DNA from: an uncultured Acidimicrobiales bacterium
Lineage (GTDB): Bacteria; Actinomycetota; Acidimicrobiia; Acidimicrobiales; SHLQ01
Reading direction: 5' to 3'
Length of the DNA stretch: 64,000 nucleotides
NCBI GenBank assembly: GCA_938084885.1
Contig: CALKGG010000028.1
Location: 1 to 64,000 of the forward strand
Positions 1 to 64,000 of the stretch are shown here, piece after piece (within the stretch, counting starts at the first letter, position 1; each line of letters begins with the position of its first letter). The notes under the pieces were generated by a model. The model was given only the letters and a program-made list of their open reading frames with translations, did no database searches and was not told the origin of the DNA. A program made the translations under genes and the position numbers.

Positions 1-2532
1 TTCTTTACCGAGCGTGGTCACGAGGCGGTGCCATCGGCGAGCATCATCCCTCACGACGACACGCTGTTGTTCACCAACTCGGGGATGGTGCCGTTTAAGC
101 CATTCTTCCAAGGGACCGAGAAGGCGCCGTACAACCGCGCCACCACCATCCAGAAGTGTGTTCGCGCCGGCGGCAAGCACAACGACCTCGACGAGGTAGG
201 CCGTACTGCACGCCATCTGACGTTCTTTGAGATGATGGGCAACTTCAGCTTTGGCGACTACTTCAAAGAAGATGCGATTCCCTTTGCGTGGGATCTGTTG
301 ACCAACGGGCTTGGGCTCGACCCCGAGAAACTGTGGATCACCTGCCATCTCACCGATGACGAAGCCGAAGAGATTTGGGCGACCAAGGTCGGCGTGCCTC
401 GAGAGCGTATCCAACGACTCGATGAGGACAACTGGTGGCGAATGGCCGACACCGGCCCCAACGGGCCCTGCTCGGAAATCTTCTACGACCTCGGCCCCGA
501 ATACGGCCCTGACGGCGGCCCAGAAAACCTCGACGCCGATGCGCGCTTCGTCGAGATCTGGAACCTCGTGTTCATGCAGTTCGACCAGCAGCCCGACGGT
601 TCCCAAGTTCCCCTGCCAGCACCATCGATCGATACCGGCGCTGGCCTTGAACGCATCCTGACCGTCCTCCAGGGCGTGGGTTCGGTGTGGGAGACCGACG
701 AGTTCGTTTCGCTTCTCGCCGCGGCGAGCACGCTGACCGGCGTTGCAGACGGAGCCGACGAAAAGTCCGACGTGTCGCTACGAATCCTCGCCGATCACGC
801 CCGCTCAACCACGTTCATGATTAACGACGGGGTGTTCCCATCGAATGAAGATCGCGGCTTTGTGCTCCGGCGCATCATGCGCCGGGCCATCCGCCACGCG
901 TACCTACTCGGCGTGAACGAACCCGTTCTGTCGTCGCTCGTCTCGACGGTCGTGGAGATCATGGGCGATGACTATCCCGAGATTCGCGAGAACGAAGCCA
1001 AGATCAAGACGCTTGTCGAGCGCGAAGAAATCAGCTTCCGCCAGACCATCGAAACCGGGCTCAACTTGCTCGACACCAAGATGGAGGCGTTGGACGCTGG
1101 TGCACCGCTCCCGGGCGCCGTCGCATTCAAGCTGCACGACACCTTCGGGTTCCCGCTCGAACTCACCCAAGAGATCGTCGAGGAGCGAGGTGGAAGCGTC
1201 GACCACGATGGGTTCGCCGCGGCAATGGACGAGCAGCGAGAACGCGCACGAGCAGATCAGAAATCCAAGAGCGTGACCGCTGATGTGTCGACGTTCGTTG
1301 CGCTGCGAGACAGCAACGGCGAGACCAACTTTGTTGGCCGTGACGAACTCGTCGATGTTGCTGCGACGGTTCTTTGGGTCGGCGACGAGGGCGTGGTCCT
1401 CGACACGACACCGTTCTATGCAGAGTCCGGCGGCCAGATCGGCGACACCGGCACCATCACCGGCCCGTCGGGTGCGGTCGTGGTCACCGACTGTACAAAC
1501 GCAGTTCCAGGGATCAGCTTGCATCATGTCGACGACGCCGGTGCAGGACTTGTTGTTGGCGATCAGGTTGTTGCCTCAATCAATGTCGACCGGCGCGCAG
1601 CCATCCGGCGAAATCACACGGGGACACACCTGTTGCACAGCGCGCTTCGCACAGTCCTTGGCGACCATGTGCAACAGCAAGGCTCGATGGTCGGCCCCGA
1701 GCGTCTACGGTTCGACTTCAGCCACTTCGAGTCGGTGACGGCCGAACAGATCCAAGAGATCGAAGATCTCGTCAATGCCGATGTGCTCGACAACCCAGCC
1801 ACCACCCATGTCGAGATGCCGATGGACGAGGCCAAAGAAAGGGGCGCAATTGCCTTCTTTGGCGATAAGTACGGCGATGTTGTGCGTGTACTCGAAGCAG
1901 GACCGAATTCGATCGAACTGTGCGGCGGCACCCACGTTGGTGCGCTTGGCGACATTGGCCTGCTCAAGATCGTCTCGGAAAGCTCGATTGGTTCGAACAT
2001 TCGACGAGTCGAAGCCGTCACAGGAGATTCGATCGTCGCCCTGTTGCGCAAAGAGGAAAAGCAGACCACCGCCGTTGCCGAAGCCCTTGGCGTTCCCATC
2101 GATGATGTGGTCGCAGGCGTGCAGCGTCGGATGGGCGAACTCGCCGACCTCAAGAAGGAACTCGCCGCTGCAAAGCAACGGCATGCTGTTGGCCAAGCCG
2201 ATGCGCTCGCCGCCTCGGCGGAGAACGGTCTGCTGGTCACCCGCATGGACGGGCTTGACCGGGACTCGCTGCGAGATCTTGCCGTGGCCATCCGAGACAA
2301 AGGCGTGCACAGCGTGGCATTGGCTGCGGCCCTCGACGGCGGCGGCGTTGCCCTTGTTAGCTGCGTCGCAGAAGACTCGCCGTTGCACGCCGGGGACTGG
2401 CTTGCACCAGCTGCCAAACTCGTTGGCGGGGGAGGCAAGAACGCTCCGGACCTTTCGGTAGCCGGAGGACGCGACCCAGAACAGATCGATGCTGCGTTGG
2501 CCCTGTTGGCATCTACGGCCACCACTTCGTGA
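1..2532 (+). CDS. alaS: alanyl-tRNA synthetase (5' end outside window)
   Basis: Charges tRNA-Ala with alanine in the cytoplasm and edits mischarged Ser/Gly. The reading frame is open from base 1, where FFTERGH precedes the first possible start at 28, so the gene begins before the window; about 843 codons are present against roughly 880 in the family. The class II catalytic core comes first. The editing domain follows, with zinc ligands HTGTH near codon 539 and CGGTH near codon 641. A C-terminal DHHA1 domain ends with a glycine-rich VGGGGKN motif. Its stop overlaps the GTG start of ruvX by 4 nt (GTGA), so the two are probably translationally coupled. Identity is seen directly from the motifs. 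Confidence 0.97.
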   Translation, partial: FFTERGHEAVPSASIIPHDDTLLFTNSGMVPFKPFFQGTEKAPYNRATTIQKCVRAGGKHNDLDEVGRTARHLTFFEMMGNFSFGDYFKEDAIPFAWDLLTNGLGLDPEKLWITCHLTDDEAEEIWATKVGVPRERIQRLDEDNWWRMADTGPNGPCSEIFYDLGPEYGPDGGPENLDADARFVEIWNLVFMQFDQQPDGSQVPLPAPSIDTGAGLERILTVLQGVGSVWETDEFVSLLAAASTLTGVADGADEKSDVSLRILADHARSTTFMINDGVFPSNEDRGFVLRRIMRRAIRHAYLLGVNEPVLSSLVSTVVEIMGDDYPEIRENEAKIKTLVEREEISFRQTIETGLNLLDTKMEALDAGAPLPGAVAFKLHDTFGFPLELTQEIVEERGGSVDHDGFAAAMDEQRERARADQKSKSVTADVSTFVALRDSNGETNFVGRDELVDVAATVLWVGDEGVVLDTTPFYAESGGQIGDTGTITGPSGAVVVTDCTNAVPGISLHHVDDAGAGLVVGDQVVASINVDRRAAIRRNHTGTHLLHSALRTVLGDHVQQQGSMVGPERLRFDFSHFESVTAEQIQEIEDLVNADVLDNPATTHVEMPMDEAKERGAIAFFGDKYGDVVRVLEAGPNSIELCGGTHVGALGDIGLLKIVSESSIGSNIRRVEAVTGDSIVALLRKEEKQTTAVAEALGVPIDDVVAGVQRRMGELADLKKELAAAKQRHAVGQADALAASAENGLLVTRMDGLDRDSLRDLAVAIRDKGVHSVALAAALDGGGVALVSCVAEDSPLHAGDWLAPAAKLVGGGGKNAPDLSVAGGRDPEQIDAALALLASTATTS

Positions 2533-2978
2533 ACCCCGTCGCCCACGACGCGAGCACGGCGGGACGGGCCTTAGGGCTCGACCTCGGCACTGCACGCGTT
2601 GGGGTTGCGGTCAGCAACGATGCTCGTACCGTCGCGACGCCGCTGGAAGTGGTTCCGGGACGCGATTGGGCCGCGCTCGACCGACGTCTCGGTGAAATCG
2701 TGGACGAATGGGACGTGGCGATCGTCGTTATTGGCGCGCCGCTGTCATTGGATGGTTCTGAAGGTCCGGCGATGAAACGCACAAAAAAGGCAATTGCCCG
2801 TCTGCGTGCCACCCTCGCACCACCAATCGTGACCTACGATGAGCGTTTGACGACGGTGACGGCCCACTCGATGCTCGAGGAACAAGGGGTTCCGGGGAGA
2901 TCGAGAAACGACATGGTCGACATGCTGGCGGCACAGATAATCCTCCAAAGTTGGATGGATGGAGAAGCACATGAGTGA
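2529..2978 (+). CDS. ruvX: YqgF/RuvX family pre-16S rRNA nuclease (putative Holliday junction resolvase)
   Basis: A 149-residue RNase H-fold protein. Family members trim the 5' end of 16S rRNA precursor; some annotations call them Holliday junction resolvases. Visible family motifs are the first acidic strand LGLDLGTARVGVA near residue 15, the YDERLTT motif near 98, and the C-terminal D-DMLAAQIIL segment near 131. The GTG start at 2529 overlaps the alaS stop. Its own stop overlaps the mltG start (ATGAGTGA). The alaS-ruvX-mltG-aroE order is conserved in actinobacteria, which supports the call. Confidence 0.93.
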   Translation: MNPVAHDASTAGRALGLDLGTARVGVAVSNDARTVATPLEVVPGRDWAALDRRLGEIVDEWDVAIVVIGAPLSLDGSEGPAMKRTKKAIARLRATLAPPIVTYDERLTTVTAHSMLEEQGVPGRSRNDMVDMLAAQIILQSWMDGEAHE

Positions 2979-4578
2979 CGATTCAACAAAGTTGCCAAAA
3001 CCAGGCCCCACGCCCATCGACCCCGACCACGAGGCGTCTGGTGTTGGCAAGCTGCTCAGCCGGTTCGGCCCGGTGCAGGAAAACAACGACCGGGTCTCTC
3101 CTGGACCTCGTTCGGTCGGCGGTACCATGCAGCGCCCGACGGCACACGCGAATCCGACCGCACAACATCCCGCAGGTTCTGAGCCCGCACACCCGGCCAC
3201 CTCACACCCGGCCAACCCACAACCAGCGAACCGCAGCGCTGCCCAGCAAGGCACTGCAACTATCGATACCCCTTCGCCGCTGTTCGACGCACCACATGAT
3301 TCGGTGTTCGACGAGGTTCCAGCCGGCGCCGGTACCTGGACCTCACCGGACGCTCCGCCTGCACACATTGCCGAGTCGATGCATGGGGTCGATGACATTC
3401 AGATCATTCCCGACGTCCAAGAGACCACGCCGGTCGAGGTCATTGACCGGCGCGACTGGGTTCGCATGCCGCGCCGCACCGGCCCGATCTTTCGATTTCT
3501 CGTGGTTGGTTTCGTTGGACTTCTCGCAGTAGCAACCGTCTACAACCAAGTCGAAGGTTGGTTGTCGAACCAGTTCGATCCACCCGGCGACCCCGGCTCG
3601 CTTGTCGAGTTCGAAATTGCTTCTGGAGCGACCGCAAACGAAGTCACCCAGCAGCTCTTTGCCCAAGACGTCATTGCGAACCCGACCCTGTTCCGTTACT
3701 GGATTAGCGACAACCTCGACGGCGACTTTCAAGCGGGCCAATACAACTGTCTGCAAGAAAACATGTCGTTCGAGGAGGCCCGTGATTGTCTCGTCGGCGA
3801 AGGGCCGGTGCCTCCGACGTTCTTCTCGGTGACCATTCCCGAAGGCTTGCGTCTCACCGAGATCCTCGACGTGCTCAACGCAGAGAACCCATCGTTCGAA
3901 CTGGCGACACTCGAAGCGGATCTGTCGGCGACAATCGTCAACGTCGATCTCGAAGGGGTGCCGACAGAAGCAATCGAAGGGAGTCCCGATCCAACGGGCA
4001 GCGGTCGGGAAGGGCTCCTATTCCCCGCCACCTATCAAATCGACGAACGAGATCAAACGAATAGTCGTGCCATCCTCGCTCGAATGGCCGACCAGATGGA
4101 GATCGAGTTCGCGAACGCCGTGGCGCAGGTGGGACGTGCGCCAGTCGTGCAAGAACTCGAACTCACCGACTATGAGATTCTCATCGTGGCGTCGCTGATC
4201 GAAGAGGAGTACGGCGTCGAGGAAGATCTCGGCCGCATCTCCAGAGTGATCTACAACCGTCTCCAAGCGGGCAACTTCTCGCTCGGCATCGACGCCACGG
4301 CGTGCTACGCCGCGAACAAGGCGTGCGCCGACCTCACCTTGGAGGATCTCAACAGTGACTCGCCGTGGAACACCCGTAACACCAGCAACTTTGGCCTTCC
4401 GCCGACCCCGATTGCGTCGCCGGGCGCCGCAGCGATCCGCGCAGCGCTCAACCCAGAACCAGGCGAGTGGCTGTGGTACGTGCTCACCGAAGAGACCGGC
4501 GCACACACCTTTGCCAATACTGAGGGTGAGTTCGCCGCTGCCGTACAGATCTGCCGTGAGCGCGATCTCGGCTGCTAA
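2971..4578 (+). CDS. mltG: endolytic murein transglycosylase MltG (YceG-like)
   Basis: Cleaves nascent peptidoglycan strands at the outer face of the membrane and sets glycan length. I chose ATG 2971 over the in-frame ATG 2959 because GGAGAAG lies 4-6 nt before it. A Pro/Ala/His-rich cytoplasmic region spans about residues 1-165. A single membrane segment follows at about 173-193, then the extracellular LysM-like and YceG catalytic domain. The catalytic Glu is expected at about residue 411 in ASLIEEEYG, followed by the conserved ISRVIYNRL. Total length is about 535 residues; the extra length compared with E. coli MltG is the disordered N-terminus, common in actinobacteria. Confidence 0.93.
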   Translation: MSDDSTKLPKPGPTPIDPDHEASGVGKLLSRFGPVQENNDRVSPGPRSVGGTMQRPTAHANPTAQHPAGSEPAHPATSHPANPQPANRSAAQQGTATIDTPSPLFDAPHDSVFDEVPAGAGTWTSPDAPPAHIAESMHGVDDIQIIPDVQETTPVEVIDRRDWVRMPRRTGPIFRFLVVGFVGLLAVATVYNQVEGWLSNQFDPPGDPGSLVEFEIASGATANEVTQQLFAQDVIANPTLFRYWISDNLDGDFQAGQYNCLQENMSFEEARDCLVGEGPVPPTFFSVTIPEGLRLTEILDVLNAENPSFELATLEADLSATIVNVDLEGVPTEAIEGSPDPTGSGREGLLFPATYQIDERDQTNSRAILARMADQMEIEFANAVAQVGRAPVVQELELTDYEILIVASLIEEEYGVEEDLGRISRVIYNRLQAGNFSLGIDATACYAANKACADLTLEDLNSDSPWNTRNTSNFGLPPTPIASPGAAAIRAALNPEPGEWLWYVLTEETGAHTFANTEGEFAAAVQICRERDLGC

Positions 4579-4598
4579 CGCAGTGAAACGGGTGGAAC

Positions 4599-5432
4599 AT
4601 GGGTGACGGGCCAATGCGCGCGGCGGTCATTGGTTGGCCGGTAGCCCACTCGCTCTCTCCAAGAATCCACACCGCTGCTGCGGCGGCCGCCGGGATCGAC
4701 CTCGTCTACACCGCACAACCAGTCGAACCCGGACACGTACTCGCTGCCCTCGACACCATGCGAACCGAGGGGATTCGCGGGTATTCGGTGACGATGCCGC
4801 ACAAGGAGGCGGTTATTGAAGGGCTGGACGAACTAACACCGGCGGCCGCCGCGCTCGGCGCGGTTAACCACATCACCAATACCAATGGGCATCTGGTTGG
4901 CAACAACACCGATGGTGATGGCTTCATTCTGGGGCTCCAGCATGCTGGTGCAACGGTGGTTGACGGACGCGTGATTGGTGTGCTCGGCTCGGGCGGCGCC
5001 GCCCGAGCAATCATCGAGGCCTGTTACCGCCACGGTGCTGGCGAGGTCGTGGTCGTCGCTCGCTCGACCGAGCGCGGCAACACCGCCGCGGCGCTCGCAC
5101 ACGAGCGTGGGCGGTTCGCAAACAGCGCCGATCGTTCGGTGTTCGAATCATGCGACATCATTGTCAATGCAACACCGCTCGGGATGGCGGGCACCGCGGG
5201 AGAGGGTGTTGAAGCAGTCGACGTTGCGTCGTTGTCTGTCGGAACCACGGTCGTCGACATTGTCTACAACCCGCGGCGCACGCCAATGCTCGCTGCCGCC
5301 CAAGCCCGTGGTCTACCTGCGGTCGAGGGCGTCACGATGCTCGTTGGACAAGCCGCCGAGCAGTTCACGGCGTGGACAGGACACGACGCGCCGCTATCGG
5401 CGATGTTCGAAGCTGTGGCAACAAGCGTTTAA
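4599..5432 (+). CDS. aroE: shikimate dehydrogenase
   Basis: NADP-dependent reduction of 3-dehydroshikimate to shikimate in aromatic amino acid synthesis. The 277 residues are the usual length. SLSP near residue 18 binds the substrate, Lys69 in MPHKE and Asp105 in NNTDG form the catalytic pair, and GSGGAARA near 130 begins the dinucleotide fold. GGTGG lies just before the ATG at 4599; an ATG at 4614 is an alternative start. It follows mltG by 20 nt. The window also holds aroB but not aroK, aroC or aroQ. Confidence 0.95.
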   Translation: MGDGPMRAAVIGWPVAHSLSPRIHTAAAAAAGIDLVYTAQPVEPGHVLAALDTMRTEGIRGYSVTMPHKEAVIEGLDELTPAAAALGAVNHITNTNGHLVGNNTDGDGFILGLQHAGATVVDGRVIGVLGSGGAARAIIEACYRHGAGEVVVVARSTERGNTAAALAHERGRFANSADRSVFESCDIIVNATPLGMAGTAGEGVEAVDVASLSVGTTVVDIVYNPRRTPMLAAAQARGLPAVEGVTMLVGQAAEQFTAWTGHDAPLSAMFEAVATSV

Positions 5433-5486
5433 GTCTTCAGTGCACGTGCCGACCTATGTAGTTACGCACAAGTACGGAGACATGTC

Positions 5487-7253
5487 ATGTCACTTCAAGG
5501 CAACCTGAGCACCCTCGGAATTACTGAGCTGTTGGAATTCTTGGCGGGTCGTTCCTCGAGCGGACAGCTCGATGTCACCACCGCGTCTGGAACCACCAGC
5601 TATCTGCTGGTGGACGGCAAGGTTGGTGCAGCCGAGTTTGAGTTCACCCGCGGATCAGGAACCGATCCGGCCGAAGGCACCTACTATGTGCTGTCCGAGC
5701 TCGACGGCAGTTTCTTCTTCGAAGAGCTCGACGTCACCGCCGACAGCGACGGCGTCGATGTGCAGACATTGCTTGGCCGTACCGCAGGTATTGCCGAACA
5801 GTGGCACGAGGTCGAAGAGGTCATCTCGTCGACGTCGCAGGTTTTGTTCCGGAACAGCGAGCTCGATTCGTCTGTGACGATCAAGCCCGAGTGGTGGAAG
5901 ACCCTTGAAGTTCTCGGTGAGGGTCAGAGCACAGCGCAGCTCGCATCGCACCTCGATCTCGGCATCCTCGATGCGTCGACCCAGGCGCTCGACATGGTGA
6001 ACGCTGGTCTTCTCGTTGTGTCTGATGAGATGACCGAGTCGAATGATGGAGCATTGGCCGACAGTGCATTGGACGACAGTGCATTCGATGCGCCCGCGCC
6101 CGACGAGCACGACGCTGTGCCCGATGATGGCGTGATTGATGATGATCCCCACGCAGAAGTAACAACTACTGCTCTGGTCGAAGAATCAGCGTTTGGCGAC
6201 GTCCAAGAGGAATCCGAGCCCGACCTTCCGAGCGAGTTCCTGACCCCCGACGAGCTCCTCATCGCCCAAGCACCAGCGCCTCCAATCCTCGCATCGGCAG
6301 AGCCAATTGCCGAGCAGGTCGAGGGAGAAGCGCCCGCTGCGTTTGATCAAGAACTCACCGCCGAGCCGTTCGCTGCAGCTCCGGCTGTCGAGGTCATGCC
6401 TGCCGCCGAAGAAGTTTCAGCGCCCGCACCTATCGTCGAGCCGGCACCGCTCGACGCTGCAATGCCCGAGCCACCCGAACTCGTTGACGTCACCCAAAGC
6501 GCTGCCGAGGAAAGCCCGGCACTTGGGTTTGGCAACGCCATCGACAGCGAGCCAGCTCAGCCGTTTGAGGCAGCGCTCGCCGATGACGACGGCTGGTCGA
6601 CAAATCATTTCTACGAAGATCCAGCGCCAGCGAGTCTTCCAGACGTCGACCCAGCACCTGCCTTGTCGTTCGATGCTCCGGCACCGGCGTTCGACGCACC
6701 AGCGCCGGCCTCGTTCGACGCACCAGCACCGGCCTTCGACGCTCCAGCACCGGCCTTTGACGCACCAGCGGCCTCGTTCGACGCACCGGCACCGGCCTTT
6801 GACGCTCCAGCGGCCTCATTCGACGCACCGATCCCTGACACCCCCCAGGTGTACGAGCCCCCGGCCTACGATGCGCCAGCAGCACCAGAACCCAACAGCC
6901 TGTACGGCCTCGATGCACCCTTCGCTGAACCAAGCGCAGGCATCGAGAGCCCCGCTGTCGATAGCAGCGCGATGGCTGGTGAGGTTATGAATGACCTCGA
7001 CTTCCTCAACAACGATCTCGATTCCCAACTCGCCGATCCTGTGGCCCCACTCGGCCAAGACTTTGGTCTGCCCGCACCAGAGATGGTTCCAGCGCAGGCG
7101 ACCACAATGCCCGCACAGGCATCGCCGATGCCCCCACAGGCATCGCCAATTGGTGAGTCCGATCCTTTCGGCTCGCTGAGCGACCTCGTCGTCGACGACG
7201 ACTCAACCGACGATGAACGCGGCAGCGTCCTGAAGTTCCTGCGTCGCGACTAG
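5487..7253 (+). CDS. DUF4388 (PATAN-like) domain protein with long Ala/Pro/Asp-rich tail
   Basis: Function unknown. Residues 2-100 match the DUF4388/PATAN type (LQGNLSTLGITELLEFL, then a YLLVDGKVGAAEF strand), a domain found in bacterial signalling and adaptor proteins. A second small folded region follows to about residue 180, possibly a winged-helix-like segment. The remaining ~400 residues are acidic and low in complexity, ending in a short KFLRRD tail. The tail holds eight FDAP repeats. No signal peptide or membrane segment is visible, so it is probably cytoplasmic. The start at 5487 has GGAG upstream. The stop overlaps the next gene by 1 nt (TAGTG), linking it to the prepilin peptidase; a role in surface structures is only inferred. 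Confidence 0.8.
   Translation: MSLQGNLSTLGITELLEFLAGRSSSGQLDVTTASGTTSYLLVDGKVGAAEFEFTRGSGTDPAEGTYYVLSELDGSFFFEELDVTADSDGVDVQTLLGRTAGIAEQWHEVEEVISSTSQVLFRNSELDSSVTIKPEWWKTLEVLGEGQSTAQLASHLDLGILDASTQALDMVNAGLLVVSDEMTESNDGALADSALDDSAFDAPAPDEHDAVPDDGVIDDDPHAEVTTTALVEESAFGDVQEESEPDLPSEFLTPDELLIAQAPAPPILASAEPIAEQVEGEAPAAFDQELTAEPFAAAPAVEVMPAAEEVSAPAPIVEPAPLDAAMPEPPELVDVTQSAAEESPALGFGNAIDSEPAQPFEAALADDDGWSTNHFYEDPAPASLPDVDPAPALSFDAPAPAFDAPAPASFDAPAPAFDAPAPAFDAPAASFDAPAPAFDAPAASFDAPIPDTPQVYEPPAYDAPAAPEPNSLYGLDAPFAEPSAGIESPAVDSSAMAGEVMNDLDFLNNDLDSQLADPVAPLGQDFGLPAPEMVPAQATTMPAQASPMPPQASPIGESDPFGSLSDLVVDDDSTDDERGSVLKFLRRD
6669..6830 (+). repeat. in-gene FDAP(APA) tandem repeats
   Basis: Eight imperfect repeats of 18-24 bp inside the DUF4388 gene encode Phe-Asp-Ala-Pro followed by Ala-Pro-Ala or Ala-Ser (about residues 395-448). 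The reading frame is kept throughout. Copy number is likely variable between strains because the units are nearly identical at the DNA level. Confidence 0.85.
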
Positions 7254-8098
7254 TGCAGTTTGCGCTCCTCTGCGCGGTAATTGGTTTGCTCGTCGGACCA
7301 GCGCTCGCGTTCATTGCCGAACTCGTTCCAGATCGCTCAGGAGGCGGCCAATCACCGCGGAACTGTCGAAACTGTCACGTGCACGTCTCGGCCTTTGCTG
7401 CGTATCTGCCGTTTCGGACAACGGCGTCGAGATGCCCCCACTGTGACCACCAGATATCTGCCGGACGGCTACCCATCGTTCTTGCCACCAGTGCGATCTT
7501 TGCTGCGGTAGGAAACGTGATCGGCGCCCGCTGGCAAGTGATTCCCGTGTTGTTCCTCGCCGCTGCAATCATTGCACTCTCCGCAGTCGACCTGGCCCGC
7601 TACCGGTTGCCCGACAAACTGCTCTTCCCGTCGCTTGGCACCGGCGTGGCGATGCTCGCGATCTTCGCCGTCGCCACCAACACCACCGATCACTTCGTTC
7701 GTGGCCTCGTAGCAATGTTGGCCTACGGCGTCGTGCTACTCATCCCGAACTTGATCATGCCCGCCGGTCTTGCCTTTGGCGACGTCAAGCTCGCACTACT
7801 CCTTGGACTCTTCCTTGGTTGGACCGCCGAAACAAGCATCGGTGCTGCTCGGCTCGTGATCTTTGCCATGTTGCTCGGAATGGTCTTTGGAGCATTCACT
7901 GGCCTCATTGTTGGACTCGGACGCCGCGCCTTTGGCCACGGGTTCGTGCCAGACCCCGACGTTCCACCGCCAGAAGACGGCTCGTTCGAACCACTCCTGC
8001 GAACCGCGGCGCCGTTTGGACCAGCGCTCGCGTTTGCCGCCCTCATCTTGATCTTGTTCTCCGAGCAGTTCCTGGCAGGCGCCAGCATCTTGTCGTAA
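7253..8098 (+). CDS. prepilin peptidase (A24 aspartic peptidase family)
   Basis: Membrane-embedded aspartic peptidase that removes the leader of type IV-like prepilins; full-length members also methylate the new N-terminus. It has 281 residues and about seven membrane segments. The N-terminal cytoplasmic loop carries two zinc-binding CxxC pairs (CRNC near residue 38, CPHC near 59), as in bifunctional enzymes. The two catalytic aspartates are expected in VDLARYRLPD (near 109) and in AFGDVKL (near 170). The usual second motif is GxGD, so the first Gly is Ala here. The GTG start overlaps the previous stop by 1 nt. No pilin or pilus assembly gene is in the window. Confidence 0.88.
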   Translation: MQFALLCAVIGLLVGPALAFIAELVPDRSGGGQSPRNCRNCHVHVSAFAAYLPFRTTASRCPHCDHQISAGRLPIVLATSAIFAAVGNVIGARWQVIPVLFLAAAIIALSAVDLARYRLPDKLLFPSLGTGVAMLAIFAVATNTTDHFVRGLVAMLAYGVVLLIPNLIMPAGLAFGDVKLALLLGLFLGWTAETSIGAARLVIFAMLLGMVFGAFTGLIVGLGRRAFGHGFVPDPDVPPPEDGSFEPLLRTAAPFGPALAFAALILILFSEQFLAGASILS

Positions 8099-8118
8099 TC
8101 GATTCAACAGAAGTGCCG

Positions 8119-8130
8119 TACGATCTAGGG
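8119..8130 (+). promoter_or_regulatory. -10 box for leaderless aroB
   Basis: TACGAT at 8119-8124 is followed by six bases and then the aroB ATG at 8131. Transcription would start at or next to the A of ATG, giving a leaderless mRNA. No convincing -35 box at normal spacing, and no properly spaced ribosome binding site, is seen. Confidence 0.5.
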
Positions 8131-9177
8131 ATGGAACGAAAGACCGTTACCGTCGCCCTCGGTGATCGCAGCTACCCGGTAGAGATTGGATTCGGCGTTC
8201 GTCATCACGTGCGCGACTACCTCCCCGAGCGCACCCGACGGGTCGCCGTGGTGACCCAAGAACGCATTGGCGTCCGCATCGACTGCGGCGACGTCGAAAC
8301 GCGTGTCTTTACGATTGGCCAAGGCGAAGAGCACAAAACACTGTCGACGATCGAGTCGTTGTGCCGCGCCTTCGCCGACTGGGGTTTGAACCGCAACGAC
8401 GTCGTTGTTGGGGTCGGTGGCGGCATCGTCACCGACGTGGCTGGCTTCGCTGCGTCGGTCTTTCATCGAGGTATGCCGGTCATTCATGTGGCCACGACAC
8501 TGCTCGGCCAAATCGATGCGGCAATCGGCGGTAAAACCGGCGTCAACCTACCGGAGGGCAAGAACCTCGTCGGGACCTACTGGCAACCACTCGCTGTGTT
8601 GTGCGACGTCGAGACCCTCGACACACTTCCCGCACGCCACTACCGGGCGGGCCTTGGCGAACTTGCCAAATACCATTTCTTAGACGAGGCATCGACACGA
8701 GAACCCGCAATTCTCGACAACGGTCGCCTCGCTGGCGACGACCTCGTCGACCGTGTGGCATGGTCGGTGCAGATGAAGGCCGATGTGGTCAGTGCCGACG
8801 AGCGCGAAGGGGGACGGCGGGCGCTGCTCAACTACGGCCACACGCTGGGTCATTGCCTCGAGATTCTCTCTCATCACGACCTGCTTCACGGAGAGGCGGT
8901 CGGCATTGGGATCGCGTACGCCGCCGAAGTTGCCTTGGAGATGGGCCGAATCGATGATGCGCGCGTGGCCCACCACCGTGAGATCCTGGCCGGATATGAC
9001 CTCGCCATGACCCCGCCTGGAAGTCCGAGCTTTGCTGACATCACCCCGCTGCTTGCCCGCGACAAGAAAGCGCTCGACGGCATCACATTTATCCTCGATG
9101 GCCAATCCGGTTGCGAAGTCGTCGAAAAGGTCGACCTTGACGTGCTGGCCCGCTCATACGAGCGGTTCATTTCATGA
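8131..9177 (+). CDS. aroB: 3-dehydroquinate synthase
   Basis: Converts DAHP to 3-dehydroquinate, the second shikimate pathway step, using NAD and a divalent metal. The open frame runs upstream to 7819, but homology begins at ATG 8131 (MERKTVTVAL), giving 348 residues. Visible motifs are the NAD loop VGGGIVTDVAGF near residue 94, Lys135 in IGGKTGVN, metal ligands in NYGHTLGH (His237/His241) and LLHGEAVGIG (His253). A TANNNT box six bases upstream suggests a leaderless transcript. The 3' end overlaps the next gene by 4 nt (ATGA). In many actinobacteria aroK and aroC precede aroB; they are missing here. Confidence 0.96.
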   Translation: MERKTVTVALGDRSYPVEIGFGVRHHVRDYLPERTRRVAVVTQERIGVRIDCGDVETRVFTIGQGEEHKTLSTIESLCRAFADWGLNRNDVVVGVGGGIVTDVAGFAASVFHRGMPVIHVATTLLGQIDAAIGGKTGVNLPEGKNLVGTYWQPLAVLCDVETLDTLPARHYRAGLGELAKYHFLDEASTREPAILDNGRLAGDDLVDRVAWSVQMKADVVSADEREGGRRALLNYGHTLGHCLEILSHHDLLHGEAVGIGIAYAAEVALEMGRIDDARVAHHREILAGYDLAMTPPGSPSFADITPLLARDKKALDGITFILDGQSGCEVVEKVDLDVLARSYERFIS

Positions 9178-10277
9178 GCATTCCCGTTGCCCGAACCCGA
9201 ATAGGTCAACTCCGCGAGCGGCTTGAAACCGCAGAGCTCGACGCTTTTGTCGTCACGAATGCAACCAACATTCGTTATCTCACCGGGTTCACCGGGAGCA
9301 ACGGCACCGTCGTGATTCGAGACTCGAGCGCCGTGCTCATCACCGACAACCGCTACGGAGAACGAGCAGCCGACGAACTTTCCTCGGCACGAGAACACAC
9401 TGGCCCAGAGGTCGAAGTCATCCTCGCTGCTGGCGCTGGCCACCAACACGTGGCCCGCCACGTCGCTGCGGCAAACGCCATTGGGCTCGAAGCCAACGAT
9501 CTGTCGTGGGCACAGGCCAACAACCTCCAAGAGCGCCTCGGTGCGGATCGGGTGCGACCAACCTCGGGCATTGTCGAAGCGCTCCGCGAGTTCAAGAGCG
9601 CAATCGAGATCGAACACATGGGTCAGGCCGCAGCGATTGCCGATGGTGCGCTCGCCGAAGTTCTGGCAGAGGGGCTTGCTGGACGCAGCGAACGCGAAAT
9701 CCAACGACACCTCGACCACACGGCCGCCACGCTGGGAGCAGATGGAGCAAGCTTCGACACCATTGTTGCCTCCGGACCCAACAGCTCGCGACCGCACCAT
9801 GAAGCCGGCGACCGGGTTGTCACTACCGGCGACCTGGTCATCATCGACTTCGGCGCAGAGGTGAGCGGCTACCGCTCCGACATGACCCGTACGTTCATCG
9901 TCGGGACGCCGACAGGCCAACAGCAGCGAATGCTCGACGCCGTCGAGGCCGCCCAAGCCGCCGGCGTTTCCGCTGTCGCAGCGGGCGCTGCGACCTCGAG
10001 CGTCGATGCGGCGTGTCGAGAAGTTCTCGCGACCTACGACCTCGAGCAGTACTTCATCCACGGCACTGGCCACGGTGTTGGTTTGGATATCCACGAAGCG
10101 CCGTCGGTGAGTGCAACCTCGACTGCTACGCTCGCCCCTGGCCACGTGATCACCGTCGAACCAGGCGTGTACATCTCCAGTGTCGGAGGCGTTCGCGTCG
10201 AGGACACGGTGGTGGTCACGAACGTCGGTGTCGAAACGCTGACCTGTAGCCCGAAGCAACCAGTGATCGCCGTCTAG
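9174..10277 (+). CDS. M24 family Xaa-Pro peptidase (PepQ/PepP-like)
   Basis: Cytoplasmic metallopeptidase that removes residues next to proline. The 367 residues comprise an N-terminal creatinase-type domain (about 1-135) and a C-terminal pita-bread domain. Metal ligands are visible as Asp in IIDFGAE and SDMTRTF, His in HGTGHGVGLDIHE, Glu in VEPGVYI and Glu in GGVRVEDT, so it should be active. The start overlaps the aroB stop (ATGA). The aroB-pepQ-efp-nusB order is conserved in actinobacteria. Exact substrate preference cannot be read from the sequence. Confidence 0.92.
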   Translation: MSIPVARTRIGQLRERLETAELDAFVVTNATNIRYLTGFTGSNGTVVIRDSSAVLITDNRYGERAADELSSAREHTGPEVEVILAAGAGHQHVARHVAAANAIGLEANDLSWAQANNLQERLGADRVRPTSGIVEALREFKSAIEIEHMGQAAAIADGALAEVLAEGLAGRSEREIQRHLDHTAATLGADGASFDTIVASGPNSSRPHHEAGDRVVTTGDLVIIDFGAEVSGYRSDMTRTFIVGTPTGQQQRMLDAVEAAQAAGVSAVAAGAATSSVDAACREVLATYDLEQYFIHGTGHGVGLDIHEAPSVSATSTATLAPGHVITVEPGVYISSVGGVRVEDTVVVTNVGVETLTCSPKQPVIAV

Positions 10278-10310
10278 CGCGTTACTGAGACTGAAGACCG
10301 AAGGAAACCC

Positions 10311-10874
10311 ATGCCGACTATCACCACGAACGATCTGAAGAACGGAATGCACCTCGACCTCGACGGCGACTTGGTGCAGGTCATGGCGTTCCAACACGTC
10401 AAGCCCGGAAAGGGCGGAGCGTTTGTTCGCAGCACGCTAAAGAACGTGCGCACTGGCTCGACCGTCGATCGAACCTTCCGCGCCGGCGAAAAGGTCGAAC
10501 GGGCAATGATCGACAAGCGCGACATGCAATACCTCTACAAAGACGGCACGGACTTTGTGTTCATGGATACCGAGACCTACGACCAGCGCAACGTGCCGCC
10601 GGCAACGTTGGGCGACGCTGCTGACTATTTGATCGAAGGTCGTTCGGCGAACGTGCTCTTGTACGGCGAGGAAATTGTGGGCACCGACTTGCCTCCATCG
10701 GTCGAGCTGGCCATTGCCCAGACCGAACCAGGTGTGCAAGGCGACCGTTCGTCAGGCGGAACGAAACCCGCCACGCTCGAAACCGGGAAGGCCATTCAGG
10801 TGCCGTTGTTTGTCAACATTGGTGATGTGGTCAAGGTCGATACCCGTTCTGGCGACTACCTGTCGCGGGTCTGA
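10311..10874 (+). CDS. efp: elongation factor P
   Basis: Binds ribosomes stalled on polyproline stretches and promotes peptide bond formation. It has the normal 187 residues with a KOW-like domain and two OB domains. The loop residue at position 34 is Lys in a PGKGG context, the residue that is beta-lysylated in E. coli. Actinobacteria with PGKG loops are thought to use it unmodified, and no epmA/epmB is in the window. AAGGAAA lies before ATG 10311. The Pro-rich proteins encoded nearby (DUF4388 protein, MltG) are plausible clients. Confidence 0.97.
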
Positions 10875-10876
10875 TC

Positions 10877-11281
10877 GTGGACCCACTTCAGCTCTCTCGA
10901 CGCGAAGACCGCGAAACCTGTCTGGCGCTCCTCTACGAAGCCGATATGACGAGCGACTCGATTGCCGACGTGCTTGTTCGCAACCACGCCGACGAAGACG
11001 ACTACGGCACGTCGATCGTGGTGGGAGTCGACGCGCATCTCCACCAGATCGACGCGTTGATCGATGACGTGGCCGAAGATTGGACCGTGTCTCGAATGAG
11101 CGGGATCGATCGTTCGATTCTGCGCATGGGCGTGTGGGAACTCGTCCACAGCCCCGAGGTGCCAACAACGGCGGTTGTGTCCGAAGCTGTTGCGCTCGCC
11201 GAGGACTATTCGACCGAAAAGTCAGCACCGTTCATCAACGGCATTCTCGTCAAGCTTGCCTCGACCCAACGCATGAACTGA
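10877..11281 (+). CDS. nusB: transcription antitermination factor NusB
   Basis: RNA-binding partner of NusE/S10 in rRNA antitermination. The 134 residues are all helical in the NusB fold, with the characteristic RREDRETCLALLYEAD start and the late SAPFINGILVKLA helix. It begins at GTG 10877, two bases after the efp stop, so the pair is probably cotranscribed. This position directly before the pyr operon is also known from other actinobacteria. Confidence 0.94.
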   Translation: MDPLQLSRREDRETCLALLYEADMTSDSIADVLVRNHADEDDYGTSIVVGVDAHLHQIDALIDDVAEDWTVSRMSGIDRSILRMGVWELVHSPEVPTTAVVSEAVALAEDYSTEKSAPFINGILVKLASTQRMN

Positions 11282-11339
11282 TCGTGATACGCGCTGACGC
11301 TCCGTTGACCATCGGGCGCCCCTAGCCACCGGGATTGGA

Positions 11340-11858
11340 ATGGACGCTCGTTCGATCGCTGCGGTGTGTGATCAACTGACGACCACCGGCGGATTTCGGC
11401 TCGAACCCTGGCGCGAAGCCTGGGCCGGCACTCTCGTCGAGGCCTGGACCGACCCCGATATTGCTCGGTGGAATCCGGTGCCACCAGAACCATCGATCGA
11501 ACGTGCGTCGTCGTGGATTCTCAGCACCGCGTCCCAAAATGAAGCCAGTGTCGGGATCGATGTGGTGCTCGTCGACGACCACAGCGACACTCCAGCTGGT
11601 GAGATTGGTTTGCAGATCGACCCAGCCCAGGCAATTGCTGAGATTGGGTTCTGGCTCGCTCGGCCATTCCGCGGTCGGGGAATTGGACAAACCCTGCTCA
11701 GCAGCGCCGAAGAACTTGCCAAGGTTCTCGAGCTTCGTGGATTGATAGCTCTTGTCGATCCCGCCAACAACGCGGCCATCTCGGTGTGTGCAGCACGAGG
11801 CTGGGTCGAGGTTCCCACTCGAAGCCATCGTCGGGCCTGGGCGTATCGAGCAGCCTGA
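11340..11858 (+). CDS. GNAT family N-acetyltransferase
   Basis: Acetyl-CoA-dependent transferase of about 172 residues, closest in look to the RimJ/RimL group. The acetyl-CoA pyrophosphate loop RPFRGRGIGQTLL is near residue 108, followed by the N-N-AISVCAARGW segment near 140 that is typical of these proteins. The substrate is unknown. It stands alone between nusB and pyrR, 58 nt after nusB and 111 nt before pyrR. No clear ribosome binding site precedes ATG 11340. Confidence 0.82.
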   Translation: MDARSIAAVCDQLTTTGGFRLEPWREAWAGTLVEAWTDPDIARWNPVPPEPSIERASSWILSTASQNEASVGIDVVLVDDHSDTPAGEIGLQIDPAQAIAEIGFWLARPFRGRGIGQTLLSSAEELAKVLELRGLIALVDPANNAAISVCAARGWVEVPTRSHRRAWAYRAA

Positions 11859-11935
11859 CCAAAAACTTCCAAATTCCCGTCCCTCAGTGGCGCGACTTGC
11901 GTGGCAAACCACTACGGTGACTTTCGTTCGTGAAG

Positions 11936-11953
11936 CGGGTCCCGTGAGGCCCG
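11936..11953 (+). promoter_or_regulatory. PyrR-binding RNA hairpin in the pyr operon leader
   Basis: The transcript can form a six-pair stem (CGGGUC with GGCCCG) closed by the six-base loop CCGUGA. This fits the PyrR-binding consensus, which has a CNGNGA loop on a UC/GG closing stem inside UCCNGNGAGGY. The hairpin ends 7 nt before the GGAGG ribosome binding site of pyrR (11961-11965). No terminator hairpin follows, so PyrR-UMP would act by blocking translation initiation rather than by attenuation, as shown for Mycobacterium smegmatis. Match to the consensus is seen; function is inferred. A weak -10 (TACGGT, 11913-11918) lies just upstream. Confidence 0.8.
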
Positions 11954-11969
11954 TACGAATGGAGGAATT

Positions 11970-12581
11970 GTGGCAGACGCGGATCTTCGGCGAACCCGAG
12001 CGGTCGCCTTTGGACGAAGTGGGTTGAGCAGATTTGTTCCCCAGACCACCGTTCTCAACGCTGACGATGTGGCCCGCGCCCTCAAACGCATGGCTCACGA
12101 GATCATCGAAGCAAACAGCGGTCTCGACGATGTCATCATCATTGGTATGGAACGGGGCGGAGTCCCGATCGCCACCGCAATTGCGAGCGCACTCGAGTCG
12201 ATCGAAAACCACGCCATCGAGTTCGGGACGCTCGACGTGAGCTTCTACCGCGACGATATTTCCACCACATCGATCCTTCCCGAGGTCACAAAGATGCCCT
12301 ACTCGGTGACGAACAAGCACGTGGTCCTCTGCGACGACGTGCTCTTCACAGGCCGCACCGTCCGCGCTGCACTCGACGCCGTAACCGACTTTGGTCGACC
12401 GAAGAGCATCCAGCTTGCCGTGATGGTCGACCGAGGACATCGCGAACTGCCAATCCGGCCAGACTTCGTTGGAAAGAACCTCCCAACATCGCGAAGCGAA
12501 AGCGTCCGGGTATCGATCGACGGCGTCGAACTTGGCACGACCGAACGAATCGAATCGGGCACTCGAGAGAGCGATTCGTGA
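11970..12581 (+). CDS. pyrR: PyrR: pyr operon RNA-binding regulator / uracil phosphoribosyltransferase
   Basis: UMP-responsive RNA-binding repressor of pyrimidine genes with a PRTase fold. The 203 residues include an N-terminal extension of about 20 residues. The PRPP loop is at VVLCDDVLFTGRTVRAALDA (near residue 115), and RGG in GMERGGVPIA and MVDRGHRELPIRPDFVGKN are PyrR-specific. The GTG start at 11970 is set by GGAGG at 11961-11965. It heads an operon in which each gene through pyrD overlaps the one before by 1-4 nt. The RNA hairpin in front of it makes autoregulation of the whole operon likely. Confidence 0.95.
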   Translation: MADADLRRTRAVAFGRSGLSRFVPQTTVLNADDVARALKRMAHEIIEANSGLDDVIIIGMERGGVPIATAIASALESIENHAIEFGTLDVSFYRDDISTTSILPEVTKMPYSVTNKHVVLCDDVLFTGRTVRAALDAVTDFGRPKSIQLAVMVDRGHRELPIRPDFVGKNLPTSRSESVRVSIDGVELGTTERIESGTRESDS

Positions 12582-13498
12582 ACGACCTGCTCACCATTGA
12601 GGATCTCGGCGCCGACGGCATCAACGAGATCATGCTCACCGCCGACAGCATGGCCGAAGTCAGCGCTCGGCCCATCCCCAAAGTTCCCGCGCTACGTGGC
12701 AAGACCGTTGCGTCGATGTTCTTCGAAGACTCGACGAGAACGCGAACGTCGTTCGAAACCGCGGCCAAACGGCTGTCTGCCGATGTGCTCAACTTCAGCG
12801 CCTCATCATCGTCGGTTAACAAGGGCGAGTCCCTACGCGACACCGTCGAAACCATCGAAGCCATGGGCGTCGACGCCATCATTGTTCGGCATCGCTCCTC
12901 GGGTGCACCACGCCAAGTTGCCCAATGGGCCGAGGCGCCGGTGATCAACGCAGGCGATGGTTGGCACGCACACCCAACCCAGTCGCTTCTCGACGCCTAC
13001 ACAATCCGTGCCGAAGGCCGCGACTTCGAAGGGCTCAATATCGCCATCGTGGGCGACGTCTCCCATAGTCGGGTCGCCCGCAGCAACATCGAAGCCTTCT
13101 CGGTGCTCGGCGCCAACGTCACACTCGTCGCACCACCAACGCTGCTCCCGCCTCACGTCGAAGCACTCGGGGCAACGGTCTCGCACAGCCTCGACGCCGT
13201 GCTCGCCGAAACCGACGTGCTGTACCTGCTTCGAATGCAGCACGAACGCATGGACCAAGCGTTGGTGCCCTCGCTTGGTGAATATCACCGAACCTTCGGC
13301 CTGACCCCCGAACGGGCAAAGCAACTACCGTCGAACGCGTTGATCATGCACCCCGGCCCGATGAACCGAGGAATCGAGATCTCGCCCGAGGTCATCGATG
13401 ATCCTCGGGTTCGGGTGCTCAACCAGGTCGCGAATGGTGTGGTTGTACGAATGGCCGTCCTCTATTTGGTCGTTGGATCGAACGGAGGGGTCATATGA
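12578..13498 (+). CDS. pyrB: aspartate carbamoyltransferase catalytic chain
   Basis: Joins carbamoyl phosphate and aspartate to carbamoyl-aspartate. The 306 residues carry the carbamoyl-phosphate motif STRTRTSFE near residue 51, the HPTQSLLD motif near 130 and HPGPMNRG near 260. There is no pyrI. The GTG start overlaps the pyrR stop (GTGA) and the stop overlaps the pyrC ATG (ATGA). Actinobacterial PyrB can work as a trimer without regulatory subunits or associate with dihydroorotase; which applies here cannot be told. Confidence 0.96.
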   Translation: MNDLLTIEDLGADGINEIMLTADSMAEVSARPIPKVPALRGKTVASMFFEDSTRTRTSFETAAKRLSADVLNFSASSSSVNKGESLRDTVETIEAMGVDAIIVRHRSSGAPRQVAQWAEAPVINAGDGWHAHPTQSLLDAYTIRAEGRDFEGLNIAIVGDVSHSRVARSNIEAFSVLGANVTLVAPPTLLPPHVEALGATVSHSLDAVLAETDVLYLLRMQHERMDQALVPSLGEYHRTFGLTPERAKQLPSNALIMHPGPMNRGIEISPEVIDDPRVRVLNQVANGVVVRMAVLYLVVGSNGGVI

Positions 13499-14796
13499 GC
13501 ACGTTCCTCCACGGTGGGTCGATCGTCGGCCCGAACGGGGTCGAAACCGCCGACGTCTTGATCACCGGCAACTCGATCGTCGCAGTGGGAACGAACCTGC
13601 CGGTCCCTGCATCTGCTCGCACGATCGACAGCACCGGAATGGTCATACTTCCCGGTCTCGTCGACATTCATTCGCACCTTCGCGAACCAGGCAACGAAGA
13701 AGCCGAGACCATCCAAACCGGGGCCCGTGGTGCCGCGCTCGGCGGGTTTACTGCCGTTGTTGCAATGCCCAACACAAACCCGACGATCGATTCCCCCTCG
13801 GTTGTGCGCGATGTGCTCGCCCTCGCCGAGGGCGTGGCGTGCGAGGTGCTTCCGGCGGCCGCGATGACCGTTGGTCGAAAGGGCGAACTGCTCACCCCAA
13901 TGGGCGAACTCGCAGCAATGGGCGTGCGCATCTTCACCGACGACGGATCTGGCGTACAGAACCCGGCAATGATGCGCTCGATCATGGAATACGCCACAGG
14001 CCTTGAGGCAATCACCGACGGCGAACCCATCGTGCTCGCCCAGCATTGCGACGTGACGGCCCTGAGCGACCGTGGCCACATGCATGAAGGGGAGTGGTCG
14101 ACCCGGCTCGGTATGGCGGGCCAACCCGTCATTGCCGAAACGCTCATGATGCAGCGCGACGTTGCCCTCGCCGAACTAACCGGGGCACGAATCCACTTCC
14201 AACACGTGTCATCAGCCCATGGGGTCGAGATCATTCGGTCAGCCAAGGCATCGGGTTTGGCCGTCACCGCCGAAGCAACCACGCACCACTTCACGCTCAC
14301 CGATGCGGCATGCGCGGGATACGACCCGGTGTTCAAAGTGCACCCGCCACTGCGAACCAGCGACGATGTGGCAGCGATCCGCGAGGGGCTCGCCGACGGG
14401 ACGATCGACGCGATTGCGACCGATCATGCGCCGCACGAGCCACATACGAAAGAATTTTCCTTCGATCATGCACCGCCGGGAATGCTTGGCTTCGAAACAG
14501 CGCTCAGCCTTGCACTGCACGAGCTCGGCCTACCTCTTGAACGGATCGTCGAGTTGATGAGCGTACGACCCGCCGAAATCGCCGGCATTGGCGATAGGCA
14601 TGGACGCCTGATCGAAACGGGAAATCGGGCCAACCTGGCCATCGTCGACGTCGACGAAACGTGGACGGTGGCCGGCACTGCCATGGCGAGCAGAAGTCAG
14701 AACACCCCCTATGAGGGAAGAGAGCTGAAGGGCAAAGTGAAATACACGATCGTTGAAGGCGAGATCACTGTGGACCAAGGAGTAGCGACTCGATGA
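13495..14796 (+). CDS. pyrC: dihydroorotase
   Basis: Zinc amidohydrolase that cyclises carbamoyl-aspartate to dihydroorotate. The 433 residues fit the class I (multifunctional-type) enzymes. The metal motif reads DIHSHLREPG near residue 59, where most family members have DxHVHLREPG. AMPNTNP near 87, later His ligands, and ATDHAPH near 309 with the catalytic Asp are all present. It is linked by ATGA overlaps to pyrB upstream and carA downstream. Confidence 0.95.
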   Translation: MSTFLHGGSIVGPNGVETADVLITGNSIVAVGTNLPVPASARTIDSTGMVILPGLVDIHSHLREPGNEEAETIQTGARGAALGGFTAVVAMPNTNPTIDSPSVVRDVLALAEGVACEVLPAAAMTVGRKGELLTPMGELAAMGVRIFTDDGSGVQNPAMMRSIMEYATGLEAITDGEPIVLAQHCDVTALSDRGHMHEGEWSTRLGMAGQPVIAETLMMQRDVALAELTGARIHFQHVSSAHGVEIIRSAKASGLAVTAEATTHHFTLTDAACAGYDPVFKVHPPLRTSDDVAAIREGLADGTIDAIATDHAPHEPHTKEFSFDHAPPGMLGFETALSLALHELGLPLERIVELMSVRPAEIAGIGDRHGRLIETGNRANLAIVDVDETWTVAGTAMASRSQNTPYEGRELKGKVKYTIVEGEITVDQGVATR

Positions 14797-15896
14797 CCGG
14801 ACCAACACAAGCAGCACTCGTTCTCGCCGACGGGACCGTCTTTGAGGGCGAGGCATTCGGAGCGATCGCCGAAAATGGCGTGAGCAGCGGTGAGGTCGTG
14901 TTCAACACCGTCATGACCGGATACCAAGAGGTGATCACCGACCCCAGCTATGCCGGGCAGATCATCACCTTCACCTACCCCCACATTGGCAACTACGGAA
15001 CGAACGCCGTCGACCACGAGTCTCGGGCGTCGTTCTGTCGTGGCGTGATTATTCGCGACCCAGCCCGCCGGGCGAGCAACTACCGCAGCGAAGACGAGTT
15101 CTCGACATACCTGCTCGCCAACAACATCTCTGGCATTGCGGGCCTCGATACCCGTCGCCTCACCCGTCACATTCGTGACCTCGGAGCAATGCCTGGTGCC
15201 TTTGGCACCGCCGATGAAGCCACCCTCCTCGCTGCGGCAAAAGCCGAACCCGGAACCGACGGCATCGATCTCGTCTCGACGGTCACCTGCGCCGAGCCGT
15301 ACACGGTGAATGGTGACGGTCCTCGCACGATCGTCGCGCTCGACTTCGGTATCAAGACGTCGATCCTGACGCAGCTGAAACGTCTTGGCACGGTCGAGGT
15401 TGTGCCTGCGAGCACCACCGCAGCAGACATTCTCAGCCGGCATCCCGACGGAGTGTTTTTGTCGAACGGGCCCGGCGACCCCGAACCGCTCGGTTATATC
15501 CGCGAAACGATTTCCGAGCTGCTCGGTCAGGTCCCGATCTTTGGCATTTGCCTCGGCCATCAGCTGCTCGCAGCCACGCTTGGGGCAACCACCTACAAGC
15601 TGCCCTTCGGCCATCACGGCGGCAACCATCCAGTGATGCGGCTGCGGGACCGCAAGGTCGAGATCACCTCGCAGAACCACAACTTTGCGGTCGAAGAATC
15701 GTCGCTCGTCGGCGCCGAACTCACCCACATCAACCTGAACGACCACACCGTCCAAGGCCTCGCCTGCACCGACGTCGCCGCGTTCAGTGTCCAATACCAC
15801 CCAGAGGCGGGCCCCGGCCCGCACGACAGCCGCTATCTCTTCGATGACTTCGAAGCACTCATGGAGTCCACGAACTCCACGAACGGAGCGCTCTAA
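14793..15896 (+). CDS. carA: carbamoyl-phosphate synthase small (glutaminase) subunit
   Basis: Hydrolyses glutamine and channels ammonia to CarB. The 367 residues have the CarA-specific N-terminal half ([14 protein letters not shown]) followed by a class I glutamine amidotransferase domain. The nucleophile Cys is in [10 protein letters not shown] near residue 252, with SNGPGDPE near 225 and [10 protein letters not shown] near 335 completing the triad region. The start overlaps pyrC (ATGA) and the stop overlaps carB (TAATG). The product carbamoyl phosphate serves both pyrB here and argF at 62645. Confidence 0.97.
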
Positions 15897-18800
15897 TGCC
15901 GAAACGCACAGACATTTCTTCGATCATGGTGATCGGCTCAGGCCCGATCGTCATTGGCCAGGCATGCGAGTTCGACTACTCGGGCACCCAAGCCTGTCGC
16001 ATCCTTCGAGACGAGGGATATCGCATCATCTTGGCGAACTCGAACCCCGCCACGATCATGACCGACCCGGACTTCGCCGACGCCACCTACATCGAGCCGC
16101 TCGACGTGGCGGTCCTTGAGGCAATCATTGCCAAAGAGAACCCCGACGCGCTCCTGCCGACCCTCGGCGGTCAAACAGCGCTAAACCTGGCCATGGAGCT
16201 CGAAGAGGCCGGCATCTTGGCCACATACGACGTTGAACTCATCGGCGCCGACGCCGAGGCCATCGACACTGCCGAGAACCGTGATTCGTTCAAGAAGGCC
16301 ATGATCGAAATCGGCCTCGATGTTCCAAAGTCGGGGATTGCCCACGACATGGAAACCGCCCGCACCATCGCCGGTGAACTCGGACTCCCCGTGATCATCC
16401 GCCCCGCCTACATCCTCGGCGGCAAAGGAACCGGCATTGCCGAGACCGCCGAAGAGTTTGAACATGTCGCGTCGTCGGGCATCACGGCAAGCCCTATTGG
16501 CGAGATCCTCATCGAGGAGTCGATCAAGGGATGGAAAGAATACGAACTTGAGGTCATGCGAGACCACAAGGACAACCAAGTCGTTGTCTGTTCTATCGAG
16601 AACATCGACCCAATGGGTGTGCACACCGGCGACTCGATAACCGTTGCCCCAGCCCAGACGCTGAGCGATGTGGAGCTGCAACAAATGCGCGACGCCGCGT
16701 TTGCGGTGATGCGCCGGGTCGGCGTGGAAACCGGCGGTTCGAATGTCCAGTTCGCCGTCGACCCGGCGACCGGCCGTCAAGTCGTCATCGAGATGAACCC
16801 CCGGGTGTCTCGCTCGTCGGCGTTGGCATCGAAGGCCACAGGCTTTCCAATCGCCAAGATCGCCGCCCGGTTGGCTGTTGGCTACACACTCGACGAGATC
16901 CCGAACGACATCACCAAGCAGACCCCGGCCAGCTTTGAACCAACCATCGATTACGTCGTTACCAAAGTGCCACGGTGGGCCTTTGAGAAATTCCCCGGCA
17001 CGTCGGGCATCCTCGGCACACAAATGCAATCTGTGGGCGAGGCCATGGCCATTGGACGGACATTCCCCGAGTCGTTGCAGAAGGGTTTGCGCAGCCTCGA
17101 ACTCGGCCGCGATGGGCTCAACGGCGACTCCGCTGAGGTCGCACTCGACGCGCTCAGCATGGACGAACTTATGGTCCAGGCAAACACCCCAACGCCCGAT
17201 CGCATCTTCAAGCTTGAAGCCTTGCTGCGTCGCGGCAAGACGGTCGACGAGGTGCATGAACTGACCAAGGTCGACCCCTGGTTCCTCGACCAGATGCTGC
17301 GGATCACCGAAGAGCGTGAGGCACTCGAAGGCGAGTCGATCGCGTCGATGACCACACGGGGTTGGAAGCGGGCCAAACAACTCGGGTTCTCCGATGCACA
17401 GCTTTCCTACCTGTGGTCGGTTCCCGTTTCCGAGGTGCGCACTGCACGCAAAGCCGCTGGAGTCGAGCCAACATACAAAACTGTCGACACCTGCGGTGCC
17501 GAGTTCGACGCCGAAACCCCCTATCACTACTCGACGTGGGAAGACACGACCGAGGTTCGTCCATCAGATCGCGAGAAGGTCATGATCCTTGGATCGGGCC
17601 CAAACCGGATCGGGCAGGGAATCGAGTTCGACTACTGCTGTGTGCATGCGAGTTTCGCGCTTTCCGATGCTGGTTATGAGACAATCATGGTCAACTGCAA
17701 CCCCGAGACCGTCTCGACCGACTACGACACAAGCGACCGGCTCTACTTCGAACCGCTCACGCTCGAAGACGTACACAACATCATCGAGGCCGAAAAGCCC
17801 ATGGGAATCGTTGTGTCGCTCGGGGGCCAGACGCCGCTAAAGCTGGCGAACGATCTTCCAGCCGAACTCGTTGTTGGCACGTCGCCAAAATCCATCGACC
17901 TCGCCGAGGACCGCGAACAATGGAACGCCCTGTGCGAACGGCTGGCCATCCCACAACCTCCCGGCGGCACCGCAACCACGACCGAACAAGCGCTCGAGAT
18001 CATCTCGGGTATTGGCTATCCCGCACTCGTGCGGCCGTCATATGTGCTCGGCGGTCGGGCGATGGAAATCGTCTATGACGACGCGGGCCTGCGCTCGGCA
18101 ATGGACCAGCTCGCAACGTTTGGTTCGCTCGGACGCGAGGGGGGCCTGTCGGCCGAACGCCCCGTGCTCATCGATCGATTCCTCGAAGACGCAATAGAAG
18201 TCGACGTCGACGCCATCCGTGATAGCTCAGGCAATTCGATGATCGGCGCCGTCATGGAACACGTCGAAGAAGCCGGCGTGCACTCCGGAGACAGCGCCTG
18301 TGTCATCCCCCCACCAACGCTTTCCGCCGCCGTCATTGCAACGCTTGAGCAACATGCGATCACGATTGCGAACGAGCTCGAAGTTGTTGGTCTAATCAAC
18401 GTGCAATTCGCCGTCAAGGACGAGCAGGTCTATGTCATCGAGGCAAACCCTCGGGCATCACGCACCGTGCCATTTGTCGCCAAGGCAACCGGAGTTCCGC
18501 TCGCCAAGATCGCAGCTCGAGTCATGCTTGGCGCCACGCTCGACGAGCTACGCACCGAAGGCCTCGTCAGAGAACCAATCACTGGACATGTGTCGGTAAA
18601 GGAAGCCGTGCTGCCCTTCAACCGGTTCCCCGACGCCGACCCGTTGCTCGGCCCCGAGATGCGGTCGACCGGCGAGGTCATGGGCATCGACTCGACGACC
18701 GGACGTGCCTTCACCAAGAGCCAAATGGCAGCTGGCGGCACGCTTCCAGAGTCGGGAACGGTCTTTTTCTCACTCGCCGACCGAGACAAGGCCGTGGGAA

Positions 18801-19186
18801 CAGAGGCTGCAAAACAGTTCGTCGAGCTGGGGTTCAGCATCGTTGCCACGCCCGGCACCGCAGACGTGTTCGAAGCCGCTGGTGTCAGCGTGCAACAACG
18901 GCTAAGCAAGCTCACCAACACGACCCAAACAGCACCGCCCGAAGGGCGAACAGCAGTCGACCTCATCGAAGCTGGCGAAATCGTGCTCGTCGTCAACAGC
19001 CCGGCCGGACGTGGCCCACGAGCCGACGGCGCATACATCCGGGCCGCTGCCGGCGCCCACAGCATCCCACTGCTCACCACCGGGTCTGCAGCGCGTGCAG
19101 CAGCCCGAGGCATGGCCGACTGGCTCGAGTCGCCGTTGAGCGTGAAATCATTGCAGGAGTACCACGCCAGCGGGGCATCCAGCTAA
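15896..19186 (+). CDS. carB: carbamoyl-phosphate synthase large subunit
   Basis: Makes carbamoyl phosphate from bicarbonate, ammonia and two ATP. It has 1096 residues, the full family length, with two homologous ATP-grasp halves. The first begins with [19 protein letters not shown]. The second begins near residue 564 with [21 protein letters not shown]-terminal MGS-like allosteric domain (about 960-1080, [14 protein letters not shown]) normally binds UMP/ornithine effectors. It overlaps carA and pyrD by 1 nt each. No frameshift is seen. Confidence 0.98.
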
Positions 19187-20103
19187 TGGTCGACATGTCG
19201 ACACGGGTCGGGAACGTGCTGCTTCCAAACCCCGTCATGACCGCGTCTGGCACCGCAGGCCACGGCAGCGAGCTCGGCCGGTATGTGCCCCTCGATTCGC
19301 TCGGGGCGCTCGTAGTCAAGTCGTTGTCGATCATGGAATGGGAAGGCAATCCTGGACCTCGCGTCGTCCAGCTTCCGGGCGCCATGATGAATAGTGTCGG
19401 GCTTCAAGGGCCGGGCGTTGCCGGATGGATTGCCGATGAGCTGCCCGCACTGCGAGCGTCGGGGGCGCGAATCGTCGCCAGCATCTGGGGTCGCACGGTC
19501 GAGGAATACCGTCAGGCCGCCGAAGCGCTGGTTCCCGTCCAAGACGACCTGATCGCCGTCGAGATCAACGTGTCATGTCCCAACATCGAAGACCGGCGCA
19601 AGATGTTCGCCCATAGTTGCGAGAGCGCAGCGACGGTTATTTTGGCAACGAACGCACTCGACGTTCCGCGTTGGGCAAAGCTCAGCCCGAATGTCTCCGA
19701 TATTGCCGAGATCGCCGGTGCTGCTGGCGAGGCCGGAGCCGCCGCGGTAACACTCACGAATACGCTGCTGGGGCTCGTACTCGACCCAGCGACTGGTCAG
19801 CCCGTGCTCGGCGGGGGAGGCGGCGGGGTCTCCGGGCCGGCAATGCGTCCGGTTGCACTTCGCGCCGTATTCGATGTGGCAGCGGCCTATCCAGAGCTTC
19901 CAATCGTTGGGGTTGGGGGTATCGCAGACGCCGAAGATGCCGTGCAGTACCTTCGAGCCGGAGCGAGTGCGGTACAGGTCGGAACAGCGACGTTTGCTGA
20001 TCCCCGATCCACCGCACGAGTCACCAAAGCACTCGAGACATGGTGCAACAAGGCCAGGGTTCCTCGCGTTGCCGATCTGATCGGTACCGCGCACTCCCGC
20101 TGA
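19186..20103 (+). CDS. pyrD: dihydroorotate dehydrogenase, class 1B-type catalytic subunit
   Basis: FMN enzyme oxidising dihydroorotate to orotate. The 305 residues look like class 1B: a Cys base in NVSCPN near residue 129, MNSVGLQGPGV near 66, LSPNVSDIAEIA near 162 and VGVGGIADAEDA near 242. There is no membrane anchor domain. Class 1B enzymes normally pair with the iron-sulfur/FAD subunit PyrK and use NAD. No pyrK is adjacent or elsewhere in the window, and mycobacteria use class 2, so the electron acceptor here is open. The start overlaps the carB stop (TAATG). Confidence 0.93.
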   Translation: MVDMSTRVGNVLLPNPVMTASGTAGHGSELGRYVPLDSLGALVVKSLSIMEWEGNPGPRVVQLPGAMMNSVGLQGPGVAGWIADELPALRASGARIVASIWGRTVEEYRQAAEALVPVQDDLIAVEINVSCPNIEDRRKMFAHSCESAATVILATNALDVPRWAKLSPNVSDIAEIAGAAGEAGAAAVTLTNTLLGLVLDPATGQPVLGGGGGGVSGPAMRPVALRAVFDVAAAYPELPIVGVGGIADAEDAVQYLRAGASAVQVGTATFADPRSTARVTKALETWCNKARVPRVADLIGTAHSR

Positions 20104-20154
20104 CTTCGATCGCCACAACCGCAACATCTGAGAATCACAGAGGATCACATCATC

Positions 20155-20859
20155 ATGGAAAGCATGGACACCGTAGACATCGAACTTCGCAGCAAGTTGT
20201 GTGTCGCCCTCGACGTCGACGACATGGTCGAAGCAGTCCGCATCGCACGCGAATTATCGCCGTGGTTCGGCGTTGCCAAAGTTGGGCTCGAACTGTTCAC
20301 CGCCGCAGGAACCGACGCCATTGGCATCCTGACCGGCCTCGGATACGACGTCTTCCTCGACCTCAAGATGTACGACATTCCAACAACGGTCGAGAAGGCC
20401 TCTCGTGTGCTTGGTGCACTCGGCGTTACGTATGCGACCTACCACGCGCAAGGCGGAATGGACGTGCTTGCGGCCGGTGCGAACGGTCTGCGCCAAGGTG
20501 CAGCCGACGCTGGTCTCGATGAGCCCGTTCCACTGGCCATCACTGTGCTCACGTCCGATGCGAACGCTCCCGAACACATCATGCCCGCACGTGTCCGCCT
20601 CGCCGTCGAAGCAGGCATGGGCGGTTTGGTGTGTGGACCAAACGATGTCAAGGAAGCAAAGCAGTACGCGCCTCGGCTGTTCGGTGTCACCCCGGGTATT
20701 CGCCCCGAGGGCGCCGATCACCACGACCAAGTTCGTGTGGCGACGCCAAAGGCCGCACTCGACAACGGATCGGACCTTCTCGTCATTGGCCGCGCCGTCA
20801 CCCTTGCCGAAGATCGTGCAGCTGCAGCGGAAGCAATCGTCAACAGCTGTTTAAGCTAG
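20155..20859 (+). CDS. pyrF: orotidine 5'-phosphate decarboxylase
   Basis: Last step of UMP synthesis. The 234 residues are of the E. coli/Bacillus type: LCVALDVDD near residue 15, the catalytic DLKMYDIPTTV near 64 with the charged D-K-D network, and GVTPGIRPEG near 183. Mycobacteria carry a longer, different type of PyrF, so this differs from that group. ATG 20155 and ATG 20164 are both possible starts. It lies 51 nt after pyrD and 4 nt before the mIHF gene, so the pyr and mihF-gmk units may be cotranscribed. pyrE is absent from the window. Confidence 0.94.
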   Translation: MESMDTVDIELRSKLCVALDVDDMVEAVRIARELSPWFGVAKVGLELFTAAGTDAIGILTGLGYDVFLDLKMYDIPTTVEKASRVLGALGVTYATYHAQGGMDVLAAGANGLRQGAADAGLDEPVPLAITVLTSDANAPEHIMPARVRLAVEAGMGGLVCGPNDVKEAKQYAPRLFGVTPGIRPEGADHHDQVRVATPKAALDNGSDLLVIGRAVTLAEDRAAAAEAIVNSCLS

Positions 20860-20863
20860 GACC

Positions 20864-21175
20864 ATGTTCGATAGTGCTGCATACGACGACCTGTTCGCTT
20901 CGATCGACGAGGTGAAAGCGCACCGTGCGGCCTTCGTCAGCGAACTCAAAACCGGTTCGGTGGTGCTCGCCGAGGTGTTCGCGAGGGCGAGCGTCGATCC
21001 GGTGCTTTCGGCAATGAAGGTGCTTCCCGCTATCGAAGCGCTACCCGAGACAGGCAAAGTGTCGACTCGACGGGCCTTTGGCGAGCTCGGCATCGACGAA
21101 GCAGCCCTCATTTCGGACGTGCCAGCCACGGCCATCGATGCCTTACCAAGCGCAATTGTGCGGCACGCGCTGTAA
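20864..21175 (+). CDS. mihF: integration host factor, actinobacterial type (mIHF)
   Basis: Small nucleoid-associated DNA-bending protein specific to actinobacteria. The 103 residues share the mIHF core: a helix rich in Ala/Arg (VKAHRAAFVSELKTGS), then VLAEVFARASVDPVL, and the conserved KVLPAIEALPETGKVSTRRAF with a helix-hairpin-helix-like element. Position directly before gmk and rpoZ is the same as in Mycobacterium and Streptomyces, which supports the call. AGGA overlaps the pyrF stop just before ATG 20864. The stop overlaps the gmk ATG (TAATG). Confidence 0.87.
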   Translation: MFDSAAYDDLFASIDEVKAHRAAFVSELKTGSVVLAEVFARASVDPVLSAMKVLPAIEALPETGKVSTRRAFGELGIDEAALISDVPATAIDALPSAIVRHAL

Positions 21176-21729
21176 TGGCTGGTCACATCATCGTCGTTTC
21201 CGGTCCAGGTGGGGTTGGCAAAGGCACGGTCGTCTCTCAACTGCTCCTCGACAACGCCGAGCTCGCGGTTTCGCGATCGTGGACAACCCGAGATCAGCGC
21301 CCCGGCGAAGCCGATGATGCCTACACGTTCGTGTCCGAGGACGCCTTCGAGTCAGCGATTGATGCCGGCGAGTTTCTCGAGTGGGACCACCATTTCGGGA
21401 ACTATTACGGGTCGCCGGTTCCTGCCGCTAACGATGCACGCGACCTCATCTTGGAGATCGACGTCAACGGTGCTCGCCAGATTCACGAAAACGGCCACGC
21501 CGCCCTCTACATCTTCATCGACACACCGTCGCTCGAGATCCAACGAGAACGGCTTTCGGGCCGCGGCGACCCACCCGAGAAGGTCGACGAACGTATGGCT
21601 GGGGGAGCCGTCGAGCGAGAACTTGCGTCAGAACTTCCCTATGTGCACGTTGCGAACGATGACGTTGCCCGTTGTGCCGCCGAAATTGCCTCGATCATTG
21701 CTGACTACCGTGACTCACGTTCAGTCTGA
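21175..21729 (+). CDS. gmk: guanylate kinase
   Basis: Phosphorylates GMP to GDP. The 184 residues contain the P-loop GPGGVGKGT near residue 10, the GMP-binding SRSWTTRDQRPGE near 33, and LEWDHHFGNYYGS near 65. The usual loop is GPSGVGKST; the Ser-to-Gly and Ser/Thr changes keep the Lys and final Thr, so activity is expected. It overlaps the mIHF stop by 1 nt and sits before rpoZ, the usual actinobacterial order. Confidence 0.95.
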   Translation: MAGHIIVVSGPGGVGKGTVVSQLLLDNAELAVSRSWTTRDQRPGEADDAYTFVSEDAFESAIDAGEFLEWDHHFGNYYGSPVPAANDARDLILEIDVNGARQIHENGHAALYIFIDTPSLEIQRERLSGRGDPPEKVDERMAGGAVERELASELPYVHVANDDVARCAAEIASIIADYRDSRSV

Positions 21730-21798
21730 ACGCTGGTATCCTCAGCTGCGCTAGTGCTGTTCGTTTGACAGTGCCCGTTACCCCTTCAGGAGTCAGCC

Positions 21799-22125
21799 AT
21801 GAGTGACAACGCATCGATGATCGAGCCACAGGTCGAAACACTGCTCGACGCGGCCGGATCAAAGTTTCGCCTCGTGACCCTCGGAGCCCGTCGCGCTCGC
21901 CAGATCAACGCCTATTTCGGACAGCTCGGTGAAGGTCTTGGTTCGAGCGTTCCACCGCAGGTGACCTCGACTGCGCGCAAGCCGCTGTCGATCGCCTTCG
22001 AAGAGATCGCAGCCGAAAAGATTGTTCCTGTCGAACGCGATTTCGAAGCCGAAGCGCTCGCCGAAGCTCAAGCAAAGGCCGACGCCGAGGCCCTCGCAGC
22101 AGAACTCGCTAAGCAAAGCGACTGA
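21799..22125 (+). CDS. rpoZ: RNA polymerase omega subunit
   Basis: Small assembly subunit of RNA polymerase. The 108 residues contain the omega core (KFRLVTLGARRARQINAYF near residue 22 and RKPLSIAFEEIAAEKI near 59), followed by an Ala/Glu-rich helical tail. AGGAGT stands 6 nt before ATG 21799. A TATCCT sequence at 21737-21742, inside the 69-nt gap after gmk, could be a -10 for a separate promoter, but no good -35 accompanies it. Confidence 0.93.
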   Translation: MSDNASMIEPQVETLLDAAGSKFRLVTLGARRARQINAYFGQLGEGLGSSVPPQVTSTARKPLSIAFEEIAAEKIVPVERDFEAEALAEAQAKADAEALAAELAKQSD

Positions 22126-22133
22126 TCCGTTCC

Positions 22134-23333
22134 GTGGCCGCGCTTGATGGTGCCCGGGTAGTCCTCGGCGTCACGGGCGGGATCGCGGCCTACAAGGCCG
22201 TCGAGGTCAGCCGTCGACTCGTCGACGCTGGAGCACACGTCATTCCGGTACTGACCGAGGGTGCCGAGCATTTCGTTGGACGCACGACCTTTGATGCGCT
22301 CGCATCAGAAAAAGTGCAGACGAGCCTGTGGGATGAGCAGAGTCCAATTCCGCACACGTTGCTCGGTCAAAGCGCCGACCTGATTGTGGTGGCACCAGCC
22401 ACCGCCAGGCTGCTGTCGGACTACCGAACCGGACGATCGGCCGACCTGCTCACCACGACGCTCATCGCAACGGCCGCACCGGTCCTTCTCGCACCGGCAA
22501 TGCACACCGAAATGTGGGAGCATCCCGCCGTGCAAGAGAACCTCGATGTTCTTGCGAGCCGTGGTGTGCACATCGTGCCCGCCGAACCGGGCCGCCTCGC
22601 CGGTGGCGACATTGGCTTTGGACGCCTCGCAGCTCCGCGAACAATCGTGGCCCACGCCGAACGGGTGCTCGCCGGAGGAGACTTATTGGATCGTCACGTC
22701 GTCGTCACTGCCGGTGGCACGTCCGAACCCATCGACGCTGTTCGCGTGATCTCGAACCGGTCGACGGGCAAGCAGGGCTATGCCCTGGCCGAAGCGGCCT
22801 GGGCTCGTGGCGCCAACGTCACGCTCATCAGCACCGTCGACCGTGAAGCGCCGGTCGGCGTTACTGTGGTGCCGGTCGAAACAGCCGCCGACATGCAGCG
22901 GGCGGTCATGGCCGTCGACGACGCCGACGTCATCATCATGGCCGCGGCCGTGGCCGACTTCAGGCCGAAGGACCCGGCTGCGGTGAAGATCAAGAAGGAC
23001 GGCGATGCCGTGCCCGAGATCGAGCTCGAAAAGACCCACGATTTCCTTGTCGACTTGGGCAACAACAAGCCAACTGGGCAGGTGCTCGTTGGGTTCGCAG
23101 CCGAGACCGACAACCTCATCGACAACGCAAAAGGCAAGCTCGCTCGCAAAAAGCTCGACCTGATCGTCGCAAATGATGTCTCGGCCCCCGACGTCGGCTT
23201 TGCTCACGACACAAACCAAGTGACGATCCTGATTAGCGATGGCAGTCAAATTGAGGTACCACTGAACTCGAAACGGGTGATCGCTGACGCGATCTTCGAT
23301 GCTGTCGTCCGGGTTCAAACAACCCTCCCGTAA
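22134..23333 (+). CDS. coaBC: bifunctional phosphopantothenoylcysteine decarboxylase / phosphopantothenate-cysteine ligase
   Basis: Two steps of coenzyme A synthesis from phosphopantothenate. Residues 1-180 form the FMN-dependent CoaC part with the active-site His in IPHTLLG near 73 and PAMHTEMW near 121 (His replaces Asn of the E. coli motif, as in other actinobacteria). Residues 185-399 form CoaB, with VTAGGTSEPIDAVR near 192, AAAVADFRP and the KIKKDG segment near 281. GTG 22134 is 8 nt after rpoZ. Length 399 is typical. Confidence 0.95.
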   Translation: MAALDGARVVLGVTGGIAAYKAVEVSRRLVDAGAHVIPVLTEGAEHFVGRTTFDALASEKVQTSLWDEQSPIPHTLLGQSADLIVVAPATARLLSDYRTGRSADLLTTTLIATAAPVLLAPAMHTEMWEHPAVQENLDVLASRGVHIVPAEPGRLAGGDIGFGRLAAPRTIVAHAERVLAGGDLLDRHVVVTAGGTSEPIDAVRVISNRSTGKQGYALAEAAWARGANVTLISTVDREAPVGVTVVPVETAADMQRAVMAVDDADVIIMAAAVADFRPKDPAAVKIKKDGDAVPEIELEKTHDFLVDLGNNKPTGQVLVGFAAETDNLIDNAKGKLARKKLDLIVANDVSAPDVGFAHDTNQVTILISDGSQIEVPLNSKRVIADAIFDAVVRVQTTLP

Positions 23334-23360
23334 TCGATATATGACAACGGTGCGTCCCTC

Positions 23361-23366
23361 TAGAAT
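23361..23366 (+). promoter_or_regulatory. -10 box upstream of metK
   Basis: TAGAAT at 23361-23366 is one mismatch from TATAAT and lies in the 76-nt gap before metK. A possible -35 (ATGACA, 23341) is only 14 nt away, so the assignment rests on the -10. The predicted leader is about 37 nt and carries AAAGG before the GTG. It is too short for a SAM riboswitch. Confidence 0.4.
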
Positions 23367-23409
23367 GAGGGCCGCGCTTGCAGCAACGATCAGCCAGAAA
23401 AGGTAACCC

Positions 23410-24606
23410 GTGCCAGAGAACTTCAGCTTTACGTCCGAGTCGGTGACCGAAGGTCATCCCGACAAGATGTCGGATCAGATTTCCGACGCCATCCTCGATG
23501 CGTTTCTCGAGCAGGATCCGCTCGCGCGTGTTGCCTGCGAGACGCTAGTGACCACTGGCCTTGCAATGGTCGCGGGCGAGATTACGACAAGCGGCGATTA
23601 TGTCGACATTCCGTCTATTGTTCGCAAGACCATCAACGGCATTGGATATGACCGCGAGTCGTTCGGTTTTGATGGCAATACCTGCGGCGTGATGGTTGCG
23701 ATCGATGAACAGTCTGTCGACATTGCTCAAGGCGTTGACGATTCCGAAGAAACTCGTGGCGGCAGCGCCGAGGACGACCTCGACAAGCAGGGCGCTGGCG
23801 ACCAGGGCATGATGTTTGGTTACGCAAGTGACGAGACCGATGTCCTCATGCCAATGCCCATTCACGTCGCGCATCGCATGGCCGAGCAACTCGCTGCGGT
23901 CCGCAAGAGCGGCAAGGTGCCCTACCTTCGCCCCGATGGCAAGACGCAGGTGACCTTCGAGTACGAGAACAACGTTCCCGTTCGCCTGAGCACCGTGTTG
24001 GTGTCAACCCAGCACAACGACGGCATCGACCGTGATTCGATGATCCGGCCTGACCTCATCGAGAACGTGATCAAGCCTGTGATCCCCGAGCAGTTTCGGG
24101 ACGACGACTACGAGGTGCACGTCAACCCGACCGGTCGTTTCGTGATCGGTGGACCCGTTGGCGATGCTGGCCTTACCGGCCGCAAGATCATCGTCGACAC
24201 CTACGGCGGCATGGGTCGTCACGGTGGCGGTGCGTTCTCGGGCAAGGATCCTTCGAAGGTCGACCGTTCCGCTGCGTACGCCACCCGTTGGGTTGCAAAG
24301 AACGTGGTTGCATCGGGTGCGGCAAAGCGGTGTGAGGTGCAGGTTGCGTATGCGATCGGCATGGCTCGCCCAATGTCGGTGCTCGTCGAAACGTTCGGTA
24401 CTGAAACTGTCGATCCAGCCGCGATTGCTGATGCGGTCAACGAGGTGTTCGACCTGCGTCCTGGGGCAATTCTTCGGGACCTCGATCTGCGTCGTCCCGT
24501 TTACGGGCCAACAGCGGCATACGGTCACTTCGGCCGCAGCGGCGACGGCTTCACCTGGGAAAACACCGACCGCGCCGCCGACCTCAAGTCCGCCCTAGGC
24601 CTCTAA
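23410..24606 (+). CDS. metK: S-adenosylmethionine synthetase
   Basis: Makes SAM from methionine and ATP. The 398 residues are full length, with GHPDK near residue 14, [12 protein letters not shown] near 132 and the phosphate-binding [16 protein letters not shown] near 275. It starts at GTG 23410 behind AAAGG. Position after coaBC and before priA is conserved. Downstream lies the cluster of three palindromes, which may end its transcript. Confidence 0.97.
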
Positions 24607-24645
24607 TCCCTACGGTGGCGCCTCATGCCCCACCGCGATCCACCG

Positions 24646-24666
24646 ATTTGGGGTCAGACCCCAAAT
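24646..24666. repeat. palindromic repeat, copy 1
   Basis: A perfect inverted repeat with 10-bp arms around one central base; core TTTGGGGTCAGACCCCAAA. It is followed by CCACCGGTAGCAGCCCAG. The 43 bp at 24647-24689 are repeated exactly at 24704-24746 (copy 2). Confidence 0.93.
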
Positions 24667-24702
24667 CCACCGGTAGCAGCCCAGATCGTCAACTTTGAAC
24701 CC

Positions 24703-24723
24703 TTTTGGGGTCAGACCCCAAAT
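24703..24723. repeat. palindromic repeat, copy 2
   Basis: Same core as copy 1, starting 57 bp later, with the same CCACCGGTAGC flank. With copy 1 it forms a direct repeat of 43 bp. The hairpin would be strong in RNA or single-stranded DNA; only a short T run precedes it and none follows. Confidence 0.93.
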
Positions 24724-24802
24724 CCACCGGTAGCAGCCCAGATCGTTGACGTTGCTGCCGCGAAGTGAGGGTTTCGGCGAGGAAACTCTGGCTTACCGGC
24801 AC

Positions 24803-24823
24803 ATTTGGGGTCTGACCCCAAAT
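24803..24823. repeat. palindromic repeat, copy 3
   Basis: The core is TTTGGGGTCTGACCCCAAA, the exact reverse complement of copies 1 and 2 (central T instead of A). It is bordered on both sides by ACCGG motifs (TTACCGGC left, CTACCGGTAGC right). The 278-bp gap 24607-24884 between metK and priA holds these three repeats and the priA promoter, and no gene that I can support. Confidence 0.93.
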
Positions 24824-24851
24824 CTACCGGTAGCGGGTGGTGGCCAGATTC

Positions 24852-24884
24852 TTGACTGTCGGGGATGGCCGCTAGGTTCTTGCC
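24852..24884 (+). promoter_or_regulatory. priA promoter (leaderless type)
   Basis: TTGACT (24852-24857) and TAGGTT (24873-24878) are separated by 15 nt. The -10 box ends six bases before the priA GTG at 24885. No ribosome binding site is present, which fits transcription starting at the start codon. Confidence 0.6.
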
Positions 24885-26678
24885 GTGACCGAACGGCTTC
24901 CTGGGTTTGAAACTGCGGGTGGAGCGCAGTTTTCGCGCCCGGAAGGCCGGTTGGTTTCGGTGCAACCCGACATCACCTCGGTCTCCCGTTCGTTCACCTA
25001 CGAGATTCCCAAAGCGTGGGAAGACGATGGCCGCGCCGACCAGGTCGCCGTTGGCTCGATGGTACGCGTTGACTTCAGCGGCCGTCGTACCGCTGGCTGG
25101 GTGACCGCAGTCGATGTTCCACACGACCCCTCGGTCGAGGTTCGTTCGCTGTCGAAGTGGTCGAGCGTTGGACCGCCAGCGCACGTCATCGACCTTGCGG
25201 AGTGGGCGGCGTGGCGATGGGCGGGGCGCCTCGCTCACTTCTTGCGGGCAGCGTCGCCTCCGAAAATGGTCCCGATGGTGCGCCACGCACCTCCACCGGC
25301 CGACGTCGACGTTGAAGAGGCGTACCGGTCAACATTTATTGAGGGCGTCACCACTGTTCGGACAAACCCCACCGACACCGGACTAGGGCTCGCACTGGCG
25401 GCAACGGCGAAGGGGCGAGCACTCATTCTGGTCCCGACGATTTCATGGCGACGCCGCCTTGCTCGCCAACTGCGAGATGCCGGAGTCGGAGTCGCCGAAT
25501 ACGACGACCAATGGGAACGCTCGGCATCTGGCGCAGTCACGATCGGCACTCGAATCGCCGCGTTCTCTCCAATGCCAGAGCTCGACGCGGTGCTCGTGCT
25601 CGACGAGCACGACTCGGCCTACAAGTCTGAACGCACACCGAGTTGGAACGGCCGGGATGTTGCGGTCGAACGAGCACGCCGCTCCGGGGCGCCCTGCGTA
25701 CTGGCATCGCCGTCGCCGTCGCTCGAGGGGCTTCGTGCGGGAAATCGTTCGCTGGTGCCCGGTAAAGCCGCATCACGGGCAGCCTGGCCACACGTCAAGG
25801 TCATCAACCTTCGCATGCAGGACACGCCGGGACTGCTCACCGAGTCGATCGTCGACGTCATCAGGAGCCCAGGGCCGATTGCATGCGTCCTCAATCGCAA
25901 GGGACGAGCGCGCATGCTCGCCTGTGCCTATTGCGGGGCGCTCGCTGCCTGTGAAACGTGCGGTGGCTCGTTGGCTGAGACCGACGCGGGTGGCCTAATC
26001 TGTCGCCGAGATAGCACCACGCGGCCCAAGGTGTGTAGTGAGTGCAACGGGACCCACATGAAACACCTTCGTCCCGGCATCTCTCGACTTGCCGAGGACC
26101 TGGCAGTGTTGGCCAAGCGTGAGGTCACCGAAGTATCCGCCGATAGCGCTGGAGTCGATCTCTCGAGCAACGGCCTGTACATCGGGACCGAGGCCATCCT
26201 TCATCGCATGGACAAGGCCCGCGCAGTCGTCTTTCTCGATTTCGATCAAGAACTCGCAATGCCCCGATATCGAGCCGCAGAAGACGCCTTTGCGCTGTTG
26301 GCGCTCGCTGCCCGGCTGACCGGCCCGCGGGCCAATGGCGGCGAAATCTACATTCAGACTCGCCGACCCGACGATGTCGTGGTTCAGGCGGCGGCCCAAG
26401 GCGACCCTGGCAGCGTCGCCACGGCACAACGAGACGTCCGTCAGGTGTTTCAGCAGCCACCGTACGGCGCATGGGCGCTCGTGTCTGGTCCTGGCGCCCC
26501 GGAGTTCATCGACGACGCGCAGACGCGCTCGGGCGTCGACAGCGGTGTGCAGTTCCGCCGTCAAGACGATCGTTGGCGTGTCAGTGCGGCGACCCATGAT
26601 GTTTTACTCGATGTGCTGAACGCCACCATTCGTCCCGCCGAGCGGATTCGGATCGAGGTCGACCCGCTCGACATCTAG
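24885..26678 (+). CDS. priA: PriA-like primosomal protein N', helicase motifs lost
   Basis: Replication-restart factor homolog of 597 residues. The N-terminal DNA-binding region is recognisable (SFTYEIP then VGSMVRVDFSGRRTAGWV, about residues 38-70). The Walker A region reads EGVTTVRTNPTDTG with no GKT/GKS, and the DEEH box reads LDEHDSAYKSERTPSWNGRD, so ATP hydrolysis is unlikely. Zinc-binding cysteines remain (CAYC, CETC, then CSEC, about 347-387). This degenerate form is the rule in actinobacteria, where the protein is annotated as lacking helicase domains. Position after metK is conserved. Leaderless promoter upstream. Confidence 0.9.
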   Translation: MTERLPGFETAGGAQFSRPEGRLVSVQPDITSVSRSFTYEIPKAWEDDGRADQVAVGSMVRVDFSGRRTAGWVTAVDVPHDPSVEVRSLSKWSSVGPPAHVIDLAEWAAWRWAGRLAHFLRAASPPKMVPMVRHAPPPADVDVEEAYRSTFIEGVTTVRTNPTDTGLGLALAATAKGRALILVPTISWRRRLARQLRDAGVGVAEYDDQWERSASGAVTIGTRIAAFSPMPELDAVLVLDEHDSAYKSERTPSWNGRDVAVERARRSGAPCVLASPSPSLEGLRAGNRSLVPGKAASRAAWPHVKVINLRMQDTPGLLTESIVDVIRSPGPIACVLNRKGRARMLACAYCGALAACETCGGSLAETDAGGLICRRDSTTRPKVCSECNGTHMKHLRPGISRLAEDLAVLAKREVTEVSADSAGVDLSSNGLYIGTEAILHRMDKARAVVFLDFDQELAMPRYRAAEDAFALLALAARLTGPRANGGEIYIQTRRPDDVVVQAAAQGDPGSVATAQRDVRQVFQQPPYGAWALVSGPGAPEFIDDAQTRSGVDSGVQFRRQDDRWRVSAATHDVLLDVLNATIRPAERIRIEVDPLDI

Positions 26679-26691
26679 AAAATTTGGTGCG

Positions 26692-26931
26692 CTAGTCAGA
26701 AGCGGATTCGCCCTTGTCGCGAAAGCGAACCATCAACTGCGGGATTGCGACAGTAAAGACGCAGAAGAGTCCGACAACGATCACGATGATCAACAACGGC
26801 GCCAGATCGGGAAATAGAAGGTTCAAGACAACGAGCGATGCGCCGTATGGCAGGACCGACGTCGCGAACCATTTCCACGCTGGCTGCGATGATTGCGCAC
26901 GGATAGATTTGGGGATCTCCTTCGGGGCCAT
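26692..26931 (-). CDS. small two-helix membrane protein, unknown
   Basis: I do not recognise a family. From ATG 26931 (GGAAG just upstream) it has 79 residues; a GTG at 26964 would add 11. The sequence starts polar and basic, then has two likely membrane segments (about 20-38 and 41-63) and a charged Arg/Lys/Glu tail. It is convergent with priA, with 13 nt between the stops, and runs in the same direction as the YibE/F gene further along. Confidence 0.55.
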   Translation of the reverse strand: MAPKEIPKSIRAQSSQPAWKWFATSVLPYGASLVVLNLLFPDLAPLLIIVIVVGLFCVFTVAIPQLMVRFRDKGESASD

Positions 26932-26994
26932 GGCTTCCAGTATGGCAAAGAGCCGCAGTTGCACCCATGGGAGCAGCGGACGATAGCGCCCGAG

Positions 26995-28278
26995 CTAGGT
27001 CTCGTCGGGAGCGAAGTCGTCCCAGGTGGGCTGTTCTTCGAGGTCGGCGTTGGCAGCGGCGGTGGGCGGCAGGATCGATGCGGCGAGTGCAGTGGTCAGC
27101 GGGACCGCCCCGATGAGGCCGATCGAACCCGTTAGCGTCCGGACGATCTCGATGGCGATGACCTCAGAGTTCGCTACCTGCGACAGTGTTTGCTCCGACG
27201 CCGCGAACAACAGCAGCAAAGGCAGGCTCGCACCGGCGTACGCCAACAACAGTGTGTTGACGGTGGCGGCGATGTGATCGCGGCCAACGGACAGCCCTGC
27301 GGCTATGAGACGGCTCGAGGACATCTCGGGGTTGCTGCGGCGAAGCTCGCTCACAAGCGACACCTGGGTGACCGTGACATCGTCGAGTGCACCCAACGCG
27401 CCGATGATGGCGCCACCCAAAAGGACCGAGCTGAGGCGAATGTCTTGACTGAGGATCGGAAGTACGAGCGCCTCGCTGCTCGCGAATCCGGTGAAGTTGG
27501 CGAGCTCGAAAAACACCGCTGACAGCACGAATGTCAACAACAGCGCGGAGATGGTTCCAGTAAGTGCAATCGCTGTCGTCGGGGTGAACCCGTGGGTGAG
27601 AAAAAGGCTGACGAACGCGATGATCGTCGCGGCCACGAGCGCGACGGCGACCGGGTCGTTGCCATCGAGGACCGAGGGCGCGACGTAGCCAACGAGCACG
27701 AGGAGCGTGATGGACATTGCAAGCAGTGCCAGGAGGCCGCGGACCCGTCCGAAGACGACGACGATGATGGCGAACATGACCGCGAGGATGGCGAGCGGCG
27801 CTTGCCGTGCCTGATCTTCGTAGAAGTAGGTGTTTGTGCCGGGGATGAATCCGAGGACGACCTCATCGCCTGGGTCGAATTCTGGGACGTTGCGCTGGAT
27901 TTCTAGGTTGATCTCCGGTAGCGCGAGCACCGTTCCGGCGTCGGGGCCTTCGAGCACGTCGAGCACGAGTGAACGGCAGTCCTGGGGAAACTCGTTGGTT
28001 GCAAAACTGCATGGAGCGGTTTCAGACGAGACCACAGTAGCTGCAATACGCTGCGTGGACAGGCCAATCTCTTCGGCGGCGGCGATTGCCTCGGCCGTGC
28101 CCTCGCCCGTCGGCCATGTGAACGCAAGGCCAGTGAGAGCGCCGAACAGCGACACGCCAAGGAGCGCGAGAACGAGACGAAGTCGCGTCGATTGCAACCA
28201 GTCGCCCCACCCGCCGTGGACGTCATCTCCATGTCCGTGGCCGTGCGCGTGGCTGTGTCCGTGTCCCATTCCGGCCAT
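26995..28278 (-). CDS. YibE/F-family multi-pass membrane protein with His-rich N-terminus
   Basis: YibE/F-like membrane protein of unknown function. From ATG 28278 it has 427 residues (ATG 28269 is an alternative; the frame is open further up but without support). The first ~20 residues are very rich in His and Gly (GHGHSHAHGHGHG), a possible metal-binding stretch. A first membrane segment lies near residues 30-50. An extracytoplasmic domain to about 160 contains two cysteines. Then about seven or eight membrane segments follow, with the family motif GALGALDDVTVTQ near 310 and LIAAGLSVGRDHIAATVNTL near 345. It is divergent from the molybdoenzyme gene. Confidence 0.85.
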   Translation of the reverse strand: MAGMGHGHSHAHGHGHGDDVHGGWGDWLQSTRLRLVLALLGVSLFGALTGLAFTWPTGEGTAEAIAAAEEIGLSTQRIAATVVSSETAPCSFATNEFPQDCRSLVLDVLEGPDAGTVLALPEINLEIQRNVPEFDPGDEVVLGFIPGTNTYFYEDQARQAPLAILAVMFAIIVVVFGRVRGLLALLAMSITLLVLVGYVAPSVLDGNDPVAVALVAATIIAFVSLFLTHGFTPTTAIALTGTISALLLTFVLSAVFFELANFTGFASSEALVLPILSQDIRLSSVLLGGAIIGALGALDDVTVTQVSLVSELRRSNPEMSSSRLIAAGLSVGRDHIAATVNTLLLAYAGASLPLLLLFAASEQTLSQVANSEVIAIEIVRTLTGSIGLIGAVPLTTALAASILPPTAAANADLEEQPTWDDFAPDET

Positions 28279-28331
28279 TGTTATGCAGTGCGCTATCGGC
28301 GGGACGGAATCAGGTCTGCTATTTCTTCGCC

Positions 28332-28343
28332 TAGCATTCGTTG
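28332..28343 (+). promoter_or_regulatory. -10 box for leaderless molybdoenzyme gene
   Basis: TAGCAT at 28332-28337 is followed by six bases and ATG 28344. It lies in the short divergent gap with the YibE/F gene. No ribosome binding site is seen before the ATG. Confidence 0.5.
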
Positions 28344-30407
28344 ATGGCAACGATTGAAGTCCTCGGAACGTGTCACCATGACTGCCCTGACAGCTGCGGC
28401 TGGGTCGCGACCGCGGTCGATGGGAAACTGACACAGCTTCGAGGGAACCCCGACCACCCGTTTTCTCAGGGCGAATTGTGCCCGAAGGTGTCGAAGTTCG
28501 TTGGCCGAGTGAACCACAACGATCGTGTGCTCCACCCGCTCATCCGCACCGGTGCCAAGGGATCGGGTGAGTTTCGTGAGGCCAGCTGGGACGAAGCGCT
28601 CGACATCGTCGTCACCGAGTTCAACCGAATTCGCAACGAACACGGGGGAGAGGCCATCCTTCCGTGGTGGTCTGCGGGTACACAGGGCCTTATCCAAAAC
28701 CAGGGCGCGGCCCCGTTGCTCTTTGGGCTTCTCGGGACGAGCACACAACACGGAAGTGTCTGTGGCGTCGTTGCTGGTTCAGGTATGGCGACCGTGTATG
28801 GCGACGGTCTGGGCACCGATCCGCTCCAAGCCGAGCATTCGAACCACATCATCTTGTGGGGTACCAATACCAGACTGACGAACCGCCACTATTGGCCAAC
28901 GGTCGTTGCAGCACAACAGCGCGGAGCGAAGGTCACGGTGATCGATCCAATTCGCACGATCACCGCGGACAAGGCCGATGTGCACCTGCAGCCGTTGCCG
29001 GGCACCGATGTGGCGTTACTGCTGGCGATCATCCATGTGTTGATCGCCGACGGCTTGGTCGATGACGACTACGTGGCGGCGCATGCGTTGGGCTTCGACG
29101 AGCTAGCCAACCACGTTTCTGACAAGACGCCCGCTTGGGCCGAGCCGCTGTGCGGACTTGAGGCGTCGGTGATTACCGAACTTGCTCGCTCTATCGGCAC
29201 CGAGCCGGCCACGATGCTGCGGGCCCTCATTGGAGCAGAGCACCACTATTCGGGAAGCACGGTGTTCCGGCTGCTGTCGATGATTCCTGTGCTGACTGGT
29301 TCTCACAACGTGCTGGGTGGAGGGTTCGCGCGCAGCGTTGGCTCGTGGTCTGAACGCAACGATGTCGACGTTTCGGCCATGGGTTCGATCTTGGCCGAGG
29401 TCGCGCCAGCGTCTGCGTCGAGGCGCAGCTTTCGCCAACCTGACCTCGGCGTGACTTTGACTGAACTCAACGATCCAATCCACGGGCTCTTTATCTGGAA
29501 TGGCAACCCGGTGCTGTCGATCCCGAATTCGGCGGCGATTCGCAGCGGGCTCGAACGCGACGACCTGTTCACTGTGGTGAGCGAACAGTTCATCACCGAT
29601 ACTGCGGCCTACGCGGACGTGATCTTTCCAGCGGCGATGGAAACCGAGATGATCGATGTGATGCCGTCGTGGGGTCATCTCTGGTTGGGATGGAACGAAC
29701 CTGCCACCGAGCCGTTGGGCGAAGCGGTTTCGAACACCGAACTGTTCCGTCGACTGGCGACCGCATTCGAGCTCGAACAACGCGAGCTGCACTTCAGTGA
29801 TCTCGAACTGGTCGAGCTGATGGTCGGCGACCATGTAGACCTCGAACAGATGCGTCACGATGGTTTCGTTCGGGTAAGCGACTTCCCGGTCGACTATCTC
29901 CCCTATGCGAATGGCGGGTTTCATACGCCGTCGGGCAAGGCCGAGCTCGTCGCTGAGTCCTTTGCCAACCTGGGTGTGAGCTATTTACCGGAGTGGATTG
30001 CTCCAGACGCCGTGGAAGGCTCGAAGCGATCCGACGGATTTGGTCTGTTCTTGCAGACGCCGAAGAAGGCAACTCGTTTCCTCAACACGTCATATTCGGG
30101 GCTCGCGGCCCACGCGGACAGAGAAACCTCGCCGCACCTCGAACTCGACCCAACAGATGCCGCCGACCGTGGCTTAGTCGCTGGCGACCTGGCCAAGATC
30201 TTCAACGACCGTGGTGCTCTCGTGCTGCCCGTTGCAATCTCGGACCGGCTCCGACCCGGTGTCGTGAGCGTGCCTTGGGGATACGTGGACTCGGCGTACG
30301 GCGACGGCGTCGGGTCGATCAACGACCTGACGAACGCATCGAACAGCGAGTTTGGAAACGGCTCCTGCTACGGCGACACCCTGGTCGAAGTGGTCGCTCT
30401 CAGCTAG
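28344..30407 (+). CDS. molybdopterin oxidoreductase (DMSO reductase / CISM family)
   Basis: Cytoplasmic molybdenum (bis-MGD) oxidoreductase of 687 residues; substrate unknown. An N-terminal 4Fe-4S motif is visible as CHHDCPDSC near residue 10 with the fourth Cys in LCPKV near 46. The expected Mo ligand is the Cys in HGSVCGVVAGSG near 141. A C-terminal molybdopterin dinucleotide-binding domain (near 560-680) includes SPHLELDP and FGNGSCYG. No Tat signal or membrane segment is present, and no electron-transfer subunit lies beside it, so its redox partner must be elsewhere. A MoaB/MogA gene for cofactor synthesis is in the window at 42793. Confidence 0.9.
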   Translation: MATIEVLGTCHHDCPDSCGWVATAVDGKLTQLRGNPDHPFSQGELCPKVSKFVGRVNHNDRVLHPLIRTGAKGSGEFREASWDEALDIVVTEFNRIRNEHGGEAILPWWSAGTQGLIQNQGAAPLLFGLLGTSTQHGSVCGVVAGSGMATVYGDGLGTDPLQAEHSNHIILWGTNTRLTNRHYWPTVVAAQQRGAKVTVIDPIRTITADKADVHLQPLPGTDVALLLAIIHVLIADGLVDDDYVAAHALGFDELANHVSDKTPAWAEPLCGLEASVITELARSIGTEPATMLRALIGAEHHYSGSTVFRLLSMIPVLTGSHNVLGGGFARSVGSWSERNDVDVSAMGSILAEVAPASASRRSFRQPDLGVTLTELNDPIHGLFIWNGNPVLSIPNSAAIRSGLERDDLFTVVSEQFITDTAAYADVIFPAAMETEMIDVMPSWGHLWLGWNEPATEPLGEAVSNTELFRRLATAFELEQRELHFSDLELVELMVGDHVDLEQMRHDGFVRVSDFPVDYLPYANGGFHTPSGKAELVAESFANLGVSYLPEWIAPDAVEGSKRSDGFGLFLQTPKKATRFLNTSYSGLAAHADRETSPHLELDPTDAADRGLVAGDLAKIFNDRGALVLPVAISDRLRPGVVSVPWGYVDSAYGDGVGSINDLTNASNSEFGNGSCYGDTLVEVVALS

Positions 30408-30470
30408 CAGTCGGCCAGCGGCCAGCCGCGGCCGTATGGGGGCCTGTTGCCAGTGCGCGTGTGCGCTGGG

Positions 30471-30998
30471 TCAGGCGCTAGTCCAGCCTTGGCGGCGTGC
30501 TTCTGAGATCGCGATCGAGGTGGCGACTCCGACGTTGAGCGAACCCACCTTGCCGACCTGTGGAATATATCCCGCACTGTCGAGGAGCGCCAGCGCCTCC
30601 TTGCTAAGGCCCCGATCTTCGTGTCCAACAACGAGGCAAACGTTTCCCGAGAGATCGACATCATGGAGCGGCGACGCGTCGTCAGCCAGTTCGATGCCGA
30701 CGATCTCGTAGCCCTGTGCCCGAGCAGCGGTGATTGCCTCGGTCGGCGTTTCGACCGTGGTCCATTCGACGTATCGCTGCGTGCCGAGCGCTGTTTTGTT
30801 GGTCTTGTTGTGGGTGGGGGACTCGGTCGCGCCGACGAGCCACAGGTGGTCAACACCGAGCGCCGCGCTGGTTCGAATGATCGTTCCCACGTTGTACGGC
30901 GTCTGCACACTGTCGAGAATCAGCGAGATCTTCTGCGTTGTGGTCCGGCGCCAGTCTCGGTGGAGGCGTTTGAGTCCGGTCGGGTCCAGGTTCTTCAT
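30471..30998 (-). CDS. SPOUT/TrmH-like RNA methyltransferase
   Basis: SAM-dependent RNA 2'-O-methyltransferase of 175 residues with the knotted SpoU fold. The three motifs are visible: NVGTIIRTSAALGVD near residue 36, VVGHEDRGLSKEAL near 121 and IPQVGKVGSLNVGVATSIA near 144. It lacks the N-terminal RNA-binding domain of larger members and resembles TrmH-type tRNA (Gm18) enzymes; the target is not certain. The start overlaps the stop of the upstream methyltransferase gene by 4 nt (ATGA), so the two form an operon read leftward. Confidence 0.88.
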   Translation of the reverse strand: MKNLDPTGLKRLHRDWRRTTTQKISLILDSVQTPYNVGTIIRTSAALGVDHLWLVGATESPTHNKTNKTALGTQRYVEWTTVETPTEAITAARAQGYEIVGIELADDASPLHDVDLSGNVCLVVGHEDRGLSKEALALLDSAGYIPQVGKVGSLNVGVATSIAISEARRQGWTSA

Positions 30999-31693
30999 CG
31001 ATCGTCAGCATTCGTGTTGGTCTGGCGGGGGAGCGTTTCGAGGATACGAAAGCCCTTGCGGCTACCGAGCTTGGTGGTTGCCCACCCGTTGGCGGTCAGC
31101 CAGGTGGTGAGCGAGTCCGAGCCGAGGTGTTTCTGCACGACCATCCATGCTCGACCATCGGGGGTGAGCCGGTCGAGCCACAGCGTCAAGAGCTCGTGCA
31201 GCGCCTCTTTGCCGATGCGGATCGGCGGGTTTGAGAGAATCACGTCGAAACACACATTGGTGGGAAGGTCGTCCGGAGTCGCGAAGGTGACGTTGGTGAT
31301 CCCATTGTCGCGAGCGTTTGTGCGGGCGAGTTCGAGAGCACGGGTGTTCACATCGACGCCCCACACAGCCGCCTGGGGCGCTCGCCTCGCCGCGGTGAGT
31401 GCAATCGGGCCGTAGCCGCAGCCGAGGTCGAGAATGTTCGCTGCACCGGCGGGAATCGGCGGGTGCGTTTGCAGGAGGTAGCGGCTTCCCGAATCGACCT
31501 TCTGGTTCGAAAAAACGCCGCTGTCGGTGCCGAGCGTCAAGAACACATCGGGAAGGACCAGTTCGATCGTGCGGGGATTCGACGCGGCCGACGGTTCGGC
31601 ATCGAAATATTGGCCGCCCGCAGCGTGAGCGCTGTTGCTCGCAGCGTGAGCGCTGTCACCCGCAGAGTTTTCGTTCGCATCGGTCGAAGGCAC
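30995..31693 (-). CDS. RsmC-like class I SAM methyltransferase
   Basis: Probable rRNA guanine-N2 or related methyltransferase. From GTG 31693 it has 232 residues; the frame is open to 31873 but that part is antisense to def. A short Ser/Ala/His-rich N-terminus has two 21-bp DNA repeats (31620 and 31641). FDAEP and DVFLTLGTDSGVFSNQKVD resemble the RsmC/RlmG fold entry. SAM motif I is ILDLGCGYGPIAL, and the catalytic motif is SNPPIRIGK near residue 163. A TANNNT box six bases before GTG 31693 suggests a leaderless start. It is divergent from def. Confidence 0.85.
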   Translation of the reverse strand: MPSTDANENSAGDSAHAASNSAHAAGGQYFDAEPSAASNPRTIELVLPDVFLTLGTDSGVFSNQKVDSGSRYLLQTHPPIPAGAANILDLGCGYGPIALTAARRAPQAAVWGVDVNTRALELARTNARDNGITNVTFATPDDLPTNVCFDVILSNPPIRIGKEALHELLTLWLDRLTPDGRAWMVVQKHLGSDSLTTWLTANGWATTKLGSRKGFRILETLPRQTNTNADDR

Positions 31694-31714
31694 CCCGCAA
31701 CGGTATCGTGGAAG
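31694..31714. promoter_or_regulatory. overlapping divergent -10 boxes for def and the RsmC-like gene
   Basis: On the minus strand TACCGT (31705-31700) ends six bases before GTG 31693. On the plus strand TATCGT (31704-31709) lies five bases before GTG 31715 and eight before ATG 31718. The two -10 boxes share bases 31704-31705, so polymerases could not occupy both at once and the two genes would compete. Confidence 0.5.
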
Positions 31715-31717
31715 GTG

Positions 31718-32293
31718 ATGAGCGCTCCGTATCGCATTCGCCATTACGGCGACCCAGTCCTGAAACAGGTAGCCAACGAGGTCACCGACATCGATGGGTC
31801 CCTCGTCCGTCTCGTCAACGACATGCTCGAAACGATGTACGACGAGCCGGGCCTCGGGCTGGCAGCTCCACAAGTTGGTGTTCGCAAGCGACTATTTGTC
31901 TATGACCTGGCCGAAGAAGACTACGACCCCCACGCCCTCATCAACCCCGAGATCGTCGAATCCGATGGCGAATGGGAGTTCAACGAAGGATGCCTCTCTG
32001 TCCCCGGACTTTCATGGCATATCGTGCGTCCAAAGACCGTCCATATTCGCGGCTACGACCTCGACGGCAACGAAGTTAACATCGAAGCCGACGAACTCGA
32101 AGCGCGGCTTTTCCAACACGAACTCGACCACCTCAATGGTGTACTGCTCGTCGAACATCTCGACGACGATCAGATGAAGGAAGCAAAGAAGATCCTTCGC
32201 GAGCGAGCCGAACAGGGCGACGGAACCGCCGAGGCCATGAGCGCCGAGCTCGGGCTGACGCTGCCAAAGCCCGGCGGGCTTTCGCTGCCGTAA
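31718..32293 (+). CDS. def: peptide deformylase
   Basis: Removes the N-formyl group from new proteins; metal hydrolase. From ATG 31718 (or GTG 31715) it has 191 residues. All three motifs are intact: GLGLAAPQVG near residue 46, EGCLSVPG near 91 and the metal-binding HELDHLNG near 133. A C-terminal extension of about 40 residues follows the core, as in other actinobacteria. GGAAGG is too close to the ATG to be a normal ribosome binding site. fmt follows 8 nt later, so formylation and deformylation genes are together. Confidence 0.95.
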   Translation: MSAPYRIRHYGDPVLKQVANEVTDIDGSLVRLVNDMLETMYDEPGLGLAAPQVGVRKRLFVYDLAEEDYDPHALINPEIVESDGEWEFNEGCLSVPGLSWHIVRPKTVHIRGYDLDGNEVNIEADELEARLFQHELDHLNGVLLVEHLDDDQMKEAKKILRERAEQGDGTAEAMSAELGLTLPKPGGLSLP

Positions 32294-32301
32294 GGCAACC
32301 C

Positions 32302-33246
32302 GTGTCCTCGTCCCCAATGCTGCCGCTCCCACCGTCGAGCCCCGATGACATCGGCCGTATCGCATTCCTTGGCACACCCAGCATTGCGGTGCCGACGCTC
32401 CAAGCAATCATCGATGCTGACTACGACGTGGCGCTGGTGGTATCAGGCGCCGACAAACGTCGGGGCCGGGGCAAAGAAACATCGCCGACCCCGGTGAAAG
32501 CACTGGCACTCGAATACGACATTGCCACCTCAGCCAACGTCGACGATCTGCTCGCCGTGCACGAATCAGACCCGATCGACCTCGCCGTCGTCGTGGCCTT
32601 TGGGCAAATCATTCGGACCAATGTGTTGATGCAGATCCCGATGATCAACCTGCACTTCTCTGCGCTGCCTCGATGGCGCGGTGCAGCCCCGGTCGAACGA
32701 GCCATCCTCGAAGGCGATAACGCAACGGCGATCGACGTGATCACCGTGGCCGAAGGCCTCGACGAAGGCGACATTTGGGCAGAGCTTCCGTGGCCGATTT
32801 CGCCCGATGCCACGCTGCTCGAGACGTGGAACGACATGGCCCACGCCGGTGCCCAACTCATCGTCGGCACAATGCAGGCCGGTTTCACAAACCCGAGGGC
32901 ACAAACGGGTGACCCCGTCTATGCAAAGAAGATCCAAAACCACGACCTTCGACTCGACTGGACCAAAACCGCAGTCGAACTCCACCGGCTCATTCGCATC
33001 GGCAACGCGTGGACCGAATACGACGGGCAGCGGTTCAAGATCCACGACGCCACCGTCGAGCCTGAGTCAAACCTCACCGCTGGCGAGATTGGCGACCTCG
33101 TTGCTGGGACCGGCGATGGCGGTCTGCGGCTCGTGACTGTTCAACCGGCCGGAAAACCCCGAATGGACGCCGAGGCGTGGGTACATGGGGCCCAGCCGAA
33201 TGGGCAATTCTTCGATACCGAAAGCACTTGTGACGAACGCTCCTGA
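32302..33246 (+). CDS. fmt: methionyl-tRNA formyltransferase
   Basis: Formylates initiator Met-tRNA using 10-formyltetrahydrofolate. The 314 residues have the catalytic segment NLHFSALPRWRGAAPVERAI near residue 115 (conserved Asn, His) with the catalytic Asp in DEGDI near 153. A C-terminal OB-like domain for tRNA binding follows. A GTG start at 32302 leaves about 18 residues before the usual N-terminus (RIAFLGTPSIAV). The 3' end overlaps rsmB by 17 nt. Confidence 0.95.
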   Translation: MSSSPMLPLPPSSPDDIGRIAFLGTPSIAVPTLQAIIDADYDVALVVSGADKRRGRGKETSPTPVKALALEYDIATSANVDDLLAVHESDPIDLAVVVAFGQIIRTNVLMQIPMINLHFSALPRWRGAAPVERAILEGDNATAIDVITVAEGLDEGDIWAELPWPISPDATLLETWNDMAHAGAQLIVGTMQAGFTNPRAQTGDPVYAKKIQNHDLRLDWTKTAVELHRLIRIGNAWTEYDGQRFKIHDATVEPESNLTAGEIGDLVAGTGDGGLRLVTVQPAGKPRMDAEAWVHGAQPNGQFFDTESTCDERS

Positions 33247-34408
33247 ACCATCCAAGACGAACGGCGTCATTGCGCGCCGTCTCGCCATCGACGCGTTGGA
33301 ACGGATCGAGGTCGATGGGGCATACGCCAACTTGTTGGTCCCAAAGCTGCTCGAAGAGTCGAACCTCGACGATCGCGATCGCGGGTTCATAACCCAGATT
33401 GTCTACGGCGCAACCCGGATGAAACGGGCACTCGATTACCTCGTCGACCGTTACGTCGATCGTGATGACGTCGACTCTCGGGCCCGTGCGGCTCTTCGAG
33501 TCGGTGCATACCAGCTGGCCTATATGCGAACGCCTTCTCATGCTGCGGTCGACGCAACCGTCGCCGCAACGCCCAAGCGGGCACGCGGATTCGTTAACGC
33601 CGTGCTTCGTAAGGTCGCAACGGCGGGTTCTGCCGACGACACGACGTGGCCCAACGACAGCCTCCGGCTCAGCTATCCGGACTGGCTCGTGAAGCGTCTC
33701 GATGTCGATCTCGGCGCGCGCTCCCATGGGGTGCTCGCGGCGATGAACGAGGCCGCGACCACCCATGTTCGCCTCGACGGCTATCGACAAGACCTCGCGT
33801 CTCAAGAAGTGGCGTCGCTCATCTCAGTCGACCCCGGCGGGTTGGTGTACGACCTCTGCGCTGCCCCTGGAGGCAAAGCCACCTTTATTGCGGGCGCCAA
33901 TAACGGAAGCATCGTGATTGGCTCCGACCTTCACGAACACCGTGCGGGTCTGGTGCAAACCGCAGCCGAAGACACCTCGGTGCCCGGCGCTGAACCAAAC
34001 GTGCACGCCCTCGTCGCCGATGCCACCAATGCGCCCTACCGTGCAGCGAGCGCGCAGGCAGTGCTCATCGACGCGCCGTGCTCGGGGCTTGGCTCGCTTC
34101 GGCGCCGTCCCGACGCCCGTTGGCGAATCAAGCCCGCCGACATCGACAACTTGGCCAGTCTGCAATTCGAACTCATTGCCGCAGCAGCCAAACTCGTCGC
34201 GCCATCCGGACAGGTGCTGTTTTCGGTGTGCACGCTCACCGCGGCCGAATCAATAGCCGTCGACGAACGCGTCGCGACCGAGCTTCCCGAGCTCGAGCCC
34301 CAGCCGCTCACCGAACCGTGGGAACAGTTCGGCCGAGGTGGCCGCTTACTCCCCGACACCTTCGAGGGTGACGGAATGGCGGCGTTCAACTATCGGCGCG
34401 TGCCCTAG
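33230..34408 (+). CDS. rsmB: 16S rRNA (cytosine-5)-methyltransferase RsmB (Fmu/Sun)
   Basis: Methylates C967 of 16S rRNA in E. coli. From GTG 33230 it has 392 residues; it overlaps fmt. The N-terminal NusB-like domain (about 10-145) is followed by the methyltransferase domain with SAM motif CAAPGGKATF near residue 208. Both cysteines of the m5C mechanism are present: DAPCSGLGSLRRRPD near 282 and SVCTL near 334. The fmt-rsmB pair is conserved in actinobacteria. Its TAG stop directly abuts the stop of the convergent dehydrogenase gene. Confidence 0.94.
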   Translation: MTNAPEPSKTNGVIARRLAIDALERIEVDGAYANLLVPKLLEESNLDDRDRGFITQIVYGATRMKRALDYLVDRYVDRDDVDSRARAALRVGAYQLAYMRTPSHAAVDATVAATPKRARGFVNAVLRKVATAGSADDTTWPNDSLRLSYPDWLVKRLDVDLGARSHGVLAAMNEAATTHVRLDGYRQDLASQEVASLISVDPGGLVYDLCAAPGGKATFIAGANNGSIVIGSDLHEHRAGLVQTAAEDTSVPGAEPNVHALVADATNAPYRAASAQAVLIDAPCSGLGSLRRRPDARWRIKPADIDNLASLQFELIAAAAKLVAPSGQVLFSVCTLTAAESIAVDERVATELPELEPQPLTEPWEQFGRGGRLLPDTFEGDGMAAFNYRRVP

Positions 34409-35557
34409 TTACACATAGCTACGTTTGGCGACCTCTTCGAGCATGACCTCGGTTGCGCCGCCGCCAATCGGCAGGATTCGAGCGTCGCGGGCCATGCGAT
34501 CGATCGCTGACTCGCTCATGTAGCCCATTCCACCATGGAATTGCACGCAGTCGTACATGACCTCGTTGATTGCTTCGCAACCCCACGCCTTGATCGCCGA
34601 CATTTCCTTGACGTTGTCCTCTCCCTGATCGCCAAGCCACGCCGCGTGATACATCGCTGCACGAGCAGCATCGATCTTTGCTTGGTTCATGCCCATCCGT
34701 TGACGGATAGCGCCAAGGTCGAACAACTTGCCGCCAAAGGCTCCACGCTCTTGGCAGTATTCGTTCGTGAGATCGATCGCTGCCTGCGCGGCTCCGACGC
34801 CCATACCAACGAGCACCATTCGCTCGTTCTGGAAGTTCTTCATTGTCTCGTAGAAACCCCGGTGCTCGGTGCCGAGCAAGTTCTCTTGGGGAACCCACAC
34901 ATCGTCGAAGATCAGCTCGGCAGTATCGCTCGAAAGCCAGCCGTGCTTCTTCAGTTTCTTGCCGACCGTGAACCCTTCGGTGCCTTGGTCGACGAGGAAC
35001 ATCGAGATGCCGTACTTATTTGTTTCGTCGGTGCGGGCAGCAACGATGACGGTGTCCCCGTATACGCCGTTGGTGATGTACAGCTTCGTGCCGTTGAGGC
35101 GCCACCCATCGCCATCTTTGACCGCGGTGGTGCGAATGCCTGCCACGTCAGAGCCTGCATCGGGTTCGCTCACGCCGACGGCCATGATGTGGGTGCCGGC
35201 CATGATGCCGGGAAGGTATCGGTCGAACTGTTCTTGGTTGCCCGAGTTGATCAGATGGGGCGACGACATGTCGGTGTGCACAAGGCAGGTGACGTCGAAA
35301 CCTGCAAAGGTCGACGACCCCAACGCCTCGGAGAACACCGCACTCGCCACATAGCCCATGCCCAAACCGCCGTGCTCCTCGGGCACTCGCAACGAGAACA
35401 TGCCGAGCGAACCCATCGTGGCGAGAACGTCGCGCGGTACCTTGCCCGCCTCCTCCCACGCCTCACCGTGCGGCGTCACTTCTTTTTGGACGAACTCGAC
35501 GGTTTGGTCGTAGATGGCTTCGAGTTCGTTGGTCATATAGGCGTTGCGCAGTGTCAT
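34409..35557 (-). CDS. acyl-CoA dehydrogenase, isovaleryl-CoA dehydrogenase type
   Basis: FAD-dependent dehydrogenase of 382 residues, last gene of the TetR-led carboxylase operon. FAD and substrate motifs AVGVSEPDAGSDVAGIRTTA (near residue 126) and the C-terminal FHGGMGYM are intact. The usual catalytic Glu site (YEGT) reads PIGGGATEV, so that Glu is missing. A Glu is instead present in KNFQNERMVLVG near 243, the position used by isovaleryl-CoA dehydrogenase and long-chain enzymes. Together with the methylcrotonyl-CoA-type carboxylase this points to leucine catabolism; a citronellyl-CoA-like substrate is an alternative. GAGG precedes ATG 35557. Confidence 0.88.
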   Translation of the reverse strand: MTLRNAYMTNELEAIYDQTVEFVQKEVTPHGEAWEEAGKVPRDVLATMGSLGMFSLRVPEEHGGLGMGYVASAVFSEALGSSTFAGFDVTCLVHTDMSSPHLINSGNQEQFDRYLPGIMAGTHIMAVGVSEPDAGSDVAGIRTTAVKDGDGWRLNGTKLYITNGVYGDTVIVAARTDETNKYGISMFLVDQGTEGFTVGKKLKKHGWLSSDTAELIFDDVWVPQENLLGTEHRGFYETMKNFQNERMVLVGMGVGAAQAAIDLTNEYCQERGAFGGKLFDLGAIRQRMGMNQAKIDAARAAMYHAAWLGDQGEDNVKEMSAIKAWGCEAINEVMYDCVQFHGGMGYMSESAIDRMARDARILPIGGGATEVMLEEVAKRSYV

Positions 35558-35570
35558 GTGGGGCCTCGTA

Positions 35571-35582
35571 CGTTAGCTAACG
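35571..35582. promoter_or_regulatory. 12-bp palindrome between carboxylase and dehydrogenase genes
   Basis: CGTTAGCTAACG is a perfect palindrome that includes the stop codon of the biotin carboxylase gene and lies 13 nt before the dehydrogenase ATG. It shares the CGTTAG half with the operator-like palindrome before the TetR gene (39581-39596). It may be a second regulator site or chance. Confidence 0.3.
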
Positions 35583-37333
35583 GGTTGGTTTGGTGGGGAG
35601 AACGCGATCAGCACGGCGTTGCTTTCGACCTGATCGCCCGGTGTTACGTTGACGCTCTCGATCGTGGCGTTACCCGCTGCGGTTATTGGGTGGAGCATCT
35701 TCATAGCCTCGATAGTCATCAGTACCTGTCCAGCGGAGACCTCGTCTCCTTCCGCAACCAAAACCTCGGTGATCAGTCCGGGAAACGGTGCGGTGACTTC
35801 GGTCCCTGCGTCGGCGGCGTGTCCTGTGCCGTGCCAGCGCTCGTCTCGACTCGGGCTGTCAAAGGCAGCGGCGGACGTGTGTGGGGTTAGCCGTTGCCCC
35901 GTTGCCGTCGACCACGGCGAGTGCGGTTCATTCAGGTACGGCGATGACCTTGGTGTTGGGGTTTCGTCGAGGAACCGGGTCGTGACCGTGCCAGCTCGAA
36001 CTTCGGTTCTGCTCGCCAGCCATCGGAGGAAATCAACGTTCGTGATCACACCGTCGACGGATAGATCACCGAGTGCCGAAGCGAGCTGATCGAGCGCAGC
36101 GATTCGGTCAGATGCCGTGACGATGAGCTTGCCGATCATCGAGTCATAGTGTGGCGAGATGTTCGACCCGCTCACGATGGCTGCGTCCCAGCGGATGTGG
36201 TCGGCTTCGGGCACGGCAAGCTCGGTAACGGTACCGGTTTGGGGGAGGTGCCCGGCCCAGGCATCTTCGGCGGTGATCCGGGCCTCGATCGCGTGGGTCG
36301 GGTTTGCGGCGAGCGCATCGTCGAAGCAGGTTGCGGGCAGAGTAATCTTCTGCCCGCTCGCAATGGCGAGCTGAACAGCGATGAGGTCGATGCCGGTGAC
36401 TTGTTCGGTCACGGTGTGTTCGACCTGAATGCGCGTGTTCATTTCTAGGAAGAAGAAGTCGTTGGACGCCGCGTCGACGATGAACTCGATCGTGCCGACC
36501 GAGTCGTAGCCAATCGCTTTCGATAGTGAAACCGCAGCGGCGCGCATGGCGACCGCAACGTGGTTGGGAAGGTTCGGCGCCGGTGCCTCCTCGATGACTT
36601 TCTGATACCGGCGTTGAACCGAGCACTCGCGTGTTCCGAGATCGATGACGTTTCCGTGCGTGTCGCCAGCGACCTGCACCTCGATGTGACGGGGCCGGGT
36701 GATGTAGCGCTCGACGATCACATCGTCGTTGCCGAACGACCTGAGCGCTTCACTTCGGGCGTCGGTCAGGGCCTGGTCGAAGTCGTCGGGAGCGTGCGCG
36801 ATTCGAATGCCTTTGCCCCCGCCTCCGGCCGATGCTTTGACCAAAATCGGATATCCAATGCTCTCGGCAGCTGCCTTGAGGTCGGCTGGGTCTTGGCTTT
36901 CGTTAAAGCCCGGGATCACCGGCACACCGGCGGCGACGGCGACGTTGCGGGCCTCGATCTTTGCGCCCATCGATGTGACCGAGGCAGGCGATGGACCAAC
37001 CCACGTCAAACCTGCGTTGATTACTGCCGTCGCGAACTCGGTTCGCTCCGACAAAAAGCCATAGCCGGGGTGCACGTGCGTGGCCTCGGACCGGTTCGCT
37101 GCATCGAGGATCGCGTCGATCGACAAGTAGCTTTCGTCGAGGGCGGCTGGGCCAATCCGTTCACTGCGGGTCGCTTCGGTCACATGGGGTGCATGCTCGT
37201 CGGGATCGGCATATACCGCCACGCTGTCGACGCCCCACGCTCTGCAGGTGCGGATCACGCGGCGCGCGATCTCGCCACGGTTGGCGACGAGCACGACCAT
37301 GTTGGTGTCTGGGCAGGGGATTGGTTCAGCCAC
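35573..37333 (-). CDS. acyl-CoA carboxylase alpha subunit (biotin carboxylase + biotin carrier)
   Basis: Carboxylates its own biotin with ATP and bicarbonate for the partner carboxyltransferase. The 586 residues hold a biotin carboxylase domain (about 12-450; VANRGEIARRVIRTC, KASAGGGGKGIR, FLEMNTRIQVEHTVTE) and a biotinyl domain at the C-terminus with the biotinyl Lys in EAMKM near 550. Only about 65 residues separate the domains, shorter than the BT region of classical methylcrotonyl-CoA carboxylase alpha. It starts at GTG 37333, 6 nt after the carboxyltransferase stop. The adjacent genes suggest methylcrotonyl-CoA as substrate. Confidence 0.92.
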   Translation of the reverse strand: MAEPIPCPDTNMVVLVANRGEIARRVIRTCRAWGVDSVAVYADPDEHAPHVTEATRSERIGPAALDESYLSIDAILDAANRSEATHVHPGYGFLSERTEFATAVINAGLTWVGPSPASVTSMGAKIEARNVAVAAGVPVIPGFNESQDPADLKAAAESIGYPILVKASAGGGGKGIRIAHAPDDFDQALTDARSEALRSFGNDDVIVERYITRPRHIEVQVAGDTHGNVIDLGTRECSVQRRYQKVIEEAPAPNLPNHVAVAMRAAAVSLSKAIGYDSVGTIEFIVDAASNDFFFLEMNTRIQVEHTVTEQVTGIDLIAVQLAIASGQKITLPATCFDDALAANPTHAIEARITAEDAWAGHLPQTGTVTELAVPEADHIRWDAAIVSGSNISPHYDSMIGKLIVTASDRIAALDQLASALGDLSVDGVITNVDFLRWLASRTEVRAGTVTTRFLDETPTPRSSPYLNEPHSPWSTATGQRLTPHTSAAAFDSPSRDERWHGTGHAADAGTEVTAPFPGLITEVLVAEGDEVSAGQVLMTIEAMKMLHPITAAGNATIESVNVTPGDQVESNAVLIAFSPPNQPVS

Positions 37334-37339
37334 GTCAGG

Positions 37340-38962
37340 TCACATCCGGTAGACGATGCGGTCGCCGGTGACGGGAGCATCTTGTCGGGCGGCGAGCGCG
37401 AGGCACATGCCGAGGGCGTCGCGGGTGTCGAGAGGGCTGATCAGCCCGTCGTCCCACAGTCTGGAGGTGGCGTAGTACGGGTTCGATTGTTCCTCGTATT
37501 GGCTTCGAATCGTCGAGCGAATCTCGGCGATCTCTTCGCTCGTTGTTTGGGCGCCCGACATGCCGCCGAGCCGGATGTCGGTGAGCACGGTTTCGGCGGT
37601 GTCGGCGGCCATCGTGGCGATTCGGCTGTTCGGCCAGGCAAAAAGGAACCGTGGGTTGAAGCCGCGGCCACACATGCCGTAGTTGCCAGCACCGTATGAG
37701 CCGCCGATGAGCACCGTGAATTTAGGGACTCGGCAGTTCGCGACGGCGGCGACCATTTTGGCGCCGTTCTTTGCGATGCCACCGATCTCGGAGTCTCTGC
37801 CGACCATGTAGCCCGTCGTGTTCTGCAAGAACAGCAGCGGAATCGAACGTTGGTTGCACAACTCGATGAAGTGGGTGGCCTTTAAGGCGTCTTCAGAAAA
37901 GATGATCCCGTTGTTCGAGATGATGCCGACCTGGTGACCCCAGATGCGGGCGAAGCCAACCGCGATTGAGGTGCCCCACTCGGGTTTGAATTCGGCGAAC
38001 TCGCTCGCATCGACCAGGCGGCTGATGATTTGGCGGGAGTCGAACGGGATGCGGGTGTCGGCGTTGACGATGCCAAGGATGTCTTCGGCTGGGTGTGCGG
38101 GCGCTTTGGGCTCGGTCCAGTCCAACCATCCGTGTCGTTCGTCGATGCGCTTCTGGTTGGTATTCTCGCACAGCTCGCGAAGTAACCCATAGGCTTCGGC
38201 TTCGGTCTGGACCATGTAGTCCGACACCCCGGATTGGCGAGTGTGGAGCGCAGCACCGCCGAGGTCATCGGGTTCGACGACTTCACCAAGTGCGGCCTTC
38301 ACAATGGGCGGCCCGCCAAGGAAGATTCGGCCAATGCCTTCGACCATGATCACTTCGTCGGATAGTGCCGGGACGTAGGCGCCGCCGGCGGTGCAGCCGC
38401 CGAGCACGACCGATAGCTGGGGGAGTCCGGCCGCCGACATTCGCGCTTGGCGGTAGAAGGTGCCGCCGAAGTGGTCCTTGTCGGGGAACACCTCGTCTTG
38501 CATGGGCAAGAACGCGCCGCCCGAGTCGACGAGGTAGATGCAGCCGAGCTCGTTCTCGAGCGCAATGTCTTGGGCTCGGACCTGTTTCTTAATACCGGCG
38601 GGGAAGAGGGAACCGCCTTTGACAGTGGCGTCGTTGGCGATAAACATCCACGGCACGCCGTGGATTAGCCCAATACCGGTCACGATGCCAGCGCCGGGGA
38701 ATTCGTCATCTGCCTGGCCGAATCCAGCGAGGGTCGAGAGCTCCATGAACGGGGCGCCCTCGTCGGAGACCATGTCGATCCGGTCTCGTGCCATCACCTT
38801 GCCTCGGTCGTGATGACGTGCAATCGAACGGGCGCGTCCTCGCCCGCCGTCGATGGCGAATCGCAGCCGCTCGGTGAGGGTGGCGAGGTCGGCTCGATAG
38901 GCGGCGGTGTTCTCTTTGAACAGGTCGCTCTGGCGGTCGATCGGGTTTGGGATTGGTCGCAT
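37340..38962 (-). CDS. acyl-CoA carboxylase beta subunit, methylcrotonyl-CoA carboxylase type
   Basis: Carboxyltransferase of 540 residues with two crotonase-like halves. The sequence is closest to methylcrotonyl-CoA carboxylase beta: FLQNTTGYMVGRDSEIGGIA, GGSYGAGNYGMCGRGFNPRF and FAWPNSRIATM, all typical of that group rather than of propionyl-CoA carboxylase. ATG 38962 overlaps the TetR stop by 1 nt (TGATG). Gene order TetR, beta, alpha, acyl-CoA dehydrogenase matches leucine/isovalerate-type clusters. The specificity is inferred, not proven. Confidence 0.91.
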   Translation of the reverse strand: MRPIPNPIDRQSDLFKENTAAYRADLATLTERLRFAIDGGRGRARSIARHHDRGKVMARDRIDMVSDEGAPFMELSTLAGFGQADDEFPGAGIVTGIGLIHGVPWMFIANDATVKGGSLFPAGIKKQVRAQDIALENELGCIYLVDSGGAFLPMQDEVFPDKDHFGGTFYRQARMSAAGLPQLSVVLGGCTAGGAYVPALSDEVIMVEGIGRIFLGGPPIVKAALGEVVEPDDLGGAALHTRQSGVSDYMVQTEAEAYGLLRELCENTNQKRIDERHGWLDWTEPKAPAHPAEDILGIVNADTRIPFDSRQIISRLVDASEFAEFKPEWGTSIAVGFARIWGHQVGIISNNGIIFSEDALKATHFIELCNQRSIPLLFLQNTTGYMVGRDSEIGGIAKNGAKMVAAVANCRVPKFTVLIGGSYGAGNYGMCGRGFNPRFLFAWPNSRIATMAADTAETVLTDIRLGGMSGAQTTSEEIAEIRSTIRSQYEEQSNPYYATSRLWDDGLISPLDTRDALGMCLALAARQDAPVTGDRIVYRM

Positions 38963-39570
38963 CAGCTATTCGCCAGTCCGTTCCAGAGCGGGCCGACGAT
39001 CGCTGCCGCGAGGTCGCTGGTTGAGCCGTTCGCCGGATCGAACCACTGCACGGTCGAGTTCATTGCGCCAAAGAGCGCGAGTCGGGCAATGCTGACCCCA
39101 TCGTCGTCAAGACCGGGCGCAATAGCTGATAAGAGCGCGGTCCAGTTCGCTTCGTAGGCGTCGCGTTTGGGAACCGTAGCTGCTCGTACCTCGGCTGGAG
39201 CAAACGGGAACACGGTCACGTGAGCTGCGGTAAAGGCATGGTGTGAAAACAATGCTTCGAGGTGTGCAGCGACGTGGGCGTGGAGTCGATCTGGCGCCGA
39301 TGCATTTGGCGGTAGCTCGGCGGCGGCCGCCGCGAACGCCGTGGTGACTGCTTCCATACCAATCTCGAGGATCTCGGTCAGCAGTGCGTCTTTCGATTCG
39401 AAGTGGTGGTAGATGGAGGCTGGTTGCATGTCGACGGCGTCGGCGATCGTGCGAAGCGAGGTTTCGGCATAGCCGCGGGTTAAGAAGAGCTCGGCTGCTT
39501 CGCGCAGGATTCTGTCTCGTCCAGTTTCGGGGTTCGTCGTCTTGCGAGCCGCTGTTGTCATAGCCACCAT
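38962..39570 (-). CDS. TetR-family transcriptional regulator
   Basis: First gene of the carboxylase/dehydrogenase operon and its likely acyl-CoA- or metabolite-responsive repressor. The 202 residues start with a TetR helix-turn-helix (ILREAAELFLTRGYAETSLR, then DAVDMQPASIYHHFESKDAL). The C-terminal ligand domain is not diagnostic. Start is uncertain: ATG 39570, GTG 39567 and ATG 39561 are in frame, and the -10 box favours GTG 39567. A near-perfect 16-bp palindrome lies just upstream, so autoregulation is likely. Confidence 0.9.
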   Translation of the reverse strand: MVAMTTAARKTTNPETGRDRILREAAELFLTRGYAETSLRTIADAVDMQPASIYHHFESKDALLTEILEIGMEAVTTAFAAAAAELPPNASAPDRLHAHVAAHLEALFSHHAFTAAHVTVFPFAPAEVRAATVPKRDAYEANWTALLSAIAPGLDDDGVSIARLALFGAMNSTVQWFDPANGSTSDLAAAIVGPLWNGLANS

Positions 39571-39574
39571 TCGG

Positions 39575-39596
39575 ACACTACCGAACGATCGTTAGG
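39575..39596 (-). promoter_or_regulatory. promoter and operator of the TetR-led operon
   Basis: TAGTGT (39580-39575, minus strand) ends seven bases before GTG 39567. Directly upstream, 39581-39596 reads CCGAACGATCGTTAGG on the plus strand, a 16-bp palindrome with a single mismatched pair and a TetR-operator look. A repressor bound there would touch the -10 region. Confidence 0.6.
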
Positions 39597-39658
39597 TTGG
39601 CAAGGGTCGACATTGGATGCCCAACCGCGTGCCGCCAGCGAACCTCGCCCCGCTCGTC

Positions 39659-42250
39659 CTAGATAGCGATCCGAATCCACTCAATCGACGAACCCTGACC
39701 AAAGAATTCCTCCAGCGCGGCCTCTTCTTCTGGTGTTGGATCACGACCCTCTTCTTCGAAGGCAAACAACGCCTCGGGCGCCACGACGAATACCTCGCGG
39801 CGCAGCAGTACTTCGTCATCGCCAACAGCGCCAACGGAGGTAAACGAACCCTCGTCCTCGCTTGGGAACGTATTGAGCAACGTCCACGTTTCGCCGTCTG
39901 GGGAGAACCACAGCTCGTTCACGAACGCAGCTCCGATTCCGGAGCCACCATTTTCTTCGAACGAGCGATCGATCTCGGCAACGATGTCATCGACGAGGAA
40001 CACGATAAGGACATCGCCCGTGTCAGGGTCGAGCCAAACAGCGTCCTCGGCCTCGTTGATGCGGAGGACCCCAGGGACCTCTCCAGACTCGAAGGCCTCC
40101 TCGTAGGAGACGTTGTCGTGGATGACGACGCCGTCGGTCGTGCGGAGGGCGCCCAATTCTCCATCGAGCGGTACCTCCATCACGAAGCCGTCTTGTTCGA
40201 TCTCGACGACCTCGAAATCAAACGGGATCAACGGCTCGACCGTGCCGGTGATCAGCGTCGCAAATCCCGCTGGCCCGGCGAAGGTCGTTTGTGACACGGC
40301 GAACAGTTCGGTCGGGATCTCGCTGTCAGACCACGAATCGCCGAGGTCGGTGGTCGCGAGCACAACAGGGGCGCCAGTCTCACCGGTGTCGACGTCGAAC
40401 TCGACCTCGATCGCAACCGCACGATCGTTGTTGGCCGCGAGCTCTATAGCGACCGGCGCCTCGTCCTGTGGGCTGAATTCTTCGACGACGGTCCAGGCAA
40501 GGCCATCGCGTGAGCGAAGGACTCGTGAGAATCCCTCGGCGTCGAACACGGTCGCCATGAAGCCCTCGTTTGTGCCGACAATCGTGGCGGGGAAGCCGTC
40601 GACGGGAAGCTCGGCCACCGTAAATTCACCACCGAATTCACCACCGATGCTGCCCACAAGCACGATCGGGGTACCAGCGGGAGGTTCGCCAAATGCCTCG
40701 ACGAGTTGATCGTAGAACTCGTCGCCAGGCACGAGGCGAAGGATCTCGACCTCTTCTATGTCGCCCTCATCGGTGTCGCCCTCATCGCCCTCATTGGTGG
40801 CGACGTCGAAGTTGCACGTGCTGATCACGATTGGATCGCCACGACCGCCACTCTCGATACTGCAGATCGAATCAATGGTTTCTTCGGGTATGACGCCCGC
40901 GGTAACGAGAGCTTCGAATGGATCGGTGAAGCCCTGCTCGACGCTCATCAGGAGCGCCAGCTTGTCGCCCGACACCGCAACAGAATTGACAAAGGTGAAG
41001 CCTCCATCTGCTGACGGGATGTTGGGGAGCTCGGCGGTTGACCAGTCGATGCCGTCAGCCGACGTCGCGACAATTTGGACGGGCCCGTCAAACTCGACCT
41101 CTCGGGCAAAGAAGGCATCGACAATCACGTCGTACAATTCGTCGCCAGGCTCGATGCGAAGTATCTCGACGCCTTCGAAGAATTGGGATTCGAACTCGTT
41201 GAACTCGGTCTCGATCTGCGCCCGTTCTTCGTCTGTCGACGCGTTCTCGAGCGCGTCCTCGAGGTCGGCGAACGCCGCATCGAGCTCTTCGAAATCACAT
41301 GAGGTGACGATGATTGGCTCGCCCGGAGCGTCAACGCTGACGTCGCAGAGATTGTTGATCTCGGTATCTGTTAGGAGGCCAGAATCGAAGAGGATCTCGA
41401 ATGGGTCCGTGATATCTGGGACGAGTTCGATGATTGCAACGAGCCCGTCGGCGGCTGGGACGATGTTGAGCACGAACGCGTCTTGCGGAAGTCCGCTCGT
41501 TGGTGCAACCTCCCACTCGCTGCCGGTGGGTGATGACGCGAACGCAATGCCGTCACGTGTCGTGTCGAGGCGGACGAACTCGCCGTTGAAGAACGCGACC
41601 TGGCCGGTGCCTGGTGCTGGGAGTGCCGAGTCGGCAATGGCCTCCTCGCTGCCGTTGTTGCCAGCAGTGTCTGTGTCGGGCCCGGGCGTAGTGGTTGCGG
41701 CTTCATCGTCTTCGCTGGCTTCGCCTTCGGCGTTAGATTCGTCATCGTTGGTGTCGGGAGCGGCCTGCGTTGGTGGTGAAGTCGTTGGCGGTGACGTCGC
41801 TGGAGGTGAAGCCGCTGGAGGTGCGGTGGTTGCTGGAGGTGCGACAGGAGTTGTCGCCGCGTCGTTGTTGGCCGCGTCGTTGTTGGCCGCATCGTTGTTG
41901 GATGACGGAGCCGAAGATGTCGTGGTCGTCGACGTTGTTGTTGTTGTTGTTGTTGGCGCAACCGATGTCGTGGTCGTCGACGCTGCTGGCTCTACGGCGA
42001 GAGGTTCCTCGTCGGGTGTGGTCTCGGACTCGGAAGGTTCGGACGCATCGGAAGTGGTGTCCGCGTCCTCTGTCGACGCGGCAGTCTCGGTCTCCTCGGC
42101 GCGTTCGGTAACGCCCGCGACCTCGGCGTCGACACCGTTGGTTGCGCCTTCGGTACCGTCGCCGCCGCTGAGCGCAGCCACGATGCCGATCACTGCCAGC
42201 CCCAACACCATGAGCAGCGCAATGCCCTTACCAGCCATGCCATTGTCCAC
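39659..42250 (-). CDS. large membrane-anchored exported protein with Asp-box repeats and a duplicated module
   Basis: Function unknown; 863 residues from GTG 42250, chosen because GGAG stands 6 nt upstream (ATG 42238 is an alternative). A membrane/signal segment follows the start (KGIALLMVLGLAVIGIVAAL). Then comes an acidic, Thr/Ser/Pro/Asn-rich linker of about 190 residues containing a poly-Thr run. The rest has several Asp-box-like motifs of the sialidase/BNR type (ADGIDWS, RDGLAWT, DLGDSWS, PDGETWT), suggesting a beta-propeller outside the cell. Two homologous modules with paired cysteines lie at about 41105-41414 and 40686-40930. The protein is very acidic. Catalytic residues of sialidases were not identified, so binding or scaffold roles are as likely. 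Confidence 0.72.
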   Translation of the reverse strand: MDNGMAGKGIALLMVLGLAVIGIVAALSGGDGTEGATNGVDAEVAGVTERAEETETAASTEDADTTSDASEPSESETTPDEEPLAVEPAASTTTTSVAPTTTTTTTSTTTTSSAPSSNNDAANNDAANNDAATTPVAPPATTAPPAASPPATSPPTTSPPTQAAPDTNDDESNAEGEASEDDEAATTTPGPDTDTAGNNGSEEAIADSALPAPGTGQVAFFNGEFVRLDTTRDGIAFASSPTGSEWEVAPTSGLPQDAFVLNIVPAADGLVAIIELVPDITDPFEILFDSGLLTDTEINNLCDVSVDAPGEPIIVTSCDFEELDAAFADLEDALENASTDEERAQIETEFNEFESQFFEGVEILRIEPGDELYDVIVDAFFAREVEFDGPVQIVATSADGIDWSTAELPNIPSADGGFTFVNSVAVSGDKLALLMSVEQGFTDPFEALVTAGVIPEETIDSICSIESGGRGDPIVISTCNFDVATNEGDEGDTDEGDIEEVEILRLVPGDEFYDQLVEAFGEPPAGTPIVLVGSIGGEFGGEFTVAELPVDGFPATIVGTNEGFMATVFDAEGFSRVLRSRDGLAWTVVEEFSPQDEAPVAIELAANNDRAVAIEVEFDVDTGETGAPVVLATTDLGDSWSDSEIPTELFAVSQTTFAGPAGFATLITGTVEPLIPFDFEVVEIEQDGFVMEVPLDGELGALRTTDGVVIHDNVSYEEAFESGEVPGVLRINEAEDAVWLDPDTGDVLIVFLVDDIVAEIDRSFEENGGSGIGAAFVNELWFSPDGETWTLLNTFPSEDEGSFTSVGAVGDDEVLLRREVFVVAPEALFAFEEEGRDPTPEEEAALEEFFGQGSSIEWIRIAI

Positions 42251-42371
42251 GTTGCACTCCAGTCGCCTAGCCAACGTCCAACCCGGCCGCCGGTGTGGCA
42301 ACAGTAACACCGCGCGCTCATGCTGGCGGCCCGGAGGCGGTGAACTCGTCACATTCGACGAAGACTGCCAA

Positions 42372-42653
42372 CTAGCTATCGGCCTGCTTGTGGTGCTGGA
42401 TGACTTCGTCGACGATGAAGCGCAGGAATTTCTCGCTGAAGACCGGATCGAGCCCAGCAGTTTGCGCAAGCGCTCGGAGGCGTGCGACTTGGACAGCTTC
42501 GCGATCAGGGTCGGCAGCAGCGAAGCCGACTTTTGCCTTGTGCTGCCCGACGCGTTTGGTGATCTTGAACCGCTCGGCGAGCAGATGGATCAGTGCAGCG
42601 TCGATGTTGTCGATACTGCTGCGACATTCTTCGAGTACCGGGTCGTTATCCAC
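42372..42653 (-). CDS. chorismate mutase, AroQ type
   Basis: Converts chorismate to prephenate for Phe/Tyr synthesis. From GTG 42653 it has 93 residues, the usual AroQ size. The frame is open to 42815 but lacks support there. Active-site residues can be aligned with the E. coli enzyme: Arg in ECRSSID, Arg and Lys in AERFKITKRVGQHK, Asp/Arg/Glu in ADPDREAV, and Gln in EVIQHH. It stands alone, divergent from the MoaB gene, with a TANNNT box 7 nt before the GTG. Confidence 0.9.
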   Translation of the reverse strand: MDNDPVLEECRSSIDNIDAALIHLLAERFKITKRVGQHKAKVGFAAADPDREAVQVARLRALAQTAGLDPVFSEKFLRFIVDEVIQHHKQADS

Positions 42654-42792
42654 GATGAGCACAGTACACCGCAACCACCCCGTCGCCGCAAAGAGGTATG
42701 GAGGCGGATCGGTGGTCGCGGAGCCAGAAATACAGGGGCTGGCGGACCACAGATTTTCCGGTGGCGGGCCGTGGTGGGGTACGTTGTCCTTG
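42654..42792. promoter_or_regulatory. divergent promoter region, chorismate mutase / MoaB
   Basis: On the minus strand TACTGT (42666-42661) ends seven bases before GTG 42653. On the plus strand TACGTT (42780-42785) ends seven bases before ATG 42793. Both fit leaderless transcripts. Nothing else is recognised in the 139-nt gap. Confidence 0.5.
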
Positions 42793-43329
42793 ATGGCAGA
42801 TTCACATGCTCCCAACGACCACGGTGCAACGCCCGCAAAGATCGTGACCGTCTCTGACGGCGTGGTCTATGGAACTCGTGAGGACCGCAGCGGCGACACG
42901 CTCGAGGCGCACTTGCGCAACGCGGGATACGACGTGGTCGAACGGGCACTCACCGAGGATGGCACCGAGCCAGTTCGCAACACGCTCCTTGGACTGGCCG
43001 ACGGGTTCAACGGCGTGATCGTCACGACCGGGGGCACCGGATTTGGCCCACGCGACCTCACGCCAGAAGGCACACGGGCAGCGATCGACCGCGAGGCGCC
43101 CGGCTTGGCCGAAGCCATGCGACTCGTGAACCCGCTCGGCAGGTTAAGCCGCGGCATCTGCGGCACGATCGGCGAAGCGCTCGTCATCAACACTCCCGGC
43201 TCAACGAAGGGCTGCGTCGAGACCTTCGACGCTATCTCCGACGTCATTCCACACGCAGTTCGCCTCATGGTCGACAACGCCGACCCGCACCCCCACGCCG
43301 AAACGCCATCTGACCCAAACGCCTCGTGA
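42793..43329 (+). CDS. molybdopterin adenylyltransferase-like protein (MoaB/MogA family)
   Basis: Adenylylates molybdopterin before molybdate insertion. From ATG 42793 it has 178 residues; the longer open frame to 42388 is antisense to chorismate mutase. Family motifs TTGGTGFGPRDLTPEGTRA near residue 78, SRGICGTIGEALVINTPGS near 120 and an N-terminal IVTVSDGVVYG strand are visible. No other molybdenum cofactor gene is nearby, but a molybdoenzyme lies at 28344. ribD follows 4 nt after the stop. Confidence 0.92.
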   Translation: MADSHAPNDHGATPAKIVTVSDGVVYGTREDRSGDTLEAHLRNAGYDVVERALTEDGTEPVRNTLLGLADGFNGVIVTTGGTGFGPRDLTPEGTRAAIDREAPGLAEAMRLVNPLGRLSRGICGTIGEALVINTPGSTKGCVETFDAISDVIPHAVRLMVDNADPHPHAETPSDPNAS

Positions 43330-43333
43330 GCCA

Positions 43334-44407
43334 ATGAGTCGCCCAGAACCCGCCCAACTCGGCCCGAACAACACCGCTGCCTACCAAGAGTCGATGATGC
43401 GGCGCGCAATGGCGAACGCCCAAACCGCTCGCCTTCGCGCTCGGCCGAATCCCTGGGTGGGAGCAGTGCTTGTCGATACCTACGGCGTGGTCTACGACGG
43501 TGCCACCCACGCTCCCGGTGGTCCGCACGCCGAACGTGAAGCGCTCGACGCTGCGGGCAACAACGCCCAAGGAGCGACCGTGTTTACCACGCTCGAACCG
43601 TGCAGCCACACGGGTCGAACTGGGCCGTGTACCGAGGCGCTCATCGACGCTGGCGTGGCCCGAGTGGTCATTGGGGTGACCGACCCGGATGCGAACGTGT
43701 CTGGCCGAGGAATTGAACGCCTGGTCGCTGCGGGCATCGACGTTGTGACCAGCGTGCTGATCAAAGAGGTCGAACAACAGTTGGCGTCATATCTCACCCA
43801 ACGCCGCACCGGCCGTCCGCACGTCATTTGCAAGCTGGCCCAAACCCTTGACGGCGCAATCGCTGCCCCCGACGGCACCAGCAAGTGGATCACCGGCGAG
43901 AGTGCCCGACGAGACGTGCATCGCCTACGAGCCGAATCCAGTGCGATCATCGTTGGTACGGGAACGGTCGTGGCAGACGACCCATCGCTCACCGTTCGCG
44001 ACTACACACCACCCGAACACGACGACGAACTTGGGCCCCTTGACCCGTGGCGCATCGTGGTCGGCAGCACTGCGTCATCGCTGCACGACCACGCAACGAC
44101 CGCCCCGTTCGAATCGTGGGATGGTCCACTCGACGGGCTGCTCGATGAGCTCGGCGAACGCGGCCTGCTGCAAGTACTCGTCGAAGGTGGGGCGACACTT
44201 GCCGGCGCGTTCCATTCGTTGGGACTTATCGATGAGTATTGGCTCTATCTTGCCCCGGCGATCATGGGCGGTAGCGATGCAAAGTCGACGTTCGCCGGTC
44301 CCGGAGCGACCACAATGGCCGAGGTCCAGCGCGGCACCTTTGTGAGCGCGACGCCCCTTGGCGACGACCTGCGCATCATCTATCGCCCCAACTCGCCGAG
44401 AAGCTGA
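43334..44407 (+). CDS. ribD: bifunctional riboflavin deaminase/reductase RibD
   Basis: Deaminates and then reduces the pyrimidine intermediate of riboflavin synthesis. The 357 residues have an N-terminal cytidine-deaminase-like domain with zinc ligands in PHAEREAL (near 63) and EPCSHTGRTGPCTEAL (near 89). A C-terminal reductase domain follows (about 155-357; CKLAQTLDGAIA, GTGTVVADDPSLTVR, VLVEGGATLAGAF). It stands apart from ribE/ribBA/ribH, which usually follow it, and is paired here with the MoaB gene. Confidence 0.95.
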   Translation: MSRPEPAQLGPNNTAAYQESMMRRAMANAQTARLRARPNPWVGAVLVDTYGVVYDGATHAPGGPHAEREALDAAGNNAQGATVFTTLEPCSHTGRTGPCTEALIDAGVARVVIGVTDPDANVSGRGIERLVAAGIDVVTSVLIKEVEQQLASYLTQRRTGRPHVICKLAQTLDGAIAAPDGTSKWITGESARRDVHRLRAESSAIIVGTGTVVADDPSLTVRDYTPPEHDDELGPLDPWRIVVGSTASSLHDHATTAPFESWDGPLDGLLDELGERGLLQVLVEGGATLAGAFHSLGLIDEYWLYLAPAIMGGSDAKSTFAGPGATTMAEVQRGTFVSATPLGDDLRIIYRPNSPRS

Positions 44408-44423
44408 GCTCGCCGGAGCTGAA

Positions 44424-44804
44424 CTACAGCGGAATAGTGAGCTCGATCGGGACGTGGTTCGGATCCTCGAAGTTCACCAACGTCAACCCCATGTCGGGGC
44501 GAGGGTTCACCTGGTGAGCAACGTTGGCGGACACGAGTGATGCCACTGTGGCGTCGAGGTCGGTCGCCCGAAACGCCACATGGTTGATATTTGATACCGC
44601 CCGGTCTCTTGGGGACTGGCGCAGTGACGAAGGCCCCTCGACGACATTGACGTGCACGACGGCAGTATCGCCGCTGTATAGCCACACGCCCGGCGAGCCC
44701 GAGGGCTTCGGCCGTGGGTCGAGGTCGAGTACGCCCTGATAGAACGCAATGGTGCCGTCGAGGTCGTCGGTGTCGATGTTGACGTGATCCAGCCCGGTGA
44801 TCAT
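44424..44804 (-). CDS. VOC (glyoxalase/dioxygenase) superfamily protein
   Basis: The 126 residues have two beta-alpha-beta-beta-beta units of the vicinal oxygen chelate fold: LDHVNIDTDDLDGTIAFYQ at the start and NINHVAFRATDLDATVASL near 73. Candidate metal ligands are the His in LDHVN, the His in INHVAF and the Glu in PIELTIP. The role (isomerase, dioxygenase or resistance protein) cannot be told. It lies 3 nt after hisG in the same direction, so it is probably cotranscribed with it. Confidence 0.85.
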   Translation of the reverse strand: MITGLDHVNIDTDDLDGTIAFYQGVLDLDPRPKPSGSPGVWLYSGDTAVVHVNVVEGPSSLRQSPRDRAVSNINHVAFRATDLDATVASLVSANVAHQVNPRPDMGLTLVNFEDPNHVPIELTIPL

Positions 44805-44807
44805 GGG

Positions 44808-45653
44808 TTACACGATGGCGTCGGTGTTGAGCGCGACAATGCCCGTGGCACCAATGTCTTGAAGCACGCCGAGTTTGGACCAAAGCTGTGACTTCTTCAC
44901 CACGATGTGGGCTGCCACGAGATCGTCGCGTCCAGAAAGCGGAAGAATGGTCGGTGCAGCGAGCCCTGGGAACACGGTGCCGAGCTCGTCGAGCTTGTCT
45001 TTCGGCACGTGCAACATGACGTACTGGGTTTGGCGAGCCTCGATTGCGGCGTTGATGCGAAGCAAGAGTTCGGCGATCGTTGGACAATCCGGGTCGCCCC
45101 AGCTGAACGTCGCCTGGCAGCTATACCCCTCGGCGAGAACACGGAGGCGGTTACGTTGCAGGCTGCCGCCGGTCTCTCGCAAGTCCACAATGGCATCGGC
45201 GAGCCCTACTGCACAGACGCCTTCGAGCGAGCCGCCCATGTTGACCACCGTGGCGTCGACGCCCTCGTCCTTCAACCACCGGCTCGTCCAGCTCGGAAGG
45301 TGCGTCGCGACCGTGTGGCCCGACAAGTCGGACAAACGTTCAAATGGGGAGTCTTCTTTGACCGCAACGATGAGATCGGATCGCGAGAATCCCAAATCGA
45401 TGCTCGACCAGTCTTCGATACCGTTTTCGAGCGCAGTGTCGGTGGAGATGAACGCAGCGTCGAGTTTGCCTTGTGCAAGCCACGCCGCAGCGTCGCGTGG
45501 GCGCATTTCGATGAACTCGATACTTTCGACCTCGGCCGAGGCGTTCATCCGGTCGAAGGATCGACGCGAATAACCAGCGTGGGCCAACAGCTCGAGCACG
45601 GACTCGCGCAGGCGGCCCTTCGATGGAATGGCGATTCGGGTTTGCTCACCCAT
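44808..45653 (-). CDS. hisG: ATP phosphoribosyltransferase, long form
   Basis: First and feedback-controlled step of histidine synthesis. The 281 residues are of the HisG-L type: a catalytic bilobal part (RIAIPSKGRLRESV start, DAIVDLRETGGSLQRN near 156) plus a C-terminal ACT-like regulatory domain (about 200-281), so no HisZ is needed. hisE, which often precedes hisG in actinobacteria, is not here. The gene before it encodes a DUF1844 protein whose stop is one base before the hisG ATG. Confidence 0.95.
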   Translation of the reverse strand: MGEQTRIAIPSKGRLRESVLELLAHAGYSRRSFDRMNASAEVESIEFIEMRPRDAAAWLAQGKLDAAFISTDTALENGIEDWSSIDLGFSRSDLIVAVKEDSPFERLSDLSGHTVATHLPSWTSRWLKDEGVDATVVNMGGSLEGVCAVGLADAIVDLRETGGSLQRNRLRVLAEGYSCQATFSWGDPDCPTIAELLLRINAAIEARQTQYVMLHVPKDKLDELGTVFPGLAAPTILPLSGRDDLVAAHIVVKKSQLWSKLGVLQDIGATGIVALNTDAIV

Positions 45654-45654
45654 G

Positions 45655-46146
45655 TCAGTTTTGCTCGACGGCGCTGCTCACTCCGACAAACGCTTGCTGC
45701 AGCTGTGCACGGGCATTGCGCAGGGTTGCTTCGTTTTCGCCGAGCCGGCCTTCGAGGCCGTCGACCATCGAGCTCATTGCGTCGATCGCCAGCGATGCTT
45801 CGTTGAGGTTTGGCGGGTTCTGTCGAAGGTGGATCGCTGCCAGTTCGTACAAGCCCATGACGTGGTTCGCAATAACCACGTCGGGTGGGGTGGTGGCGAG
45901 TTGGCGCTCTTGTTCAGCCATCTGTGCCATCGCTTCTTCGAGCTGGGCGCGTTCTTCGTCACTCAGCTCGTCGAGCGACGGAATGCCAAGCGCCTCTGCG
46001 AGCGCGTCTTCGTCCATTTCGACACCGCCGACCTCAGCGGACCCTGCTGGGTCATGGCGTGTTGGGTCTGCTGGGGGCTGCTGGGTTGGTTGCTGGGGCT
46101 TGTCGCGGGGAACTTCATGTTCGCCGCCCGGTGTCCACAAACTCAT
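45655..46146 (-). CDS. DUF1844 family protein
   Basis: Unknown function. From ATG 46146 it has 163 residues (ATG 46155 is an alternative); GGATGAG lies before it. A proline-rich N-terminus (LWTPGGEHEV, then PQQPTQQPP) is followed by an acidic coiled region, then the DUF1844 helix VVIANHVMGLYELAAIHL near residue 93 and a second helical segment. No membrane segment or catalytic motif is seen. It is found near infC in other actinobacteria, and here it is divergent from infC and upstream of hisG. Confidence 0.85.
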   Translation of the reverse strand: MSLWTPGGEHEVPRDKPQQPTQQPPADPTRHDPAGSAEVGGVEMDEDALAEALGIPSLDELSDEERAQLEEAMAQMAEQERQLATTPPDVVIANHVMGLYELAAIHLRQNPPNLNEASLAIDAMSSMVDGLEGRLGENEATLRNARAQLQQAFVGVSSAVEQN

Positions 46147-46194
46147 TCGACTCATCCAATCTGGGGATAGTGCTGCTTTTCGCAGTCCGTAGCC

Positions 46195-46421
46195 TATGCT
46201 GATCGGCAGACAAATTGTTCTGAAGCGGACCGCTGGATTGTTACCGAGCCGGACGGACCCGCCCAGCCACTTGAGGGTGCGCTGGGTCTCACAGAGACAC
46301 AACGTAGAGCGGGCGGTTTTTTCTGCCGTCTGCCCACTGTGATGAGTTTTTGTGTGTCCCGACGTTTCTCGTCTGGCTACAGAGCCCGATGAAAGGATCT
46401 GCCCTTGCGCAGTGAGCAGTC
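46195..46421 (+). promoter_or_regulatory. infC promoter and long leader
   Basis: TATGCT at 46195-46200 is a possible -10 box (weak -35). The leader would be about 215 nt. It holds a small hairpin (GTCTC-ACA-GAGAC, 46287-46299) and, near 46310-46327, GGCGG and CTGCC arms around a run of six T. Long leaders with autoregulation by IF3 or L20 are known for this operon in other bacteria; no specific L20 site is recognised here. No protein-coding gene is supported in the gap. Confidence 0.45.
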
Positions 46422-47042
46422 ATAGCTGATAAAGCCGAAGCCAGAATCAACGAGCGAATTCGTGCACGCGAAGTTCTTCTTGTTGGTGCCGATGGCGAGA
46501 AGCTGGGCGTACGCCCCACACCCGAGGCCCTCCGCATGGCGGGCGATCTTGACCTCGACCTCGTCGAGGTCGCAAGCAAGGCAAACCCCCCGGTTTGTAG
46601 GATTATGGACTACGGCAAGTGGAAGTACGAACAATCACAGCGAGAGAAGGAATCTCGTAAGAAGAGCACCAACGTCACCGTCAAGGAGATGAAGTACCGG
46701 CCAAAGATTGGCCAAGGCGACTTCGATACCAAGACGCGTAAGGTTGAAAAGTTCCTCGGCGAAGGTTCCAAAGTCAAGGTCACGATCATGTTCCGTGGCC
46801 GAGAAATGCAGCATCCGGAACTCGGACGCCGCATTCTCGATGACATTGCGGACGTGGTCGACAACATTGCAAACGTGGAATTCGGACCAAACCTCGAAGG
46901 CCGCAACATGGTCATGGTGCTTGGGCCGGACAAGAAGAAGATTGCAGCGTTGAAGAAGGCACAGGACGCAGCAGCCGCAGAGGCCGCACTCGCCGAGCAA
47001 GACAGCGACAGCACCGAATCATCTGGTTCTGAAGAAGAGTAG
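46422..47042 (+). CDS. infC: translation initiation factor IF-3, probable AUA start
   Basis: Binds the 30S subunit and checks initiator tRNA and start codon. Conserved IF3 sequence (INERIRAREV, then LLVGADGEKLG) continues upstream of the first ATG at 46536 back to codon 46422. An in-frame TGA lies at 46413 and only GCA and GTC lie between it and ATA 46422. So the natural start is most likely ATA, giving 206 residues. A rare AUU/AUA/AUC start is a known device by which IF3 represses its own translation. The C-terminal domain is intact, with an acidic Ser/Glu tail. rpmI and rplT follow. Confidence 0.9.
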   Translation: MADKAEARINERIRAREVLLVGADGEKLGVRPTPEALRMAGDLDLDLVEVASKANPPVCRIMDYGKWKYEQSQREKESRKKSTNVTVKEMKYRPKIGQGDFDTKTRKVEKFLGEGSKVKVTIMFRGREMQHPELGRRILDDIADVVDNIANVEFGPNLEGRNMVMVLGPDKKKIAALKKAQDAAAAEAALAEQDSDSTESSGSEEE

Positions 47043-47078
47043 TTCCAAAACAAATGACGACAACCGAAAGAGGTCCTC

Positions 47079-47273
47079 ATGCCAAAGATGAAGACACACC
47101 GGGGTGCTGCAAAGCGCTTCAAGAAGACCGGCTCGGGCAAATTGCGCCGCAACAAGCCAGGTCGTAACCACATGCTCGAAAAGAAGAGCGCAAAGCACAA
47201 GGCACGGTTCCTCGGCGACGCCGACGTAGCCAAGGCCGACGCCAAGAACATCGAAAAGATGCTCGGACACTGA
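47079..47273 (+). CDS. rpmI: 50S ribosomal protein L35
   Basis: Large-subunit ribosomal protein, 64 residues, very basic. MPKMKTHRGAAKRFKKTGSG is the standard start of L35 and HMLEKKSAKHKARF the standard middle. AAAGAGG lies before ATG 47079. Second gene of the infC-rpmI-rplT operon, 36 nt after infC. Confidence 0.97.
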   Translation: MPKMKTHRGAAKRFKKTGSGKLRRNKPGRNHMLEKKSAKHKARFLGDADVAKADAKNIEKMLGH

Positions 47274-47300
47274 GCGAAGACACGTAGAAGGGATTCTGTT

Positions 47301-47714
47301 ATGGCACGCGTCAAGCGTTCGGTAAACGGCCGTAAGAGCCGCAAAGCAACACTCAAGAAGGCCAAGGGGTATTACGGAAATAAGAGCCGTTCATACCGTG
47401 CGGCAAATGAACAGGTCATGCACTCAGGCAACTATGCCTTTCGTGACCGTCGTGCTCGCAAGGGCGAAATGCGTCGCCTCTGGGTGCAGCGCATCAATGC
47501 TGCATGTCGTCTCAACGACACGACCTACAGCAAGTTCATCTTTGGGTTGAAAGAAGCGGGCATCGAAGTCGACCGTAAGGTCCTCTCCGAGCTCGCAATC
47601 CAAGATCCAGCGGCGTTCACGGCGCTCGTCGAGGCGGCGTCTGCTGCTGCAGCTGCGAGCAACAGCGAAGCTGCGAGTAACAGCGAAGCTGCGAGTGACG
47701 GGGCAGCCGCCTGA
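47301..47714 (+). CDS. rplT: 50S ribosomal protein L20 with Ala/Ser tail
   Basis: Assembly-critical large-subunit protein and, in several bacteria, repressor of its own operon. The core (residues 1-117, [20 protein letters not shown] start, [12 protein letters not shown] near 54) is standard. About 20 extra residues form a low-complexity tail made of SNSEAA repeats, coded by 18-bp DNA repeats near 47655-47695. The tail is not needed for the L20 fold. The next gene follows immediately. Confidence 0.96.
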
Positions 47715-48490
47715 TCCTCGAGCTTTCTGCTCGTAACCCACGGGTCGCCGACGTCCGACGTCTGCTGCGTCAAAAAGCGCAGCGGCGTCGGTCGTCTCGT
47801 TTTGTCGTGGAAACCCCAAAGCTCGTCCTCGAAGCGCTCGAGAGCGGGCTCGTTGTCGACCACGTGATCGTGCCCGGTGATCAGCATCCAGATCCCGATA
47901 TTGCCGAACGTTGCGAGGCCGACAAGGTTCGCTTGTTCGGCCTCGAACCCGACGCGTTCACCAAGCTTTCCGATGCCCGGACCCCTCAGCCTGCGTTGGC
48001 GGTGGTGGAGAGCCCTTTGCTTGCACTCGATGAACGCTTCGTACGGGGCGGCAACTATCTGGTGCTCGTCGACGTTGCTGATCCGGGCAATGTCGGCACC
48101 TTGATCCGCACGGCCGAAGCGTCTGGTTGCGCGGGAGTGATCGTCACATCGCAAACCGCTGACGTGCTTTCGCCAAAGGTGGTGCGTTCATCGTCGGGGT
48201 CGGTGCTGCGGGTGCCGATTGGCGAGGTTGAGAGCTCTGAACTGCTCGAGTCGCTGCAGTCGTTGAACGTTCAAAGCGTGGCGAGCGCTATGGATGGTCC
48301 CAGCTATGGCGACGTTGAGTTGGGCGGGGGAACCGGGGTTGCGATTCTGCTCGGTAACGAAGCGCACGGCCTTCGCCCCGAGCTGATCGACAACTGTGAC
48401 CACATCGTGTCGATCCCCATGCATGGAAAGGTCGAGTCGCTTAACGTGGCAACCGCCGGCGCGGTGCTTGCGTTCGGGCTCTTTGCGTAA
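47711..48490 (+). CDS. SpoU/TrmH-family 23S rRNA methyltransferase, non-standard start
   Basis: SAM-dependent 2'-O-methyltransferase in the usual place between rplT and pheS. The SPOUT domain has [30 protein letters not shown] and [20 protein letters not shown]. The first GTG is 47807. However, the same frame upstream encodes the typical N-terminal RNA-binding segment ([20 protein letters not shown]) back to a TGA at about 47696, with no ATG, GTG or TTG. Translation may begin at CTG 47711 or ATC 47714, which overlap the rplT stop, through termination-reinitiation. I annotate from CTG 47711 (259 residues); from GTG 47807 it would be 227. Confidence 0.82.
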
Positions 48491-48510
48491 CGTTTGCCCG
48501 ACAGTTGCAG

Positions 48511-49383
48511 CTAGCCGCAAATCTCGAAGTTGTTTTGTAGCGGGGTGAGTCCTGCAGCGTCGGCTCGTTCGCGGAACTCTGCGAGTCCGGGCTGGTCACT
48601 TATCCACGCAATCTTTTCGGCCTGCCCGTCGGTTGCGGGTTCAAGTCCGTAGACGTAGGCGGAGAACGCCTCGGCGAAGTCCTCTTCGGGGTCGCTTGCG
48701 GCGTACTGGCCAAAGAACGAGTTGTCGAGCGAGCAGCGCTGTTCGCCTCCGTCGACCGATGCTTCGGCGGCGAGGGTTTCGAGCTCGCGTGCATTCCAGA
48801 ACTCGGTGACCCACGCAAACATCAGCGAGTCCTCAGCAAAGCAGCCGTTGCCGTTCCAGTAGGTCTCGCAGTCGTCGGGATCGCCGGCGGTGTCGAGTTC
48901 GGCTTGGGTTTGGGTAAAGACGTGTGCGAACTCGTGGGCGTTGGTCAGGCTGGCCTCGTCGCGGTCGTTGGCGAATTCGTTGACCTCGATAGCGAGGAGG
49001 AACTGGCTGTGGTCGTCGTCGACGGGTGACACGAAAGCCAACGTGACTTCCTCTTCGTTCCCTTCCCAGACAAAGCCAGCGAAGAGACCGAGGTCGGTCA
49101 TCTGCGCAGGCGGCGTGATGATTGAGAGCTCTTCGAACGCTTCGATCACCGCATTGTTTGCTTCGCCGAAACAGAGTTCGCCGAGTTCACCGTCGATGAC
49201 CAAGTGTCCGCTCACGACCGTCGTGTCCTCGTCGCCGCCGAGGTCTTCAGCAGTACATGTCGTGTTCGATGATCCAGTGGGTTCTTCGGTCCCGAAGTCG
49301 TCAGCTTCGCCATCGATGCCGCATGCTGCCAACGCAACGGCGAGAGCGATGAGTAACCCGTTACGCCTGATGTGAGCGTTCAT
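48511..49383 (-). CDS. lipoprotein with HExxH putative metallopeptidase motif
   Basis: 290 residues from ATG 49383. A basic N-terminus, hydrophobic helix and lipobox ALAACG (Cys near residue 21) mark it as a lipoprotein. An acidic linker follows. The middle carries NAHEFAHVFTQTQ near 149, an HExxH-type zinc motif, and the later PEEDFAEAFSAYVYG near 231 supplies a possible third ligand Glu; Cys pairs suggest disulfides. This pattern fits putative zinc peptidases of unknown substrate. ATG 49383 overlaps the stop of the HAD gene (ATGA). Reverse strand, inserted between the rRNA methyltransferase and pheS. Confidence 0.8.
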   Translation of the reverse strand: MNAHIRRNGLLIALAVALAACGIDGEADDFGTEEPTGSSNTTCTAEDLGGDEDTTVVSGHLVIDGELGELCFGEANNAVIEAFEELSIITPPAQMTDLGLFAGFVWEGNEEEVTLAFVSPVDDDHSQFLLAIEVNEFANDRDEASLTNAHEFAHVFTQTQAELDTAGDPDDCETYWNGNGCFAEDSLMFAWVTEFWNARELETLAAEASVDGGEQRCSLDNSFFGQYAASDPEEDFAEAFSAYVYGLEPATDGQAEKIAWISDQPGLAEFRERADAAGLTPLQNNFEICG

Positions 49384-50183
49384 GAATGTTCCAACCAATT
49401 CTCGAGATAGCGGGCCACGCCATCGTCATGATGTGCGCTGGTAATGACGTCTGCGGCGTCGAGCACCGCGGGGTTCGCGTTTGCAACAGCAACTGCAGTG
49501 CCCGCAACTGCAAACGCAGGGAGGTCGTTGAAGTTATCGCCAAAGACGTGCACATCACGCATCTCCACGCCGAGCTCGGCGGCAGCGACCAATACGCCAT
49601 CGCCCTTGGATACGGCGCTGTTGGCAATCTCGAGGTACGTGTCTTTGGCCCGGTAGGTGACCACTGCGTCATTCGAGCTGAGCATCGTCTCGAGGTCATT
49701 GATCAGGTTGGCGTTTCCCATGCACATGATCTTGTGTGGTGGTGCCTCGGTGACCTGATCAGACTCGACATACTCACTCGCCCGTCGACTGTTGGGAGCG
49801 ACCATAGTGTTATTGGATTCGCGTTCGGACCAGCGATCGTTGCCCCAGGCAAACCAATCGTTCCCTGCATAGAAGCTGGCATGGAGGTCGCGCTCCCAAC
49901 ACGCTTCATAGATCAGTAGGGCCGAATCGGCATCGATTGGCGTGTCGAGCACAGCCGTGCCAGCACTGTTGAGCACAAGGCCACCGTTGTATGCAACGAG
50001 CGGGACCCCGCTCCCTTCGTAGATGGCTTCGAGAATGCGCATCGACGTTGGGGGACGGCTCGAACACAGCACGAAATGGTGCCCTGCGCCGACGACCCGG
50101 CGAATGGCGGCCTCGGTGGCTCTGGAGAGTGATCGCTGCGGATTGAGCAACGTTCCGTCGATGTCGGAGATGAACAACGCCAT
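49380..50183 (-). CDS. HAD-superfamily phosphatase, Cof-type
   Basis: Cytoplasmic sugar-phosphate or nucleotide phosphatase of 267 residues from ATG 50183. Motif I is FISDIDGTLLNPQ with the nucleophile Asp near residue 7, motif II is CSSRPPTS near 40, and motif IV is HVFGDNFNDLPAF near 211, with a C2-type cap between. The much longer open frame to 51227 is antisense to pheS. GGTGG lies shortly before the ATG. It is divergent from pheS and forms an operon with the lipoprotein gene. Substrate unknown. Confidence 0.9.
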   Translation of the reverse strand: MALFISDIDGTLLNPQRSLSRATEAAIRRVVGAGHHFVLCSSRPPTSMRILEAIYEGSGVPLVAYNGGLVLNSAGTAVLDTPIDADSALLIYEACWERDLHASFYAGNDWFAWGNDRWSERESNNTMVAPNSRRASEYVESDQVTEAPPHKIMCMGNANLINDLETMLSSNDAVVTYRAKDTYLEIANSAVSKGDGVLVAAAELGVEMRDVHVFGDNFNDLPAFAVAGTAVAVANANPAVLDAADVITSAHHDDGVARYLENWLEHS

Positions 50184-50291
50184 TGCGCCACCACTATGGC
50201 ACAGCGTCCGTCGACAGATCTGGACCCTGAATACCTGCACTTTCCCTCCAGAAAACGTAGAGAAGGCCGCGGCATCGGGCAGACTGGGCCG

Positions 50292-51284
50292 ATGGAATTG
50301 GACGCACTGGTCGAACGCGCAACGACCGAAATTGCCGCCGCATCCGACCTCGATGCCCTCGCCGAGGTCGAACGCACGGTGCTGGGCAAAAAGGGCGAGC
50401 TTGTCAGTCTCAAGAAGACCCTTGGTCAACTCGAACCAGACGAGCGAAAGGTCGCCGGACAGGCCCTGAACGAGGCAATGTCGAAGGTCGCTGGCGTCGC
50501 GGGAGCCCGACGCGACGTGCTCGCAGCGGCCGCCGAAGCTGAGCAGCTCGCGGCTGAACGCCTCGATCTCACCGAGGTCATGGATGCGGTGAACAGAGGG
50601 CACCTCCACTTGGTCACTCAGGCCCGCGACCGTCTCGAAGATGTGTTTGTGGGGATGGGTTTCACCGTGGCCGAAGGCCCAGAGGTCGAATCGGCCTGGT
50701 ACAACTTCGAAGCGTTGAACATCCCCGAATGGCATCCTGCCCGGGGCAGCTTCGACACGATTTTCGTCGATCTCGGCGAGCCCGAAACCACTATGCTTCG
50801 CAGCCATACCTCGCCGGTACAGGTGCGCACGATGGAGAACCAAGAGCCACCGATTTACATCGTTGCGCCCGGGCGAACGTTCCGCACCGACACCGCCGAT
50901 GCCACCCACCTGCCGGCGTTCAACCAAATCGAAGGGCTCGTTATCGACAAGGGCATTGGTCTCGGCGACTTGGCCGGAACGATCGAGAGCTTTGTCGGCG
51001 CGTTCTTTGGCCACGAGGTCACGACCCGTCTCCGTCCGAGCTACTTCCCGTTCACCGAACCATCGGCCGAGTTCGACATCAGTACCCCGTCGGGCGACTG
51101 GCTCGAACTCGGCGGCTGTGGAGTGGTTCAACCAAAAGTGCTCGAGAACTGTGGCATCGACCCCGAGGTGTGGCAGGGCTTTGCCTTTGGGTTCGGTATC
51201 GACCGTTTGGCGGTCATGCGCTACCAACTCGATGACATTCGCGAGCTCGTCAACAACGACGTGCGCTTCCTGCGCCAGTTCTAA
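50292..51284 (+). CDS. pheS: phenylalanyl-tRNA synthetase alpha subunit
   Basis: Catalytic subunit of the alpha2-beta2 enzyme. From ATG 50292 (MELDALVERATTEI) it has 330 residues; the open frame starts at 50196 but lacks support. An N-terminal coiled coil (about 1-85) is followed by the class II core: HPARGSFDTIF, LRSHTSPVQVR, the GRTFRTDTADATHLPAFNQ motif 2 region, and FGFGIDRLAVMRY motif 3 near 305. CAGACT six bases before the ATG is a weak -10 candidate. pheT follows 25 nt later. Confidence 0.96.
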   Translation: MELDALVERATTEIAAASDLDALAEVERTVLGKKGELVSLKKTLGQLEPDERKVAGQALNEAMSKVAGVAGARRDVLAAAAEAEQLAAERLDLTEVMDAVNRGHLHLVTQARDRLEDVFVGMGFTVAEGPEVESAWYNFEALNIPEWHPARGSFDTIFVDLGEPETTMLRSHTSPVQVRTMENQEPPIYIVAPGRTFRTDTADATHLPAFNQIEGLVIDKGIGLGDLAGTIESFVGAFFGHEVTTRLRPSYFPFTEPSAEFDISTPSGDWLELGGCGVVQPKVLENCGIDPEVWQGFAFGFGIDRLAVMRYQLDDIRELVNNDVRFLRQF

Positions 51285-51309
51285 CCAGTAGTTCTACGAG
51301 GTATTCGAA

Positions 51310-53706
51310 ATGAAGGTTCTTCTTTCCTGGTTGCAGGAGTTCGCCCCCGGTATCGACGGTGATCCAATCGAGCTTGGCGAAACGCTCAGCGCGCTCGGTC
51401 TGGCCGTCGAGGAAATGACCATCACTGGCCAAGGCCTCGACGGTATTGTGTTGGCGAAGGTCCTCGACCTTTCGCCGCATCCCGATGCCGACAAGATCCA
51501 GGTGGTTCAGGTCGACTCGGGCGATGGGCAGCCGTTGCAGGTCTGTTGCGGTGCGTTCAATATGCGCGTCGGTGACCTCATCCCGTTTGCGACGGTCGGA
51601 ACAACAATGCCCAACGGCATGGAGATCGGCGTTCGCAAAATGCGAGGGTTGGCGAGCAACGGCATGTGCTGTTCGGCCGAAGAGATTGGCTTGGGCGACG
51701 ACTCAAACGGCATCATGTTGCTGACCGATTCCGCCGACGAGTCGCTCGTTGGTCAGCCAATCACGACCGCACTCGGCATGGAAACCGATGTCTTGTACGA
51801 CTTAGAAGTCAACGCAAACCGTCCCGATGCGCTATCGGTGGCTGGTGTCGCGAGGGATCTCGCCGCGGCCTTGGGCGTGCCGTTCAGCTTCCCTAAGGCA
51901 CACGTCGAGCGCAGCGGTGAGCCGGTCGAAACCACAGCGACGGTAACCGTCCACGACCCATCCCTGTGCGGTCGGTTCGCAGCCCGCGTCTTGCGGAACG
52001 TAACTGTCGGCGAAAGCCCTCGCTGGATGCAGAACCGGCTCATTGCCCTCGGCATGCGGCCAATCAACTCTGTTGTCGACACGAGCAACTATGTGATGCT
52101 CGAACTCGGCCAACCAAATCACGTCTTCGACCTCGACACGTTGCCCGACGGTGTGCTCAACGTGCGTCGGGCCCGCGACGGCGAGACGCTCATCACCCTC
52201 GACGAGGCCGAGCGCCAGCTGATCGCCGGCGACGGTGGGATTTCCAACAGCGCCGATGAGCTGGTCAGCTTGGCCGGTGTCATGGGAGGGCTCAGCACCG
52301 AGGTCACCGAGCAAACAGCGAACGTTCTCCTCGAGATGGCGTGGTGGGATCCGCCGTCAATCTCGCGAACGGTCAAGCGATTGAACCTGCCGAGCGAAGC
52401 GTCGACCCGCTTCCGGCGAGGCTGCGACTGGGGCGAGAACATCGATCGAGCCATGGACCGCTTCTGCGAGCTGATGGCTGACATGGGGGCCACGATTGCG
52501 CCGGGCCAGATCGACGTATCTGGAGATGTTCCAGACGTGTCGGCCCAGAGGGCTCGTGTTCGCAAGATCAATAGCATTCTCGGCACCGACATGACCGCAC
52601 AGGACATGAGTAATCGCCTGACTGCGATCGGGTTTGGCGTCACGGTGGTAGAAGACGATCTCTCGATTTCGGTGCCGACGTTCCGTTGGGATGTGGTGAG
52701 TTCCCACAGCGCCGAGTTCGAAGCTAATATCGCCGAAGAGGTCGGCCGCATGTACGGCTTCGAACGCATCGAAAAGACCGTGCCGAAGGGCGAACAGGCT
52801 GGTCACCTTAGCCAGTACCAACAGGACCGGCGCTTGGTGCGTCAGGTACTCGTCGGCTCCGGCTGCGACGAAACCCAACCAATGCCGTTCCTCGCTCCAG
52901 GCGATTTGGCCAAGGTCGGGCTCGCCGAGGACGCCATCAGCTTGGCAAACCCGCTCGACGCATCCGAGAGCGTGCTTCGGACGTCGCTGCTGCCGGGCCA
53001 ACTCAAATCGATTGCCTATAACCAATCGCACCGCACCCCATCCCCACGCTTCTTCGAACTGGGAACGGTCTTTCTCGCCCCAAAGGAGAACGACCGCGGC
53101 GAGATGCTTCCTGATGAACACGAATACCTTTGTGTGGCGCTCGCCGGAGAGGACGCTACGGCGGCGGTAGCGGTGGTGAACGTGCTCGCCAATGCGTTGG
53201 CACTTCCCAACGTGCAGGTCCGAAACTCTGCATCGTTGCCTGGCATGCATCCCACCCGATCTGGCGAGGTGGTCATTGCGGGTCGCGCCCGTGGCGTCGT
53301 TGGCGAGGTGGCCCCGTCGGTGCTTCGCTCCTTCGATGTTGATGGACGTGTGGCGTGGCTCCAGCTCGACTTGACCGAAATCCTCAACGGACCGCACGGC
53401 AAGCGTTCGTATCGCCGGGTGAGCAAGTTCCCATCGAGCGACATGGACCTCGCCTTCGTCGTTCCCGACGACACCGGAGCCGACCGAGTGCGGAACACCA
53501 TCTCTAAGGCGGGCGGAGATCTTCTCGTCGACCTGTCGCTCGTCGACACCTACCGTGGTCCAGGGGTTGTTGAGGGAAGCCGGTCATTGGCATTCCGGTT
53601 GCGTTTCCAAGCCAACGACCGCACCTTGACCGATGAGGAAATCACGAGCACCCGTGAGGCGATTATTGCGGCGGTTGCGAAGCAAAATTCAGGAACGCTG
53701 CGATAG
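51310..53706 (+). CDS. pheT: phenylalanyl-tRNA synthetase beta subunit
   Basis: Non-catalytic and editing subunit, 798 residues, full length. The order is: N-terminal KVLLSWLQEF, EMAP-like tRNA-binding domain (about 40-150, PHPDADKIQVVQVD), B3/B4 editing domain (about 210-390, EMAWWDPPSISRTVKRLNL), B5 (about 405-470), the inactive synthetase-like core, and a C-terminal anticodon-binding fold (about 700-798). GAGG precedes ATG 51310. A strong terminator follows immediately, so argC downstream is separately transcribed. Confidence 0.97.
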   Translation: MKVLLSWLQEFAPGIDGDPIELGETLSALGLAVEEMTITGQGLDGIVLAKVLDLSPHPDADKIQVVQVDSGDGQPLQVCCGAFNMRVGDLIPFATVGTTMPNGMEIGVRKMRGLASNGMCCSAEEIGLGDDSNGIMLLTDSADESLVGQPITTALGMETDVLYDLEVNANRPDALSVAGVARDLAAALGVPFSFPKAHVERSGEPVETTATVTVHDPSLCGRFAARVLRNVTVGESPRWMQNRLIALGMRPINSVVDTSNYVMLELGQPNHVFDLDTLPDGVLNVRRARDGETLITLDEAERQLIAGDGGISNSADELVSLAGVMGGLSTEVTEQTANVLLEMAWWDPPSISRTVKRLNLPSEASTRFRRGCDWGENIDRAMDRFCELMADMGATIAPGQIDVSGDVPDVSAQRARVRKINSILGTDMTAQDMSNRLTAIGFGVTVVEDDLSISVPTFRWDVVSSHSAEFEANIAEEVGRMYGFERIEKTVPKGEQAGHLSQYQQDRRLVRQVLVGSGCDETQPMPFLAPGDLAKVGLAEDAISLANPLDASESVLRTSLLPGQLKSIAYNQSHRTPSPRFFELGTVFLAPKENDRGEMLPDEHEYLCVALAGEDATAAVAVVNVLANALALPNVQVRNSASLPGMHPTRSGEVVIAGRARGVVGEVAPSVLRSFDVDGRVAWLQLDLTEILNGPHGKRSYRRVSKFPSSDMDLAFVVPDDTGADRVRNTISKAGGDLLVDLSLVDTYRGPGVVEGSRSLAFRLRFQANDRTLTDEEITSTREAIIAAVAKQNSGTLR

Positions 53707-53714
53707 ACGCGAAA

Positions 53715-53746
53715 TGGCCGGCGTCCAAAGACGCCGGCCACTTTTC
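53715..53746 (+). terminator. Rho-independent terminator after pheT
   Basis: An 11-bp perfect stem (TGGCCGGCGTC with GACGCCGGCCA), loop CAAA, followed by CTTTTC. It lies 9 nt after the pheT stop. Because the other side is GCGAAA, it may also work weakly for the reverse-strand spondin gene, whose stop is at 53791. Confidence 0.88.
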
Positions 53747-53790
53747 ATTGCTGATACCGACCGACATATCGCGGTCGCTGACGTAGTGGA

Positions 53791-54507
53791 TTAGCTGTTG
53801 CGGGTAATCGTGACGGTGACGATCGACGAGTTGTTGTCCCAGTCGCGTGCGTCGGGGATGGTGCCGATGCCTTGGAGCGTTGGGTGCACGCGGATCACAC
53901 CGTTTTCTGCGAGCGATGGGTTGGACTCGCCGGTTCCTTCGCCGGTTCCGCCGCAGAATGGTGCGGGGACGATGTCGGCGAGGTTCTCGGTGTTGATCTC
54001 GGTTCCTGCGTCATACCCACGAAGGTCATAGGTGAAGGTTTGACCAACGTCATGTGGTAGACGCTTGGAGTCGGCGCCGGTGAAGCCGTCGTTGGTGCAG
54101 ATGATCATCGACACGAGGCTGAACTTGCGTTCGTCGCTGGTGACGTCGAAGCTGACGGTTGCGCCTGGGGCGATTGGTGCGTCTGCGCCAACTCCCGAGA
54201 CGCCGAGGCCGGCGTCGTCGACTGCGCCAGCGAGTTCTGCGGCGAGTACTGGTACGGCACCGTTTTCAGCAACTGCCTGAACGCCTGGGCTTGCAGGCTC
54301 CTTGATGTCGAAGACATCGACGGCGTTGCTATGGACCGCGAAGTTCGGTGGCGTGAAGTACTGGCCACTCGTGTTGTTCGTAAACGTCACTCGGTAGGTC
54401 GGTACCTCCGATGCGCCGGCGATTGTTTGTGTTGCCACTGTTGGCAAGAGCACGGCGACTAGGCCGAGCAGGGCGACGAAGGCCCCTCGAAAAATGCCTC
54501 TCCTCAT
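53791..54507 (-). CDS. secreted spondin-domain protein
   Basis: 238 residues from ATG 54507 (GGGAGAA upstream). A signal peptide of about 34 residues (MRRGIFRGAF then a Leu/Val-rich helix, probable cleavage after AGA) leads to a single domain resembling spondin_N: YRVTFTNNTSGQYFTPP, then VDVFDIKEPASPGVQAVAENG region, SLVSMIICTNDGFTGADSKRLP near 145, and YDAGTEINTE. Such domains mediate adhesion in animals; the bacterial role is unknown. A pair of Cys may form a disulfide. It is reverse-strand and alone between pheT and the GGDEF gene. Confidence 0.82.
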   Translation of the reverse strand: MRRGIFRGAFVALLGLVAVLLPTVATQTIAGASEVPTYRVTFTNNTSGQYFTPPNFAVHSNAVDVFDIKEPASPGVQAVAENGAVPVLAAELAGAVDDAGLGVSGVGADAPIAPGATVSFDVTSDERKFSLVSMIICTNDGFTGADSKRLPHDVGQTFTYDLRGYDAGTEINTENLADIVPAPFCGGTGEGTGESNPSLAENGVIRVHPTLQGIGTIPDARDWDNNSSIVTVTITRNS

Positions 54508-54667
54508 GAATGTTCTCCCAAGTTCCGCCCACCACCGAGCGTGGTGGAACAAGCCCAGGAATACGCCACGGAGTGGGTGAACTCAAGATGAGTGTCCCAC
54601 GTTTTGTTCGATTTAAGATTGGTGAACTGGACGGTGGTAGGGGCGGTGGAGTGCCGACGGGGCGTGA

Positions 54668-55552
54668 TTATGCGGCAAGTGACTGGTTGCGGCCCCGCTT
54701 CTTTGCAAGGTACAGGTTTGTGTCGGCTCGCGAAATTGCCTTGTTCAAGTCGGCCGTATCCGGTGACACACAGTGCGAGATTCCCACCGAGATGGTGGCG
54801 ACGAGGGGGCCGGTCGGGGTAGCGATTGGTGTGGTACCCACGGCAAGGCGCAAGCGCTCTGCGGCGGCAAATGCACGCTCGGTCGTACAGTCTGGGATGA
54901 CCGCGACGAATTCCTCGCCGCCGTAGCGGGCGAGCAGGCTGTTGTTGGGAAGTGCGGTTCGTGTGCGCTCGGCCAATGTGGTGAGCACGTGGTCGCCGGT
55001 CTCGTGGCCGTACGTGTCGTTCACGGCTTTGAACTTGTCGACGTCGATCATCAACACGGCCGCGCCCGTCTCGGGCACGATTTGTTGCTGCCATTGTTCA
55101 AGGAGTGCTCGCCTCGTCAAGCAACCGGTGAGCGAATCGGTATTGGCCAACAGCTCAAGCGCAGCGGACTTTTCGTGCAGGAGTTCGTTCACCCGAGTGA
55201 TCTCGGTAATGTCGTGCATGATGCCGACCAGGTAGATCGATCCATCCGCTTCCAGACGGCGTTTTCGGGTCAGTGTCTCTCGCTGCTCACCCGACGAATT
55301 CACCACTGTTTCGGTCGCCTCGTCGATCTCTCCCGATGCCAAGACTCGGAGGTCGCCGCCATTGCATTGCGCGGCCTGGCGATGGGTAAATACGTCTTTG
55401 TCGGTCCTTCCGACAAGCGAGTTCGTGTCGACATTGAACAGTTCTTCGAAGGCGTGGTTGACCCAGACGTACCGAAGGTCTTTGTCCTTGACCAAGACCG
55501 GGTTCGGTAGCGTGCCCAAGATCGCGAGGGGCAATTCAGAGCGGTTGTCCAT
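54668..55552 (-). CDS. PAS-GGDEF diguanylate cyclase
   Basis: Makes the second messenger cyclic di-GMP. The 294 residues begin with a PAS domain (about 10-120; NPVLVKDKDLRYVWVNHAFE, GRTDKDVF), then a short linker helix and a GGDEF domain (about 130-290). The active-site loop is RYGGEEF near 210, a functional variant, and NDTYGHETGDHVL near 180 is intact. There is no EAL domain or membrane segment, so it is a soluble sensor. GGAGA precedes ATG 55552. No partner gene is nearby. Confidence 0.93.
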   Translation of the reverse strand: MDNRSELPLAILGTLPNPVLVKDKDLRYVWVNHAFEELFNVDTNSLVGRTDKDVFTHRQAAQCNGGDLRVLASGEIDEATETVVNSSGEQRETLTRKRRLEADGSIYLVGIMHDITEITRVNELLHEKSAALELLANTDSLTGCLTRRALLEQWQQQIVPETGAAVLMIDVDKFKAVNDTYGHETGDHVLTTLAERTRTALPNNSLLARYGGEEFVAVIPDCTTERAFAAAERLRLAVGTTPIATPTGPLVATISVGISHCVSPDTADLNKAISRADTNLYLAKKRGRNQSLAA

Positions 55553-55656
55553 GGGTCTCCATTCGAGAGAAGGGCTTTCGAAATACGTATCGGCGATTAG
55601 TCAAAAATTCTTGAACGCGCCTCGCTCAACCCAACGAAATTTGGTGGCGGTACCAC

Positions 55657-56949
55657 TTATTCGACCCAGGTAGCGGCGGCGCTGCGGAGGGGTTGGGGCG
55701 GCCTGCTGGGGGTTCCGCCAGTCGGTTTCGCGAATTGGACGGTGCCAAACGCCGACTCCATAGACACGAGGTGTTGCGGATCGGGCTCGACGGTAGCTGG
55801 AACGAACTCGCGCGGTCCACCGAGTGAGGTCAACCAGTTGCGAGTGCGCAACAGCGAGACTCGAACACGCCACGTGCCGCCCTCTCGGCGTTGGCGCTGC
55901 CGGGCCTTCTCGGCAGCGCCAGCAGCGAGTAAGCCAGTCATGTAGTCCAATGCCTGGACTGGGAGTGGGGTAGGGGCTGACGCGTTCGCTGCGCGAGTAC
56001 CTGCGTCGACGATTCCGGTCGTGGACTGCACGATCGAATCGAAGCCACGACGGCCCGCCCATGGCCCCTCCCAGTCAAAGGCACTGAGCTGCACCATGAC
56101 GCATCCTTCGGGGATCGAATCGGCATCGAAACCGTGGCCTCCGAGCGCACCCGGGCGGTAGGCGTCGATCCACACGTCGGCCGAGGAAAGCAGTCGGCGC
56201 ATCTGTTCGGCATCGGCTGGCGAACGTAGATCGAGTGACGCATTCCGTTTGCCTGAACCGGTGGTAATCACACAAATTGGCACGCTGGGAAGGTGCGGCG
56301 CATCGATGCGAAGTACATCGGCGCCGAATGCAGCAAAGAGTTGGCCGGCGACGGGCCCGGCGAGGACCCGGCTGCAGTCGAGGACTCGGGTTTGGGCTTC
56401 GCCAATCCGTGGATCGCCATCGCCAATGCGCTCGATAGATACAAGCGGGAGGTGGGTGGTTGCCACCGCATGGGGATGCGTTTGCCACTCCGCAAGGGTT
56501 CGCACGTGCGCCGCGATCATGCCCGCGTCGATGAGCGCAGTCTCCAACTCGATCGGGTCGTGGTCGAGTATCGCTTCTTGTACTGCTTGGCGAGAATCCT
56601 CACAGCCGAGGTATTGGACAACGCCTTCGTGGTGGTGAGGAAAGTTGCAGTGCAATTGGAGGTGTCGGCCGTTTGCCGTGTTGTAGTAACCCGACAGTGT
56701 CGACCATTTCGGCAGTGATTCGCCATTCACCTCGACGGGCGTTGCAAAGTAGGTGGAGAGCGCAGAGCCGCTCACCTCGGTCGCGCCAAACACGACGTTC
56801 GCATACCCAGCAGCGGCCAGAGCAGCCGTGTCGAGGTCGAACGCCGACGCAAAGTTCGGCGAGCCCAGAACCGTCAAATCCGAGGTTTCAACCGCTCTGC
56901 CGCCGACAAGAGCATCGATCTCGGCGATCTTCGCGAGTACGGCGTCCAC
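55657..56949 (-). CDS. CaiB/BaiF family III CoA transferase with permuted domain order
   Basis: Predicted acyl-CoA:carboxylate CoA transferase, 430 residues. The segment that normally opens the family (RVLDCSRVLAGPVAGQLFAA, then GADVLRIDAP) is at residue 187. It continues through RGFDSIVQSTTGI, where the catalytic Asp is expected, to the C-terminus. The segment that normally closes the family (YYNTANGRHLQLHCNFP, EWQTHPHAVATTHLPLVSI) is at residues 85-175. The halves are therefore swapped. An in-frame stop at 56977-56979 limits any N-terminal extension to nine codons. Substrates unknown. Leaderless-type promoter upstream. Confidence 0.8.
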   Translation of the reverse strand: MDAVLAKIAEIDALVGGRAVETSDLTVLGSPNFASAFDLDTAALAAAGYANVVFGATEVSGSALSTYFATPVEVNGESLPKWSTLSGYYNTANGRHLQLHCNFPHHHEGVVQYLGCEDSRQAVQEAILDHDPIELETALIDAGMIAAHVRTLAEWQTHPHAVATTHLPLVSIERIGDGDPRIGEAQTRVLDCSRVLAGPVAGQLFAAFGADVLRIDAPHLPSVPICVITTGSGKRNASLDLRSPADAEQMRRLLSSADVWIDAYRPGALGGHGFDADSIPEGCVMVQLSAFDWEGPWAGRRGFDSIVQSTTGIVDAGTRAANASAPTPLPVQALDYMTGLLAAGAAEKARQRQRREGGTWRVRVSLLRTRNWLTSLGGPREFVPATVEPDPQHLVSMESAFGTVQFAKPTGGTPSRPPQPLRSAAATWVE

Positions 56950-56962
56950 CTCCTTGATCGTA
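56950..56962 (-). promoter_or_regulatory. -10 box for the CoA transferase gene
   Basis: TACGAT (56962-56957, minus strand) ends seven bases before GTG 56949. AAGGAG directly touches the GTG and so cannot act as a normal ribosome binding site, which favours a leaderless start. Confidence 0.5.
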
Positions 56963-57014
56963 TTGGGCCGAATCGCTTAGGGGCTTCCCCGCATCGAGAT
57001 TTCGGCGCGCTTGG

Positions 57015-58004
57015 TTATGTCGCAATGATTCCGTCGATGTCCCACAGGTCGGTCCATGACTGGCCGTCCTTCCAAAGGAATACCTGCCCCTTGATCATTC
57101 GGCAGTCTCGATCGGCGGCAACGAGCATCGCTTGCTCGTCGGCGGTGAGTGGGTCCGCGGTCGCAGCGGCTAGGTTCGCTGCCAGGTTGTGTTCCGTCGT
57201 AGAGAACGGAATCGGCGTGTGCCCCTGATCGATCGCCCACATCAGACACACCGCAGCTGGATGGACGCCACGAGCCTCGGCAAGGGCACGGATCCCACGA
57301 TCGTCAATGGGGGAGGTGTCGTTAGGTGTGCGATCGCGTTCGGGTCGGTTTGGTGAGCCCAGCGGACAGAAACCAATGGGTTGGATCGACCGCTCGCGCA
57401 AGTACGACCGAAAGGCGCTCTGTTGGAAGTGGGGATGGAGTTCCATCTGGTTCACCGAGGGCGTGATTGTCATGTCTGCGAACACCGCGTCGAACTTTGC
57501 CGGAGTCATATTTGAGGTTCCGATGTGTCGCACGAGGCCCCGCTCGACCAGCGACTCCATCTGCGCCCACGCCTCCAGATACGCATCCGGATTGAACGCG
57601 ACAGCTCTCGGGTTTCGCTCATCGACATTCGCGTGTGCGGCGTGCGAATTGGGAAACGGCCAGTGGACAAGGAAGTTGTCGAGATAGTCGATCCCGAGAT
57701 CGCGTAACGTCTGCTCGCACGACTCGCCAACCGCGTGGTGTGAATCGTTCCAGACCTTTGAGCTGATCCACAGTTCGTCACGCGGTATCGCGGTAGAACC
57801 GAGTACCGCTCCAATCTCGGCTTCATTGCCATACACCGACGCACAGTCGATGTGTCGATACCCGAGCGCCAGGCCAAGCCGCACAGTGTTTGCCACCGTT
57901 GCGGCGTCGACGTGGTCAGAACCAAACGTACCAAGCCCAATGCCAGGCATTTTCGCACCTGAATACAACGTTCGCATTGGAATGTTTGCCGTGGGTTCTG
58001 TCAT
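57015..58004 (-). CDS. aldo/keto reductase
   Basis: NADPH-dependent reductase with a TIM barrel, 329 residues. The catalytic tetrad is visible: Asp and Tyr in HIDCASVYGNE near residue 51, Lys in ISSKVW near 80 and His in LVHWPFP near 113. The cofactor-binding end has PIPFSTTEHNLAANL near 264, where the usual residue pattern is PIPKS. The substrate is unknown. It is divergent from argC, sharing a 73-nt gap that contains an ArgR-like site, so its expression might respond to arginine; that is only inferred. Confidence 0.9.
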   Translation of the reverse strand: MTEPTANIPMRTLYSGAKMPGIGLGTFGSDHVDAATVANTVRLGLALGYRHIDCASVYGNEAEIGAVLGSTAIPRDELWISSKVWNDSHHAVGESCEQTLRDLGIDYLDNFLVHWPFPNSHAAHANVDERNPRAVAFNPDAYLEAWAQMESLVERGLVRHIGTSNMTPAKFDAVFADMTITPSVNQMELHPHFQQSAFRSYLRERSIQPIGFCPLGSPNRPERDRTPNDTSPIDDRGIRALAEARGVHPAAVCLMWAIDQGHTPIPFSTTEHNLAANLAAATADPLTADEQAMLVAADRDCRMIKGQVFLWKDGQSWTDLWDIDGIIAT

Positions 58005-58028
58005 GGCTGCGAAGCCTAGCGGCCTTCA

Positions 58029-58077
58029 AATATGCATGAATATGCATTATTGTGAATAACCCGCTAAGGTGCTGCGA
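58029..58077 (+). promoter_or_regulatory. argC promoter with ArgR-like operator
   Basis: TAAGGT (58065-58070) ends seven bases before ATG 58078, a leaderless-type promoter. Just upstream AATATGCAT occurs twice, at 58029 and 58039, one helical turn apart. They form an inverted repeat TGCAT-GAAT-ATGCA (5-4-5 spacing as in ARG boxes), and TGAAT recurs at 58053. An ArgR hexamer bound there would cover the -35 region. argR is the last gene of this same operon. Confidence 0.6.
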
Positions 58078-59145
58078 ATGTCTTCTCAAACGAACGGCAC
58101 CGCTGCGCCCAAACGTGTGGGCGTGGTTGGAGCGTCAGGTTACACCGGCACAGAACTGCTCCGGTTAATCCACGGCCACCCGAGCCTAGAACTCGCAGTG
58201 GCCACTGGCGACTCCAAAGCTGGAACAAGAATCGCCGACCTCTACCCAAGCTTGGCCGCTGCGTATGGAGACCGAAAGTACGAGCCATTTTCTCCAGAGT
58301 TGGTCGATGGACTCGATCTTGTCTTTATCGGCCTCCCACACGGCATCTCAATGTCGGTCGTGCCCCAAATACGGGGCAAGGTGGGCCACATTGTCGACCT
58401 CGGCTCAGATTTCCGCTTGCACGACAAAGCCCTCTACCCCGAGTGGTACAACGCCGAACACACCGCCCCCGACCTGCTCGACGAATTCGTGTACGGCCTG
58501 CCAGAGCTGTTTCGGGAGAAGATTTCGGGCGCAGAACTCATTGCGGCCACCGGATGCAATGCTGGAGCGTCGATCTTTGCGCTTGCGCCGCTGCTTACGG
58601 CAGGCGCCATCGAGGGTGATGGCATAATCATCGATCTGATCACCGGGGTCAGCGGCGCTGGTCGCCCACCGAAGGAGAACACGACGTTCTGCACGGTCGA
58701 CGAGAACGTCACTGCATATGCACTGTTGTCGCACCGGCACACCCCCGAGATCGAACAGGCGCTTCACGAGCGGACCGGAGTCGACACCACCGTGTTGTTC
58801 ACGCCGCACCTTGCACCAATGAACCGAGGAATTATCTCGACGTGTTATGGCCGCCCGGCAAAGGATGGGTTGACGAGTGACGATGCGCTCCAGATTCTCG
58901 CCGACTTCTACGAGAACGAACCGTTCATGGTCGTCGACGAACGCAGTCCGTCAACAAAGGCAGTCACCGGATCCAACAGCGTGCACCTCACAGCACGCGT
59001 CGACCCACGAACAGGCCATGTCATGGTGATCTCGGTGCTCGACAACCTCATGAAGGGCGCCTCGGGCATGGCCGTACAGAACGCCAACCTCGCGCTTGGC
59101 CTCGACGAAACGCTTGGGCTGTCCTCGATTGGGGTCTACCCATGA
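58078..59145 (+). CDS. argC: N-acetyl-gamma-glutamyl-phosphate reductase
   Basis: Third step of arginine synthesis, NADPH-dependent. From ATG 58078 it has 355 residues (a GTG at 58069 is inside the -10 box and unlikely). GVVGASGYTGTELLRL near residue 13 is the dinucleotide fold. The catalytic Cys is in ATGCNAGASIF near 161 and the catalytic His in HLAPMNRGI near 244. First gene of argC-J-B-D-F-R; the stop overlaps argJ (ATGA). argG and argH are not in the window. Confidence 0.96.
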   Translation: MSSQTNGTAAPKRVGVVGASGYTGTELLRLIHGHPSLELAVATGDSKAGTRIADLYPSLAAAYGDRKYEPFSPELVDGLDLVFIGLPHGISMSVVPQIRGKVGHIVDLGSDFRLHDKALYPEWYNAEHTAPDLLDEFVYGLPELFREKISGAELIAATGCNAGASIFALAPLLTAGAIEGDGIIIDLITGVSGAGRPPKENTTFCTVDENVTAYALLSHRHTPEIEQALHERTGVDTTVLFTPHLAPMNRGIISTCYGRPAKDGLTSDDALQILADFYENEPFMVVDERSPSTKAVTGSNSVHLTARVDPRTGHVMVISVLDNLMKGASGMAVQNANLALGLDETLGLSSIGVYP

Positions 59146-60380
59146 GCGCTGTGTCCCCGCTCGCCCCAGCGAGCTTTCCCGAGCTTCCCCCGGTCGCTGG
59201 AGTGCAGCTGGCCACCTTCGAGGCTGGCCTTCGTTACCAGAATCGGGCCGATCTGATGCTCGCTCTGGTCGATGACGCCACCACTGTGGCTGGCGTGTTC
59301 ACCACGTCGCTCTGTCCATCGGCACCGGTCGACTGGAGCCGGTCGATCCTCCAACGCGGCACTGCCCGGGCAATCGTCTGTAACAGCGGGAACGCAAACG
59401 CGTTTACCGGCAAAGCAGGCGCAACATCGGCCGAGCTCACCGCCAAAACAATCGCCGCAGCCTTCGACATCGAACCCACGTCGGTGCACCTCGCATCGAC
59501 TGGCGTCATTGGTGAAACCCTGCCCGACGATCGCCTTGTTGGCGGCCTCGAGAACCTCGCCAACCAACTCGCTCCAGCAACAGCAGCGGGCTGGGAAGCC
59601 GCAGCCAACGCCATCCGAACAACCGATACCTTCGCGAAAGGAGCGTCGGCGACCGTCGACCTCGATGGCACGGCAATCACCGTAGTCGGCATTGCGAAGG
59701 GGAGCGGCATGATTGCTCCAGACATGGCGACCATGCTCGGCTTTGTCTTTACCGATGCCGCCGTTGCCCCCAACGTGCTGCAAACAATGCTGAGTGGAGC
59801 CGCAACCGCGTCGTACAACCGGATCACGGTCGATTCTGACACGTCGACGAGCGACTCGGTGTGGCTATTCGCCACCGGTGCGAGTGGCGCAGCGCCCATT
59901 ACGTCGGTCGATGACCAGCGCTACGGTCCACTCGCCGAAGCGGTCAGCGCAGTGAACCTCGACCTTGCCCATCAGATTGTTCGCGACGGTGAAGGCGCAA
60001 CCAAGTTCGTCGAGATCACCGTGTCGGGAGCCGAGCACGATGAGGCTGCGTCGGCGATAGCCCTGTCCATTGCAAACTCGCCCCTCGTCAAGACCGCACT
60101 CGCTGCCGAAGACGCCAACTGGGGTCGCATTGTCATGGCTGTTGGAAAGGCTGGACAACGAGCGAATCGTGATGCCCTCAAGATTTGGATCGGCGACGAG
60201 CTTGTTGCCGACCAAGGCGTACAGGTGCGTGGCTACTCGGAGGACCGAGCGACCGAGCACTTGAAGAACGATGAGGTCAAGATCAGCGTCGACGTCGGCA
60301 TCGCAGATGGCACCGCAACCGTATGGACCTGCGACCTCACCCACGGATACATCGAAATCAACGCTGGATACCGATCATGA
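59142..60380 (+). CDS. argJ: bifunctional ornithine acetyltransferase / N-acetylglutamate synthase
   Basis: Transfers acetyl groups from acetylornithine to glutamate, closing the acetyl cycle. The 412-residue precursor self-cleaves before the Thr of KGSGMIAPDMATMLGF (near residue 195), giving alpha and beta chains; that motif is intact. NSGNANAFTGKAG near 82 is also typical. The C-terminus GYIEINAGYRS is the conserved family ending, and the DNA coding for it is repeated 98 bp downstream, just before argB. Confidence 0.96.
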   Translation: MSAVSPLAPASFPELPPVAGVQLATFEAGLRYQNRADLMLALVDDATTVAGVFTTSLCPSAPVDWSRSILQRGTARAIVCNSGNANAFTGKAGATSAELTAKTIAAAFDIEPTSVHLASTGVIGETLPDDRLVGGLENLANQLAPATAAGWEAAANAIRTTDTFAKGASATVDLDGTAITVVGIAKGSGMIAPDMATMLGFVFTDAAVAPNVLQTMLSGAATASYNRITVDSDTSTSDSVWLFATGASGAAPITSVDDQRYGPLAEAVSAVNLDLAHQIVRDGEGATKFVEITVSGAEHDEAASAIALSIANSPLVKTALAAEDANWGRIVMAVGKAGQRANRDALKIWIGDELVADQGVQVRGYSEDRATEHLKNDEVKISVDVGIADGTATVWTCDLTHGYIEINAGYRS

Positions 60381-60478
60381 TAACTCTCAGAGCACTGCAC
60401 GTTTGGCGGAGCCAAAGGTGGTTAGTGAGCGAAGCGAACGGCGGATACATCGAAATCAACGGCGGGTACCGATCATGA
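60345..60478 (+). repeat. 36-bp direct repeat flanking a 62-bp insert at the argJ/argB junction
   Basis: The last 36 bp of argJ (60345-60380, GGATACATCGAAATCAACGC then TGGATACCGATCATGA) recur at 60443-60478 with two changes. The second copy ends with the argB start (ATGA). The 62 bp between (60381-60442) include GAGCGAAGCGAACG. Before the event, argJ and argB most likely overlapped by ATGA like the other genes of the operon. Confidence 0.85.
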
Positions 60479-61371
60479 ATGAACCGACCGCTCTAGATGT
60501 TGCCGACCGCGGATTTGAACCGTCCCGTCGCGCCCAGTCGCTGATCGAAGCGCTGCCGTATATCGAGCGCTTTCGGGGTGCGATCGTCGTCGTGAAATTC
60601 GGGGGCAACGCCATGGTCGACCCCGACCTCAGCCGCACGTTTGCTGAAGACATTGTCCTCTTACGCTCGGTTGGCTTGAAGCCCGTTGTCGTCCACGGTG
60701 GCGGCCCGCAGATCGGTGAGATGCTCGACAAGCTCGGCAAAGAAACCGAGTTTCGAGAAGGTCTGCGAGTGACCGACGCCGAAACCCTCGACGTTGCCCG
60801 CATGGTGCTCGTTGGCAAGGTCGGCCGTGACATCGTCGGCGCAATCAATGTGCACGGCGCCTACGCCGTTGGCTTGTCGGGCGAAGACGGCGGCCTTATC
60901 CGAGCATCGGCGCGCGATCCCGAGCTTGGTTTTGTCGGCAACATCGAGTCGGTCAACCCGAACATTGTCGAACGCCTCCTCGCCGAAGAGCTGATCCCGG
61001 TCATCTCGACGATTGGGTCCGACGCATTTGGGCAGGCCTACAACATCAACGCCGACACTGTCGCCGGTGCGCTCGCCGGTGCGCTGCGTGCCGAAAAGGC
61101 CGTCTATCTCACCGATGTTCCGGGTCTGCTCGCCGACGTTGATGATCCAGCAAGCCTCATTGCGCAGTCGACAGTGCCCGAACTCAACGCACTCATCGAC
61201 GACGGAACGATCGCCGGGGGGATGATCCCGAAGGTCGGCGCGTGCATCCACGCCGTCGAATCGGGCGCGACCGCCGCACATATGCTCGACGGGCGAGTAC
61301 CGCACGTCCTGCTGCTTGAACTCTTCACCGATGCGGGCATCGGAACAAAGATCACCCTTGGAGTCACATGA
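60475..61371 (+). CDS. argB: acetylglutamate kinase
   Basis: Phosphorylates N-acetylglutamate, often the arginine-inhibited step. From ATG 60475 it has 298 residues. Motifs are KFGGNAMVD near residue 41, VVHGGGPQIG near 73, the arginine-sensitive-type N-terminal helix (RAQSLIEALPYIERFRG), and YLTDVPGLL near 212. The longer open frame to 60271 crosses argJ and is not real. The start lies in the second copy of a duplicated sequence and has no clear ribosome binding site. The stop overlaps argD. Confidence 0.96.
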   Translation: MNEPTALDVADRGFEPSRRAQSLIEALPYIERFRGAIVVVKFGGNAMVDPDLSRTFAEDIVLLRSVGLKPVVVHGGGPQIGEMLDKLGKETEFREGLRVTDAETLDVARMVLVGKVGRDIVGAINVHGAYAVGLSGEDGGLIRASARDPELGFVGNIESVNPNIVERLLAEELIPVISTIGSDAFGQAYNINADTVAGALAGALRAEKAVYLTDVPGLLADVDDPASLIAQSTVPELNALIDDGTIAGGMIPKVGACIHAVESGATAAHMLDGRVPHVLLLELFTDAGIGTKITLGVT

Positions 61372-62648
61372 GTACCACCGTCCACACCGAAGCAGTGAAT
61401 GCCGGACCGGCACTCAGTTTCTGTCCAATGATGTCGAACTACGGCGCGCCATCACTCACTCTTGTCAAAGGCGAAGGTACCGAGGTCTGGGATGACCAAG
61501 GCCGTCGATACCTCGATTTCTTGTGCGGGCTTGCGGTCACAAGCCTGGGGCACAGCCACCCGGTAGTCACCGAAGCAATTCGTAACCAAGCAGGCACGCT
61601 CATGCACGTGAGCAACCTGTACAACACGCTTCCGGGGCCAGAAGTGGCGATCACACTCGATCGGCTGTTGCAAACCTTCAGCAGCGCTGCTGTTACACGG
61701 GCCGCCGACCCGACCGTGGTGACCGAGTCGCCGCGCAGCCAACGCGGCCAGGTCTTGTTCCAGAACTCGGGCGCCGAAGCCAACGAAGCAGCCATCAAGA
61801 TTGCTCGCAAATACAACGGTCGAGGTCGCCACGTGGTGCTGTCGGCGTTGCGCAGTTTCCACGGTCGGACGCTTGCCACGCTGCACGCCACCGGCCAACC
61901 CGAAAAGCACGAGGCGTTCGCTCCGCTTCCAGAGGGATTTCGCCACGCGGCCTACAACGATGTCGAGGCGATGGAAGCAGCGCTCGATCCGAGCGTCGGC
62001 GCAATCATCGTGGAGGCCATCCAAGGCGAAGGCGGCGTAAACACTCCCGATGCTGGCTATCTCAACGACCTGCGGGCGCTCTGCGACGACCGGCAGCTGC
62101 TCTTGATCCTCGACGAGATCCAGACCGGCGTTGCTCGGACCGGCGAGTGGTTCGCGTTTCAACACGACGCGGTCATGCCCGACATTGTCACCATGGCCAA
62201 GGGCCTCGGAAACGGCATGCCGATTGGTGCAGTGTGGGCCAAACGAGAGGTTGCTGAAGCCCTCAAGCCCGGCGACCACGGCTCGACGTTCGCGGGAGGC
62301 CCGCTTGCAGCGGCTGCAGCACGAGCAACACTTTCGGTGATGGAGCAGATGGATGCGCCTGCGGTTGCGACCCAAAAGGGAGCCGAGCTCACCAGTGCGC
62401 TTCTGGCCCTCGACGGCGTTGCGACAGTCCGGGGTAAGGGGATGCTGCTCGCGGCAGAACTGACTACCGATGGCCTTCGTGGTCGTACCGGCGGTGAAGT
62501 GTCGGCGGCGATCGCCGCGAACGGCGTTCTCACCAACGGCGTGACGGCGACATCGATCCGGTTCGCCCCACCGCTCACCGTGTCGTCGGGCGAGATCGAA
62601 GAAGCGATCCACAAGATCGACGCCGCCTTGAAGGGAGCGCAACTATGA
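61368..62648 (+). CDS. argD: acetylornithine aminotransferase
   Basis: PLP enzyme making N-acetylornithine. The 426 residues have the class III aminotransferase layout: VWDDQGRRYLDFLCGLAV near residue 41, NSGAEANEAAIKIARKY near 132, the PLP-contacting LILDEIQTGVARTG near 246 and the Schiff-base Lys in TMAKGLGNGMP near 279. It overlaps argB and argF by ATGA at each end. Confidence 0.95.
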   Translation: MSTTVHTEAVNAGPALSFCPMMSNYGAPSLTLVKGEGTEVWDDQGRRYLDFLCGLAVTSLGHSHPVVTEAIRNQAGTLMHVSNLYNTLPGPEVAITLDRLLQTFSSAAVTRAADPTVVTESPRSQRGQVLFQNSGAEANEAAIKIARKYNGRGRHVVLSALRSFHGRTLATLHATGQPEKHEAFAPLPEGFRHAAYNDVEAMEAALDPSVGAIIVEAIQGEGGVNTPDAGYLNDLRALCDDRQLLLILDEIQTGVARTGEWFAFQHDAVMPDIVTMAKGLGNGMPIGAVWAKREVAEALKPGDHGSTFAGGPLAAAAARATLSVMEQMDAPAVATQKGAELTSALLALDGVATVRGKGMLLAAELTTDGLRGRTGGEVSAAIAANGVLTNGVTATSIRFAPPLTVSSGEIEEAIHKIDAALKGAQL

Positions 62649-63538
62649 GACACCTGCTCGAAATCGATGATCTGACCGGCGACGAACTCGTACACGTGCT
62701 CGAACTCGCGCAAACGAGCACCCCACCGCAGGTCTTGTCGGGCAAAGGCATGGCGCTCGTGTTCGAAAAGCCGAGCCTGCGCACTCGCAACAGTATGGAG
62801 ATGGCCGTCTTTCAGCTCGGCGGGCACCCCGTGTACATCCAAAGCAATGAAATTGGACTCGATACCCGAGAGTCGGTCGAGGACGTCACCAACACACTCG
62901 CCGGATTCCACGCTGCGATTGGGGCTCGCGTGTTCGAACATTCAAAGGTTGAACGTATGGCAGCGGTCGACAGAATCCCGATCGTCAACTTGCTCAGCGA
63001 CGCAGCACATCCAATGCAGGCGTTGGCCGACGTGCTCACCATCATCGATGAGTTCGGGTCGGTTGAAGGACGAGTCGTCACCTACGTTGGCGATTCGAAC
63101 AATGTCACCCGGTCACTGGGCCTTGCTGTTGGCATGCTCGGTGGCATCTTTCGGATTGCATCGCCGATCGACTACAGCTTTGGCGAGGATGACCTCGCTC
63201 GACTGCGTTCTGCGGGGGGAGTGGTCGAGACGATGACCAACCCATACGAAGCAGTCGAGGGATGCGACGTTGTGTACAGCGATGTCTTTACCTCGATGGG
63301 CCAAGAGGCCGAAACCGACATTCGGTTGCGAGCGTTTGCCGACTATCAGATCAACGAATCGCTAATGGCGGCCGCTGGAGACGCTGTGTTCTTACATTGT
63401 TTGCCTGCGCACCGTGGCGAAGAGGTCACGAGCAACGTCGTCGACAGCCCCGCGAGCCGGGTCTGGAAGCTGGCCGAAAACCGTATGCACGCCGCCCGCG
63501 GCTATCTCGCGTTTGTTATCGGAGAATCAGAACTGTGA
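62645..63538 (+). CDS. argF: ornithine carbamoyltransferase
   Basis: Makes citrulline from ornithine and carbamoyl phosphate. The 297 residues have the carbamoyl-phosphate motif EKPSLRTRNSME near residue 40 (STRTR in most members; the Arg and Ser residues are kept), DAAHPMQALAD near 119 and HCLPAHRGEEV near 252. The HCLP motif marks it as an ornithine rather than an aspartate enzyme. The start overlaps argD (ATGA). A 112-nt spacer, unusual for this operon, separates it from argR. Confidence 0.94.
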   Translation: MRHLLEIDDLTGDELVHVLELAQTSTPPQVLSGKGMALVFEKPSLRTRNSMEMAVFQLGGHPVYIQSNEIGLDTRESVEDVTNTLAGFHAAIGARVFEHSKVERMAAVDRIPIVNLLSDAAHPMQALADVLTIIDEFGSVEGRVVTYVGDSNNVTRSLGLAVGMLGGIFRIASPIDYSFGEDDLARLRSAGGVVETMTNPYEAVEGCDVVYSDVFTSMGQEAETDIRLRAFADYQINESLMAAAGDAVFLHCLPAHRGEEVTSNVVDSPASRVWKLAENRMHAARGYLAFVIGESEL

Positions 63539-63650
63539 CCTTGGGTAGCCCGGAGGGACCGAGGGCGGAAATGGGCCTCTGGCCAGCAGCGGAGCATCGA
63601 GGAGCGCAGCGACAGATTGTGAACGCTGGAGCGACGAAGGAGCGGGACGT
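63539..63650 (+). other. argF-argR spacer with purine-rich repeats
   Basis: The 112 nt contain no supported gene. They hold GAGGGACCGAGGGCGG, GGAGCGCAGCGAC and GGAGCGACGAAGGAGCGG, and resemble the GAGCGAAGCGAAC motif of the argJ/argB insert. GGAGCGGGACGT before ATG 63651 serves as the argR ribosome binding site. Confidence 0.5.
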
Positions 63651-64000
63651 ATGAGCAAGACATCGCGTCAACATCGGATAGTGCAACTTTTGGGGGATGT
63701 GGCGGTCACTTCACAGACGCAGCTTGTTGAGCTGCTGCAAGCCGAGAACATCGAAGCGACCCAGGCCACGGTGTCTCGCGACCTCGAAGACATTGGAGCT
63801 ATCAAAGTTCGGGTTCCCGGCGGCGACCTTGTGTATGCGCTTCCAGAGCACACCAACGACCAAGTCGCTCCGCCCGATCATCTCCGCCGTGTCCTGAGCG
63901 ATTGGGTTGCAGAGGTTGCCCATTCGCACAATATCGTTGTTATCCGGACCCCTCCTGGGTCCGCGCATGTCGTTGCGTCCGCGCTCGACCGTTCAGGCCT
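63651..64000 (+). CDS. argR: arginine repressor (3' end outside window)
   Basis: Arginine-responsive repressor of the arg operon. From ATG 63651 about 116 codons are visible before the window ends, against roughly 150-170 in the family. The N-terminal winged helix is clear: SRQHRIVQLL, then TSQTQLVELL and the recognition segment EATQATVSRDLEDIGAIKVR (near residue 35). The C-terminal oligomerisation domain begins (NIVVIRTPPGSAHVVASALD). It is last in the operon it probably represses, with a candidate operator at 58029. Confidence 0.95.
   Translation, partial: MSKTSRQHRIVQLLGDVAVTSQTQLVELLQAENIEATQATVSRDLEDIGAIKVRVPGGDLVYALPEHTNDQVAPPDHLRRVLSDWVAEVAHSHNIVVIRTPPGSAHVVASALDRSG

Follow-up and report, generated by a model that had tools for sequence, protein, structure and literature searches.

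A PyrR-type leader hairpin at the first ribosome-binding site of an Acidimicrobiales pyr operon and a terminator-shaped hairpin in leaders of its relatives

PyrR regulation has been published in two modes, attenuation and translational repression, and the pyr operon studied here raises the question of which of them its leader serves. PyrR-dependent translational repression of the pyr operon was reportedly described in Mycobacterium smegmatis by Fields and Switzer in 2007. For some translational riboswitches, premature termination after blocked translation is Rho-dependent. The window analysed here is a stretch of 64,000 nucleotides from an uncultured Acidimicrobiales bacterium (contig CALKGG010000028.1). 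A sequence-only reading of it had placed a PyrR-binding hairpin beside the ribosome-binding site of pyrR, had seen no terminator behind the hairpin, and had proposed translational repression of the whole operon as an extension of the mycobacterial mechanism to this lineage. One survey gives 211 PyrR motif sites, in groups that include Corynebacteriaceae and Mycobacteriaceae (PMC3766115). Searches of the open-licence literature, some of them poorly formed, turned up no publication on how PyrR acts in Acidimicrobiia, nor on any coding sequence that contains a PyrR terminator. In this study, we aimed to establish what the hairpin is, whether its relatives share it, and by which mode it would act.

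The pyrR leader and the pyr operon of the window

Direct reading of the leader confirmed the CNGNGA loop on UC/GG closing pairs (11940-11949), a match to the PyrR loop at each of its eight fixed letters. The loop sits on a stem of six pairs, one of them U-G, which ends 7 nt before GGAGG (Table 1). The sequence-only reading had described this upper part as it is and had missed the lower stem and the abutting -10 box. G11935 is able to pair with U11954 between the two stems, and the lower stem ends 10 nt before the start codon. The two-part stem with a purine bulge on its 5' side, the location in the leader of a pyr gene, and a PyrR encoded in the genome are the marks of a PyrR-binding hairpin; the place directly 5' of the first ribosome-binding site, with no terminator, is that of a mycobacterial-type PyrR repressor site. 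For the leader of 51 nt, the computed folding energy is -24.2 kcal/mol (z -3.92; 0/200 shuffles as low), and longer stretches around it give less extreme folds (z -2.56 and -2.07). The ten-letter loop motif by itself is not unusual, occurring 5 times in the window vs 3.04 expected.

Table 1. Positions of the leader elements and pyr genes in the window
Feature	Position	Strand	Basis or remark
-10-like TACGGT	11913..11918	+	Begins 27 nt before the loop-stem UC; predicted transcription start ~11924-11926
Lower stem, 5' strand TTCGT	11927..11931	+	Read directly; folds; homologous columns 11-14 with 38-41 covary
Purine bulge GAA, 5' side	11932..11934	+	Fold; in the alignment T14 (end of lower stem) and A16 (bulge) at least 90% conserved
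Upper stem, 5' strand CGGGUC (DNA CGGGTC)	11936..11941	+	Read directly; alignment columns 19-24 with 31-36
Hexaloop CCGUGA, PyrR type (CNGNGA)	11942..11947	+	Read directly; C25, G27, G29 and A30 invariant in relatives
Upper stem, 3' strand GGCCCG	11948..11953	+	Read directly; covariation
Lower stem, 3' strand ACGAA	11955..11959	+	Read directly; fold
Shine-Dalgarno GGAGG	11961..11965	+	1 nt past the five-pair lower stem
pyrR, bifunctional pyr regulator / uracil phosphoribosyltransferase, GTG start	11970..12581	+	NCBIfam NF003549, 224.7 bits (cutoff 138)
pyrB	12578..13498	+	Starts 4 nt inside pyrR (GTGA); NCBIfam match
pyrC	13495..14796	+	4-nt overlap with pyrB (ATGA); NCBIfam match
carA	14793..15896	+	4-nt overlap with pyrC (ATGA); NCBIfam match
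carB	15896..19186	+	1-nt overlap with carA; named by place and sequence
pyrD	19186..20103	+	1-nt overlap with carB; NCBIfam match
pyrF	20155..20859	+	51 nt past pyrD; NCBIfam match

No terminator-like site was found within 11700-12050, and no hairpin abutting a T-run was found 30-125 nt past the start of the loop motif. The window thus holds no terminator between the hairpin and the first start codon, as a Bacillus-type attenuator would. The Rfam model RF00515 gave no match on 11900-12000 even at E values up to 10, and its gathering threshold was not reached. In the minimum-energy fold, CUUUC at 11921-11925 pairs with GGAGG; this sequestration of the Shine-Dalgarno (SD) sequence was set aside because, judging by the conserved -10 box, the transcript begins only at about 11924-11926, and RNA starting there folds differently. 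Other folds of the leader pair the SD with coding sequence. Since no conserved SD-sequestering pairing was seen, it would have to be PyrR that covers the SD.

The window leader gave no complete match to a sigma-70-type promoter. A TANNNT box begins 21-34 nt upstream of the loop-stem UC in 98/108 class leaders, and in five control windows the counts were 2/108, 5/108, 5/107, 4/107, and 3/107. Because this box keeps a fixed distance in 98 of the 108 leaders, transcripts probably begin right at the base of the hairpin.

The overlapping operon proposed earlier was upheld, every open reading frame (ORF) from pyrR to pyrD overlapping the next by 1-4 nt, and so was the identity of PyrR, whose score stands well above the model cutoff. 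For PyrR, PyrB, PyrC, CarA, PyrD, and PyrF alike, one or more NCBIfam models score above cutoff. Of the 25 families displayed, PyrC passes the cutoff of TIGR00857 only; PyrF lies below the cutoff of PRK00230 (187.5 vs 193) and above that of TIGR01740. The window PyrR keeps the ELPIR..xVGKN motif of solved PyrR proteins, a region which we take to be RNA-binding. The GTG start of pyrR also stands, with the SD adjoining the hairpin and many relatives beginning at the same place with MAERER-like peptides. An acetyltransferase-like gene (11340-11858; weak family match, 29.3 bits, cutoff 170) lies between nusB and pyrR, and a small ORF past pyrF (20864-21175) gives a weak match to the family of actinobacterial integration host factors (41.9 bits vs a cutoff of 60).

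Conservation of the hairpin and its co-occurrence with PyrR

A total of 109 leaders was read, comprising the window's own, the 29 best matches, and 79 others chosen from the matches listed, mostly one per genus; families with low-scoring PyrR, such as f30, are absent from this set. By best motif score, 108/109 leaders had at least six of the eight fixed loop letters and 94 had all eight; one leader (L101) was dropped. In the resulting alignment of 108 leaders, preselected at a loop-motif score of at least 6/8, loop positions C25, G27, G29, and A30 are invariant. The stem pairs proved conserved and covarying, so that the sequence-only reading passed the comparative half of the refutation test it had set: 97.0% of the pair cells of the ten-pair structure are kept, and both sides have changed in 7/10 pairs (127 double-changed cells). 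In the upper stem, 98.1% of cells are paired and both-side changes occur in 4/6 pairs. The covariation score was 0.419 vs 0.163 in shuffles (0/500 as high) and at most 0.111 with slid partners, and RNAalifold recovered 9/10 pairs unprompted from this alignment. The lower stem is of the CCGU/ACGG type in most class leaders and TTCGT/ACGAA in the window. Judged from this alignment, the hairpin is genuine and strongly selected.

A covariance model built from the class leaders, the window's own included, found the window site in its own genome at E 1.6e-9, with the next best matches at E 1.28 and 9.45. Further PyrR targets in this genome did not rise above noise, and two weak matches (L113, L114) were not PyrR-like by eye. 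Among the best 80 PyrR loci of a contig search, 41 have titles containing Acidimicrobi-, and the closest belongs to an uncultured Acidimicrobiales bacterium (72% identity). By a strict rule, the hairpin was found in 71/80 of these loci, 66 of the 71 having the -10 box. Inspection by eye of loci missed by the rule showed a loop one base shorter (L252, L268), one base longer (L306), or a short stem (L275). No such hairpin was seen in five of the best 80 loci, L281, L284, L322 (Krumholzibacteriia), L298, and L323, all from outside the class and with the PyrR motif intact. These same five have a close PyrR and, in the leader, a long T-run behind an inverted repeat that is terminator-like by eye.

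Among 296 class genomes, PyrR was found at E 1e-20 or better in 252 and a hairpin match at E 0.001 or better in 213; the hairpin scan of these genomes used stricter filters, by which weak matches were lost. Both were present in 212 genomes, the hairpin only in 1, PyrR only in 40, and neither in 43. In the one genome with a hairpin only (G101), the loop has degenerated to CTGTTA, and no PyrR was found at E 1e-20. Behind its hairpin (L122) lie a 19-codon ORF with a terminator-shaped hairpin and then pyrC, the ORF being separate from pyrC; these remnants are possibly a relic of the pyrR start after pyrR was lost. Of the 40 PyrR-only genomes, 28 belong to one family, f30. Thirteen loci of the 40 were inspected, G272 and G280 being among those left out. 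Three f30 leaders were looked at, and two showed by eye a CNGNGA loop on other closing pairs while none was seen in the third. In L154 and L155 (f30, genomes of about 1 Mb), the loop stands on closing pairs other than UC/GG and the arginine of the PyrR ELPIR is changed, a possible co-change of protein and RNA. Divergent hairpins occur in G003, G006, G010, G012, G165, and G231. At the inspected loci of G250 and G004, PyrR is present and no hairpin is recognisable; their PyrR motif is altered, to LPIA..VGRVV and LPIQ..VGRDL, respectively.

A second match at E 0.001 or better was obtained in 8 class genomes. In seven of them it precedes carA, as confirmed by tblastn (G110, G019, G051, G202, G038, G062, G288); in G110 both sites belong to one cluster, with about 3.7 kb between them. 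None of the window's pyr genes was found beside the second match of G016. In three genomes of family f88 (L222, L328, L329), the match fetched precedes carA and not pyrR. At two carA sites (L136, L137), a tiny ORF begins past the hairpin and runs into the start of carA (ATGA), an arrangement suggestive of translational coupling between a leader peptide and carA.

A terminator-shaped hairpin in leaders of the class

A terminator-shaped hairpin was defined as a perfect hairpin of at least 7 pairs, at least 5 of them G-C, followed by at least 4 T in the next 8 nt. One was found past the PyrR hairpin in 53/108 class leaders from 27/45 families, the window's own genome not among them, and in 47/108 when at least 5 T were required. 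In control windows further downstream at the same loci, the counts were 29/1837 and, at 5 T, 9/1837. Of these 53 hairpins, 49 follow an in-frame, SD-preceded pyrR start, 2 an in-frame start without SD, and 2 none. The spacing from start codon to hairpin is 22-26 nt in 36 of the 49. In the best PyrR loci with five outsiders removed, a set that overlaps in part with the 108 leaders, the hairpin was found in 50/75 and lay 22-26 nt past the start in 46 of the 50. One example is L003 (1482-1513); in this leader and 52 further class leaders, and also in L305, the hairpin lies mostly in the first pyrR codons, with a peptide like MAERERRLTPPYGGVFVAR. No terminator hairpin was seen at the carA sites (0/10). 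G250 has neither the PyrR hairpin nor the terminator hairpin, and G101 keeps a terminator hairpin.

The statement that there is no terminator therefore holds for the window but not for its lineage. Translational repression, which had been deduced from the absence of a terminator, is the best reading for the window; because the terminator-shaped hairpin occurs in 53/108 class leaders, purely translational control cannot be assumed class-wide.

It is unlikely, in our judgement, that this additional hairpin in the relatives is not a terminator but serves as a DNA operator or merely follows from the encoded peptide TPPxGGVF. A palindrome, ACGCCCCC-N4-GGGGGCGT, does recur, and Pro-Pro-x-Gly-Gly codons are complementary by nature. 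The peptide XPPxGG is present in 77/157 leaders with a start, and the third positions of P1-G1 are Watson-Crick in 72/77 of these (shuffled mean 57.9, highest 64). P1-G1 alone of the five pairs is clearly above shuffles; the other four gave 70 vs 66.5 (highest 70), 73 vs 71.1 (73), 63 vs 59.1 (68), and 19 vs 16.7 (25), and do not stand out partly because these columns hardly vary. Against a peptide by-product, synonymous recoding of 128 leaders in 200 rounds left the hairpin in a mean of 9.5 and a maximum of 19, vs 77 observed, which argues that codon choice favours the hairpin. Gly1 is GGG in 66/77 (background 0.197) and the Val past the Gly pair is GTT in 60/68 (background 0.148), both backgrounds taken from the pyrR core of the 80 best loci. 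As judged from these codon patterns, the peptide does not explain the hairpin. The T-run is one-sided, and other families keep the hairpin with other stem sequences, in a set chosen for having a stem. An alignment of 46 hairpins with a 4-nt loop has both-side changes in 7/8 pairs, which, in a set so chosen, speaks for variety and not for selection.

In the window, no GC-rich stem of at least 7 pairs whose following 8 nt include 4 T or more was found past the pyrR start. The corresponding place has a weak stem only, which folds no better than shuffles, and TTTGTT remains there. The sister locus L247 is also without a terminator hairpin. With the T-rich remnant left and a weak stem beside it, the simplest reading would be that the terminator was lost in the window's genome, although this genome may never have had one.

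Models of regulation and known systems

The covariance model was matched in 239/396 genomes of a phylum sample that includes class members (E 0.01). Sixty non-class matches were chosen from those listed, of which 57 precede pyrR and 3 carA. Assigned by rule, the 57 non-class pyrR leaders comprised 21 with a terminator before the gene (6 of them lacked a recognised start codon and were labelled by the core match), 32 without a terminator, of which 16 had a start within 60 nt and 16 a start that was distant or unclear, 3 with a terminator and an ambiguous start, and 1 unplaced. The RF00515 gathering score was reached in 6/13 relatives given to the model, and the alignments displayed for three of these matches extend over a terminator stem and its U tail; no above-threshold match was obtained in the window or in four class loci tried. 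Across this sample, then, the PyrR element is present by sequence match both with and without leader terminators, and is more than a mycobacterial trait extended locally, contrary to what had been suggested for this lineage. Given the lack of an above-threshold RF00515 match in the window and the four class loci, PyrR regulation of this kind is probably under-annotated.

We consider it very probable that PyrR binds the hairpin at about 11926-11960 and through it controls the pyrRBC-carAB-pyrDF operon by translational repression. Transcription would start at the foot of the hairpin, leaving a 5' UTR of little more than the hairpin, the SD, and the GTG. At high UMP, PyrR-UMP would bind the CNGNGA loop and upper stem and cover the SD, so that pyrR would go untranslated, and the overlapping downstream genes would fall with it via translational coupling. 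A cryptic terminator or Rho site may also exist in the window leader, and is kept in view because relatives often have a terminator-shaped hairpin.

Attenuation of the Bacillus kind, in which PyrR would stabilise the hairpin as an anti-antiterminator and let a leader terminator form before pyrR, is quite improbable for the window. Its precedents are the relatives at gathering score, the terminator stems in the alignments shown, and the pre-gene terminators outside the class, all given above. The window leader, however, has no terminator-like site, and the 10 nt between lower stem and start codon leave no room for one. Nor is the 5' arm of the later hairpin complementary to the upstream leader, as an antiterminator would require (53 class leaders; z averaged +0.9 and never reached -2); this test carries little weight, since 20 non-class leaders with terminators also gave a weak signal (z averaged -0.38, with a single leader at -2.34). 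That the hairpin is a 5'-end stability or translation-enhancing structure only, with PyrR not its ligand, would suit its probable 5'-terminal position and strong fold, but hardly merits belief, since the invariant loop letters, the covarying stem, the co-occurrence with PyrR, and the reappearance before carA all point to PyrR recognition.

The chances seem to us evenly balanced that much of the class Acidimicrobiia possesses a hybrid switch, in which a PyrR block of ribosome entry is combined with an intrinsic terminator in the first pyrR codons, the window being a decayed descendant. With initiation blocked, the intragenic terminator would fold and RNA polymerase would stop about 100 nt from the start; an unblocked ribosome would keep the terminator open and transcription would continue. 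An old leader terminator would thus now lie inside the protein-coding sequence, and the window's genome would have been left with translational control alone. One phylum holds leader terminators, terminator-free leaders and, in Acidimicrobiia, a form that seemingly joins both. The intragenic form offers a concrete route by which an attenuator could become a translational repressor and, if the switch is real, it would stand midway between attenuation as in Bacillus and translational repression as in mycobacteria.

Compared with known systems, the window's own copy looks like a mycobacterial-type site and would be a natural extension of that type to the class; what would be new is the intragenic-terminator architecture of the lineage. 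As in Mycobacterium smegmatis, the PyrR-binding hairpin of the window adjoins the first ribosome-binding site and no leader terminator follows. The class differs from M. smegmatis in a lower stem that is mostly CCGU/ACGG and perhaps in the terminator-shaped hairpin of about half its leaders. With the Bacillus-type attenuator of RF00515, the window shares CNGNGA on UC/GG, the 5' bulge, the lower stem, and the same protein family, whereas neither antiterminator nor terminator was seen in its leader and the Rfam model does not detect it. The class switch would resemble termination after blocked translation, in that stalled initiation would expose a termination signal early in the coding region; unlike the Rho-dependent riboswitch cases, the signal of the relatives resembles an intrinsic terminator, and the switch would be PyrR.
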